A program made the position numbers and the translations under genes. The notes under the pieces were generated by a model. That model was not told the DNA's origin and ran no database searches. It saw nothing but the letters and a program-made list of their open reading frames with translations. Shown here piece by piece: positions 1 through 43,688 of a stretch of 43,688 nucleotides of DNA (positions are counted from its first letter, which is position 1; each line of letters begins with the position of its first letter). Source of the stretch: Phycisphaerae bacterium (GTDB taxonomy: Bacteria; Planctomycetota; Phycisphaerae; UBA1845; PWPN01); contig JAAYDF010000153.1 in NCBI GenBank assembly GCA_012729395.1, positions 1-43,688 on the forward strand, given 5' to 3'.

Positions 1-20
1 TCGCGCGGCTGGCGATGCGC

Positions 21-64
21 AAAAAAGATCGGCCAGGCATGGAGAGCGCTGCCCTTGGCCGATC
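21..64 (-). terminator. intrinsic terminator for the moxR-DUF58-tgpA operon
   Basis: Read on the minus strand, GATCGGCCA (64-56) pairs with TGGCCGATC (35-27), with further inner pairing, and is followed at once by six T (26-21). This is a textbook Rho-independent terminator. It lies about 320 bases past the stop codon of the transglutaminase gene, which is the only minus-strand gene upstream of it in view. Confidence 0.75.
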
Positions 65-383
65 AGTTGGGGACTAGCAACATACGGCCCACCTCGACAA
101 TCCATGGGCCATACGGGGTCTTGTCGCTACTACCTCCACTATGCCTGCTGGCCCAGCCGGACGCAACCCATCAACGATGGCGGAAATGAGCCTGCCCGCC
201 ATGTCACCCCGGCGAGTCACATACCCCGAAGCAGCCCCAACCTCTTGATTTTAATGGTGATGCGCGCCTGACGTGATGCGTATCCCGGCCTGAGACGCGC
301 CGAATAAATCTGCACCACTACGGGTAAATACCTAGCCTTGTTTTGCGGAAAAAGGGACCGACAACCCCAGGAGTGCCCCCTTT
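65..383. other. non-coding 3' flank
   Basis: This 319-base stretch lies between the terminator and the stop codon of the transglutaminase gene. No open frame with convincing composition or a ribosome binding site was seen in it. It is probably the 3' untranslated region of the minus-strand operon. Confidence 0.5.
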
Positions 384-2729
384 TCAGGGCGTGGAGACCT
401 GCCCGGGAAGCCCGGCCGCCTCCGCGGTCTTGAGACGGTACGGATCGACACCCGCAAGGTTCTTCAAGAAGCCCTCGATCCGCGACCGTTGATCGGCGGA
501 GAGGTGACGCCGGCCGAAGCTCACTTCGTAGTAGGCCGCGACCAACTCGGGGGCATTGCCCAAGACCGGATAGCGGATCGCCAACTCGGCGGCAAACTCC
601 GCGGGGGTTTGCTGAGGTCTGCGATGTAGGCCCAGATGGCCCATCCGCCGACGGAACCGCTCGTAGAACTCCTCTTCGCCACGGCGGCGGCCGCCTGACC
701 AGACCCGCCATTCCTGGCGGAAACGCGCCGCGAGGATGTACAGGACCGAGATGATCACATAACCGCTGAGCACGACCATCAACGCCACCATGATGGCGAA
801 AACCCAATACAGGAGACGGTGGGACAGCTTCAGTTCGGCACGCCACCATATGAGCTCACGAAGGAAGCCCGCCACTGAGCCGGCCAGAGTCTGCTCACTG
901 CCGCCCGGTCTACGCAACCACTGCTCGAAACGGGTGCCCAACTGCTCTCGCACGCCCGAGTCGTACGCCACCACCAAGTTAGCCCACTGGAACTGGACGT
1001 AATCCAGGTAGCGATGAAGATCCATCATCCATCCGTGCCGAAGCACCGCTGCGTTCTGTCCGTGCGGCGTGGGGTCGTAGGTCACCCAATCCCGGCCGGG
1101 GATGTAGACTTCGACCCAGGAATGGGCGTGCTTTTCTCGCACGACGTAGTAGTTGCCGATCGGGTTATACTCCCCGCCTCGGTACCCGGTTACGATCCGG
1201 GCCGGAATCCCCCGGTACTGGCAAAGCAGGGCCATCGCGGCCGCGAAATGCTGGCAGTATCCCTGCCTGCTGGTCAGGAGGAAGTATCCGATCGGCTCGC
1301 GTCCGCCGGGGATGTTGCCCTCCAAACGGTACGTGAACGTAGGCCCCTGCAGGAACTCGACCACCGTCCGAGCGAACTTCTCGTAATCGGCTGACTCTGT
1401 CAGATCGCCCGCCGTGCCCGCCTCATTATCGAGGCGTGCGACCAGTGCCCGAAGCTCGGCCTCGCGTGGAAGCGCCGGATCAGGCAGCAGAACGGGTGGC
1501 ATGGGCTCCAGCTCGCGCTCGGCCTCCAGCGCCCTCTGCACAGCCACGGGAAGCCTGCCGTCCGGACCGCGGACCGCGGAGACCACCTCATAGCGCATCC
1601 CGGACCCGGATTTCCTCTGCACACGCAACGTCTGGTCGTCAAGGTTCTTGCGGATCTCGTCGAAGTTGGGCAGGCGAATCTCGAGGGGTGGGTAGCAGTT
1701 GAACAGATAGGCATGGTCCGTGGGCTGGAGCAGATAGCGTTGCTGCATCACGGTACCTTCAAGGCTCAGACGTTCATCCTGCAAGACAAGAATCACCTTG
1801 TCCGAGATGAAGGTCGAGGTCAACGGCAGGTCAATGATGGTGCGTGTCTGACCTGGTGCCGAACGCCACTCCCACGGCTCCCGGCTGCCCAGCTCGCGGA
1901 AATATCGAAGGAAGACCGCCCCTCGGAAGTAGGGCTCGGAATCGGCGTCCGCGGGCGGCGGTCCCCCTTCCCATGTCACCACCACGGTCATCACCTTGCG
2001 TTCAGACTGCTGGATGGGCCCGACAGCCTCGAAGTTGAAGCTGGGACCGAAGCCGGTCAGCGCGTACCCGCCGGCCCGGGTATCGAGCCGACCGAACATG
2101 CCACCGCCCACCCGAGGGAAGAGCACGAAGATACCGACTCCGACGATCACGCTGGCGAGACTGGCCAGCGCCGTCATGGTGATGGCGCCGGCCCGCGGCA
2201 GGCCGTCCCCCCCGTTCTGTGGTCCTCGCCAGAAAGCGGCGACGGTCTGGTTGTGCCGGCGTACCCGATACTGCTCCATGACCGCGTGGAACTGAAGAAA
2301 TGCGTGGAACCCGACGGTCAGATACACCAGCAGCACCAGGGGGAAGATGATGTCGCCGCTGACGATGGCCGCGACGATCAGCAGCAGAAGACAGAGCACA
2401 AAGACCTGTGCCTGGTCGCGGTAGTTCTGTTGCTGAAGCAACTTGCACACGCACACCAGTATCATAAAGTGGGCGAGGGCGATGATCGGGATAACGTCCA
2501 GCCACAGATACTCAAGCAGCAACAGCCCGAACGACGCGATGATGAAGACGGCCCCCGCGGTGCGATTCAGGAGAGGGGCTCGCCGTCGGACCACGGTCCA
2601 CCAGCCGACCAGCCCGGCCCCTGCCGCCAAGCACCACAGATACCAGACCCCTTCAGCCAAAGCCAACGGGGTGGCCACGGCCACGAGCAGGACGACCTCG
2701 GAGAGGAAGAGTCGAGGCCTGCAGGTCAT
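384..2729 (-). CDS. TgpA-like membrane transglutaminase (DUF3488 / transglutaminase core / DUF4129)
   Basis: A 781-residue membrane protein. The N-terminal third has several hydrophobic segments (DUF3488-like). It is followed by a periplasmic transglutaminase-like core with the catalytic triad C492 (GYCQHF), H536 (HAHSWVEVY) and D552 (WVTYDPTP). One more membrane segment near residue 650 precedes a cytoplasmic DUF4129-like tail. The ATG at 2729 overlaps the stop of the DUF58 gene (ATGA), and this decides the start over an in-frame ATG 57 bases upstream. The MoxR-DUF58-transglutaminase trio is widespread; in Pseudomonas the TgpA homologue is essential and envelope-associated. The substrate here is unknown. 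With the whole triad present, it is predicted to be catalytically competent. Confidence 0.9.
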   Translation of the reverse strand: MTCRPRLFLSEVVLLVAVATPLALAEGVWYLWCLAAGAGLVGWWTVVRRRAPLLNRTAGAVFIIASFGLLLLEYLWLDVIPIIALAHFMILVCVCKLLQQQNYRDQAQVFVLCLLLLIVAAIVSGDIIFPLVLLVYLTVGFHAFLQFHAVMEQYRVRRHNQTVAAFWRGPQNGGDGLPRAGAITMTALASLASVIVGVGIFVLFPRVGGGMFGRLDTRAGGYALTGFGPSFNFEAVGPIQQSERKVMTVVVTWEGGPPPADADSEPYFRGAVFLRYFRELGSREPWEWRSAPGQTRTIIDLPLTSTFISDKVILVLQDERLSLEGTVMQQRYLLQPTDHAYLFNCYPPLEIRLPNFDEIRKNLDDQTLRVQRKSGSGMRYEVVSAVRGPDGRLPVAVQRALEAERELEPMPPVLLPDPALPREAELRALVARLDNEAGTAGDLTESADYEKFARTVVEFLQGPTFTYRLEGNIPGGREPIGYFLLTSRQGYCQHFAAAMALLCQYRGIPARIVTGYRGGEYNPIGNYYVVREKHAHSWVEVYIPGRDWVTYDPTPHGQNAAVLRHGWMMDLHRYLDYVQFQWANLVVAYDSGVREQLGTRFEQWLRRPGGSEQTLAGSVAGFLRELIWWRAELKLSHRLLYWVFAIMVALMVVLSGYVIISVLYILAARFRQEWRVWSGGRRRGEEEFYERFRRRMGHLGLHRRPQQTPAEFAAELAIRYPVLGNAPELVAAYYEVSFGRRHLSADQRSRIEGFLKNLAGVDPYRLKTAEAAGLPGQVSTP

Positions 2730-4060
2730 TTCGCCCCTCCTTCCACCGGGCGGAAGGAGTCCGGCACAAAAACCGTCTCCAGCCATTCAGACCCCGGCGT
2801 GGCGACTCGTACAGCCTCGGCCCGCTTGCCGAGGAACCGGGCCACCCGTCCGTGAGTCTCGGTCATGCGAGGTGTACAGAGCAGGCAGCGAGCATGCCAA
2901 CCGCTGGTCCAGCGCACGCGAGCCAACAGCGTGCCCAGCCCCTCTCCGAAACCGGGTTCAAGCAAGGCCAATTCCTGCAAGAGACGGCGGCGCTGGGCAC
3001 GTCCGCCGGCGGGAGGAATCACGACGGGCAATCGGCCGCAAGCGATGAGGCCCACCCGATGTCCCCGTTCGAGGCCGTCGCACACCGCCGTGGCGGCGGC
3101 GGCAATAAGCCGCTCCACCAGCAGGTCCGGCGGCCGGGCGTCACTTTCCGCATCCTCTTTTCGCCCCGACCTCCGCCGTGCGTCGGTGTCCGGCTCGAGC
3201 TCGCCCGCAAGCCAGGGATCCAGTAGAACGATGACCTGCGTGGCTCGCAGGGGCACGTGCTCGCGGACCACCAGTTGCCCCACGCGAGCCGATCGTCGCC
3301 AATGAATCCACTTGAGGTTGTCTCCCTCTCGGTACTCCCGGACGCCGTAAAACTCATCGCTCGCGGAGCTCTGCTGGGCCGAGCGCAAGGCCGAAGTCTC
3401 CGCCACATCGCGTCCCTTCCAGGGATCTCGCCGCAAACGTCCGACAGCGGGATAGATGATCAGTTCGGCCGGGGCGCTCACGTCCACCTCGACGGAGATC
3501 AGGCCGAACGGAAACCGCGAACTCACCCGCACGCTCTCCAGCGGGATTCGCCCACGAAACGCACATCGAGCGACGACCTCCAGTCGCCGCTCCTCGCCTG
3601 GCGACAACGAATCCACCCAGCAGAGGGGAAACGGAGTATGTCGCCGCGGCACGGCGCTCTCGCCCACGATCAGGGACCAGGCTCGGACACATCGCCCGGC
3701 ATGGCGAATGGTGTACACGACGGAAAAAGGCCGACCGGCCACCACCGCCTGCGGCAGCGTCCGGGTCGCCTCGATGCGGCGTACCATCAGCACCGGGGCC
3801 ACCACGTTGATCAGGATGGCCCCCGTACCAATACCGAAAAGGAGAAAAAGCAGGTTTGTCTCGCTGTGCAGGCCCGCCAGCCCGACCACCAGCACAATCA
3901 GGATCGCCAGTATGCCGCTGAAGGTGAAACGCAGCCCCCGCCAGGGTGATCGCCGCGCGCACGAACCACCCTCTGCGGGCTTTGCTTCCTCCGCCCTGCG
4001 TCGACTCACCGGTTGGCTCACGACGTGATGCATCGTCGCCACCTCTCGAAGCCCGCTCAC
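2726..4060 (-). CDS. DUF58 domain membrane protein
   Basis: A 444-residue protein with two adjacent hydrophobic segments near residues 43-90. These are followed by a beta-rich region and then the DUF58 signature REYREGDNLKWIHWRRSAR, which often precedes a von Willebrand A-like fold. The start ATG overlaps the stop of the MoxR gene (ATGA), and its own stop overlaps the start of the transglutaminase gene, so the three are translationally coupled. DUF58 proteins are regular partners of MoxR ATPases and are thought to act as the client or adaptor that MoxR remodels. The exact role here is not shown by the sequence. Confidence 0.9.
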   Translation of the reverse strand: MSGLREVATMHHVVSQPVSRRRAEEAKPAEGGSCARRSPWRGLRFTFSGILAILIVLVVGLAGLHSETNLLFLLFGIGTGAILINVVAPVLMVRRIEATRTLPQAVVAGRPFSVVYTIRHAGRCVRAWSLIVGESAVPRRHTPFPLCWVDSLSPGEERRLEVVARCAFRGRIPLESVRVSSRFPFGLISVEVDVSAPAELIIYPAVGRLRRDPWKGRDVAETSALRSAQQSSASDEFYGVREYREGDNLKWIHWRRSARVGQLVVREHVPLRATQVIVLLDPWLAGELEPDTDARRRSGRKEDAESDARPPDLLVERLIAAAATAVCDGLERGHRVGLIACGRLPVVIPPAGGRAQRRRLLQELALLEPGFGEGLGTLLARVRWTSGWHARCLLCTPRMTETHGRVARFLGKRAEAVRVATPGSEWLETVFVPDSFRPVEGGAK

Positions 4061-5019
4061 TCCGGCACCGTGACGCCACGGAGAACCTCTTCGAGAATCT
4101 GTTCAGCGCTGACGGTGTGCCCGTCATGCAGGTAACTCTTGCTGACCACGCGGTGGGCGCAGACCGGCACGAAGAGGGCCTTGAGATCATCGGGGACCAC
4201 GTAATCCCGACCTTCCAGGATCGCGGCGGCCTGAGCGCAGCGGATGAACGCGATGGTACCCCGCGGCGAGACCCCGACCTCCAGATGCTCATGGTGCCGC
4301 GTCGCCTCGACCAAGTCCAACGCATAGTCGACCAACCGGTCGTCGACCCGGATTTCCGGCACGCGGTTCTGGATGGCGATCACGTCGGCCTGCGACATGA
4401 CCGGCTCGGTGGCTTCCAGGGCCGACTTGCTCGGCTCCTCGCGCACAATCCGGGCCTCGACCGCCCGGGTCGGATACCCGATCCGGATGCGTAACGCGAA
4501 CCGATCGAGCTGGTTCTCCGGCAGGAAGTACGTCCCCTCGAACTCGAAGGGGTTTTGTGTCGCGATCACCCAGAACGGCTGGTCCAGCCGCATGGTGCGG
4601 CCGTCCATGCTCACCTGGGCCTCGTTCATCGCTTCGAGCAGGGCCGACTGGGTGCGCGGCGTGGTCCGGTTGATCTCGTCGGCCAGCACCACGTTCGCGA
4701 AAATCGGGCCCCGCTTAAACTCGAAGCTGCTGGTGTTGGTGTCATAGATGCTCACACCCACGATGTCTGAAGGAAGCATATCCGGCGTCAACTGGATGCG
4801 CGTGAAGGTCAACTCGAGGCTGCGAGCGAGCACACGGGCAAGCACGGTCTTGCCCACGCCGGGCACATCCTCGATCAGCAGGTGACCGCGACTCATCAGC
4901 CCGACCAGCGCTTGCATGACCACATCCGGCTTCCCCAGGAACACACGCTCGATATTGGCCCGAACGCGGTGCAGTCCATCCAACAAAGGATCGCCGGTCG
5001 CAACTGGATCTGTGGACAC
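4057..5019 (-). CDS. MoxR-family AAA+ ATPase
   Basis: A 320-residue AAA+ ATPase of the MoxR group. Walker A is EDVPGVGKTVLA, Walker B is VVLADEINR, sensor 1 lies in VIATQNPFEFEGTYFLPE, and the C-terminal lid helices contain SPRGTIAFIRCAQAAA. MoxR proteins act as chaperone-like ATPases on DUF58/VWA partners. I chose the GTG at 5019 because it has a GGAG eight bases upstream, gives the usual family length, and lies just inside a TATAAT -10 box at 5076-5071. An ATG at 5160 lies upstream of that box, so it would not be transcribed from it. First gene of a three-gene overlapping operon. Confidence 0.9.
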   Translation of the reverse strand: MSTDPVATGDPLLDGLHRVRANIERVFLGKPDVVMQALVGLMSRGHLLIEDVPGVGKTVLARVLARSLELTFTRIQLTPDMLPSDIVGVSIYDTNTSSFEFKRGPIFANVVLADEINRTTPRTQSALLEAMNEAQVSMDGRTMRLDQPFWVIATQNPFEFEGTYFLPENQLDRFALRIRIGYPTRAVEARIVREEPSKSALEATEPVMSQADVIAIQNRVPEIRVDDRLVDYALDLVEATRHHEHLEVGVSPRGTIAFIRCAQAAAILEGRDYVVPDDLKALFVPVCAHRVVSKSYLHDGHTVSAEQILEEVLRGVTVPE

Positions 5020-5070
5020 GATGGGTTCTCCGAGGGCGGCCGGCCAATCGCCAAGCCGAACCTGGGCCCT

Positions 5071-5099
5071 ATTATAGGGCTTCCGTCCAATCCTTGAAG
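5071..5099 (-). promoter_or_regulatory. candidate sigma70-type promoter for the moxR operon
   Basis: A perfect TATAAT -10 box on the minus strand (5076-5071) lies in the centre of a 15-base palindrome, GCCCTATTATAGGGC. The -35 region is weak (TTCAAG or CTTCAA at 16-17 bases). The predicted start of transcription, near 5063, leaves a leader of about 45 bases before the GTG. The palindrome over the -10 box could be an operator, but no cognate regulator is apparent. Confidence 0.5.
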
Positions 5100-5158
5100 A
5101 GAGCGCTGCCAGGGCCGCACCTGGGATCCGGGCGCCGTCGAAGATTCGCGTTTCCGCC

Positions 5159-5187
5159 AAGACATCCTGCCCGCCTCAGGCTAGAAT
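5159..5187 (+). promoter_or_regulatory. candidate sigma70-type promoter for the aspartic-protease-like gene
   Basis: AAGACA (5159-5164), a 17-base spacer and TAGAAT (5182-5187) make a plausible plus-strand promoter. It is divergent from the moxR promoter and about 85 bases upstream of the GTG at 5279. Confidence 0.4.
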
Positions 5188-5278
5188 CATAGGGCGAGTT
5201 GCGGAGAATCCTCCCCATCGATCCGCGATCAAGCCTGAGGCAATGCTGTCTTTCTTTCTCCCCGGCAGGAGGCAACGA

Positions 5279-6859
5279 GTGCGCTCATCTCGATTCATAA
5301 CCGCCCCGCTGGCTGCCGTATTGGCGGTTTGCTGCACCGCGGGCAACCTATCGGCGGCTGATAAGCGCCCCGGCTGGAGCACCCGCAAGGTCGACCTTCG
5401 GCTGACCGGCGGGCACCGGATCGTCTCGATTTCGACGCCCGATCAACCCCGGCCACTCCTGCGCTCGACCACGGGGACACTCGAGGCCACCGCTTCCACC
5501 GCCGCCACGTGGCCTCACCCACGAGTTCCCATCGACGGCTTCTCGCCCATGGTGGCCGTAGTCACCAGCGACTACAAAGCCACCGGCGATGACCGCTACG
5601 ATCACCTGCTCACGCAGAGCTTCGTAGGCAACCCTCTCAATCCGCCCGCCAGCCAGAACTTCGCCATTGGAATCTTCGACAGCGGTTCCGTCGTCGACTT
5701 GGTCGGGTACTGCCACTCGCAGACTCTGGGCCTGACCAGTGACCTGCTCACCCCCAATACGGTCACGCTGACCGGGGCATCCGGCGACGTCGAAGCCCCG
5801 ATCACCTGGCCCGTCGGCATGTTCGCGGCCGGGCTGAGTGCCGTTCAACCCGACGGGCAACTCGACACCACCCAGCTTCGCGGGCACGGAAACATCTCGG
5901 TGGTCGTGTCCCCATACGAAGAGTGCGGTGACGGACCCGAACTACCCGTCGCCCTCGGCAATGTCTTCGTCGGCTTCTTCACCTCCGTGATCCGCGTGGA
6001 CCTGCCCCAGGCATTGACGCACAACGGCCAGACCTACGCCAGCCCTGAAGTGCAGATCAAACCGCTCGGGTCGGCTCCCGGCATCCCGGTTGCTCGCAAC
6101 ATCCGCATGACCGCCAGCGGGCCAGGCGCGATCACCACCGCCGCCTACTTTCCCGACATGCTCGATCCATACAACCCCGACCAACCATGGTTCCCCACAC
6201 TGCTGGCGATGTACAACGGCGGCCTGCCGCTCGGCGGAGCGTTTTATGCCCAGATCGGCGCTCTGATGGGCGAACCGAGCCCGACCAATCCGCTCCAGAC
6301 CATGCGCGTCCTTGTCGATACCGGGGCCCAAGCCTCGATCATCACCCCGGGCATGGCCGGCAACTTGAATCTCCCCCTGGAACCGGACTTCACGATCGAG
6401 GTTCTCGGGGTCGGCGGCATGCAGGAAGACGTACCCGGCTACTTCATCGACTACGTGAAGATCAACGCGCTGGGCGGAGCGATGGAGTTCTCCCGCGTCC
6501 CGTTCGTCGTGCTCAACCTCGCCTCGCCCGACGGTCTGTCTATGGACGGCATCCTGGGCATGAACCTCTTGTGGAACCGCAATGTGGTCTTCGATCCTGT
6601 CCTGCAGGGCGACGGCAACCTTCGGGTATCCGACCCGGTCCTGAGCCCTGCCGACCTGAACCGCGACACGGACGTGGATGCCGACGACTTCACCCTGTTC
6701 GAGGCATGCTTCAGCGGCGCGGACATCCCCCAACCGGTCCTGGAGTGCATTCTGGCGGATCTCGACGGCGACGGTGACGTGGACCTTAGCGACTTCGGTC
6801 GATTCCAACGCTGCCACAACGGCCCTGGGGTTGCCGTGGCCCCCAACTGCGCCCAATGA
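5279..6859 (+). CDS. exported aspartic-protease-like protein with dockerin-like calcium tail
   Basis: A 526-residue secreted protein. The GTG at 5279 has an ideal AGGAGG six bases upstream, so I prefer it to the ATG at 5243, which has none. A signal peptide ends near NLSAA. Two motifs of the aspartic-protease type are present: IFDSGSVVDLVG (D134) and LVDTGAQASIITPG (D347). The second is followed by the hydrophobic-Gly motif GILGMNLL, as in retropepsin and pepsin folds. Residues about 457-525 hold two EF-hand-like calcium loops (LNRDTDVDADDF and LDGDGDVDLSDF), resembling the dockerin type I tails common on planctomycete exported proteins. It may be a bilobal extracellular or envelope protease. 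Catalysis is not proven, because the first lobe is only weakly family-like. Confidence 0.75.
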   Translation: MRSSRFITAPLAAVLAVCCTAGNLSAADKRPGWSTRKVDLRLTGGHRIVSISTPDQPRPLLRSTTGTLEATASTAATWPHPRVPIDGFSPMVAVVTSDYKATGDDRYDHLLTQSFVGNPLNPPASQNFAIGIFDSGSVVDLVGYCHSQTLGLTSDLLTPNTVTLTGASGDVEAPITWPVGMFAAGLSAVQPDGQLDTTQLRGHGNISVVVSPYEECGDGPELPVALGNVFVGFFTSVIRVDLPQALTHNGQTYASPEVQIKPLGSAPGIPVARNIRMTASGPGAITTAAYFPDMLDPYNPDQPWFPTLLAMYNGGLPLGGAFYAQIGALMGEPSPTNPLQTMRVLVDTGAQASIITPGMAGNLNLPLEPDFTIEVLGVGGMQEDVPGYFIDYVKINALGGAMEFSRVPFVVLNLASPDGLSMDGILGMNLLWNRNVVFDPVLQGDGNLRVSDPVLSPADLNRDTDVDADDFTLFEACFSGADIPQPVLECILADLDGDGDVDLSDFGRFQRCHNGPGVAVAPNCAQ

Positions 6860-6966
6860 GCCCAACTGCGCAATGAGGCGGCGGCCAGCTACAGCATGGC
6901 ACGCCATGGTGTGAGACCGGAGCTCGGTCGAGCCGCGTCTCGCCGGTGCGGGACCGAGGAGACTCC

Positions 6967-7004
6967 GGTCGCCACGGCCTGCCCGCCGTGGTGGGGGGGC
7001 GACC
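6967..7004 (+). repeat. REP-like hairpin repeat, copy 1
   Basis: GGTCGCC (6967-6973) and GGCGACC (6998-7004) enclose an inner CGGCCTGCCCGCCGTGG-type hairpin and are followed by GCTAC. It is the first of five members of this family in the window. It sits in the 269-base gap between the protease-like gene and priA, which holds no gene. Confidence 0.7.
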
Positions 7005-7128
7005 GCTACCTTCACAGCCCTCGCGCTTCAGCCTTCATCATGTAGCCAGCCTCCAAGCCTTCTTCCTCCCTGTATGTCCAGTGAGGCGAGGCTTATACTC
7101 GGCTTGGCGGCTTGCGGCCGATGGAACC

Positions 7129-9426
7129 ATGGGTGGATGCGTGGTGAGCACTCCGAAAGAGATCATTCGCACATTATGGTCTGAACCCGGAGACATGCGG
7201 GTGGGACCGGTGGCGCGCGTGGCGCTTCTGGCACCGGTGGACAAGGACTACAGCTACACCGTGCCGGATGAACTGGCGGGGCAGGTCGAGCCAGGCCGGC
7301 GAGTAGTTGTGCCGTTCGGGCGGCGTGGTCGGCGGGTGCCGGCCTTCTGCGTTTCCGTGGCCGACGAACAGTGGACGAGCACTCTGAGGCCGGTCGCCGA
7401 GGTGCTCGATGACCAGCGGCTGTTGAGCGATTCGCTGCTGGAACTGGGCCGATGGATGGCCCGGTACTACTGTTGCCCGTTGGGCCGAACGCTGGCGGCG
7501 ATGGTGCCGGCGGCCATCCGGGTACAGAGCGGGTTCCGCACCGTGCGGACCTGCCGGTTGGCACGGACGGGGGAAGAAGCCGCGAAGGGCGTGCGGCTGT
7601 CGGCCCAGCGGCGGGCGGTGATCGATTGCCTGACCGCCCACCCGGAGGGGCTGACGATCGAAGCGTTGCTTGAGGCGACCGGAGCCGGACGGGCAGTGGT
7701 CACGGCCCTGGCCAAGGCGGGGGTGGTCGAGATTCGCACGCACCGCGAGCCGGCGCCGGCACCGGATTTCGACCGACCGGGCACCGAACCAGCCTTCCAG
7801 CTCAATCGCACTCAGCGGACGGCAGTCGAGCGAATCGTGGCCATGGCCGCCGAGCGACGGTTCCGCGCTGTGCTGCTCTTCGGGGTCAGCGGGAGCGGCA
7901 AGACGGAGGTCTACGTCCACGCGATCCGTGCGGTCCTGGCGGTCGGCCGACAGGCGATCCTGCTGGTCCCCGAGATCGCGCTCACCACACAGATTGTCGA
8001 GCGGCTGACCAGCCGTTTCCGCGACGTGGCCGTGATCCACAGCGGGCTGACCGGAACGCAGCGTTCGCTGACCTGGGCGGCGATCGCCCGCGGCGAGAAG
8101 CGTGTGGTCATCGGCACGCGGAGCGCGATCTTCGCCCCGTGCCCCGACCTGGGGCTCATTGTGGTCGACGAGGAGCAGGAAGGCAGCTACAAGAACCTTC
8201 AAGCTCCTCGCTTTCACACCCGCGACGTGGCCATCAAACGGGCTCAGCTCGCGGGCGTGCCGGTGGTGCTGGGATCGGCGACGCCGTCGCTGGAGACCTG
8301 GCACAACTGCGACCGCTATCGGCACTTTGAGCGAATCAGTCTGCCGGCCCGGATTTCCGGCCTGCCCATGCCGACCGTGGAGTTCGTCGATCTACGAATG
8401 GCCCAAGGGGAGCGGAAGGGCGTTCACCTGTTATCGGAGCGGATGGAGCAGGCCATCCGGCGGACGCTGGAGGCCGGCCAGCAGGCGGTGTTGCTGCTCA
8501 ACCGAAGGGGGTACGCCAATTACCTGATGTGCAGTCGTTGCCGGCATCCGGTGCTCTGTCCGCGATGCCAAGTCAACATGGTCTTCCACCAGACGACGGG
8601 CATGGCGGTGTGCCATTACTGCCAATCCAAGATGCCGGTGCCGACCAAGTGCGAGGACAGCTCGTGCGGGGGCAAGTTGATCCGCTGGGGCATGGGCACG
8701 CAGCGCGTGGAGGAGGAGCTGCGGGTCAAGTTCCCCGAGGCTCGCATCGCCCGGGCGGACAGCGACACCATGCTGCGATCCGAGCATTACGAGGACATGA
8801 TCCGTGCGTTGGCTGAACGGCGGACGGACATTCTGGTCGGCACGCAGATGGTCGCCAAGGGTTTGGACTTCCCCGCGGTGGCGTTCGTGGGCGTGGTGAA
8901 CGCGGATACATCGCTGGCGATTCCCGACTTCCGGGCGTCGGAGCGGACCTTCCAGTTGATCACTCAGGTAGCGGGCCGCGCGGGCCGCGCCGAGGCGGGA
9001 GGGCACGTCGTGGTGCAAAGCCTGGCCGGCGTCTCACCGGTGCTGAGCTTCGCGATTCGGCACGACTACGAAGGCTTCGCCCGACACGAATTGGGGATTC
9101 GGCGACAGCTTGGTTGGCCGCCGTTCTCGCGGCTGGCTCGGGTGGTGATCTCGCACACCAGCCGGGACCGGGCCCGGGCCGAGGCCAACGCACTGGCCCG
9201 CGGCATCACCAGCTTTCTGGCCGAGCATAAGCTGGCCGGGCAGGTGCTCGGCCCCCAGGCCGCCCCGCTGGCCCAGCTACGCAACTGCTACCGCTACGAA
9301 CTGCTGATTCAGGCGGCCGACGCCAGCCGACTGCTGGAGACCCTGGAGACCCTGCGGCACAACAAGGTGCTCAAACCGTCCGGCCAGCAGGTCATGGTGG
9401 ACGTCGACCCGGTGTCCTTGCAGTGA
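7129..9426 (+). CDS. priA: primosomal protein N' (PriA), replication-restart helicase
   Basis: A 765-residue 3'-to-5' superfamily 2 helicase that reloads the replisome at stalled forks. It has an N-terminal DNA-binding domain (VARVALLAPVDKDYSYTVP), Walker A VSGSGKTEVY (K258) and motif II DEEQ at 347-350. Motif III is LGSATPSLETW. The Zn-binding insertion from C468 has repeated CxxC pairs (CSRC, CPRC, CHYC). Motifs V-VI (VGTQMVAKGLDFP, QVAGRAGRAEAGG) complete the helicase. Motif II reads DEEQ where E. coli PriA has DEEH. The start is uncertain: ATG 7129, GTG 7144 and ATG 7195 all keep the conserved N-terminus, and none has a perfect ribosome binding site. Confidence 0.93.
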   Translation: MGGCVVSTPKEIIRTLWSEPGDMRVGPVARVALLAPVDKDYSYTVPDELAGQVEPGRRVVVPFGRRGRRVPAFCVSVADEQWTSTLRPVAEVLDDQRLLSDSLLELGRWMARYYCCPLGRTLAAMVPAAIRVQSGFRTVRTCRLARTGEEAAKGVRLSAQRRAVIDCLTAHPEGLTIEALLEATGAGRAVVTALAKAGVVEIRTHREPAPAPDFDRPGTEPAFQLNRTQRTAVERIVAMAAERRFRAVLLFGVSGSGKTEVYVHAIRAVLAVGRQAILLVPEIALTTQIVERLTSRFRDVAVIHSGLTGTQRSLTWAAIARGEKRVVIGTRSAIFAPCPDLGLIVVDEEQEGSYKNLQAPRFHTRDVAIKRAQLAGVPVVLGSATPSLETWHNCDRYRHFERISLPARISGLPMPTVEFVDLRMAQGERKGVHLLSERMEQAIRRTLEAGQQAVLLLNRRGYANYLMCSRCRHPVLCPRCQVNMVFHQTTGMAVCHYCQSKMPVPTKCEDSSCGGKLIRWGMGTQRVEEELRVKFPEARIARADSDTMLRSEHYEDMIRALAERRTDILVGTQMVAKGLDFPAVAFVGVVNADTSLAIPDFRASERTFQLITQVAGRAGRAEAGGHVVVQSLAGVSPVLSFAIRHDYEGFARHELGIRRQLGWPPFSRLARVVISHTSRDRARAEANALARGITSFLAEHKLAGQVLGPQAAPLAQLRNCYRYELLIQAADASRLLETLETLRHNKVLKPSGQQVMVDVDPVSLQ

Positions 9427-9511
9427 GAGAAGGCGGCAAGCGAGGAAGCGGGGAAACCAGACGGGGAGGAATGCGAGCAACGAGCTGCTCCGCGAGCAAG
9501 ACCTACTACCG

Positions 9512-9527
9512 GCTTGCCGCTTCGCGG
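9512..9527. repeat. 16-base dispersed repeat GCTTGCCGCTTCGCGG, copy 1
   Basis: The 16-mer GCTTGCCGCTTCGCGG occurs here, just past priA, and identically at 38307-38322, also in an intergenic gap. A related inverted stretch, CGGCAAGCGAGGAAGC, lies about 80 bases upstream and could pair with it. The surrounding gap between the convergent ends of priA and the small secreted gene contains nothing else recognisable. Confidence 0.5.
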
Positions 9528-9632
9528 GCAACAGACAACGCCCCCCCGCAAACCCAATCGGCCACCGCGCGGGAGGTCAGCGAAACAGCAGATACACAGC
9601 AGAATTGGGTTCCCCGCACAGACCCCAGGCGA

Positions 9633-10004
9633 TCACGTACCGAGAGTCTGCTGCGCGGTGAGCGCGAGCTTCAGCTTGTTGGCCAGATCGTTCAGGAAGT
9701 CGAAGAACGCCTCGACCGCCGCGAGGGCAAACTGCTGCTGGCGGGACGTGGTCTCCTCAGCCGCTTTGTAGGTGGCCCCGCCGTAGCTGTCGAGGGCCTT
9801 GCTGAGCCGTTCGGTATGCGTCGCGTGCGAGCGGGTAATCCACAGGCCGGGCCGATTCCCCGACAGCGAACCGCCGCTCACGCTGTTCCGCGGGTGCCTG
9901 ACCGTCGCGGAGCTGCTGGTCTGGGCCGGGGACGACGCGGGAAGAGCCAACCAGGCCATCGCGACAACGGCCGGAATGATGAGCTTCCTGCTGATCTGAC
10001 GCAT
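9633..10004 (-). CDS. small secreted protein of unknown function
   Basis: A 123-residue protein with a clear Sec signal peptide (RKLIIPAVVAMAWLALPASSPAQ). The mature part is Ser/Thr-rich at first, then a largely helical stretch ending in AVEAFFDFLNDLANKLKLALT. The ATG at 10004 is preferred because GGAG lies nine bases upstream; an ATG at 10010 is only three bases from it. I recognise no family. It is transcribed toward priA and is separated from gyrA by a repeat-rich gap. The C-terminal helix is amphipathic, which could mean membrane or protein association. Confidence 0.65.
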   Translation of the reverse strand: MRQISRKLIIPAVVAMAWLALPASSPAQTSSSATVRHPRNSVSGGSLSGNRPGLWITRSHATHTERLSKALDSYGGATYKAAEETTSRQQQFALAAVEAFFDFLNDLANKLKLALTAQQTLGT

Positions 10005-10149
10005 GTGCATGCTCTCCAACTACGGCGGTCTGCCGAATCGTGCTTTGGTATTATACGCCCTTGGCCCCTGGTGGGTGCACCGGGCAGTGGTCCCACGGCA
10101 CATCTCACGTCCCGAGCGGGCTCGTATGACAGCGGTGCATTCCGGCGGT

Positions 10150-10291
10150 CACCGGTCGCCGGTCGCCGGTCGCCACGGGGGGCGACCGCTACGAGAGGGC
10201 GCCCGCCAACCGGGGCGACCGCTACGGGAGGGCGCCCGCCAACCGGGGCGACCGCTACGGGAGGGTGACCGCCAACCGGGGACGACCGCTA
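10150..10291 (+). repeat. REP-like repeat, copy 2, expanded to a 33-bp tandem array
   Basis: GGTCGCC is repeated three times at a 7-base period, then the hairpin GGTCGCC-ACGGGG-GGCGACC occurs at 10168-10187. Three contiguous 33-base units starting GGCGACCGCTACG follow at 10181-10213, 10214-10246 and 10247-10279, and a partial fourth runs to about 10291. The units differ at only a few bases. The whole 10005-10450 gap has no gene. A 7-bp perfect hairpin built on GCAGAC/GTCTGC lies at 10341-10357, without a T-run. Confidence 0.85.
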
Positions 10292-10450
10292 CAACGCCCC
10301 TACTGGAAGAAGCCATCCAGGTCTGTCATAGCACGCTCTGCGCAGACAGCGTCTGCGGACTGCCCTGTTTATCTGTCGGTCGCCAGGAGGGGTCACCGCG
10401 AGTAAAACCCCGCCAATCAGCCATGGATCCGCGATTACCCGGACACACGG

Positions 10451-13192
<2,742 letters not shown>

Positions 13193-13210
13193 GGGTTTCC
13201 CTTGCTGAGC

Positions 13211-13228
13211 CGCGGGCTTCAGCCCGCG
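13211..13228. repeat. perfect hairpin in the gyrA leader
   Basis: CGCGGGCT-TC-AGCCCGCG is an 8-bp perfect inverted repeat 18-35 bases upstream of the gyrA start codon. A related core in the opposite sense (GGCTGAAGC) lies at 13278-13286. In the gyrA message it would form a strong stem close to the ribosome binding site. Confidence 0.6.
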
Positions 13229-13263
13229 CGGCGCCTGTACGTTGAGCAATCTTCGACCTTGGA

Positions 13264-13295
13264 CAAAAAGCCGCGCAGGCTGAAGCGCACGGCTT
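13264..13295 (-). terminator. probable intrinsic terminator between the zincin gene and gyrA
   Basis: On the minus strand AGCCGTGCGC and GCGCGGCT form a bulged stem around a TTCAGCCT loop, followed by TTTTT (13269-13265). It is placed to end the transcript of the small metallopeptidase gene before gyrA. If gyrA is instead transcribed from further upstream, this would be an attenuator-like leader structure. Confidence 0.5.
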
Positions 13296-13411
13296 ATTAT
13301 CCCGCATCAGTCACGCCGAGTTTATACCGGATTTCGGGTTGAATCGCCACCCGCCGGGACTGGCCGGAATGTCCGCTCGGGGACACTCCGCACGCTCGAC
13401 CAGCGGGCGAC

Positions 13412-13786
13412 TCAGCCATACCCGAGTTGCCGCAGTTGCTCCTCGTCAAGGCCAAAATGATGCCCGATCTCATGCAGGACCGTCTTGCGGATCTGGCGAA
13501 CCATCTGCCCGCGGGTGCGGCACATGCGCTCGATGTTCCGCTTGTAGATGACCACCCGTTCGGGCCACCGGTACGGCTGGTCAACGTGCCGTTCGGTCAA
13601 CGGCGTGCCGCGGTAAAGGCCCAGCAGCGTGTAGGGGCTGTCGAGCTCCAGGTCTTCGCAGACCTCGTCGTCGGGTAGATCCTCGACGTCGATGACGATC
13701 TCCTCCAGATATGGCCCAAAGGCTGCCGGCACGGAAGCAATCGCCTCCTCGACAATGGCCGCGAACTCGTCGTCGTTGACCCGCAT
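13412..13786 (-). CDS. small zincin-type metallopeptidase (DUF1025-like)
   Basis: A 124-residue protein with the zinc-protease signature HEIGHHFGLDEEQL at its C-terminus. An N-terminal part (DDEFAAIVEEAIASVPAAF, then DLPDDE) matches the layout of the short DUF1025/zincin-like family, whose members are usually 110-140 residues. The third zinc ligand is probably the Asp or Glu in the GLDEEQ segment. The start at MRVNDDEF gives the family length and fits a good promoter at 13872-13900; the open frame extends upstream but with arginine-rich, non-coding composition. The biological substrate of this family is not established. It is likely cytoplasmic, as there is no signal peptide. Confidence 0.85.
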   Translation of the reverse strand: MRVNDDEFAAIVEEAIASVPAAFGPYLEEIVIDVEDLPDDEVCEDLELDSPYTLLGLYRGTPLTERHVDQPYRWPERVVIYKRNIERMCRTRGQMVRQIRKTVLHEIGHHFGLDEEQLRQLGYG

Positions 13787-14150
13787 CCCGTGAACAACTC
13801 CCGCAAGGTGCGACCCTGGCGACCCGTCGCGGCCCCCACGGCGCGCCCGGCGCCGGGGTCGCTCGCGAAGCATCATAGCCCGCGTTCCGGGAGGTGTCAC
13901 CGCACCCCCGCGCCCGGCGAAACGGCAGGCGGCGGCACCGCCGGCAACTCGCCCCGCCGAACCGCAAGAAGCCGGACGACCGAAATGGGAGAAGCCGCTC
14001 GCGAATCCTTTCAGCGCGGCCGCACTCGCTGGCCTTGCATCCCGGGCGGCGCGAGGGGATGATACCCTGACACGTTCTGCGGCCGTGCCGACAGGCGGTC
14101 GGCGGCGCGGCCACACTGGGCAGCGATCGACCTGGAGCTGCGAGATTGCG
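13787..14150. other. divergent intergenic region
   Basis: This 364-base region lies between the divergently transcribed zincin gene and the outer-membrane protein gene. It holds the minus-strand promoter at 13872-13900. I could not find a convincing plus-strand promoter for the downstream operon, nor any open frame with coding composition. Confidence 0.5.
13872..13900 (-). promoter_or_regulatory. sigma70-type promoter for the zincin gene
   Basis: On the minus strand GTGACA (13900-13895), a 17-base spacer and TATGAT (13877-13872) each differ from the consensus boxes at one base. The predicted leader to the ATG at 13786 is about 80 bases. Confidence 0.6.
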
Positions 14151-15623
14151 ATGATCCACCATCCATGCCAGCGGCGAGACAGGCGGGAATGGCCCGGGCT
14201 GACCGGGAGAACGGCACGGGAGCGTTGGGCACCGGCGGTCGGGCTTGCCATGGCCCTCCTGGCCTCCGCATCGGTCTACGCGCAACAACCCAGCGATGCG
14301 TTCCTGAACCGGCAGCGGGCCCTGGAAGAGGAAGTTCGCCAGGCCCTGGACAAGGAACTGCCCGCCGACCAGAAGATCGACTACGACTGGGGCGGCTGGT
14401 ATAGCTTCTACCTGCTGCTCTACGACGACGGCGTCGACTCCTCACGGACGTTCCGCCGACACGACCTGCGGCTGTGGAACTCGCTGAGCTTCGACCAGGG
14501 CGCCCACCAGATCTACGCTCGCGGTAAGATGCATTTCGACGACTTCAACACCGGCGACTCCTTCGACGGCAACGATGACGACTGGATCGGGCCGAACCTC
14601 GACCGCGGTTTCTACCAGTTCGACCTCCGCCGGGCGGCCAAAGCCTACGCCAACGAGCGGCTCGACTGGAACTTCAATCTCAAGATCGGTCGCGATCTGG
14701 CCACCTTCGGGACCGGCTACGCCTTCTCGCTGCCGTTGGACCACCTGCTACTGACCGCGGAGTTCGGTGATCTGGAGATTGCCGGGCTCATGGGCACCAG
14801 CATCCGCAGCACCGACAACATCGACCTCAGCCGCCCCAACGCCGGCCGATCCAAACGCAATTTCTGGGGCACGCAGATCAAGTACAAGGGGCTCCAGCGA
14901 CACGAGCCGTTCATCTACGCGGTCTGGAACGAGGACCAGCAACGCGAGGATGTACCGCAGTTCATACGCGACTTCGACTACGACTCCTACTACCTCGGTC
15001 TTGGCTCGACTGGCGAACTGGCGACTAACCTGCGTTACGGCACCGAGTTCGTGTTCCAGGGCGGACACAGCTACACCGACCGCATCTTCCCCCAGCGGCG
15101 TGACATCCACGCATGGGGAGCGGACTTCTCCCTCGAATACACGCCCCGTTGGGCCATGCAACCGCGGTTCGTGGGCGAGTACATGTTCGCCAGCGGCGAC
15201 CCCCACCGCACCGACAGTCCGACCAACACGCTGAGCGGCAGCACCAGTGGCCGGGATACAGGTTTCGTGGGCTTCGGCTACCGCGATACCGGCCTGTCGC
15301 TGGCCCCGCGGCTAAGCAACGTGCACATCTGGCGGGCCGGGGCGTCCTTCAAGCCGTTTGAAGACTGCGAACCGCTGCGGAACTTGGAACTCGGCACGGA
15401 CTGGTTCCTCTACGCCAAGAATCGGGCGGAGGGAGCAATCTCCGACTCCACCGCGGATCGGCAATCGGGCTACGTCGGATGGGAGATGGACTACTTCATC
15501 AACTGGCGGATTACCTCGGACCTCTCCTGGACGACGCGATTCGGAACGTTTTTCCCGGGGAAATCGTTCAGCGATCAGACCACGCGGACGTTTCTCCTGA
15601 CAGGAGTGACATACAGCTTCTGA
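14151..15623 (+). CDS. outer-membrane beta-barrel protein (alginate-export-like)
   Basis: A 490-residue exported protein. After an extended basic N-region, a signal peptide (VGLAMALLASASVYAQ) leads to a short helical segment and then alternating aromatic/polar strands typical of a large barrel (DLRLWNSLSFDQ, YARGKMHFDDF, ATNLRYGTEFVFQGGH). It ends in an aromatic residue (GVTYSF), as outer-membrane barrels do. The order resembles the AlgE/alginate-export family, but the ligand cannot be told. The ATG at 14151 is chosen because upstream codons lack coding character. It is the first gene of a plus-strand series leading to the FecR and cyclase genes; the 129-base gap to the next gene makes co-transcription likely but not certain. 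Confidence 0.75.
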   Translation: MIHHPCQRRDRREWPGLTGRTARERWAPAVGLAMALLASASVYAQQPSDAFLNRQRALEEEVRQALDKELPADQKIDYDWGGWYSFYLLLYDDGVDSSRTFRRHDLRLWNSLSFDQGAHQIYARGKMHFDDFNTGDSFDGNDDDWIGPNLDRGFYQFDLRRAAKAYANERLDWNFNLKIGRDLATFGTGYAFSLPLDHLLLTAEFGDLEIAGLMGTSIRSTDNIDLSRPNAGRSKRNFWGTQIKYKGLQRHEPFIYAVWNEDQQREDVPQFIRDFDYDSYYLGLGSTGELATNLRYGTEFVFQGGHSYTDRIFPQRRDIHAWGADFSLEYTPRWAMQPRFVGEYMFASGDPHRTDSPTNTLSGSTSGRDTGFVGFGYRDTGLSLAPRLSNVHIWRAGASFKPFEDCEPLRNLELGTDWFLYAKNRAEGAISDSTADRQSGYVGWEMDYFINWRITSDLSWTTRFGTFFPGKSFSDQTTRTFLLTGVTYSF

Positions 15624-15752
15624 CGGCGCGTAGCGGACCGCATTGTTTAGCGGGGCCACTTGCGGCCCCGAACACGAAACCGAGATGGCATGACCCACTA
15701 CGGAGTCGTGGGCCCAAAACGAACGGCCCACCCTGGACAGGACATCATCGCG

Positions 15753-16340
15753 ATGAGATACGCTTGGAGTAGAATGCTGCTGGCGTCCCTGGCTCTCCTC
15801 GCGGGAGCGGGGCTCGGGTGCGGCAAAAACCTGCGGGTCGAGCAGGCCGATCAGGGCGAGCAGGTCGACGTGGACACTCTCCTCAACGAGCACCTGCAAC
15901 GTCAGCCGATGGTCACTGTGGGCGAAGCCTACCGGGTCATGCTGATCCTGGCGGACGGCGATGACCAGTACACCAGCTTCGACCAACGGAGGACGGCGCT
16001 GGAGGAGCGTGGCGCGATACGGGCGGAATGGGGCCTGGAACGCGAGGAGCCCATCGACAAGGGCAGCGTGGCCTACATGGTCTGCCGCATCATCAAGGCC
16101 CCCGGCGGGATCAACTACAACCTGTTCGGCCGGCTGGGCGTCGGGGACCGGCGGTATGCGTTGCGCGAGCTGGAATTCCTCGGTCTGATGCCCTCGGCCG
16201 TGCCCTACCGCTACATCACCGGCGGCGAGTTGGTCGACTTGGTCGCCAAGGCCGACCGTTATATGGCCGACAAGGGGCACTATACGCATGAAGCCGTCGA
16301 CCTCAGCCAAACGCTGCAGGAAAACACCGACACGCCCTGA
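15753..16340 (+). CDS. lipoprotein of unknown function
   Basis: A 195-residue lipoprotein precursor. The signal ends in the lipobox LGC with the acylated Cys at C23, and position +2 is Gly, compatible with outer-membrane sorting. The mature part is charged and mixed helical (VDVDTLLNEHLQ, VTVGEAYRVMLILADG, GSVAYMVCRIIKAPGG) with no family I recognise. It lies between the barrel gene and the FecR-domain gene, 106 bases before the latter. This suggests an accessory role in the same envelope unit; that is inference from position only. Confidence 0.8.
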   Translation: MRYAWSRMLLASLALLAGAGLGCGKNLRVEQADQGEQVDVDTLLNEHLQRQPMVTVGEAYRVMLILADGDDQYTSFDQRRTALEERGAIRAEWGLEREEPIDKGSVAYMVCRIIKAPGGINYNLFGRLGVGDRRYALRELEFLGLMPSAVPYRYITGGELVDLVAKADRYMADKGHYTHEAVDLSQTLQENTDTP

Positions 16341-16446
16341 GTGTGCGTATAATAGGTCGGCCTCATCGCTTCGGCGGCAAAGGGCCGCGGTTCGTTCGCT
16401 CTGTGGTGGGCATGGTGGCCACTATGCCGAAGGCTGGAGACTTAGC

Positions 16447-17397
16447 ATGCCAAACAAGCTCATGGGAACATTCGCGGCAGTGATCGGCCTGATCGCGGCC
16501 TCGGCGGTTCTGGCCGCGGACACGCAGCCGGCCGGCTCAGCCACGCAGCCCGTATCCGTCGATGAGGCCTATCAGGCCCGCATCGTCAAGCTCGCCGGGC
16601 ATGTCCAATACGCGCTGCCCGGAGCCAACGGCGAACCCGGCGAATGGCAGGAGGCCAAGGTCGGCGATCAACTGCCGGCCGGCACACGCATCCGCACCCG
16701 CCTCCGCTCGCACGTTGTACTCACCTTCGGCGACGACACCGTGGTCATGATCGACCGGGCCACCTTGGCCAGCATCGACCAGTTCCACCGCAGTGCCGAT
16801 ACCAAGCACATCAGGCTCGGCCTGGGCCATGGGGCCGTTCGGGCCGGCGTCGCCGAGACCACCCTGCGCAGCGACATGACCATTGAGACGCCCACCGCCA
16901 CCCTGAGCAAGAAGGGCACGATGGACTTCGGCATTGAATACGAACCCAGTACGGGACGCTACCGGGTCTACTTGGCCCGGCAAGGCCTCGTCGAGGCGTT
17001 GGACCACGTCAGCGGGCGGTCACGTACGCTCATGCCCGGCCAGTACGTGACCGAGGCCATGGTCCGCTGGATCGAGACCGCCTTGTTCGACCGCACGGTC
17101 GCGTTGGCGGACGTATTCGGCATGACTGGAGCGGAGCGGCTGTTCAACGCGTTGTCCGGCTCGGGACTCGGAGTCCTGGAGCCTGGCGGCGGCCAAGCGG
17201 CCGGCCAGTGTGCCGGTTCCGGAGGCGGCTCGTCCTCCTCGACAGGCTCAGGCGGCGGGCTCGGAACGCAACCCGGAGCCGGGTTGGCCGCCGGGGCGAT
17301 CATCTCGCAACTGACCGGGCAGCGAGTCATCACTCGGCCCGAGGGTAATTTCGGCACAGGGAACGGGCGGTTGCCCAGACTTCCAGGCAACCGGTAG
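16447..17397 (+). CDS. periplasmic FecR-domain protein
   Basis: A 316-residue exported protein. The start ATG has GGAG seven bases upstream. A cleavable signal peptide (FAAVIGLIAASAVLAAD) is followed by a FecR-type beta domain at residues about 40-210. Recognisable segments include AGTRIRTRLRSHVVLTFGDD, RLGLGHGAVRAGV and METPTATL-like IETPTATLSKKG. A Gly/Ser-rich linker (GSGGGSSSSTGSGGG) and a short tail end the protein. Unlike classical FecR it has no N-terminal sigma-factor-binding segment and is fully exported. Only 12 bases separate it from the CHASE2-cyclase gene, so the two are surely co-transcribed. FecR-domain proteins next to CHASE2 cyclases are a recurring arrangement, so it is likely the extracytoplasmic partner of that sensor. 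Confidence 0.85.
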   Translation: MPNKLMGTFAAVIGLIAASAVLAADTQPAGSATQPVSVDEAYQARIVKLAGHVQYALPGANGEPGEWQEAKVGDQLPAGTRIRTRLRSHVVLTFGDDTVVMIDRATLASIDQFHRSADTKHIRLGLGHGAVRAGVAETTLRSDMTIETPTATLSKKGTMDFGIEYEPSTGRYRVYLARQGLVEALDHVSGRSRTLMPGQYVTEAMVRWIETALFDRTVALADVFGMTGAERLFNALSGSGLGVLEPGGGQAAGQCAGSGGGSSSSTGSGGGLGTQPGAGLAAGAIISQLTGQRVITRPEGNFGTGNGRLPRLPGNR

Positions 17398-17409
17398 TCG
17401 CACAGCAAC

Positions 17410-20331
17410 ATGCACCAATGGCTGGTTCGGCAAGGGCGGGCGCTGGCGGTCGGACTGGGGCTGACAGCTCTGGCCTTGATCGTGCACCGGTCCGGTCTGG
17501 CCGATCGCCGCGAGTGGGAAGCGTTCGACTTCCACGTCCGCCACTTCAGCCGCATCGCCGCCTCAGACCGGATCGTGCACATCGACGTCGACGACGCGGC
17601 CCTTGACCGCATCGGGAGTTGGCCCTGGCCGCGCGACGTGCAGGCCGACCTGGTACGCATCCTCGGAGAACTCGGGGCCCGGCAGGTGGTCATGGACATC
17701 GTGTGGAGCGAGCCCCGGCCCGCGGAAATACGCGATCCCAACCTGGACCGCTTCACCGACATTGAAGGTGAAACCGAGCAGCTCGGGCACGTCTCCGAGG
17801 CCAACCGCGTCTACCCCGACGACGAACTCGAAGGCGCCATCCGGGCGGCAGGCAACGTCTATCTGGCGATGTACTGCGAGTTGGAGTCGCAGGCGTCCGC
17901 GACCGACGAACTGGGCGAACGCATCTCGGCACTCCTGCTCGAACAATTCGATCTCGACGCTGCCGCCTTGGCTGAGCGTCTCGACAGCGATGCCGAGACC
18001 ATTGAGCCACGACTGGCCAAGCTCAAACGTCGAGCCGCCGAGACGCTGGTGACCGACTTCCTCGCCACCCATCCCGAAGCCTCGTTCCGCGAAGTGCACG
18101 ACGCCCTGCTCGACACCCCCTTCGAGCGACTGACGGCGGATCGCGAGGACCTCAAGGCCGCCTATCACCGCGCGCTGGGCTTGCGCGCCCTCCGGGATCG
18201 CTGCCCCCCTGTGCCGGAGAATCTTCGCGGACGACTGCCGCGCGTCGACCGCGTCGTGCCGCCGGTCTACAAGTTCACCAGTGCCGCTCACCGCGTAGGC
18301 TTCGTCACCTTCAGCCCGGACCGCGACGGGCGCACACGTCGCGTGCCGCTCCTGCTCGAATGGGACGGCCGCCTGTTGGAGCAACTGGGTTTCGCCGCCG
18401 CCCGGGACGTCCTGGGGATCGCCGTGGAGGATCTCTCGCTTGATGCGATGGGCGATCTGCACCTCGCCGCCCGGGGTGATCGGCCGGCCGCCCGCATCCA
18501 ACTCGACGAGCGAGGGCAGATCCTCATCAACTGGCATGTGCGCAAAACCGGCTGGCAGGACTGCTTCACGCACTACCCCGCCGCCCTGCTACTGCGAATC
18601 TGCGACGGCCGGCGAAACATGCGCGACAATCGCACCCGCATGCTCTGGACGATCGCCGAGGCCCTGCGGCTGGTGAAGGGTGAGCAGGGATTCGAGCTCT
18701 ACCGCCAGCAGATCAACCGCCTTCTGGAGAGTGAGCGCCGACTGCACTGGGCAACCTTGCAGGGGCGCGGCGAAGCCCCCGACGTCGTGAAGCAACGCGA
18801 GGAAACCGCTCGCCTGCGCCGCGAGATCGAACGCGACCATGCCGACACCATGGAGCTGGTCCGAGAGGAATGGCGGGCACTGCAACAGGAGCCGGACCCC
18901 AACGACCCGGCCATCGCCGACGACTATCGCACCTTCAGCAGAGCACACGACCTCATCAGCCGCGACCTCGCTGAACTCAAGGCCGCCAACGAGCGACTCG
19001 CCGATGAAGACCGCCGGTTGCTTGAGCAACTGCGCCCGCTCGTCGAAGGACGCATCTGCATGGTGGGCTACACCGCGACGGCCCTGGCCGACATGGTCAG
19101 CACGCCCCCCTACGGACGCGTGCCCGGCGTGCTCGTCCACACCAACCTGCTCAACAGCCTGCTGCAAAGCTCCTTTCGCCGCTGGGCTCTGCCCACCACG
19201 CAACTAGCCATAATCGCTTTGATCGGCGTGGGCATCACCCTGCTGACCACCACCGCCGGGCCGAAAGTCTCCTTCTCCATCGTCTTGGTGGGCAGCGTGG
19301 GCGGACTTGCCCTGAACGGGTACCTCCTCTTCGCTCGCCTGAGCTACTGGGGCGGGTTCGTGACCGCTCTCAGCCTGGCATTCACCATCTGGGCATTGAT
19401 CGTGCTGTTGCGTTACCTGACCGAAGAACGCGAAAAGCGGCGGTTCAGCCGGGCCGTTGCTCAGTACGTCTCGCCGGCCATGGCCCGACAGATCGCTGAG
19501 AGCTCCGTCCGCCTGGACCTCTCCCCGGTCGCCACCCGTGTCACCTGCTTCTTCAGCGACATCGTCCAGTTCACCCCCATGAGTGAACGGCTCGGCCCCG
19601 AGGGCACCAAGACGGTGCTTAACCCCTACCTCGAGGCCATGTCCACCGTCCTGCATCACCGCCAAGCCATGATCAACAAGTTCATGGGCGACGGCATCTT
19701 CGCCTTCTTCAATCCGCCCATCCTGCCCTGCCCGGAGCATGAGGTGGCGGCATGCGAGGCGGCTCTCGACAGCTTCGCCGCCCTCGATGAGCTCAAGGCC
19801 CGCATGGCCGGCCACCCGCTCGCCGCCGAGTTTGGCCGCCTGAACATGCGCATCGGCATGGCCTCGGGCACCGTCTTCGTCGGCGACTACGGCAGCGAGA
19901 ACAAGCTCGACTACACCTGCGTCGGCGATACCGTCAATCTCGCCGCCCGGCTCGAATCCGCCAACAAGGTGTTCGGCACCGCCATCATGCTCACCGGCCC
20001 GACGCAGGAAGTCGTCGGCGAGCGCTTCCTCTACCGCCCGCTCGGGGCCCTCCAGGTCCGCGGCCAGAGCATGGCTTTGCCGGTCTACGAACTGCTCGGC
20101 CGGCCCGGCGAGGTCTCCGACGAACGACTCCGATACAGCGACACCTTCGGTGAAGCCGTCGCCGCTTTCGTGCTCCGCGACTGGCAACACGCCACCGCCG
20201 CCTTCCAGCGTTGCCTGGCCGCCCATCCCGCCGACCCGGGCGCCCACCTGTATCTCAGAACCATCGAGCACTATCAGCTACAACCGCCGCCCGAAGACTG
20301 GAGCGGCAACCTGGAACTCACCGAAAAGTGA
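17410..20331 (+). CDS. CHASE2-sensor class III adenylate/guanylate cyclase
   Basis: A 973-residue transmembrane cyclase. One N-terminal membrane helix (about residues 11-28) is followed by a periplasmic CHASE2 domain to about residue 585, ending in the typical PGVLVHTNLLNSLLQSSF. Three closely spaced helices follow (about 592-680), then a cytoplasmic class III catalytic domain. Metal ligands are D717 (FFSDIVQFT) and D761 (MGDG); K757 and D834 (LDYTCVGD) are the adenine-selecting pair, and N843 and R847 the transition-state pair. All are present, so adenylate cyclase activity is predicted. A short TPR-like tail follows residue 900. CHASE2 is unusually long: two helical insertions (about 95-275 and 400-545) interrupt it. 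Confidence 0.93.
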   Translation: MHQWLVRQGRALAVGLGLTALALIVHRSGLADRREWEAFDFHVRHFSRIAASDRIVHIDVDDAALDRIGSWPWPRDVQADLVRILGELGARQVVMDIVWSEPRPAEIRDPNLDRFTDIEGETEQLGHVSEANRVYPDDELEGAIRAAGNVYLAMYCELESQASATDELGERISALLLEQFDLDAAALAERLDSDAETIEPRLAKLKRRAAETLVTDFLATHPEASFREVHDALLDTPFERLTADREDLKAAYHRALGLRALRDRCPPVPENLRGRLPRVDRVVPPVYKFTSAAHRVGFVTFSPDRDGRTRRVPLLLEWDGRLLEQLGFAAARDVLGIAVEDLSLDAMGDLHLAARGDRPAARIQLDERGQILINWHVRKTGWQDCFTHYPAALLLRICDGRRNMRDNRTRMLWTIAEALRLVKGEQGFELYRQQINRLLESERRLHWATLQGRGEAPDVVKQREETARLRREIERDHADTMELVREEWRALQQEPDPNDPAIADDYRTFSRAHDLISRDLAELKAANERLADEDRRLLEQLRPLVEGRICMVGYTATALADMVSTPPYGRVPGVLVHTNLLNSLLQSSFRRWALPTTQLAIIALIGVGITLLTTTAGPKVSFSIVLVGSVGGLALNGYLLFARLSYWGGFVTALSLAFTIWALIVLLRYLTEEREKRRFSRAVAQYVSPAMARQIAESSVRLDLSPVATRVTCFFSDIVQFTPMSERLGPEGTKTVLNPYLEAMSTVLHHRQAMINKFMGDGIFAFFNPPILPCPEHEVAACEAALDSFAALDELKARMAGHPLAAEFGRLNMRIGMASGTVFVGDYGSENKLDYTCVGDTVNLAARLESANKVFGTAIMLTGPTQEVVGERFLYRPLGALQVRGQSMALPVYELLGRPGEVSDERLRYSDTFGEAVAAFVLRDWQHATAAFQRCLAAHPADPGAHLYLRTIEHYQLQPPPEDWSGNLELTEK

Positions 20332-20336
20332 TAAGC

Positions 20337-20531
20337 AGGGCGTAACTCGCCATCCGCGAGCGGAATGCCCCATCGCCAAGCCCCAATGACCCATGAAGTC
20401 CGAATGACCCATGACCAACGTCCCCGCTCGGGCTTGGCCTTCTGGCTTCGGGCTTGGTCATTGATTGGTCATTGGGCCTTGGGCATTCGCCATTCTGCCA
20501 CGGGAGCCACGCGGCCAGCGAGTTGCGCCCT
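20337..20531. repeat. approximately 195-bp palindromic element, copy A
   Basis: Terminal inverted repeats AGGGCGTAACTCGC (20337-20350) and GCGAGTTGCGCCCT (20518-20531) match at 13 of 14 positions. The two halves carry related inner motifs (CCCAATGACCCATGA and CTTGGTCATTGATTGGTCATTGGG), so the whole could fold into one long imperfect hairpin. It begins six bases past the cyclase stop, between convergent genes, and may double as a bidirectional terminator. No protein is encoded. A second copy is at 32202-32402. The rest of the gap, to 20662, holds nothing recognisable. Confidence 0.8.
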
Positions 20532-20662
20532 GATCAAGAGAAGACCGACGGATCTCATGATCTCATGCGAGGTTCAGCCGCGGTATGCCTGGTCGGCCAT
20601 CGAAAGCCGATCGTCTCCGTGCGCTCCGCACCTCGCGTGGTGCCATGTTTTTGCCGCCGGGG

Positions 20663-23600
20663 TCAAGACACACTTGCGACCGGCGCTACCGCCTCTGTCT
20701 TCCTGCCAAACGCCTTCTCGATCAGCACGTAGAACAGAGGGGTGAACAGCACCACCAGGACCGTACCGGTGACCATGCCGCCCAGCACCGCCGTGCCGAT
20801 AGCGTTCATGGCTCCGGCACCCGCGCCCGTGCTAAAGGCCAACGGCAAAACCGACAGACCGGTGGTCATCGAGGTCATCATGATCGGCCGAAGCCGCAGC
20901 TTCACGGCCTGGAGAGAGGACTCGATCAGACCCGTCCCCTGGGCCACGCCGGCCATCGCGAACTGAACGATCAGAATGGCGTTCTTCGTAGCCAACCCCA
21001 GCGTATTCAACAACCCGATCTGGAAGTAGACGTCGCTCGGCAACTCTCGCCAAGATGTCGCCGCAAAACCACCAATGACGCCCAACGGCAGAATCAGCAG
21101 AACCGCGATGGGAACATCCCACTTCCCGTACAACGCCGCCAGGAAGAGAAACACGATCAGGATCGAGAACGCATAGAGCAAACCGGTCTGGGCGGCCGCC
21201 TGCCGTTCCTGGTACGAAAGCCCCGTCCAGTCATAACCGATACCCTTCGGCAGCTTCGCGGTGATTTCCTCCATGGCCCGCATGGCCTCGCCCGAACTCC
21301 TGCCCGGCTGAGGCTCGCCCCACATGTTCATCGAGGGAAAACCGTTGAAACGCTCCAGCCGCGGCGAGCCGCTCGCCCATCGCCCCGTGGCGAACGAAGC
21401 GAAGGGCACCATTTCCCCGGCCATGTTCCGCACATACAACTTCTCCAGATCCCTGGGCAGCATCCGGTGAGGAGCGTCCGCCTGAACATAAACCCGCTTG
21501 ACGCGGCCGCCCTGGATGAAATCGTTGACGTACGCGCTGCCGAAAGCCGCGGAAATGGTACGGTGGATAGAGGTAATGGCCAGCCCTTGAGCACCCGCCT
21601 TCTCCCAATCCACGTCCAGTCGGTACTCGGGCACGTCCTCCAGACCGTTGGGACGCACCTTCGTCAGCCGCTGATCCGCTGCCGCCATGCCCAAAAGTTG
21701 ATTGCGGGCCTGCATCAAAGCGCCGTGCCCCACGCCGCCGCGATCCACCAACTGGAAGTCGAATCCTATGGCGTTGCCCAGTTCGCTCACCGGGGGCGGC
21801 GCGAACGCCACCACGATCGCGTCACGGATCTTGGAGAACGCCGCCATGGCCCGACCCGCCACCGCCTTGACCCTCAGATGCGGTTGATCACGCAAATCCC
21901 AGTCTTTCAACTTGACGAACACCATGCCGTTGCTCTGTGCCTGGCCGGAAAAACCCACCCCCGCGATGGTCATGCACGATTCCACCGCTTCTTTCTCGTG
22001 CGCCATGAAGTAGCTCTGGACCTCATCAGCGACCTCCTGGGTCTGCTCCAACGTAGAACCCGTGGGCATCAGAATCTGGGCCAGCAGGATTCCCTGATCC
22101 TCGTCTGGCAGGTAACTACTGGGAATCTTTACGAATAGCCATCCCAGGCCGGCCACCAGCATGGCGTACACCGCCACAAAACGCAGCTTCCGAGTGAGCG
22201 AGTAGCCGACCAGCGTCACAAGACCATCACGGAACCGGTTGAACACGCGGTCGAACGCCAGAAAAAACGGCCGAAGAAACCAGACCGCTCCTTCTGCCGC
22301 CTCATGCCCCTTGACGATCGGCTTGAGAATCGACGCACACAACACCGGCGTCAGAATCAACGCCACCAAGACCGACAACACCATGGATGTGACCACGGTC
22401 ACTGAGAACTGGCGGTAAATGATGCCCGTAGAGCCGGAGAAAAACGCCATCGGGCCAAACAGGGCCGAAAGCACCAGGGTAAAACCGATCAAGGCGCTGG
22501 TCACCTGCTCCATCGACTTGGCGGTCGCCTCCCGAGGCGAGAGGCCCTCCTCACTCATCAATCGCTCAACGTTCTCCACCACCACGATGGTGTCGTCCAC
22601 CAGCAGGCCGATGGCAATCACCAGCGCGAACATGGTCAACATGTTGAACGAGTATCCGAACGCCCCCAGCGCCGCACACGTGCCAAGCAATACCACCGGC
22701 ACGGAGATCGTGGGGATCAGCGTGGCCCGGATATTGCCCATAAACAGCCACATCACCAGGAAGACCAGCCCAATCGCCTGCCACAAAGAGTTGACCGCCT
22801 CGAGAATGGCTACCTTGACGAACGGTGTGGTGTCGTACGGATACACCACCTTCATCCCCTGCGGGAAGTAATAACTCATTTCCTCCATCTTCGATTTGAC
22901 CGCGTTGGCCGTCTCCAGGGCGTTAGCTCCCGGCGTCTGTCGAATGGCCATGATCGCGCTGGGCTTGTTGTTGTAGCGGCCCTCGATATCGTAGGACTCA
23001 GTACCCAGTTCGGTTCGGCCCACGTCCCGGATCCGCACAATGGAGCCGTCCGGATTGGTCCGCAGTGGTATGGCGGCGAATTCCTCCGGCGTTTGAAGAA
23101 GGTTCTGAACCACGATCGTCGCGTTCAGCCGCTGGCCCTCCACTGCCGGAAGCGCGCCAAACTGGCCGGCCGAAACCTCCACGTTGTAAGCCCGCAGACC
23201 CGCAATCACATCCTCTATGGTCAGGTGATAATTGGTCAGCTCATCCGGGTTCAACCAGATACGCATGGCATACTGGGAGCCAAACACCTCGACTTCGCCG
23301 ACGCCCGGCACGCGCGACAGCACCTTCTCCAGGTTCGACTGAGCGTAGTCGCGCAGATCGTGGCCATTCATGCTCCCGTCTTCGCTAACAAGCCCGACGA
23401 ACAACAGCCAGTTCCGCGTCGATTTGCTCACCTTGACGCCCGATTGCTGCACCACCTCCGGCAAGCTGGCCATAGCAAGTTGCAGCTTGTTCTGAACCTT
23501 GGCCCAAGCCAGATCCGGATCCGTCCCCGGCTTGAAGGTCAACTCGATCCGCGACGTGCCCGAGGAATCGCTCGTGCCGGCCAGATACAGCATGTCGTCG

Positions 23601-23818
23601 AAGCCGGTCATCTTCTGCTCGATGATCTGCGTCACGCTGTTCTCGACCGTCTGGGCCGACGCTCCAGGATACTGGGATTCGATGGCAATGCCCGGAGGAG
23701 CGATCGGCGGATACTGCGCGATGGGCTGATTGTACGTGGCCAAGCCGCCCAGCAGCATGATGCAAATGGCAATAACCCAGGCAAATACCGGGTGATCTAG
23801 GAAGAATCTCGATAGCAT
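20663..23818 (-). CDS. RND multidrug efflux transporter (AcrB/HAE1 type)
   Basis: A 1051-residue inner-membrane proton/drug antiporter of the hydrophobe/amphiphile efflux family. The N-terminus MLSRFFLDHPVFAWVIAI is typical, and the ATG at 23818 places it correctly. It has the twelve-helix pattern with two large periplasmic loops. The proton-relay pair lies in GLLVDDTIVVVENVERLM, the partner Lys in LGLATKNAILIVQFA, and the Arg in LRLRPIMMTSMTTG. It lacks any sign of truncation. It follows the adaptor gene by 13 bases and is the last gene of the efflux operon. The exported substrates cannot be read from sequence. Confidence 0.95.
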   Translation of the reverse strand: MLSRFFLDHPVFAWVIAICIMLLGGLATYNQPIAQYPPIAPPGIAIESQYPGASAQTVENSVTQIIEQKMTGFDDMLYLAGTSDSSGTSRIELTFKPGTDPDLAWAKVQNKLQLAMASLPEVVQQSGVKVSKSTRNWLLFVGLVSEDGSMNGHDLRDYAQSNLEKVLSRVPGVGEVEVFGSQYAMRIWLNPDELTNYHLTIEDVIAGLRAYNVEVSAGQFGALPAVEGQRLNATIVVQNLLQTPEEFAAIPLRTNPDGSIVRIRDVGRTELGTESYDIEGRYNNKPSAIMAIRQTPGANALETANAVKSKMEEMSYYFPQGMKVVYPYDTTPFVKVAILEAVNSLWQAIGLVFLVMWLFMGNIRATLIPTISVPVVLLGTCAALGAFGYSFNMLTMFALVIAIGLLVDDTIVVVENVERLMSEEGLSPREATAKSMEQVTSALIGFTLVLSALFGPMAFFSGSTGIIYRQFSVTVVTSMVLSVLVALILTPVLCASILKPIVKGHEAAEGAVWFLRPFFLAFDRVFNRFRDGLVTLVGYSLTRKLRFVAVYAMLVAGLGWLFVKIPSSYLPDEDQGILLAQILMPTGSTLEQTQEVADEVQSYFMAHEKEAVESCMTIAGVGFSGQAQSNGMVFVKLKDWDLRDQPHLRVKAVAGRAMAAFSKIRDAIVVAFAPPPVSELGNAIGFDFQLVDRGGVGHGALMQARNQLLGMAAADQRLTKVRPNGLEDVPEYRLDVDWEKAGAQGLAITSIHRTISAAFGSAYVNDFIQGGRVKRVYVQADAPHRMLPRDLEKLYVRNMAGEMVPFASFATGRWASGSPRLERFNGFPSMNMWGEPQPGRSSGEAMRAMEEITAKLPKGIGYDWTGLSYQERQAAAQTGLLYAFSILIVFLFLAALYGKWDVPIAVLLILPLGVIGGFAATSWRELPSDVYFQIGLLNTLGLATKNAILIVQFAMAGVAQGTGLIESSLQAVKLRLRPIMMTSMTTGLSVLPLAFSTGAGAGAMNAIGTAVLGGMVTGTVLVVLFTPLFYVLIEKAFGRKTEAVAPVASVS

Positions 23819-23831
23819 GGATTTTCTCTGC

Positions 23832-25163
23832 TTACTTTGATTGCTCGGACGGCGCAACAGCTTTCTCAGCCACGGGATGGTCGTCATGCCCCGCGACGAA
23901 CTCGACAGCCTTCACGGAAACATCGGGCCTGACTTTCTGGCTGCCTTCCACAATAACCCGATCACCCTCCTCAAGGCCCGACGCCACAAGCCATCGGTTG
24001 CCGATGGCCCGATCCAGGACCAGCATCCGCTGTTGCACCTTGCCCTCGGCGTCGACAATCATGGCGATCGGATCGCCTTTCGGATTGCGTTGGACACCCT
24101 GCTGCGGGACCAAGATGGCCTGCTCGTTGACTCCCTCCGTAATCACGACTCGCACGAACATGCCCGGCAGAAGAACACTCTGCGGATTCGGAAACACCAC
24201 CCGCAGAATGACTGACCCGGTCGTCGGGTTCACCGTCACATCCTGGAATTGCAGCGTCCCTTCCGACGCATATGGCATGTCGTCTTCCAGGATGAGCTTG
24301 ACCTTGTCCTGATTGGTCCCATTCTGATTCAGACGACCGTCCGCCAAGCGACGCTGCAAACGCAGTAGTTCCGCGGTCGACTGCGGCACATCCACATAAA
24401 TGGGGTCCATTTGTTGGATCGTCGCCAAGGCCGTGGACTGGTACGCCGTCACCAACGCACCATCCGTCACGCTTGATTTGCCGATGCGACCGGAGATCGG
24501 AGCCGTCACCTGTGTATACGCAAGGTTGATCCGCGCCGTCTCCAACGCCGCCTTCGCCTGCTGAATGCTCGCCTCCGCCACCGAAATGGCCTTCCGGTCG
24601 CTCTCCAATTGAGCCTCGGCGGCACGCAACGCGGCCTCCGCGACCGCGGCTTCGGTCACCACCCGGTCACGCTCGCTTCCGGAGACCGCGTTCGCCTTGA
24701 AAGCCTCTTCAAAGCGATCACGGTTAATCCTCGCCAGCTCCAGCGTCGCCTTCTGACGGACAACCCCCGCTTCGCTGGCCACCAATGCCGCACGCGCCCG
24801 TTCCGCGCTCTCTTCCGTCACAGCCAGATTGGCCGTGGCACTATTCATCGCAGCCTCAAACGGAGCAGGATCAATCTGGTAGAGTACCTGGCCAGCCTTG
24901 ACATCAGAACCTTCCTCAAAGAGGCGTTTTTGTATCAAGCCGTTGACCTGCGGTCGGATCTCCGAAACCAGGAAGGCGGACGTGCGGCCGGGCAGTTCCG
25001 TCGTGATGATCGCCCGCTCCGCGCCCACGGTCACGACGGCCACCTCCGGCGGGCCGGCCTGCATAGGCCCGGCACCGCTCCCCGCCCTTTCGCAGCCGGT
25101 CAGCACCGCCAGCCCAAGAGTAGAAACACCAAACCACAATGCGCTACGACATAGGATCCGCAT
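23832..25163 (-). CDS. RND efflux periplasmic adaptor lipoprotein (AcrA/MexA type)
   Basis: A 443-residue membrane-fusion protein. The signal peptide ends in the lipobox LTGC (C24). The lipoyl-like half-domain is split around a long alpha-hairpin (about residues 100-210, rich in AEAALRAAEAQLES-type heptads), followed by beta-barrel and membrane-proximal domains (ITEGVNEQAILVPQQGVQR). It links the pump to the outer-membrane factor. The ATG at 25163 has GAGG six bases upstream. It sits between the outer-membrane factor and pump genes on the same strand. Confidence 0.93.
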   Translation of the reverse strand: MRILCRSALWFGVSTLGLAVLTGCERAGSGAGPMQAGPPEVAVVTVGAERAIITTELPGRTSAFLVSEIRPQVNGLIQKRLFEEGSDVKAGQVLYQIDPAPFEAAMNSATANLAVTEESAERARAALVASEAGVVRQKATLELARINRDRFEEAFKANAVSGSERDRVVTEAAVAEAALRAAEAQLESDRKAISVAEASIQQAKAALETARINLAYTQVTAPISGRIGKSSVTDGALVTAYQSTALATIQQMDPIYVDVPQSTAELLRLQRRLADGRLNQNGTNQDKVKLILEDDMPYASEGTLQFQDVTVNPTTGSVILRVVFPNPQSVLLPGMFVRVVITEGVNEQAILVPQQGVQRNPKGDPIAMIVDAEGKVQQRMLVLDRAIGNRWLVASGLEEGDRVIVEGSQKVRPDVSVKAVEFVAGHDDHPVAEKAVAPSEQSK

Positions 25164-25223
25164 ACCTAACCTCTATTCACAACGGCATTCGCCCTGTCTT
25201 CCACGGCAGTTTCCCGGCCATGC

Positions 25224-26945
25224 TCAACGCGCTTCCCCGCCATCCTCCGAGACACGATCCCAAGGCAGCGACGTCGTCCCCCCTGAGAAGAAGAAGTCCA
25301 CCGGACGGTGCAACGCGTCCAGTTCATCCTCCAGATACTCCTCCTGCGGCGTCACGTCCGGCGACCAACCGCCCCCCAACGCCTTGTAGAGCGACACCAG
25401 GTTGACCGCCACCTGCCCCCTGCTCTGGGCAAGCGTGCTTTCGAGACTCGCCAGCGACCGCTGGGCATCCAGCACGTTCTGGAAGTCCACGAGATCGTTA
25501 CGATACAACGCTTCAGCCAGCTTTACCGAACGATCGGCCGCCTCCACGGCCCGTACCAACGCATCCCGGCGTGCCTGCTCCCGCTTGTAGGCCACCAGCG
25601 AGTTCTCGACCTCTTGCAGAGCCGTCAACACCGTACGCTCATAGAACACGTAGCACTGATGCGTCACCGCCTCCTGAGCCGCAATGCGATTGAGATTCCG
25701 CAAACCGTCGAAAATGTTCCATCGCACAGAAGGACCAAACCGGTATGAGACGCTGCGGGCATCAAGCAAATGAGCCGCGTCCGTCGCTTCAAATCCGAAC
25801 GTGCCCGAGAGCGTAAACCGAGGATACAACTCCGACGCGGCCACTCCGATCTGCGCGGTCTGGGCGGCCAGACGCCTTTCCGCAGATCGGATGTCCGGAC
25901 GCTGCCGAAGAATGTCCGCCGGAACGCCCACGAAAACCTCGGTCGGAGGGGCGGGAATCGGGGCCGTCGGCGACAGCTCATCGCAGAGTGCACGCGGCTC
26001 CTGACCAAGCAAAACGCCCAGCCGATACATGCTCATCGACAAACCGCTCTCAAGCTGAGGCAGATACGATTCCGTCGTCGCCAGGTTGGTCACCGCCTGC
26101 TGAACATCGAGTTCCTTCGCCAACTGCAGAGCCAGCCTCGCCTCGGTCAGCGAAAGCGTCTCTTTCTGCAGGGCGATGTTACGTTCGATCGACTCTATCT
26201 CACTTTGCAGCGTGCGAATCTCGATGTACGTGGCGGCCACTTCCGCGACCAGCGTCACCAGCGTGCCGCGGTAGTCCTCGACCGTAGCCTCCAGCACCGC
26301 GTCCGCCGACTCGATGTTGCGTCGGATGCCGCCGAACACATCAATTTCCCACGAGGCATCAAAGCCCGCCGCGTGAAGGTTGATCTCGTCCGTATCGCGG
26401 CCACTGGATGGTGTGGGAATCATGCCCACCAAACCCGTGGCCACCGAATTCGTGACCGCAGGAATACCCGGAACGGCCGTCCCCAACCCCGTGCCGACCA
26501 CGTTGCCCGCGATGCCCCGGGCCACCGTGTTGCCGAACGTCTCGAACCTGCCCGGCGACTGAGGAGTGGCCGTCGGACCGTTCGCGCTGCCCTTGGACCG
26601 CGAGTAACTGCCGTCGCCCCCCAGGGAAGGAAGCAATTCACCCGCCGCCACACCTCGCAACGCGCGGGCCTCGCGAATCCGTAATACCGCCAGCCGAAGA
26701 TCCAGGTTCCCCTCCACCGCCCGCTCGATGAGACCTGAGAGCTGCTCGTCCTCAAAAACCCCCCACCATCGCTGCACATCCGCCGCCCCCGCCTGTAACC
26801 CCTCGGTGGCCGACTGGTGCCACTGCTCGGGAACCTGCGGACTCGGCGCCCGGTAGTCGGGTCCGACGGTGCAGCCGGCCATCGTCACCACCACGCCAAC
26901 CAGCGTCGACGCGGCAACCTGAAGTAAACTCCGTTGCTCTCTCAT
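25224..26945 (-). CDS. outer-membrane efflux lipoprotein (OprM/NodT type)
   Basis: A 573-residue TolC-like channel lipoprotein. The signal peptide ends in lipobox MAGC (C25), followed by VGPDYRAP, the hallmark opening of the NodT/OprM family. Two outer-membrane-efflux repeats follow. The start at 26945 has GGAG five bases upstream; an upstream in-frame extension is not supported. A Gly/Thr-rich insertion around residues 130-190 (VVGTGLGTAVPGIPAVTNS) is longer than in typical members, and a C-terminal tail after VNLVSLYKALGGGW carries about 45 extra residues. First structural gene after the regulator. Confidence 0.92.
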   Translation of the reverse strand: MREQRSLLQVAASTLVGVVVTMAGCTVGPDYRAPSPQVPEQWHQSATEGLQAGAADVQRWWGVFEDEQLSGLIERAVEGNLDLRLAVLRIREARALRGVAAGELLPSLGGDGSYSRSKGSANGPTATPQSPGRFETFGNTVARGIAGNVVGTGLGTAVPGIPAVTNSVATGLVGMIPTPSSGRDTDEINLHAAGFDASWEIDVFGGIRRNIESADAVLEATVEDYRGTLVTLVAEVAATYIEIRTLQSEIESIERNIALQKETLSLTEARLALQLAKELDVQQAVTNLATTESYLPQLESGLSMSMYRLGVLLGQEPRALCDELSPTAPIPAPPTEVFVGVPADILRQRPDIRSAERRLAAQTAQIGVAASELYPRFTLSGTFGFEATDAAHLLDARSVSYRFGPSVRWNIFDGLRNLNRIAAQEAVTHQCYVFYERTVLTALQEVENSLVAYKREQARRDALVRAVEAADRSVKLAEALYRNDLVDFQNVLDAQRSLASLESTLAQSRGQVAVNLVSLYKALGGGWSPDVTPQEEYLEDELDALHRPVDFFFSGGTTSLPWDRVSEDGGEAR

Positions 26946-27027
26946 GGTCACTCCAAAGGTAGCGATGCCTTCACATCGGGATGTTCTGTCACGCGGGCTT
27001 CCTGGGCCCAGCCTCGCATTGTGTGTC

Positions 27028-27732
27028 TCATGCCTCATCGCTGGGCGGCTCCGCGGGCAACACCTGCTCCTCGTCAGCTCCCAGCGCATCCGACGACAAA
27101 CCCAACGCCGCAACAGCATCCCTCAGAACCCGCCCCTCAAGCTTGACTAGGTAGTCCTCCGGGTAACTATCGCAGCCCAGAAGTTGGATCACAACCCTGC
27201 TGTGATCGGAATGGAACACGATCGGCCCGAGCAGCATCTGTATCCACAGGAACACCTCGGTCGCCGACCAGTCCGGGCGAATGCGACGAATGAAGCTCTC
27301 CATCGCCGCGAAAAGAGGATTCACTGTATGAGTTTGCAGGAAGTCGCACAGCGGGCCCTCCTGCTGAAGCACTCGATAGACGACACGAGAGCACCAACGC
27401 GGTCGGCCAGAGGCCAATACCTTCCTCACAAAACGCTGGACAACCCTGCGAACAGTTCGGACCTCCGCCTGCACGCTATCGAGCCCATGCATGCTCTCCT
27501 CGATCAGAGCCGGCAAGGAGCAGTCCTCATCGACCTGACAGGCAAAACGCAGAACCTCCTTGAAAAGCTCTTCCTTGCCGCCGAAATGGTAGTGAATCGT
27601 GCCCAGGTTCACACCTGCACGTTCCGCAACCGCCCGCGTCGAAACCTCACCCACGCCACGCTCAGCCAGCAGTTCGCCTGCCGCCTGAATAAGCGATTGC
27701 TTGGTTCGTTCGCTGGTTGCGTACGTGCTCAT
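27028..27732 (-). CDS. TetR-family transcriptional regulator
   Basis: A 234-residue repressor-type regulator. The N-terminal helix-turn-helix is at residues about 10-56 (ELLAERGVGEVSTRAVAERA, then GTIHYHFGGKEELF). The C-terminal ligand domain resembles the CecR/YbiH type. It is the first gene of a four-gene operon with the outer-membrane factor, adaptor and pump, 82 bases before the next gene. It therefore most likely represses its own operon and is released by a pump substrate. A good promoter lies just upstream at 27784-27812; the operator probably overlaps it. Confidence 0.92.
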   Translation of the reverse strand: MSTYATSERTKQSLIQAAGELLAERGVGEVSTRAVAERAGVNLGTIHYHFGGKEELFKEVLRFACQVDEDCSLPALIEESMHGLDSVQAEVRTVRRVVQRFVRKVLASGRPRWCSRVVYRVLQQEGPLCDFLQTHTVNPLFAAMESFIRRIRPDWSATEVFLWIQMLLGPIVFHSDHSRVVIQLLGCDSYPEDYLVKLEGRVLRDAVAALGLSSDALGADEEQVLPAEPPSDEA

Positions 27733-27783
27733 GACAGCGCCACACCGTCCATTCAGCCGACCACACTGGCCGCCACGACGAGA

Positions 27784-27812
27784 AGCTTAATCATTCGACC
27801 CAAATTAGTCAA
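27784..27812 (-). promoter_or_regulatory. sigma70-type promoter for the tetR-RND efflux operon
   Basis: On the minus strand TTGACT (27812-27807), a 17-base spacer and TAAGCT (27789-27784) form a plausible promoter about 50 bases upstream of the regulator start. The TTGACTAATT segment is AT-rich compared with its surroundings and is a reasonable place for the TetR operator, but no clean palindrome was found. Confidence 0.55.
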
Positions 27813-28185
27813 GCGAGCAAATCTTTGATCTGATAAAGTCGCGACGGATTCACCCAGCACTGCACCCACGAACGTAGAGTCTTCGCACCATGCATCGGGG
27901 CCTTCCGATCAAGGGGCCTGTAGGGCCATCTCACAAGACGACAACGCGTAATTCCCCGCGTCTTTTCACCAGGCGCTCTCCCCGCCCACGCATACCTTAC
28001 CTTATATCAGACAATATGTTGCATCGGATGAAGATGCGGCAACGGTCTGCCGCCACCGCCGCCGAGCTCTCCCCCCAGCAGTGCCTGCATGCACCACGAG
28101 CAGCCAAACGCAGGAGCGGAAAAAACGCGACCCATGATGATTCCACGTGGGTTGTTTGCGCTTTCGAGATGTGCTGGCAAATCCA
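27813..28185. other. intergenic region upstream of the efflux operon
   Basis: A 373-base stretch between the efflux promoter and tRNA-Glu. It is more AT-rich in places (for example TTATATCAGACAATATGTTG near 28000-28020). No gene, tRNA or strong terminator was recognised. A bulged CGCG hairpin followed by TTTT near 27942-27968 is too weak to call. Confidence 0.4.
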
Positions 28186-28258
28186 TGACCCCAGCGGGAT
28201 TCGAACCCGCGTTGCCGGCGTGAAAAGCCGGTGTCCTAGGCCTCTAGACGATGGGGCC
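28186..28258 (-). tRNA. tRNA-Glu (anticodon TTC)
   Basis: A 73-base cloverleaf on the minus strand. The acceptor arms GGCCCCA and TGGGGTC pair (one G-T), the anticodon stem CCGGC/GCCGG closes the loop TTTTCAC with anticodon TTC, and the T-arm contains GGGTTCGAATCCC. The discriminator is A and the CCA end is not encoded. A promoter and a leader hairpin precede it. Confidence 0.96.
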
Positions 28259-28263
28259 GCCGA

Positions 28264-28327
28264 CCGACGGCCAGGGGGCCCGTCGGCTAGAACCAAGCAG
28301 TATAAACGCCGCGACAACGCAAGGCAA
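28264..28327 (-). promoter_or_regulatory. promoter and leader hairpin of tRNA-Glu
   Basis: On the minus strand TTGCCT (28327-28322), a 17-base spacer and TATACT (28304-28299) form a promoter about 40 bases before the tRNA 5' end. Between them and the tRNA, CCGACGG and CCGTCGG (28286-28280 and 28270-28264) form a 7-bp hairpin in the leader, possibly helping 5' end processing. Confidence 0.6.
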
Positions 28328-28377
28328 ATCAGCCATCGCCCGCCAAAGGCGCTACGCCCGGCTCAAGTCATCCGCCC

Positions 28378-28875
28378 TCACTCATCGCCTTCAGCCCATC
28401 GCGACAAAGCGGCCAGCAGTCGGGCGGAGCCGGGGCCCCCTGCGGCACATACGAGCGTACGAGCCTCCTCGGCGGCGGGCGACAAGCGAATCGTCAGAGT
28501 ATCCGGCGGAAGCAGGTCGACCACTCGGTCGGCCCACTCGACCACCACCACCCCCTGGGTGAGCATCTCATCGAAACCAAGGGCCTCCAGGTCCCCGCCG
28601 CCCCGCAACCGGTATGCATCCACATGGTGGATTCGCAGTTCCTGCCCGCCCTCTGCGGCCTCGTACTCGTTCACCAGGACGAACGTGGGGCTGTTCACCC
28701 GGCGCGGATCAGCCACCCCCGCCCCCGCCGCGAGCCCTTTCACCAGCGTCGTCTTGCCCGCCCCGAGCGGACCGATCAGGGCAATGACTTGGCCGGCCAC
28801 CAGAGCCGCCCCGAGGGCTCGACCCAAGGCCTGCGTCTCCTGAGGCCCACGGCTGTGCAGAGTGATCGCGGTCAT
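28378..28875 (-). CDS. tsaE: tRNA threonylcarbamoyladenosine biosynthesis ATPase TsaE
   Basis: A 165-residue P-loop protein of the TsaE family, the ATPase of the complex that makes t6A37 on ANN-decoding tRNAs. Walker A is IGPLGAGKTTLVKG. The family segments NSPTFVLVNEY, HHVDAYRL and VVVVEWADRV are in order. The start ATG at 28875 overlaps the stop of thiL (ATGA), which fixes the start. TsaB, TsaC and TsaD are not in this window. Confidence 0.93.
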   Translation of the reverse strand: MTAITLHSRGPQETQALGRALGAALVAGQVIALIGPLGAGKTTLVKGLAAGAGVADPRRVNSPTFVLVNEYEAAEGGQELRIHHVDAYRLRGGGDLEALGFDEMLTQGVVVVEWADRVVDLLPPDTLTIRLSPAAEEARTLVCAAGGPGSARLLAALSRWAEGDE

Positions 28876-29816
28876 CGGAAGTGCTCGTAACCTCGTGGCT
28901 CCAACGGTTCGCGCCGACCATCGGCTGACAACAGGGTCATCGCCGATCGCCCGGCTGTTGAGCACACGACGATGCGACCCACCGGAATGAGCCCGCCGCC
29001 AGTAGACACCCGCAAGTCGGCCAAGGCCGCCTCACCGACCACCAGTAACTCGAAATCCTCGCCATCGCTGAGGGCGTGATCGAGCGGGGTACGCCCGTCG
29101 GTCTCCGCCATCGCTTGGGCATCCGCACTCACCATCCCGGCCAAAGCCTCAGCCGACAACTCCGCATCACACGCCGACGCCCGGCACAGCCGATCCAGGT
29201 CCATCGCCAAGCCGTCGGAGATATCCATCATCGCGTGCAGACCGGGCTCGCCGGCCAGAAGCGCGGCCAAGTCCAACCGCGGCACAAACTCCATGTGCCG
29301 TCCGACCAGACTGCCGCCCAACGGCCCTGATACGAAGATCGTGTCGCCCGCCCTCGCCCCGCAACGCCGCATCGGCCCGCGATTTGGAGCCATCGGCTCG
29401 GCCAGCACGGTCACGTCGATTGCTAACCGCCCGCGCCAGCTCGTCGTGTCTCCGCCCACAATCGGACAGCGGAACTCGTCGGCGAGTCTGCCCATTCCCT
29501 CGTAGAGACGCTGCACATCCGCCAGAGTCATCGTTGGCGGCAGCGCCACGCTGACCGTCGCCGCTCGTGGCCAGCATGCCGCCGCCGCACAATCACTGAG
29601 CGAACAGGCCAACGCCTTGCGCCCAATAGCCTCGAAGCTGTGCCGACCCGTCTCGAAGTGCACACCGTCCAGCAGCATGTCCGCCGTCACCGCCACCAGC
29701 GAACCGTCCAGACGCACCGCCGCCAAGTCGTCGCCGATCCCCACCGGCACGCGAGTCGCGTCGGCGACGAACCGTTCCCGCAGCCACTGAACCAGCGCGT
29801 TTTCGCCTTCAGGCAT
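28872..29816 (-). CDS. thiL: thiamine-monophosphate kinase
   Basis: A 314-residue kinase of the PurM/ThiL fold that phosphorylates thiamine monophosphate to thiamine diphosphate. Recognisable blocks are GIGDDLAAV, ADMLLDGVHF, CPIVGGDTTSW, MMDISDGLAMDLDRL and ALSDGEDFELL. The ATG at 29816 lies four bases past the argH stop. The order argH-thiL-tsaE with 4-base spacing and a 4-base overlap points to a single transcript. No TPP riboswitch was seen. Confidence 0.95.
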   Translation of the reverse strand: MPEGENALVQWLRERFVADATRVPVGIGDDLAAVRLDGSLVAVTADMLLDGVHFETGRHSFEAIGRKALACSLSDCAAAACWPRAATVSVALPPTMTLADVQRLYEGMGRLADEFRCPIVGGDTTSWRGRLAIDVTVLAEPMAPNRGPMRRCGARAGDTIFVSGPLGGSLVGRHMEFVPRLDLAALLAGEPGLHAMMDISDGLAMDLDRLCRASACDAELSAEALAGMVSADAQAMAETDGRTPLDHALSDGEDFELLVVGEAALADLRVSTGGGLIPVGRIVVCSTAGRSAMTLLSADGRREPLEPRGYEHFR

Positions 29817-29820
29817 GAGG

Positions 29821-31212
29821 TCAACCCGCGGTGCGTTTCTTCCAGAACCGAATCTGCCGGGCCACCGACGCCGGGCCCGCACTGCCCTCGCTGCGGTAGC
29901 GTTTGACCACATTGGCCGACCCGAGGTAGCCGTAGACGTCCGGCCCGATCCGGTCACACACCACCCGGAACTCATCGAGGGGCAGATCGGCCAGCTCGCG
30001 GTTCTGCTTCTCCGCTCCGGCCACCAGCCGACCGACGTACTGATGCGCCAGACGGAAGGGCACGCCTTTGCCGACCAGGTACTCGGCCAGCACGGTGGCG
30101 TCGAGAAACCCCCGGCAGGTCGCCTCGCACAGGCGGTCGACGTTGAAAGCCGTGTGCCGCACTACCTCCGCCATGATCCGCAGGCAGGCCGACAACGTGT
30201 CGTGGGCCGAGAACAGGAAAACCTTGTCCTCCTGCAAATCGCGGTTGTAAGCCTGCGGCAAGCCCTTGGTCAGCGTGAGCATACCCGTCAGGGCCGCATA
30301 CACCCGCCCGACCTTGCCACGCACCAGCTCGAGCACGTCGGGGTTCTTCTTCTGCGGCATCATCGATGAGCCGGTGCAAAACGCATCGGCGATAGAGACA
30401 AATGCGAACTCTTGAGAAGCATAGAGGATCCAGTCCTCGGCCAGCCGCGACAGATGGCCCGCACACATCGCCGCCGCCGCCAGAAACTCCGTGATGAAGT
30501 CGCGATCGCTGGTCGCGTCGATGCTGTTGCGGCACACACCGTCAAAGCCCAGCTTTCGAGCCACCGCCTGCCGGTCGATCGGCAACGTCGTGCCCGCCAG
30601 AGCCCCCGAGCCCAGCGGACAGAAGTTCATCCTTCGCCGGGCGTCCGCGAAGCGCTCCCGATCCCGCTCAAACTGCTCGACGTACGCCAGCAGGTACGCC
30701 CCGGCCGTGATCGGCTGAGCCCGCTGCAAATGCGTGTACGACGGCATCACCGCGGCTTGGTACCGCTCCGCCGACGCGACCAAGGCCCGCTGCAGGTCCA
30801 CCAGCAACGGCAGCACGTCCAGATCGATCGCGTCACGCGTGTACAGCCGCAGGTCCAGAGCCACTTGGTCATTCCGCGACCGGGCGGTGTGCAGCCGCTG
30901 GCCGGGCTCGCCGATCCGTTTCGTCAAAGCCGCCTCGATGGCCATGTGGATGTCTTCCTGACTGGGATCCCAGCGGAAGCGGCCGGCACGGATATCCACT
31001 TCGATGGCCTCGAGCCCCTTGCGGATCGCCTTGGCGTCGGCCTTGCTGATCAGCCCGACCTCGGCCAGCATCTCCGCGTGGGCCACGCTGCCCGCCATGT
31101 CATACGGCCAAAGACGATGGTCAAACGACAGGCTCTCCACGAAACTCTCAGTCAGAGCATGCGCCGACTGTGAGAACCGGGCCTGCCAGCTCTTCTGCCG
31201 GGTTTTCGCCAT
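29821..31212 (-). CDS. argH: argininosuccinate lyase
   Basis: A 463-residue enzyme of the fumarase/aspartase superfamily that splits argininosuccinate into arginine and fumarate, the last step of arginine synthesis. The signature GSSMMPQKKNPD is intact, as are the conserved DIHMAIE, HTARSRNDQVALD and SYTHLQRAQPIT blocks. The start has a strong GGAGG nine bases upstream. It leads the argH-thiL-tsaE group; no argG is nearby. Confidence 0.97.
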   Translation of the reverse strand: MAKTRQKSWQARFSQSAHALTESFVESLSFDHRLWPYDMAGSVAHAEMLAEVGLISKADAKAIRKGLEAIEVDIRAGRFRWDPSQEDIHMAIEAALTKRIGEPGQRLHTARSRNDQVALDLRLYTRDAIDLDVLPLLVDLQRALVASAERYQAAVMPSYTHLQRAQPITAGAYLLAYVEQFERDRERFADARRRMNFCPLGSGALAGTTLPIDRQAVARKLGFDGVCRNSIDATSDRDFITEFLAAAAMCAGHLSRLAEDWILYASQEFAFVSIADAFCTGSSMMPQKKNPDVLELVRGKVGRVYAALTGMLTLTKGLPQAYNRDLQEDKVFLFSAHDTLSACLRIMAEVVRHTAFNVDRLCEATCRGFLDATVLAEYLVGKGVPFRLAHQYVGRLVAGAEKQNRELADLPLDEFRVVCDRIGPDVYGYLGSANVVKRYRSEGSAGPASVARQIRFWKKRTAG

Positions 31213-31467
31213 GGGTGTGCACCTCCGGTTGTAGGACCGCCTCGCTGGTTACCGCTCCCTGACGGTCGCGGCTCTGCGTGAACACCTCTCGTGACGGGGC
31301 CGTTTCGCCTGCCACCACCCAGTCACGTCACGGGCTACCGCAGGCATCCGCGATCACAAGCCCAATTCGCACAAATCCGCCCAAAAACGCGGACGGATCG
31401 TACGTCCCAGACCCAGGGGGGTCAAATGCCGCCCAGGATCGACCCACCCTGTCGGTGGCAGGACGTA
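31213..31467. other. intergenic region between argH and nrdR, first part
   Basis: Gene-free DNA between divergent argH and nrdR. It includes TTACCGCTCCCTGACGGTCGCGG near 31249-31271, which looks like another short dispersed planctomycete-type repeat, though no second copy was found in this window. No clear argH promoter was identified. Confidence 0.4.
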
Positions 31468-31540
31468 ACCAACCGGTTGGTGGAGACACCGGGTAACCCA
31501 TACCCGGACTATATCTAGGGGGCGAGCTTTCCGATATACT
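31468..31540 (+). promoter_or_regulatory. candidate nrdR control region: palindromes, NrdR-box-like site and -10 box
   Basis: Three elements lie side by side: a 14-base perfect palindrome ACCAACCGGTTGGT (31468-31481), a 7-bp hairpin CCGGGTA/TACCCGG (31489-31507), and ACTATATCTAGG (about 31508-31519). The last resembles half or more of the NrdR box (consensus like ACACwATATATwGTGT). A TATACT -10 box follows at 31535-31540, so the NrdR-like site would cover the -35 region. This suggests autoregulation, with a leader of about 160 bases before nrdR. Confidence 0.35.
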
Positions 31541-31705
31541 CCACATCTGGACCGGCCAGGCAACCATGTGTAGACTGCGGCGTGCCGGCCCCACCCGGGA
31601 CGGTCGTTTCGACACGCCCGGAACAATCCATGCGAAGGAATCGTCGGCCGGGCCGGCGGTATCGAGTGGATACATCAGGAGAGGCCATCGGCCGTTCACG
31701 GACCC

Positions 31706-32203
31706 ATGCGCTGCCCTTATTGCCGCGAGATCAATCAGGACAAGGTCATCGACTCCCGCCTCAGCGAGAACGGCGAGGTCATCCGCCGACGCCGCGCCTG
31801 CATCGCCTGCCATAAACGCTTCACCACCAAGGAACGCGTCGAGCACGACGTACGGCTCATGGTCATCAAACGCGACGGCAGCCGCATGCCCTACGAACGC
31901 ACCAAGGTGCTCACCAGCCTGCAGCGGGCCGCCTACAAAAGGCCCTTGGCCGACGAGGATCTCAACCGCCTGGTCGATGCCGTCGAGGACATCCTCTTCA
32001 AAAAGTACGACCGCGAGGTCAGCAGCCAGGCCATTGGCGCCCTCGTCGGCGACCAGCTGCGCAAAGTCGACCAGATCGCCTACGTCCGATTCGCCAGCGT
32101 CTACCGCCGGTTCCAGGATCTGGGCGAACTCATCGACGAAGCCCAGGAAGTCATCAAGGAGCGCAAGGCCGAACCCCCAGGCCAACGCCAACTATTTGAA
32201 TAG
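31706..32203 (+). CDS. nrdR: transcriptional repressor NrdR
   Basis: A 165-residue zinc-ribbon and ATP-cone repressor of ribonucleotide reductase genes. The N-terminal ribbon has C3, C6, C32 and C35 (MRCPYC, then CIAC) with the conserved DSR and IRRRR blocks. The ATP-cone follows from about residue 49 (MVIKRDGSRMPYERTKVL). Length is typical (150-165). No clear ribosome binding site precedes the ATG. No nrdA or nrdB is in the window. The stop codon TAG lies inside the left end of the second palindromic element. Confidence 0.95.
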   Translation: MRCPYCREINQDKVIDSRLSENGEVIRRRRACIACHKRFTTKERVEHDVRLMVIKRDGSRMPYERTKVLTSLQRAAYKRPLADEDLNRLVDAVEDILFKKYDREVSSQAIGALVGDQLRKVDQIAYVRFASVYRRFQDLGELIDEAQEVIKERKAEPPGQRQLFE

Positions 32204-32402
32204 GGCGTAATTCGCCATCCGTGCGCGAAATGACCCATGGCGAAACCCCAATGACCAATGAAGTCCGAATGACCCATGACGAACGTCCTCCGCCCGCAGT
32301 TGGCGTTCTGGCTTCGAGCTTGGTCATTGATTGGCCATCGGGCCTTGGGCATTCGCCATTTTGCACCAGGAGTCAGGCGTCCAGAGAGTTACACCTGCTT
32401 GA
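32202..32402. repeat. approximately 195-bp palindromic element, copy B
   Basis: Closely matches copy A at 20337-20531 along its length. Shared segments include GGGCGTAATTCGCCATCC (copy A has one C for T), ATGAAGTCCGAATGACCCAT and CTTGGTCATTGATTGG. The left terminal repeat is well kept and provides the last bases of nrdR, while the right end (GAGTTACACCTGCTT) has diverged. It fills most of the 329-base gap to the SGNH-hydrolase gene. Confidence 0.8.
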
Positions 32403-32532
32403 ATAGCCGCGATGGCAGGACAGGAACAGGGGAGTACTGCGGCGTTAGGTACCCAACCTGGCCAATGCGGGCCCATCAGCGTTCGCAAGACGAGCAATAC
32501 TCATGCTGACCAGCGGAAAGGTTCGACGGCGT

Positions 32533-33255
32533 ATGCGCGAGACGAAGTTCTCTCAATGCTCCATGTTTCGGTCTTCATTCGTCCCCCTGGGCCTCTGCCT
32601 GCTGTTCGCCCCTTTGGCTTGCACGCCGACCCGCGAAACGCCCGGCCCCACCACCGCACCGGCCCAGCCGCACCGCTACGATGCCCAGATCAGCCAGTTC
32701 GAAGAGCAAGACCGCCACAACCCGCCGCCCAAAGACGCGGTGCTCTTCCTCGGCAGCTCCTCCATTCGCAGGTGGCAGGACTTGGCCGACGACTTCCCCG
32801 ACCTTCAGGTCATCAACCGCGGCTTCGGCGGCTCGCGCATCGCTGACTCAACCCACTTCCTCGACCGCATCGTCATCCCTTACCGCCCACGGCTGATCGT
32901 GTTCTACGCCGGCGAGAACGACATTGCCGGCGGAATGACCCCCCAGCACGTCTTCGAGGACTACAAGGAGTTCGTCACCCGCGTCAGACGGGCCCTGCCG
33001 CGCACCCGTATCGCCTTTGTTTCACTGAAGCCCAGCCCGTCACGCGCTAAGCACCTGGAGGCGTTCCGCCAGGCCAACGAGTTGATCCGCCGGTACACCA
33101 CCGCCCACCGCCGGCTCTCGTTCATCGACGTCTTTACCCCCATGCTCGGCCCCGACGGCCAACCTCGTCCCGAGCTCTTCGTCGCCGACCGCCTCCACCT
33201 CAACCGCCAAGGCTACGACCTCTGGAAAACCATCATCGCCGAGCACCTTAAGTAG
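32533..33255 (+). CDS. SGNH/GDSL-hydrolase lipoprotein
   Basis: A 240-residue exported esterase-like lipoprotein. The signal ends at a lipobox-like PLAC (C30). All four SGNH blocks are present: FLGSSSIRRW (Ser nucleophile), RGFGGSRIAD (Gly), FYAGENDIAGG (Asn) and DRLHLNRQGY (Asp and His). It most resembles the platelet-activating-factor acetylhydrolase-like and rhamnogalacturonan/acetylxylan esterase-like branch, so a carbohydrate or lipid ester is a likely substrate. ATGs at 32503, 32533 and 32563 are all possible starts; 32533 has AAAGG eleven bases upstream and gives a normal lipoprotein signal. Confidence 0.87.
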   Translation: MRETKFSQCSMFRSSFVPLGLCLLFAPLACTPTRETPGPTTAPAQPHRYDAQISQFEEQDRHNPPPKDAVLFLGSSSIRRWQDLADDFPDLQVINRGFGGSRIADSTHFLDRIVIPYRPRLIVFYAGENDIAGGMTPQHVFEDYKEFVTRVRRALPRTRIAFVSLKPSPSRAKHLEAFRQANELIRRYTTAHRRLSFIDVFTPMLGPDGQPRPELFVADRLHLNRQGYDLWKTIIAEHLK

Positions 33256-33259
33256 GATC

Positions 33260-33350
33260 CATCGGCGTCTCTCTGGGTGATCTATGGGCCTAACGGATGG
33301 CAGAAACAGTCTGCCGCGTGGCACTGCTCTGTGAGCAGTGCGGGGCGGGT
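33260..33350 (+). repeat. dispersed repeat R, copy 1 (diverged)
   Basis: Aligns with copies at 34588 and 35530 in the same orientation. It contains GGGTGATCTATGGGC in place of GCGTGATCTGTGGGC. It also has the perfect hairpin CACTGCTC-TGT-GAGCAGTG (33322-33340) followed by CGGGGCGGGT, as in copy 2. It lies downstream of the DUF3800 gene. Confidence 0.75.
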
Positions 33351-33611
33351 AGGTGACCCCCATTCTCCCGCCAAGCCCGCAACGGGAGCCGGGGCTCGGC
33401 CCGATAATCGGAATCGGGGTGGGGCCGTATCTCCACATCTTCCGCGATTCTCTTGCGTACACACTTTAACCTCGCCGTCAATCACGAGGGTCGGCCCGTC
33501 AATTGGGTCTTGTCCCGTGGATCTCCAAGATTCGAGTTGCCTGGCCTATGAATCTGGTGTAAACTTATCGTGGATCTGAACCTCGGGTAGTCCGAGTAGT
33601 AGGATCCACCA
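33351..33611. other. intergenic region past repeat copy 1
   Basis: No gene was recognised. AGTAGGATCCATC at 33251-33263 and AGTAGGATCCACC at 33598-33610 are near-identical 13-mers about 350 bases apart in direct orientation, bracketing repeat copy 1 and this stretch. Confidence 0.4.
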
Positions 33612-33636
33612 GGGCCCGTCAGGGCCCCATTTTTTT
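33612..33636 (+). terminator. intrinsic terminator
   Basis: GGGCCC-GTCA-GGGCCC forms a six-bp G/C stem followed by CA and seven T (33630-33636). On the plus strand it would end the transcript of nrdR and the SGNH hydrolase. It lies just past the 3' end of the opposing DUF3800 gene. Confidence 0.65.
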
Positions 33637-33644
33637 GCGCTTGC

Positions 33645-34430
33645 TCAGAGCCTCACCACCCCTTGTGGGTCTTTGCTACATGCATGTTTGCAGAGCACCG
33701 GATCAAGCCTTTGGAAGTAAGCGCTCCCTCCGTGCTTCTTCATGTAGCCGCATGGCTGGATGCTTTGCTTGAGCAAGTACGCTGCACAGTCGGCGACCTG
33801 AATCAGGTAGGAATCGCGGGAGTCTCGAAGGACCGGGTCCTCAATGATCACCTTGATCGGCTCGTCTTTGTAGACAAACGAACCACGTGCCTGCCTCACC
33901 TTCAGCTTGTTGCTGAGACGCATCTCGTTGAGATAGCGACGCAACTTGCCTCCGTCCGTATGGTCGGGGAAGACCATGCCGCGTTCGTCCGCGTTCTTTG
34001 GCCCCGGGAAGTTCTGGTACCGAATCGTATTCTCAAACCGCTGAAACAACGTGTACCAGGACCAGCGGAACACCTCTTCCTTGCCGGGTACTCTTCCATG
34101 CTTGTCTACGACAACATTGATCAGACTGATATCCGAAAGCCCTGCAATCGTGTCAGCGAAGTGGCGAATGACCGCCAGTCGCTCGTGCTTCCTGAGCCGT
34201 TGGAGCGATGTAGCCGTCCTGGACGGCTTGCTGATCATATCTGCCGCATGGAGCTCATCGTCAAGATAGACCTTGTACCTGGACTTGAGCCAATATCGAA
34301 AGCGGAGTAAGTGTGCCATCGTATCGCGCCAGCGAAGCTCATGGACAACCATACCCGCCAAACAGAAGTATCGAGAAGGTGACCCATCGACTCCACAATC
34401 GCCGCTTTCATCAACATACATCAAGTACAT
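33645..34430 (-). CDS. DUF3800 domain protein
   Basis: A 261-residue protein. It opens with YLMYVDESGDCG, the defining DUF3800 motif with paired acidic residues. A second acidic patch (LDDELHAADM), INVVVDKHG and a C-terminal SYLIQVADCAAYLLKQ are also family-like, consistent with an RNase H-like fold. DUF3800 genes are scattered, often near mobile elements and defence genes; their activity is not established. The ATG at 34430 has GGAG six bases upstream. The open frame runs further upstream through repeat R, but that part is repeat and not gene. It lies between direct copies of R, which suggests acquisition as a cassette. Confidence 0.85.
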   Translation of the reverse strand: MYLMYVDESGDCGVDGSPSRYFCLAGMVVHELRWRDTMAHLLRFRYWLKSRYKVYLDDELHAADMISKPSRTATSLQRLRKHERLAVIRHFADTIAGLSDISLINVVVDKHGRVPGKEEVFRWSWYTLFQRFENTIRYQNFPGPKNADERGMVFPDHTDGGKLRRYLNEMRLSNKLKVRQARGSFVYKDEPIKVIIEDPVLRDSRDSYLIQVADCAAYLLKQSIQPCGYMKKHGGSAYFQRLDPVLCKHACSKDPQGVVRL

Positions 34431-34587
34431 GTGCGTCTCCTGCAACGACCTGGCTGGACACAAAAAGGGAGTGGGGGTGCAGCCGCTTCCCCATCGGCAC
34501 GCCGACGATTCTACCATATCCGGAGCATCGATGGCACCCGCCGCCGGTGTGCATTGACGAGTTGCGAGCGACGGCAGCCTTGACGGC

Positions 34588-34680
34588 CATCTGCGTCCAT
34601 CTGCGTGATCTGTGGGCACAAAACCAATGGCGAGAAGCGTCCGCCGTGTGCCACTGCTCTGTGAGCAGTGCGGGACGGGT
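34588..34680 (+). repeat. dispersed repeat R, copy 2
   Basis: Starts CATCTGCGTCCATCTGCGTG, continues ATCTGTGGGC and then AAAACCAATGGCGAGA, and ends with the hairpin CACTGCTC-TGT-GAGCAGTG (34652-34670). It lies about 160 bases upstream of the DUF3800 start codon, between that gene and the MORN-like gene. Confidence 0.85.
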
Positions 34681-34721
34681 GAATGCACACGTACCTCGCA
34701 CACCCACTGTGGCGTGTGTGT

Positions 34722-35426
34722 CTACGACCTGATGTCGTGAAAGGCTTGCTCAATCTCGGGCGGAAAAGACCTGTCCTGGCTTTGCTCCCGCGGATCGAAC
34801 GGCGGAAGCGTGTACTCGGAATCACGCTCCACCGCGCGCAGGTACGCTCGCTTCGTCACCCTCTGGTCACGGATCCAATACCTGGGCCAGCCGCGCCGGA
34901 GTCGGCCCTGCTCATTCCATTCCCGCTCGATACCGTGGCGCAGGTTCTGATGCCAGCGGCACTCATGCGAAAGGCGCTGGTTCTCATAGAACCACCACGC
35001 GTAGCCATCATGGTTCCCTTCACGCAAGAAGTATACCTCGCTGACATAGACCGTGCCGTCCTCGCGCACCTGCCGCCAGATGTCGAAGCCCGTACCATGG
35101 GTCATCGTGTAGGTGCCGATCAGACGGCCATCCGGCTCCCACTGCTTGGCCGTGCCGTGCGGGAGGTTCTTCCAGAACGGTTCAGCCGACAGCAGTTGGC
35201 CATTGTCGTACCACCACAGCTTCTGGCCGTGGAAGTGCCCCTCCTGGTCAAGCGGATCCTCCGCGATCAGGCGATCCTGATCGTCGTACGAGCGTATGCC
35301 CACAACAAGGCCATCCACCATACATTCCGCCTGGCGCAGGCATACACAGTCGTTCTCCTCTCGATAAGGACGCACGGTGCGCTCAAGCACCTCCGCAGGA
35401 AGCGACGATTCGCGATGAGATTTCAT
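34722..35426 (-). CDS. MORN-like repeat protein (YwqK-like)
   Basis: A 234-residue protein without signal peptide. Residues about 60-190 hold several degenerate MORN-like repeats of the form GxxxGxxxxWYxNGxL: HFHGQKLWWYDNGQLLSAEP, LPHGTAKQWEPDGRLIG, NHDGYAWWFYENQRLSHE and LRHGIEREWNEQGRLRRG. Such repeats are seen in YwqK-family proteins, some annotated as toxin-antitoxin antitoxins; no toxin partner is evident here. The ATG at 35426 is preceded by GGAGGAGGC, a strong ribosome binding site. Like DUF3800, it lies between two direct copies of repeat R. Confidence 0.75.
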   Translation of the reverse strand: MKSHRESSLPAEVLERTVRPYREENDCVCLRQAECMVDGLVVGIRSYDDQDRLIAEDPLDQEGHFHGQKLWWYDNGQLLSAEPFWKNLPHGTAKQWEPDGRLIGTYTMTHGTGFDIWRQVREDGTVYVSEVYFLREGNHDGYAWWFYENQRLSHECRWHQNLRHGIEREWNEQGRLRRGWPRYWIRDQRVTKRAYLRAVERDSEYTLPPFDPREQSQDRSFPPEIEQAFHDIRS

Positions 35427-35529
35427 GCCTCCTCCGCAGACTGACGGATCAGGCTCCCAAACCAGGGGACTATCCGCACATCCTACCGATTGCCCCAATG
35501 GAGAGCCAACGATCTCGACAATCGAAACC

Positions 35530-35585
35530 CATCTGCGTCCATCTGCGTGATCTGTGGGCAGAAAACCAATGGCGAGACGCGTCTG
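35530..35585 (+). repeat. dispersed repeat R, copy 3 (left half)
   Basis: CATCTGCGTCCATCTGCGTG, ATCTGTGGGC and GAAAACCAATGGCGAGA match copy 2 nearly base for base. The right half with the CACTGCTC hairpin is missing and is replaced by a REP-like hairpin. It is about 105 bases upstream of the MORN-like gene start. Confidence 0.85.
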
Positions 35586-35591
35586 CTCGCC

Positions 35592-35647
35592 GGTCGCCAC
35601 GGGGGGCGACCGCTACCGCGGTAGGCCGTGGCCGGGGGGCGACCGTT
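35592..35647 (+). repeat. REP-like hairpin repeat, copy 3
   Basis: GGTCGCC-ACGGGG-GGCGACC (35592-35611) is identical to the 10168-10187 hairpin and is followed by GCTAC. A second degenerate unit (GGGGGGCGACCGTTAC) ends near 35648. It joins repeat R copy 3 directly and lies just past the lipoprotein stop at 35667. Confidence 0.75.
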
Positions 35648-35666
35648 ACGGTGCGCCCATCGCCGG

Positions 35667-36221
35667 TTAGCGCGGCAAACCCTGGCGGCGGCGTTCGAGG
35701 AATCTGACCAGTTCCTTGGTGTTCTCGCGAGCCATGTCACGGACACCGTGCTGCAAGGGCGACTCGCTGACGCCCTCCACGAAGACCAGACCCACCACCG
35801 CGTCGCTCTCGACATCCCTCAGCGTCACCATCCAGTCGAGCCTGCCTTCGCCCCCGATGAGGCCGCGTTCCTTGAAGAAGCGGCACAGCACATCAAACCG
35901 CAGCACTCTGCCGCCACCGGGAAACGCCCGGACCGCCTCTTCATCACCCAATTGCTCGATGATCGCCGCCCGCACCTTGGCCAGCACTTCGCCCGTACAG
36001 ATCGGCGGTACGTCCGTGGTCACCTCACCCAACCGCAGCGACCGGTAGGCCGCCAGATCTCCCGGCACCGCACCACGAATCAACGTCGGGTCCGCCTCGG
36101 CACCGCGAACCACCTTGTACGCCGCCCCCGCCGCCGACGTGGCCATCGACACCGGGTTGCATCCCGTCGCGACCAGCATCAGCCAGCAGCCGACCCACAC
36201 CTTGACCGTCAAGCGCATCAT
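35667..36221 (-). CDS. lipoprotein of unknown function
   Basis: A 184-residue lipoprotein precursor. MMRLTVKVWVGCWLMLVATGC is a short signal with lipobox ATGC (C21). The mature part begins NPVSMATSAAGAAYKVVRG, then a mixed alpha/beta domain with DVLCRFFKERGL and MVTLRDVESDAVVGLVFVEG, suggesting a small compact fold. The first ATG has GGGAG eight bases upstream. No family is recognised with certainty; the pattern recalls DUF4410- or LPS-assembly-lipoprotein-like folds, which is only a guess. It stands apart from the repeat-bounded genes to its left. Confidence 0.75.
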   Translation of the reverse strand: MMRLTVKVWVGCWLMLVATGCNPVSMATSAAGAAYKVVRGAEADPTLIRGAVPGDLAAYRSLRLGEVTTDVPPICTGEVLAKVRAAIIEQLGDEEAVRAFPGGGRVLRFDVLCRFFKERGLIGGEGRLDWMVTLRDVESDAVVGLVFVEGVSESPLQHGVRDMARENTKELVRFLERRRQGLPR

Positions 36222-36542
36222 TGTGTTGACTCCCGTTCCGTCCTGAACCTGTCCACAGATCAGGGATACACACATCGCCCTCAATGCCGATTCAAGCCCT
36301 CAGACCACAAGCCCCTAGCACAATCACTTAGGCGCCTCGACGTGCCCCGAGCGCAGGCGTTCGAGCATCTCAACGAGCCCGGAGCGCAAGCGACGGGAGG
36401 GCCGTCGATAACCAGCCCCGCGCCGGTGCTCTCGGGACGCACCGAGACGGTCGCTGACGCTCCCCCTCTCCGCGCCAGCGTTTGGGGCTCGTGATCAAAT
36501 CCACACGCCCCACGCATATCCCGCATTGACCCTCGGGGCACG
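36222..36542. other. intergenic region
   Basis: A 321-base gap with no gene recognised. GCCCCGAGCGCAGGCG and GAGCCCGGAGCGCAAGCG (about 36340-36395) are two related copies of a short G/C-rich motif 40 bases apart, resembling other dispersed repeats of this window. Confidence 0.4.
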
Positions 36543-37775
36543 TCAGGGCGACGATACCTCCTCACTGGTAAGACGCTGAAACCGCCGCGCGATCGCCTCC
36601 GCCAACCCAGTAGCGTATACCACTTCATCCGCCTTCAAGAACAAACCGGGCGGATCCTTGCGCCCCAGAAAGTGACTCACCAACCACACCTGCTCGGACA
36701 GTTCTGCCAGTGCATCGCCGCTGCTCGGCAGCTCATCTCCTTCTTTCGTCTCCAGATCAGCCCGCAACCGCGACAGCCACGCCTCGGCCGCTTCCGGAAC
36801 CTCACTCAATCGCACCATCTCGCCCGGCTCGATACGCCCCCCCACTACAAAGAACGGCATCACCCGCACCCGGCCGGGCCCACGCTGCACCACCAGATAG
36901 TTGAACCTCTCCATCGGCCCGGTCAGTCGAAACGACCGATGCTCCACACCACGCAAACGCTCCAATCGCTGCTTCAATGCCGCCGCCTGCTCAAACGCCT
37001 GCCGCCCCGCCGCCGTACGCATCCGCGAATCAAGATCCGACCAGACCGAGTCCCGCTGCCCCAAGGCAAACGCCACCGCCCGCTCAACCTCCGCCCGGTA
37101 TGCCGACATGGGCATCGAACCATCACACGGTGCCGCACAACGCCCCATGTCGAAATACGCACAACGCTGCCCCGCTGGAGCCTGCTCCAGAATATGCCCG
37201 TACCGGCACAGATCAAAACCGTCTTCCAGAAGCTGCACAAACCGCTGAGCGTCGCCCATCGTCGGGAACGGGCCAAGATCCACGCCCGGCCGCCCGCGCA
37301 GCACCTTGCCCACCGAAAACCGCGGGATGGCCGCCCCGGCGTCGACATGCACGAACCACGACGCCGCGAAGCCCAGTTGTTCCAGGTACGTCCGCGGCAT
37401 GAGCTGCCGTGCGACCCGCCAGAATCGGTAATACAGCTCGAATTGCGAGTGCGCCGGCTGCCACCAGATTTTCCGCACCACCGCCGCCAGATTCGCCCGC
37501 CGCGACACCGCCCCAGCCGACGCGTCACCCTCGGCCGTCGCCGGCCCCGCCAGCCGGGTCCGCAACGCACGCCGCAGATCACCCGCCGCCGACAGCAGCA
37601 CCGTCCGATCCCGCTCATCCGTCAGCAGGTAAACCCCGCCGCCGGAGGGAAGCCGTCGAAGCACATCGCCTTGCCCCGGTGCCGTCTCAACAACAGACTC
37701 TACACAGCCGCCATCCGCCGTCTCGGAAACCGGCGAATACGGAATGACTTGTTCAAACACCTCGTCCGGTCGCAC
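36543..37775 (-). CDS. UvrC-N-like protein with four-Cys cluster and degenerate GIY-YIG segment
   Basis: A 410-residue protein resembling the N-terminal half of excinuclease UvrC. A GIY-YIG-like stretch (SGGGVYLLTDERDRTVLLSA, then GDLRRALRTRL) lacks a clear YIG motif. The UvrC Cys cluster is intact: C190, C205, C213 and C217 in CRYGH and CAYFDMGRCAAPC, the likely iron-sulfur site. A UVR-like helical pair (EQAAALKQRLERLRG) follows. The RNase H-like endonuclease and HhH domains of UvrC are absent. The GTG at 37775 has AGAGG seven bases upstream; another GTG lies seven codons earlier. It could be a Cho-like or regulatory repair protein. A full uvrC is presumably elsewhere. Confidence 0.8.
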   Translation of the reverse strand: MRPDEVFEQVIPYSPVSETADGGCVESVVETAPGQGDVLRRLPSGGGVYLLTDERDRTVLLSAAGDLRRALRTRLAGPATAEGDASAGAVSRRANLAAVVRKIWWQPAHSQFELYYRFWRVARQLMPRTYLEQLGFAASWFVHVDAGAAIPRFSVGKVLRGRPGVDLGPFPTMGDAQRFVQLLEDGFDLCRYGHILEQAPAGQRCAYFDMGRCAAPCDGSMPMSAYRAEVERAVAFALGQRDSVWSDLDSRMRTAAGRQAFEQAAALKQRLERLRGVEHRSFRLTGPMERFNYLVVQRGPGRVRVMPFFVVGGRIEPGEMVRLSEVPEAAEAWLSRLRADLETKEGDELPSSGDALAELSEQVWLVSHFLGRKDPPGLFLKADEVVYATGLAEAIARRFQRLTSEEVSSP

Positions 37776-37846
37776 CGCCGCACCTCTTCCGATCACACGA
37801 ACGGTAGTGTAGGCGAAAACACCGTCACGCGGGAATCGTCTCGCAC

Positions 37847-37875
37847 GGGCGTAACTCGCCTGCCGCGTGCGCGAG
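37847..37875. repeat. fragment of the palindromic element
   Basis: GGGCGTAACTCGCC (37847-37860) equals the left end of copy A, and TGCCGCGTGCGCGA continues in register with copies A and B before similarity is lost. Only the left end is present. The rest of the 37776-38066 gap shows no gene. Confidence 0.55.
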
Positions 37876-38066
37876 GATAGTCACGTCAAGGAAGGCGACA
37901 TTCGCTGATCTCTAAGCCCCCACCGCTCATCCCGCCAACCTCAATCGCTTGCCACCCGAACGCGATGCTTATATCGTGAACCCTGACCCGGCGTCCGTCG
38001 ACGCGTCGTCGGCTGTGCCCGGAACATGATTCTGGTCCGCTACCGTCAGCCCGAGGTAACCGTCTG

Positions 38067-38252
38067 ATGGCTACTCCGCAACCCACAAACGCACAAGCCC
38101 AACCCACCAAGCCCCAATCCATCTGGGACAATGACTTGCCGGCCGGGGACTGCCCCCCCCTGCCGCGCTGGCCCCTCAGTACAGCCATCGTGCTCTATGC
38201 GATCTGGATGATCTTCCTGTTCTCCATGCTCATCGTGCGACTCACCTACTAG
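38067..38252 (+). CDS. small single-pass membrane protein
   Basis: A 61-residue protein. A Pro/Gln/Thr-rich N-terminal half (residues 1-34) is followed by one membrane helix, LSTAIVLYAIWMIFLFSMLIV, and a four-residue tail RLTY. GAGGT lies about ten bases upstream. The hydrophobic segment and the composition break from the surrounding shadows make it a believable gene, but no family is recognised. It precedes the glycosyltransferase-like gene by 153 bases on the same strand. Confidence 0.6.
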   Translation: MATPQPTNAQAQPTKPQSIWDNDLPAGDCPPLPRWPLSTAIVLYAIWMIFLFSMLIVRLTY

Positions 38253-38306
38253 GCCGCACAGGATGCGAGCGAAGATGGACAATCCACGAGCGTACTTTGA
38301 AAGCCA

Positions 38307-38322
38307 GCTTGCCGCTTCGCGG
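38307..38322. repeat. 16-base dispersed repeat GCTTGCCGCTTCGCGG, copy 2
   Basis: Identical to 9512-9527. It lies in the short gap between the small membrane protein gene and the glycosyltransferase-like gene. Confidence 0.5.
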
Positions 38323-38405
38323 TCAAAACGCTCGACCGGTGCGCGGACGGCCCCCATCCCACAGGCGACCCGCCCCTCACCCCCAGTCACGGCCAAGCGA
38401 GACCC

Positions 38406-40232
38406 ATGACCGAACACCAGACTCCCGCCCCTGATCCCGCCGTCATGGCCTCCAACCTGGCCGCTCTGCACAACCATCACCCAGCACTCGCGGCGGCCAT
38501 CGAGTCAGCACCCGCCCCGGCCGCCGTTCCCACCCTCACCCGCGACGGCCAACTCAGCTTCCAGCTTGCCCAGCCCGACGGACGCCCAACTTGGCTCGGC
38601 CGGACCTCCATACCCGGCGTCCGGGCTCGGGCCCTCATCGAGCAGCTCGATCTCGGGCCCGGCAATGTCATGCTGCCAGGCATCGGCCAAGGCGCTGAGG
38701 TGGACCTCCTCCTGGCCCGCCTGCCCGGCCATCGAGCCGTCTTCATCTGGGAGCCCGAACCCGCTACCCTCGGACTCATCCTGCGTCTCTATGACTGGAG
38801 CAGACAGATCGCCCACGGTCGCCTCGTCTTCATCGCCTGCCAGCTCGACGAACTGACCGAGACGCTCGTGAACTGGCTGGCGGAGCACCCCGGCCATCTC
38901 TGCCCTGAGCGACTGATGGTATGGCCCTGGTCCACGCCGCCCGAACTGGCGGCCATCCGCTCCGCCGTCCAAAACGCCTACACTGATACCGACTACCGAC
39001 GTACCACGCGATTGGCCGAACTGCGTGCTCGGCTTACCGACAAGCCCCCTGCCTCAGCACCACCGCTCGTCGCCGTCCTCGCTCCCAAACCCACAGAAGA
39101 GGCCCACCTGCTGGCTGCGGGTCTTGCCGACGCCGCGAAGACCCTCGGGTGGCAATCGGTCACCGCCACCGTCACCGGCCCCGGCGACGTCCACCCCCTG
39201 GCCCAAGCCAACAAACTCGCGACGGCCGGGCAGCGACCCACCTTCGCAGTCCTGGCAGACTATGCCCGCCAGGGAGCCCGCTGCCTGCTACCCGACGAAG
39301 TCCCCGCCGTCTCATGGCTTGGCATCAGCGCCGCCCCAACCATGACGCCCACTGGCGAATCCGACATGCTGGCCGTGACGCATACCCGTCAGCAACCGTG
39401 GGCTGCAACGATTGCCGCCAGCACGCCACGTCCTCTCGTCCTCCCGCTGCCGTGCCTGACTCACAGTGCTGGAGACCCAATCCCGCAAGCTGATCGTGAG
39501 GACACGGTCCTGATCCTCGCGGACCTCCACCCCGCGCACGCCTCGACCCTCGGCTTTCGGCTCGCCAGTCATCAGCGATTGTGGGACGCCGCCCTGCGAC
39601 TGCTGGAAGAAGTGGTCGACGGGTTCACGGACGACCAAGCGGTCCGCCTCCTGAGCCGAGCCGAGGCCCAGACCGGCGTCCGACTGGATGACCAGAATAT
39701 CAGGCAGGCCATGCTGTCTGGACTATGCCATCCTGCCGCGACAGGGCTGCTATGGCGGAAAACGGCGCAACACCTTACCGCCAATAAGGTTCCGGTTGAC
39801 ATTCGCGGGACGGGATGGGCCCTGCGGCCGCCGCTATCCCCGCCACAACCGTGCCCTTCGCTGAGCGAGCGAGCGAGCCTGCTGGCGAGAGCTCGGCTTT
39901 TCATCTACGCCGACCCGACTGGCAGGATTTGGCCCGAGGTCCTGCTCGCTGCGGCAGCTGGCGCGGTCGTGGTCGCGCGAGCCCACCCCGGCGACGACGC
40001 ACCAGGCGGCTTGGCAACACTGCTAGCCCCCGGCCGAGAACTCGTCACTTTCCGCGGAATGAACGAGCTGGTGACCGTGGTCCGCCGTTTACTCGCCAAT
40101 CCGGGCCAATGCCAGAAGCTGGTCGGCCACGCGCGGACACGGGTACTGGCGGAGCACCTGCCCCTTCACCGTCTCAAAGCCCTCATCACTGCCTCAAGTT
40201 CTGTTTTTTCCGCTGTGCCCAGGCTGCCGTAA
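38406..40232 (+). CDS. glycosyltransferase-like protein with MAF-like N-terminal region
   Basis: A 608-residue cytoplasmic protein. The N-terminal 180 residues (RARALIEQLDLGPGNVMLPG, then AVFIWEPEPATLGLILRLYD) recall the motility-accessory-factor/DUF115 sugar-transfer group, in which a Rossmann-like fold carries a similar I-x-EP block. The C-terminal third (LFIYADPTGRIWPEVLLAAA, GAVVVAR, LVTFRGMNELVTVVRRLLAN) is like the nucleotide-sugar-binding end of GT-B glycosyltransferases of the CgeB type. Similarity is moderate, so the substrate is open; protein or polysaccharide glycosylation is possible. It is 160 bases upstream of the ParA-CBM48 gene on the same strand, and a functional link is inferred from that. 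Confidence 0.6.
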   Translation: MTEHQTPAPDPAVMASNLAALHNHHPALAAAIESAPAPAAVPTLTRDGQLSFQLAQPDGRPTWLGRTSIPGVRARALIEQLDLGPGNVMLPGIGQGAEVDLLLARLPGHRAVFIWEPEPATLGLILRLYDWSRQIAHGRLVFIACQLDELTETLVNWLAEHPGHLCPERLMVWPWSTPPELAAIRSAVQNAYTDTDYRRTTRLAELRARLTDKPPASAPPLVAVLAPKPTEEAHLLAAGLADAAKTLGWQSVTATVTGPGDVHPLAQANKLATAGQRPTFAVLADYARQGARCLLPDEVPAVSWLGISAAPTMTPTGESDMLAVTHTRQQPWAATIAASTPRPLVLPLPCLTHSAGDPIPQADREDTVLILADLHPAHASTLGFRLASHQRLWDAALRLLEEVVDGFTDDQAVRLLSRAEAQTGVRLDDQNIRQAMLSGLCHPAATGLLWRKTAQHLTANKVPVDIRGTGWALRPPLSPPQPCPSLSERASLLARARLFIYADPTGRIWPEVLLAAAAGAVVVARAHPGDDAPGGLATLLAPGRELVTFRGMNELVTVVRRLLANPGQCQKLVGHARTRVLAEHLPLHRLKALITASSSVFSAVPRLP

Positions 40233-40389
40233 CCTCCCAAAACTCGGGGAGTTCAGATAAATTGATGGTCCGGTAAAGTTTTGCGCGGTCACCGACCGAT
40301 AACAGCGCCATGATTGGCTCTGCGACTGCGGTCCCGAGTGCCATGGACGCTCGTGGATAATCCATGAACGCTGTTAGAAGGTTGTACAT
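40186..40389 (-). CDS. possible small antisense protein gene
   Basis: A 67-codon open frame on the minus strand fills the gap between the glycosyltransferase-like and ParA genes. It overlaps the 3' end of the former by 47 bases and its start is four bases upstream of the parA start. The translation (MYNLLTAFMDYPRASMALGT to SVGDRAKLYRTINLSELPEF and WEVTAAWAQRKKQ) has normal protein composition, unlike the Arg/Pro-rich shadow frames nearby. There is no ribosome binding site, and no family is recognised. It may be chance in a non-coding stretch. Confidence 0.3.
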   Translation of the reverse strand: MYNLLTAFMDYPRASMALGTAVAEPIMALLSVGDRAKLYRTINLSELPEFWEVTAAWAQRKKQNLRQ

Positions 40390-40392
40390 ATC

Positions 40393-41619
40393 ATGAGAAC
40401 CATCGCCATCGCCAATCAAAAGGGCGGGTGCGGCAAGACCACGGTCAGTATTAACCTTGCCGCCTGCCTGGCGCGGGAGGGTCGGCGAACACTACTGGTA
40501 GACATGGACCCCCAGGGACACTGCGCCCTCGGGTTGGCTGTGCCGGAGGATCAGATCGAACTCAGCATCGCTGAGGTACTCCGTTCGGCTTCGCTCAACG
40601 GCCAGGCCGCGCCTGCCGAGCGGGTCGACCTGGTTCGTAGTATCTGGCAGATCACCGCCAATTTTGACCTAACCCCCGCCACCACCTCGCTGGCCGCCTT
40701 CGAGATGGAATTCGGCGGCCGCCCGGATGCCGAGGATTTCCTGGCTGAGGTGCTTTCATCGGTCAACGATAAGTACGATTTCGCACTGATCGATTGCCCC
40801 CCGCACATCGGCCTGCTGACGCTGAATGCGCTCGCGGCGGCCAGTGAGGTCATCATCCCGGTGGATACGGGGTACTTCTCGCTCCAGGGGCTCGCCAAGC
40901 AGATCGAGACGGTCGAGGCCGTCCGATCGCGGCGAGAGCAGGCTCTGGAAGTCCGCGTCCTCGCCAACTTGTACGATGTCCGTACCAAGCTGGGCCGCGA
41001 GATCCTCAACGAACTGAAACGCAAGTTCGGATCGTTGATGTGCTCGACCTTCATCAACTTCAACACCAAGCTTCGCGAGGGGGCCAGCTTCGGGCAGCCG
41101 ATCACTGAGTACGACCCAGGCAGCATGGGATTCCGAGATTTCGTCCGGCTGGCTCGCGAGCTGATCGCGGCAGGCGGTCCTGACATGATCCCGACCGCCC
41201 TGCTTCGCCAGGCGAACAGCCTTGCGGATCGAGCGGATAAGCTGCTGGCAACCACGCGGCCGTTGTTCGGCAAGAACGGCGTCGTCCGCAACGACCAACC
41301 GTCGACGCCCGAGCAAATCCAGCAGAAGATCGAACGCATCTACGGCGCCCAACTCACCAACGAGGGCGTGCTCTTCGTCGCTCAAGCACCGGGAGCTCAG
41401 GCCGTTCACTTGGCCGGCGACTTCAACAACTGGTCCGCCGACGCGACTCCCATGGTCTCAGAGAAACGCGACGCAACCTTCCAGGCATTGCTCCCGCTCG
41501 CGCCGGGCAGGTATCGTTACCGCTACGTGGTCGACGGGCAGTGGCTGAACGACCCGCACAACAGCTACGTCGAGGCTAACCCCTTCGGCGAGTTGAACTC
41601 AGTCGTTGAGGTTTCCTGA
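40393..41619 (+). CDS. ParA/MinD-type ATPase fused to a C-terminal AMPK/CBM48-like glycan-binding domain
   Basis: A 408-residue two-part protein. Residues 1-260 are a ParA-family ATPase: deviant Walker A QKGGCGKTT with signature K10 and catalytic K15, Walker A' DMDPQGH, Walker B DFALIDCPP and switch region IPVDTGYFSLQGL. Residues 324-408 form an AMPK-beta/CBM48-type beta-sandwich. The glycogen-contact residues of AMPK beta1 are matched: W347 (GDFNNW), R377 in place of Lys, W384 (VDGQW) and N402 (GELNSVVEV). A linker joins the two. AGAAGG lies 11 bases upstream. No ParB is nearby. A membrane- or nucleoid-based positioning ATPase carrying a starch/glycogen-binding module is an unusual architecture. 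Confidence 0.92.
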   Translation: MRTIAIANQKGGCGKTTVSINLAACLAREGRRTLLVDMDPQGHCALGLAVPEDQIELSIAEVLRSASLNGQAAPAERVDLVRSIWQITANFDLTPATTSLAAFEMEFGGRPDAEDFLAEVLSSVNDKYDFALIDCPPHIGLLTLNALAAASEVIIPVDTGYFSLQGLAKQIETVEAVRSRREQALEVRVLANLYDVRTKLGREILNELKRKFGSLMCSTFINFNTKLREGASFGQPITEYDPGSMGFRDFVRLARELIAAGGPDMIPTALLRQANSLADRADKLLATTRPLFGKNGVVRNDQPSTPEQIQQKIERIYGAQLTNEGVLFVAQAPGAQAVHLAGDFNNWSADATPMVSEKRDATFQALLPLAPGRYRYRYVVDGQWLNDPHNSYVEANPFGELNSVVEVS

Positions 41620-41935
41620 CAGGACGGGCGGCGACCAGAACTCGCCATCCTGCGACCCGCCGGTCTCGGCGTGCTATCCCAGGATGGCAACCTGCGGAAC
41701 CGCCCAGGCCGGCGAAAGAAGTGCCCCCACCGTGACCCGTCACAATCGTGCCGCGAGCTCGCGCGGCGCGGCTCTCCCTGCTCATTACCTGTACAGAAAA
41801 CGGCTTGCTGTCCTACCATCGGTGTCCGGAGTGCGGTATGCTCTCCCCGGGCATCCAAGGCCTCGCCGCAGCCGTGCCCCGCAGATTGGGTATGGCAGCG
41901 CTGCCTCGCAGCGGCGATGGAGGCTGAGCCGCCGG
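41620..41935. other. intergenic region upstream of the racemase gene, first part
   Basis: Gene-free. It contains a 12-base perfect palindrome, CGCGAGCTCGCG (41752-41763). Possible -10 boxes (for example TATGCT near 41837) lack a good -35 partner. Confidence 0.4.
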
Positions 41936-42040
41936 TCGCCACCGCCTGCCCACCCCGCCACGGCGGGCAGGCTTCGGCGGAGGGGGCGGCCGCTACCAGG
42001 CAGCAGGCATCGGAGCCGCCGGTCGCCACGGCGGGCGACC
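41936..42040 (+). repeat. REP-like hairpin repeats, copies 4 and 5
   Basis: Two members in tandem. The first (about 41936-41990) is an expanded form with an inner hairpin, CTGCCCACCCCGCCACGGCGGGCAG, that mirrors the inner hairpin of copy 1. The second is the compact GGTCGCC-ACGGCG-GGCGACC (42021-42040) followed by GCTAC. They end about 40 bases upstream of the racemase start codon and would be part of its leader. Confidence 0.75.
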
Positions 42041-42078
42041 GCTACTTGTTCCGCGTTTGTCATCCGAGGGACGGGATC

Positions 42079-43353
42079 ATGAAGAAGGTCCATCTGGCCT
42101 ACGGCAAGACAGGGCTCGATGTGAAGGTACCGGCCGACGCGGTCGTTATCCAGCCAAAGTATGTGCCCGGCCTGCCTGACGAGCAGGCTGCGCTCATTGA
42201 CGCTCTACGCAAGCCCATCGCGTCCTTGCCGTTGGGTAAGCTCGTGCAGGCGGGACAACGCGTGGCGGTGGTGCACACGGACATCACCCGGGCAACGCCC
42301 AACGAACGCATTCTGCCGCCCTTGCTGGCCGAGCTGGAGGCCGGAGGCATCCGCCGGGAAGACATCATTCTGCTCAACGCGTTGGGCACCCACCGGCCGC
42401 AAACCGACGCGGAGCTGAAGGCCATGCTCGGCGAGAAGATCGCGGCCAATTACCGCTGCCTGCAACACGACGGCCACAACGATAGCTCACTGGTACACGT
42501 GGGCCGGACGCGGTTTGGGCACGACGTACGCGTCAACCGGCACTTCATGGAAGCGGACGTGCGCATCCTCACCGGGTTCATCGAGCCGCACTTCTTTGCC
42601 GGCTTCAGTGGCGGTCCCAAGGGCGTGCTGCCGAGCATCGCCGGTGCCGAGAGCGTTCTCGACAACCACGGGGCGAAAATGATCGGGCATCCGCAGGCCA
42701 CCTGGGGCATCACCCGCGGCAACCCAATCTGGGAGGAGATGCTCGAAGCTGCGAGCATGACGCGGCCGACCTTCCTGCTCAACGTCACCATGAACCGCGA
42801 CAAGCGGATCACCGGGGTGTTCGCCGGCAGCATGCCCGAGGCCCACGCGGCCGGCTGCGCGTTCGTGAAATCCGCCGCCATGGTTCCGGTCCGCGAACCA
42901 TTCGACGTGGTGATCACCAGCAACTCCGGCTACCCGCTGGATTTGAACCTGTACCAATCGGTCAAGGGCATGTCCGCCGCGGCTCAGGTGGTGCGTCAAG
43001 GTGGGAGTATCATCATCGCTTCGCAGTGCTGGGATGGCGTACCGGAGTTCGGCGAATTTGGGCGGCTGCTGCGATCGGCGACCGGACCGGCCGAGATCCT
43101 CGCCCGCATCGAGTCCCCGGGCTTCGGATGCATGGATCAATGGCAGGTCCAGACGCAGGCTCGCATCCAGCAGAAAGCAACGATCTACGTCCACGCCGAC
43201 GGTCTGACCGAGGAGCAGATCCGCGAATGCACGCTGGAGCCTTGTCCGCGAATCGAGGAGACGCTCAACAACCTACTGGCCCGCGGCGAAGGCCGGCGAC
43301 AAACCGTTTGCGTCCTACCCGAGGGCCCACTGACCATTCCCTACGTGGAATAA
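42079..43353 (+). CDS. larA: LarA-type nickel-pincer racemase (DUF2088)
   Basis: A 424-residue enzyme of the nickel-dependent lactate racemase family, which uses the pyridinium-thioacid pincer nucleotide cofactor. The key residues of Lactiplantibacillus LarA are matched with a constant offset of three: D68 and R71 (HTDITRATP), H105 (LGTHRP), H171 and K181 (EPHFFAGFSGGPKG; K181 holds the cofactor) and H197 (DNHGAK). The ATG at 42079 has GAGGG eight bases upstream. The natural substrate may be lactate or another 2-hydroxyacid, since LarA homologues vary. No larB, larC or larE for cofactor synthesis is in the window. Confidence 0.9.
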   Translation: MKKVHLAYGKTGLDVKVPADAVVIQPKYVPGLPDEQAALIDALRKPIASLPLGKLVQAGQRVAVVHTDITRATPNERILPPLLAELEAGGIRREDIILLNALGTHRPQTDAELKAMLGEKIAANYRCLQHDGHNDSSLVHVGRTRFGHDVRVNRHFMEADVRILTGFIEPHFFAGFSGGPKGVLPSIAGAESVLDNHGAKMIGHPQATWGITRGNPIWEEMLEAASMTRPTFLLNVTMNRDKRITGVFAGSMPEAHAAGCAFVKSAAMVPVREPFDVVITSNSGYPLDLNLYQSVKGMSAAAQVVRQGGSIIIASQCWDGVPEFGEFGRLLRSATGPAEILARIESPGFGCMDQWQVQTQARIQQKATIYVHADGLTEEQIRECTLEPCPRIEETLNNLLARGEGRRQTVCVLPEGPLTIPYVE

Positions 43354-43688
43354 GGAGGGATCAAACAAAAATAGTGTCAGGATGATTTCTCCGAGATGGT
43401 GAGCGTGATTTCGCAGAAACTGAAACCCCCCACCCCCGGGGCCACGCCGCCCCTCGCGGAATCAAATTTCCTATCAGTTTTCCTATCAGTCAGTCACCTA
43501 TGGTACCGGTTGCCCGCGAGCGGGCTGCTTTGCGCGATGTGAGACACAGTCCAGAAATCCGTGGAGGTAGTGTCAAGTCCTGTGTAAATTGCCTCGGGGC
43601 ATCCTGCCGGTCCAATTCGTTACGCCACTTTCGATTTCTTCTTTGAGGATGAAGAGGGTAGCGGCACCGTCGGGCACAGGTGTGCCGA
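43354..43688. other. right-end non-coding region, possible insertion-sequence end
   Basis: No gene was recognised in the last 335 bases. The composition becomes more AT-rich. TAGTGTCA occurs twice in direct orientation, about 200 bases apart (near 43371 and 43571). The second is followed by AGTCCTGTGTAAATTGCC, reminiscent of IS256-family termini. A minus-strand reading from the window edge (TLFILKEEIESGV) stays open for about 35 codons but was not recognised as transposase. CCTATCAGT also repeats at about 43470-43487. Confidence 0.3.

Follow-up and report, generated by a model that had tools for sequence, protein, structure and literature searches.

A palindromic MITE with ISKra4-type ends and a foreign core in a Phycisphaerae genome

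Main finding

The palindromic element analysed here is, with a probability of roughly 93%, a non-autonomous MITE in which the ends of an ISKra4-family IS enclose a core foreign to that IS. It is ordinary in kind, a new example of a known element type, and the twist lies in this core. Two full copies (A and B) and a remnant are found in the window, by which we mean the whole stretch of 43,688 nucleotides that was analysed, contig C120 of a 5.74-Mb draft genome (G000) that is 99.55% complete. The features of the window are the following.

20338..20530, + strand: MITE copy A, 193 bp, with ends and body common to the family
20338..20350, + strand: left terminal inverted repeat of copy A, GGGCGTAACTCGC, equal to the end of the ISKra4-family IS
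20518..20530, - strand: right terminal inverted repeat of copy A, GGGCGCAACTCGC on the - strand, from the end-motif scan and the end definition
20364..20494 (limits approximate), no strand: palindromic core of copy A, with AATGACC / GGTCATT words, without likeness to the IS and found elsewhere without the ends
20329..20337, + strand: 9-bp target left of copy A, TGATAAGCA, equal to the right copy at 6/9 positions, decayed and weak when taken alone
20531..20539, + strand: 9-bp target right of copy A, TGATCAAGA, from flank comparison
32203..32396, + strand: MITE copy B, 194 bp, 85% identity to copy A
32194..32202, + strand: 9-bp target left of copy B, ATTTGAATA, equal to the right copy at 7/9 positions
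32397..32405, + strand: 9-bp target right of copy B, GCTTGAATA, from flank comparison
37847..37876, + strand: solo left-end remnant, 30 nt, matching the family-1 consensus at 24/30 and the intact IS end at 21/30 positions

A family of about 45 places with fixed ends

The original prediction placed a non-coding palindromic element at 20337-20531, a second, nearly full copy at 32202-32402 and a fragment at 37847, and read them as mobile or amplified. All three are real, with limits that needed correction for the two copies: the first was drawn one base too long at each end (true extent 20338-20530) and the second runs from 32203 to 32396. The terminal 14-mers do match at 13 of 14 positions (AGGGCGTAACTCGC / AGGGCGCAACTCGC), and the inverted match of the copy A ends reaches 23 nt at 83%. 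The fragment is a left-end remnant, whose score against the consensus exceeds the best obtained with six shuffles of the window (18-20). Coding capacity is indeed lacking, no ORF of at least 80 aa being confined to the element, and with 13-bp inverted ends and a length under ~600 bp copy A has the size and ends of a MITE. Because the element is a palindrome, both strands of copy A fold strongly, beating 200 of 200 shuffles (z -4.36 and -4.50).

Searching the genome with copy A gave 64 matches, which came down to 40 places once 17 weak rows (E >= 0.01) were removed and neighbouring matches merged; a search with a diverged copy added five new places. Mean pairwise identity among 23 aligned copies is 84%, the closest pair reaching 98%. 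Both ends could be defined in 27 of the 45 loci examined, and these 27 were used for the insertion statistics. Their ends, GGGYGYAACTCGC...GCGAGTTRCRCCC, usually lie 172-194 bp apart. The genome-wide count thus upholds the reading as mobile or amplified: the family goes far beyond the copies of the window, and its boundaries are steady.

Insertion signature and target site

Target-site duplications, which the original prediction had proposed to look for, are present. The 9-bp flanks match at 7 or more positions in 16/27 elements and perfectly in 7/27, while flanks swapped between copies reach that level in 1.5% of cases. Mean flank identity is 0.695 at length 9 against 0.22-0.30 at lengths 5-8 and 10-12, so that only a length of 9 works. 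Eleven of the 27 copies, copy A among them (6/9), are without a clear duplication. Targets are AT-rich on either side of a TSA centre, with C or G at position 5 in 23/27 left and 26/27 right flanks, and the target type of the family can be written WANTSATTW. One copy (L012, contig C214) is inserted in another repeat. Across the genome, the uninterrupted 20-mer GACCGGCGTATTCCTTGCGA of that repeat has 26 exact occurrences, or 42 when up to two mismatches are allowed, against 0 for the reversed control. This repeat provides an empty (paralogous) site within the same genome.

An ISKra4-family IS with matching ends

A genome scan for the end motif pointed to a broken IS on contig C70, which begins with GGGTGTAACTCGC and is the sole ISKra4 copy found in this genome. 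Two ORF pieces of it match the NCBIfam ISKra4 transposase model NF033572 at 79.1 and 65.5 bits (E 3.5e-22 and 4.6e-18), both below the curated cut-off of 205 bits; a Pfam search of the two pieces gave no match. Within a public genome collection, the nearest relative of the broken IS is L084 (JAKLEZ010000028.1, from a Planctomycetota MAG). This IS is intact, measures 1650 bp, encodes a 495-aa transposase scoring 297.9 bits with the same model and is flanked by a perfect 9-bp duplication, AAATCGGCT. Its ends, GGGTGTAACTCGCC / AGGTGTAACTCGCC, are near-identical to those of the MITE. A more distant ISKra4 relative (L086) has the ends GGGCGTAACC and the duplication TTTCCCAAT. The L084 sequence is also present in G011, which belongs to the family of the window's genome. 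Four partial matches accompany it there, and at least two of them, L181 and L183, have retained an end of the same kind. A transposase with matching ends, for which a search had been suggested, is therefore available, broken in the host genome and intact in L084 and G011. No solved structure of the transposase was found.

The MITE and an intact driver were not seen together in one genome. The MITE family of the window (family 1) was not found in G011, the holder of the intact IS, and the five genomes that contain the ISKra4 loci L084-L088 yielded only short weak matches to it (best E 0.007). Conversely, G001 (84% complete) has MITEs but yielded no ISKra4 relative.

We suppose that the IS transposase would recognize the MITE ends in trans and transfer the palindrome into a staggered cut, which would give rise to a 9-bp target duplication at WANTSATTW-type sites. 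Probably it was this transposase that moved the copies. Its activity would since have ceased, because the copies now show a mean difference of ~16% and no unbroken IS copy was found in the host genome.

Two cores with a shared end shell

The MITE resembles the IS over about 13-21 bp at the ends, other matches being short and weak. The core is not an internal-deletion derivative of the IS, unlike that of the classical MITE. Internal deletion is the origin of the classical type, and many MITEs lack it.

Allowing one mismatch, a 20-nt word of the core occurs in 3 of 294 sampled genomes of the phylum, the host genome included, with 37 occurrences in G000, 6 in G142 (same class as the window's genome) and 18 in G146 (another class). 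Palindromes with AATGACC/GGTCATT words and devoid of ends are found at L048-L068 (G006, G009), L187-L195 (G142, G146) and L036 and L167 (G000). Ten of 20 such palindromes examined lie within 30 bp of a gene 3′ end as called by a crude gene finder, with no control.

The ends, for their part, are associated with a second core. In G001, which belongs to another genus of the same family, 43 matches were obtained to a MITE that has the same ends around a different palindromic core, GGGGACAGGCACC...GGAGCCAGTCCCC. End pairs were recognized in 25 of 34 loci examined (5 of the 25 being doubtful), and duplications at 7/9 or better in 15/25 against 3% for mismatched flanks, with the same duplication length and target preference. 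A few elements with these ends and a core of the G001 kind exist in the host genome as well (L077, L080).

G001, L119-L148 and L170-L176: loci of the second MITE family, same ISKra4 ends
G000, L077 (C170), L080 (C369) and L078 (C227): loci of the second MITE family, same ISKra4 ends

The G001 family is an independent replicate of a MITE with ISKra4 ends. The first ~30 bp on the left, as far as AAATG, are common to both families, as are, on the right, CATTTTGCCC and approximately the last 20 bp. The shell thus comprises ~30 bp on the left and ~40-50 bp on the right, and meets the core at AAATG...CATTTT in both families; one end shell would seem to have carried two cores.

How shell and core came together can be read in two ways. 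The free-standing cores could be decayed MITEs deprived of their ends, with no capture of an older repeat. End loss does occur, since in the host genome 13 of 34 core clusters keep one recognizable end and 5 keep none. However, neither end was detected (at up to 3 mismatches, a level reached by chance in 7% per side) in any of 13 clusters in G006/G009 or of 7 in G142/G146 (another order and another class), and the G001 elements join the same ends to another core. We thus hold decay to be a rather unlikely source of the free cores, and capture of a free palindrome to be the better, though unproven, reading: most likely, a palindromic repeat that already existed acquired these ends on both sides and then spread with them. 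The broader proposal, on which we would put slightly less than even odds, is that the ISKra4 end shell acts as an exchangeable carrier, which took up different pre-existing long palindromes in separate Planctomycetota genera and spread them as MITEs; the cores would then represent an undescribed class of long-hairpin repeats, patchy across the phylum and often beside gene ends.

Stop codons, terminators and REP-type mobility

The element had also been considered as a possible bidirectional terminator, lying within ten bases of a stop codon in both full copies. The latter observation is exact. The first bases of the 9-bp target of copy A (20329-20337) are the TGA that ends ORF 17410-20331, and copy B starts inside the TAG stop (32201-32203) of ORF 31706-32203, the call preferred by the gene finder, an overlapping ORF in another frame ending at 32210. 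For the whole family, the 27 copies were sorted into 4 unscorable, 4 within called coding sequence (some calls being doubtful) and 19 intergenic. With a home-made and crude gene finder, 6 of these 19 lie at most 10 bp from a called stop where 2.7 were expected (P=0.018).

A role chiefly as bidirectional transcription terminator or mRNA 3′-end hairpin, selected beside genes, would accommodate this modest excess as well as the strong hairpin on both strands of copy A and its position between convergent genes. Yet many other copies are distant from stops or have divergent genes on their two sides, and a scan of copy A revealed no terminator-like hairpin with T-run within it, the one detected at 20628-20643 being outside. 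Consensus folding of 23 copies displayed two-sided compensatory change in 2 of 31 predicted pairs, and with so little covariation a function as RNA structure was set aside. Moreover, a TSA-centred target, which includes TGA, combined with selection against coding hits, would suffice for the stop-codon excess, and the duplications indicate spread by transposition, whatever other role the element may have. We regard a terminator as a quite improbable main function. Between the two identities initially offered, copy number, fixed ends, duplications and a transposase with matching ends speak for the MITE, and the terminator is not sustained.

Mobilization of the core as a REP-type repeat by RAYT (Y1) transposases is extremely improbable; the possibility was raised by the 11 Y1_Tnp matches in the host genome and by the intergenic, palindromic nature of the core. 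Of 42 Y1_Tnp matches, in 5 of 6 genomes, 30 loci were fetched and none had core words or an end; the RAYT link was therefore dismissed, and the MITE with ISKra4 ends is retained.

As to the genes that converge on copy A, 17410-20331 (+ strand) encodes a CHASE2 / adenylate-guanylate cyclase protein and 20663-23887 (- strand) an AcrB-type efflux pump. At the gathering threshold, Rfam yields a single match in the window, a tRNA gene at 28186-28258 on the - strand.

Relation to known elements

ISKra4 corresponds to the p-MULT 4 group of Mutator-like DDE transposases, a superfamily for which PMC3942029 gives duplications of 8 or 9 bp. The same paper reports that certain ISKra4 members choose sites 13-17 bp away from a promoter. 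The MITE shares its ends with the ISKra4 copies of this taxonomic family, and its 9-bp duplication falls within the published 8 or 9 bp. Unlike ISKra4, it has no transposase gene, its core is foreign and it displays no promoter-spacing pattern. At 94 junctions, no promoter matching a sigma-70-type consensus, the only type searched, was found 13-17 bp away, the single full promoter-like site being 0-4 bp from its junction; promoter targeting as in some ISKra4 members was thus rejected.

RUP, NEMIS and ERIC, named in PMC3733652, are bacterial MITEs with which the element has in common a size of 70-300 bp, terminal inverted repeats, lack of coding capacity and many copies. It differs from them in its ISKra4-type ends and in an interior that is a separate palindromic repeat rather than an IS remnant. 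REP and BIME repeats, for which PMC3733652 distinguishes GTAG and CGTC super-families, resemble the core alone, likewise an intergenic palindrome, repeated in several Planctomycetota; the present element is longer, carried by IS ends with target duplications, and was not found beside RAYT genes at the 30 loci fetched. Full-text searches of one open library showed no ISKra4-derived MITE and no paper with the letters of the core sequence; most subscription journals lie outside that library, so that this is weak evidence of absence.

For one MITE family of the Planctomycetota, these results identify the driver family, the target rule and an empty site. They help annotation, as such copies can occupy stop codons and mimic regulatory hairpins. 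MITE interiors unrelated to the parent IS are a recurring puzzle in MITE biology, and core exchange, if true, would be one route to them.

Insertions show no preference for GTAG-REP-like words: among 94 flanks, each of 80 bp, such words turn up in 4, belonging to 3 elements, while 3.6% of stretches from the background have them. The repeat family built around GACCGGCGTATTCCTTGCGA, with arms like GTAGCGGTCGCCCCCCGTGGCGACCGG, presumably resembles a GTAG-tagged REP doublet. It occupies 42 places in the host genome (e.g. L228-L237) and is also found in the flanks of L012, L014, L018 and L024.

Follow-up and report, generated by a model that had tools for sequence, protein, structure and literature searches.

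A ParA-type ATPase fused to an AMPK-type carbohydrate-binding module, and the partner gene beside it, in the Phycisphaerae

Introduction

The cargo that ParA/MinD ATPases are known to position, on the nucleoid or the membrane, includes DNA, carboxysomes and other protein-based bodies. A 2025 review of the positioning of bacterial organelles does not mention glycogen (PMC13052382). In a contig from a Phycisphaerae bacterium (the window, meaning the whole stretch of 43,688 nucleotides analysed here), a single gene joins such an ATPase to a possible glucan-binding arm. Its product begins as a ParA/MinD-type ATPase and ends in a carbohydrate-binding module (CBM) of the type found in AMPK beta.

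Such a protein raises two questions. The first is whether the union of the two domains is genuine and whether both halves keep the residues on which their activities depend. The second is what an ATP-driven switch would do with a module for alpha-glucan. An earlier, sequence-only reading of the window had suggested that the protein may position glycogen or another alpha-glucan body, with the carbohydrate as cargo in place of ParB-parS. Here we examine the domains of the fusion protein, its distribution, its neighbours and the glycogen genes of the genomes that carry it.

Results

The two halves of the fusion protein

The fusion gene occupies positions 40393-41619 of the forward strand, starts with ATG and encodes 408 amino acids without interruption; the strand opposite holds no open frame. 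Residues 1-260 (40393..41172) make up the ATPase domain, identified by an AAA_31 match and an AF2 model. The linker that follows (residues 261-305; 41173..41307) is predicted to form a helix at 268-287 and then a low-confidence stretch at 288-300, and its length varies among homologues. It meets the CBM in a K-I-x-x-I-Y-G-V element (residues 306-322; 41308..41358), modelled as a helix at 306-316 followed by a strand; in the alignment G318 is kept in 56 of 57 sequences and Y317 in 48 of 57. The AMPK-type CBM48 domain, identified by a PF16561 match, fills residues 324-408 (41362..41616) and contains the glucan-contact positions W347, R377, W384, F398 and N402.

The ATPase half has the motifs and fold of the ParA/MinD family. 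AAA_31 matches residues 1-187 (E 4.9e-49), and the KGGxGK(T/S) motif with its signature lysine, the catalytic Asp and the SIMIBI fold are all present. The deviant Walker A motif reads NQKGGCGKTT (K10, K15) and is accompanied by D39 and D134; C13 sits where the P-loop usually has Val. A PDB sequence search with the fusion protein found ParA/Soj 8ray (E 9.3e-46). The model of this half has pLDDT mostly above 90, and in a structure search with the whole fusion model, where the ATPase half accounted for every match listed, the best was Soj/ParA 9a6n (Z 38.1, rmsd 1.5 over 250 residues). The nearest fold relatives are chromosome-segregation ParA/Soj proteins (Z 35-38); McdA (Z 30) and BcsQ (Z 27) are also matched, and FleN/FlhG score lower (Z 25-28). 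All 40 aligned orthologues, which come from within and outside the Planctomycetota, keep K10, C13, K15, D39 and D134.

Does the ATPase still bind DNA? The DNA-contact residues of Caulobacter ParA have been mapped to R195, R221, R224, K233 and K241 (PMC7229837). The equivalents of R195 and R224 are retained in the fusion protein as R197 and K226; those of R221, K233 and K241 are replaced by F223, Q235 and a small residue at 243. Judged from these substitutions, DNA binding may be altered, yet it cannot be called lost.

The C-terminal half is matched by AMPK1_CBM (PF16561) over residues 334-408, with E 7.5e-14 and 52.1 bits against a curated cut-off of 26.8, and by the Pfam family CBM_48 (E 1.6e-10). 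The PDB search that found ParA also returned the CBMs of AMPK beta-2 and beta-1 (E 9e-11 to 2e-10), and alignment to AMPK beta-2 4y0g gave E 4.5e-12. AF2 predicts a confident all-beta domain (mean pLDDT 89.9). Together, the sequence profiles and this prediction point to a CBM fold.

Aligned with AMPK beta1, for which we take the numbering to be that of the rat protein, W347 pairs with W100, R377 with K126, W384 with W133, F398 with L146 and N402 with N150. In the fusion proteins K126 of AMPK has become Arg, and L146 Phe or Tyr. Trp100 and Trp133 have a role in glucan binding, and in PTST, a CBM48 targeting protein of Arabidopsis, changing the equivalent Trp pair to Ala in a double mutant abolishes binding to starch (PMC4339375). 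Among the 40 orthologues, W347, W384 and a basic residue (Arg or Lys) at 377 are present in every one and N402 in 38; G399 is invariant. Because the contact residues are so strongly conserved, binding of alpha-glucan by this module is plausible, and on the strength of this conservation we consider it probable.

The protein thus has a ParA fold with intact catalytic motifs and an AMPK-type CBM with a conserved Trp pair. The sequence-only reading had described just this, a ParA/MinD ATPase with a C-terminal AMPK/CBM48 module that keeps its glucan-contact residues. Pfam profiles and PDB matches confirm the architecture, and the placements of K10, K15, W347, W384, R377 and N402 were all correct. 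Residues 324-408, where that reading looked for the fold and its sugar-facing Trp pair, match the profile of the fold and keep the pair.

Distribution of the fusion

Ten of the 13 genomes of the window's family carry the fusion, its own included, as do 85 of 150 genomes sampled from the class Phycisphaerae (10 more were ambiguous). In a phylum-wide draw, no match outside the class, among those listed, extends into the CBM. Full-length relatives outside the phylum lie on contigs labelled Desulfobacteraceae, Deltaproteobacteria, Desulfobacterales, Rokubacteria and Omnitrophota (L155, L157, L164, L156 and L160), and overall identity across phyla is about 40 percent. Given full orthologues in the family and across the class, the fusion is neither a chance joining nor an assembly artefact; it is old and conserved. 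Two apparent records from Kuenenia (L133) and Actinomycetes (L148) were left out of the count as probable mis-binned Phycisphaerae. At one locus (L082) the ATPase is not followed by a CBM, which may reflect secondary loss.

Could the fusion simply be a further ParA of the ordinary kind, at work in DNA partition, with the CBM incidental? Its nearest solved relatives are Soj and ParA, and the DNA-contact residues are partly retained. However, the window's genome already has a separate canonical ParA without a CBM (37 percent identity), and relatives have one as well. The fusions also group together in a single clade, separate from the four canonical ParAs in the tree (support 0.82) and typified by a GGCGK P-loop, and ten proteins encoded by the partner gene described below gave no match to any HTH or ParB-domain family in Pfam. 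We regard this explanation as extremely unlikely.

A partner gene directly downstream

A scan of the neighbours of relatives revealed an unannotated gene directly 3' of the fusion in most lineages. In the class sample 53 such partner genes score above the FlhG background, and 52 of them follow the fusion immediately and in its own orientation; the remaining one is in a fragmented genome, close to the start of its contig. The gap is mostly under 250 bp, and some of the genes overlap. Among about 80 named loci, examined as a second set, no gene other than the partner is widely conserved next to the fusion. This linkage gives a context to Phycisphaerae genes otherwise without a function.

The partner consists of an N-terminal peptide, a Pro-rich linker, an FlhG/MinD-like domain without a P-loop and a C-terminal domain. 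The peptide has the overall pattern GRG[LI]xxI[AS]xxFLS: LGRGLxDISxxFLS in non-planctomycetes and GRGIxxIAHLFLS in Sedimentisphaerales-type sequences. Other partners begin LSEISHLFLSS or LDxLADLFLT, and many Phycisphaerae versions (those with LDxLADLFLT) are without the Arg. Judged by eye, the peptide resembles the ParA-activating motif of ParB. In ParB it is the N-terminal peptide that contacts the ParA dimer and raises its ATPase activity (PMC12462528). The middle domain matches CbiA (E 1.8e-5, in the Omnitrophota locus L160), and the partner model matches the FlhG fold with Z 11.8 (range about 11-12); the GKT/GKS P-loop is absent in 25 of 25 partners. The C-terminal domain (about residues 314-427) is well predicted, and in the ten partner proteins scanned no Pfam family covers the protein.

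The partners of non-planctomycetes are short, at 184-209 amino acids (L155 8447-9007, L164 4970-5521 and L156 10160-10786). They share a GRG[LF]xD[IV]SxxFLS-type start and differ in their C-terminal parts, with a Cys-containing domain in the Desulfobacterota pair and another domain in Rokubacteria.

The window is without a recognisable copy of this gene. Between the fusion and larA, where relatives have the partner, 459 bp (41620..42078, forward strand) contain no partner ORF by sequence or ORF scan. Profile searches of the whole genome for the partner returned only an FlhG gene (contig C211) and one chance match, although a highly divergent partner may have escaped them. The partner went undetected in about 37 of the 85 carriers, the window's genome among them. 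One genome of its family (G004) retains it, at L045:4860-6086, and so do two of a related family (G013 and G020). By this comparison, the window's lineage appears to have lost the partner and kept the A component without a recognisable B. Since the partner occurs in most lineages, and in part of this family, the system either began as an A-B pair or long existed as one, and the linked B was lost in several lineages. The remark in the sequence-only reading that ParB is missing therefore holds at the window's own locus but fails for the wider family, most lineages of which encode an adjacent partner with a ParB-like peptide. For the same reason, its suggestion that carbohydrate stands in for ParB finds no support.

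The fold of the partner brings a different role into view. The fusion might be a glucan sensor rather than a mover, its CBM reporting alpha-glucan and gating an ATPase that controls the partner or a regulator, with no granule positioned at all. The CBM of AMPK beta has been proposed as a glucan reporter, and the fusion's CBM is of this type. FleN, a regulatory MinD-type ATPase solved with its regulator FleQ, is among the structure matches of the partner's degenerate FlhG/FleN-like domain, and the linked genes do not include one for a structural granule protein. Against this, the closest relatives of the ATPase half are ParA/Soj (Z 35-38) and not FleN/FlhG (Z 25-28). We consider a pure sensor rather improbable.

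Is the glucan glycogen?

The window's genome encodes a GT3 glycogen synthase and a full-length glycogen phosphorylase (GlgP), and for this organism glycogen is possible. It is a poor candidate for a general cargo: carriage of the fusion is not associated with a GT3 or GlgA synthase. Of the 85 carriers 41 encode GT3, against 32 of the 55 non-carriers (Fisher p = 0.30); GlgA occurs in three of the carriers and two non-carriers. GlgM (TIGR02149), an alternative synthase, is absent from all 150 class genomes, and 41 of the 85 carriers have none of the three. An alpha-glucan phosphorylase-like gene is nearly universal in the genomes sampled, so some alpha-glucan metabolism is general. GT3 is commoner in carriers with the partner (32 of 48) than in those without (9 of 37; Fisher p 1.7e-4), but carriage follows family lines, and we do not count this association in favour of glycogen. 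About 80 neighbourhoods of the fusion contain no recurrent gene for glycogen. That the cargo is specifically glycogen granules seems to us doubtful at best. The GT3 of two genomes of family f8 (L175 and L176, in G039 and G036) outscores that of other families, which suggests a different origin.

If half of the carriers are without a recognised glycogen synthase, has the CBM-like domain perhaps lost its sugar and become a protein-interaction module, leaving the partner to select the cargo? The changes of K126 to Arg and L146 to Phe or Tyr would fit. A pure protein scaffold, however, would need neither the Trp pair nor the basic residue nor N402, all of which persist between phyla although overall identity is down to about 40 percent, and Arg and Phe are still usable in a sugar site. 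This reading is unlikely, and a module that still binds alpha-glucan is the one we carry forward. Elsewhere in the window's genome are further AMPK-CBM-like stretches, on contigs C233, C312, C315 and C109 (L003, L004, L005 and L007); three are short ORFs of 97-131 amino acids, apparently stand-alone CBM proteins.

The sequence-only reading had also pointed to a glycosyltransferase next door. The gene is there: a Glyco_trans_1_2 protein of 608 amino acids (38406..40232, forward strand; Pfam E 1e-11), ending 160 bp upstream of the fusion. As evidence for glycogen it does not serve, being lineage-specific (kept in 7 of 9 family loci and not beyond the family) and no member of a glycogen-synthase family. 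It probably lies outside the system, and beyond such family-level neighbours no conserved cluster surrounds the fusion of the window.

These neighbours bear on one more explanation, a BcsQ-like role in the export of surface polysaccharide or exopolysaccharide, in which the CBM would contact the nascent glycan. The ATPase half has BcsQ-family profile matches beside its fold match (Z 27), and glycan genes adjoin the fusion in some families: Glyco_trans_1_2 here, and in seven loci of the named set a divergent HldE gene. Yet the neighbours differ by family, HldE is on the opposite strand, and no polysaccharide synthase or export gene recurs across about 80 neighbourhoods. An export role is very unlikely.

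Other neighbours can be listed briefly. A bifunctional HldE-like gene lies upstream, on the opposite strand, in other families of the order (L046, L049, L053, L054, L055, L057, L089, L091 and L093). In the window, positions 36543-37796 of the reverse strand encode 417 amino acids resembling the N-terminal nuclease half of UvrC/Cho, with the remainder of UvrC absent. Downstream of the fusion is a LarA-family gene (nickel-dependent lactate racemase; 42079-43353, forward strand; NF033504 above cut-off), whose true start probably lies downstream of the 41671 given in the ORF list.

Discussion

What, then, does the fusion protein do? That it is a ParA-type switch we hold with high confidence; that its job is spatial placement is a serious possibility that stops short of probable. 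Our preferred account, put forward tentatively, makes the fusion the A component in a switch of the ParA/MinD type that consists of two genes, tethers a glucan body under the control of ATP and has the ancestral partner as its activator. ATP-driven dimerisation would pair two CBMs and give the dimer a firmer grip on a surface of alpha-1,4-glucan than the ADP-bound monomer has. The dimer may hold the nucleoid as well: R197 and K226 are kept, and F223, Q235 and position 243 are changed. In most lineages the partner's ParB-like peptide would stimulate hydrolysis and so reset the system; two other parts of the partner, the degenerate FlhG-like domain and the C-terminal domain, would provide the link to whatever is positioned or regulated. 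In this way an alpha-glucan-bearing body or a glucan-bound enzyme would be tethered under the control of ATP, and thereby placed or partitioned.

The wider form of this proposal is a widespread two-gene positioning system in which alpha-glucan is the cargo or the gradient surface of a ParA-type ATPase and a P-loop-less, FlhG-like activator drives it. We advance it with considerable doubt. If true, it would extend the positioning principle to polysaccharide, by way of a built-in glucan module and a dedicated partner, and would offer a specific and testable way to study how bacterial cells position their carbohydrate stores or pass them on.

The fold families involved are known. The combination of ParA with a CBM and the partner itself are undescribed in the open-access literature searched, where we found nothing relevant on ParA with CBM48, AMPK or glycogen. 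Among known systems, ParABS (Soj/Spo0J) shares the A fold and motifs, at 35-42 percent identity to Soj/ParA structures, and also the B gene directly downstream, which in relatives of the fusion encodes an N-terminal peptide of the activating type. Unlike ParA, the fusion adds an AMPK-type CBM and has C13 in its P-loop, and the equivalents of the DNA-contact residues Arg221 and Lys233 are Phe and Gln. Its partner is no canonical ParB, having a P-loop-less FlhG-like domain in place of a ParB or HTH domain. The McdAB system that positions carboxysomes likewise has a ParA-type ATPase of the same fold. Its small dedicated adaptor gene may have a counterpart in the partner, which adjoins the fusion in 52 of 53 detected cases but is missing beside the window gene and in about 37 of 85 carriers. 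McdA is without a CBM, and no relationship is established between McdB and the partner.

FlhG and FleN share the fold of the partner's middle domain, whereas the partner is without the P-loop and adds a peptide at its N-terminus, a linker and a C-terminal domain. BcsQ offers a MinD/ParA ATPase tied to a polysaccharide system, that of cellulose; it differs in having no CBM and in sitting in bcs operons, of which there is none at the fusion locus. AMPK beta and PTST share the CBM48 profile and the positions of Trp100, Trp133 and Asn150. The bacterial CBM differs from theirs in being joined to a ParA ATPase and in having Arg for Lys126 and Phe or Tyr for Leu146. A CBM48 protein that brings a partner to a glucan granule is already known in PTST (PMC4339375).
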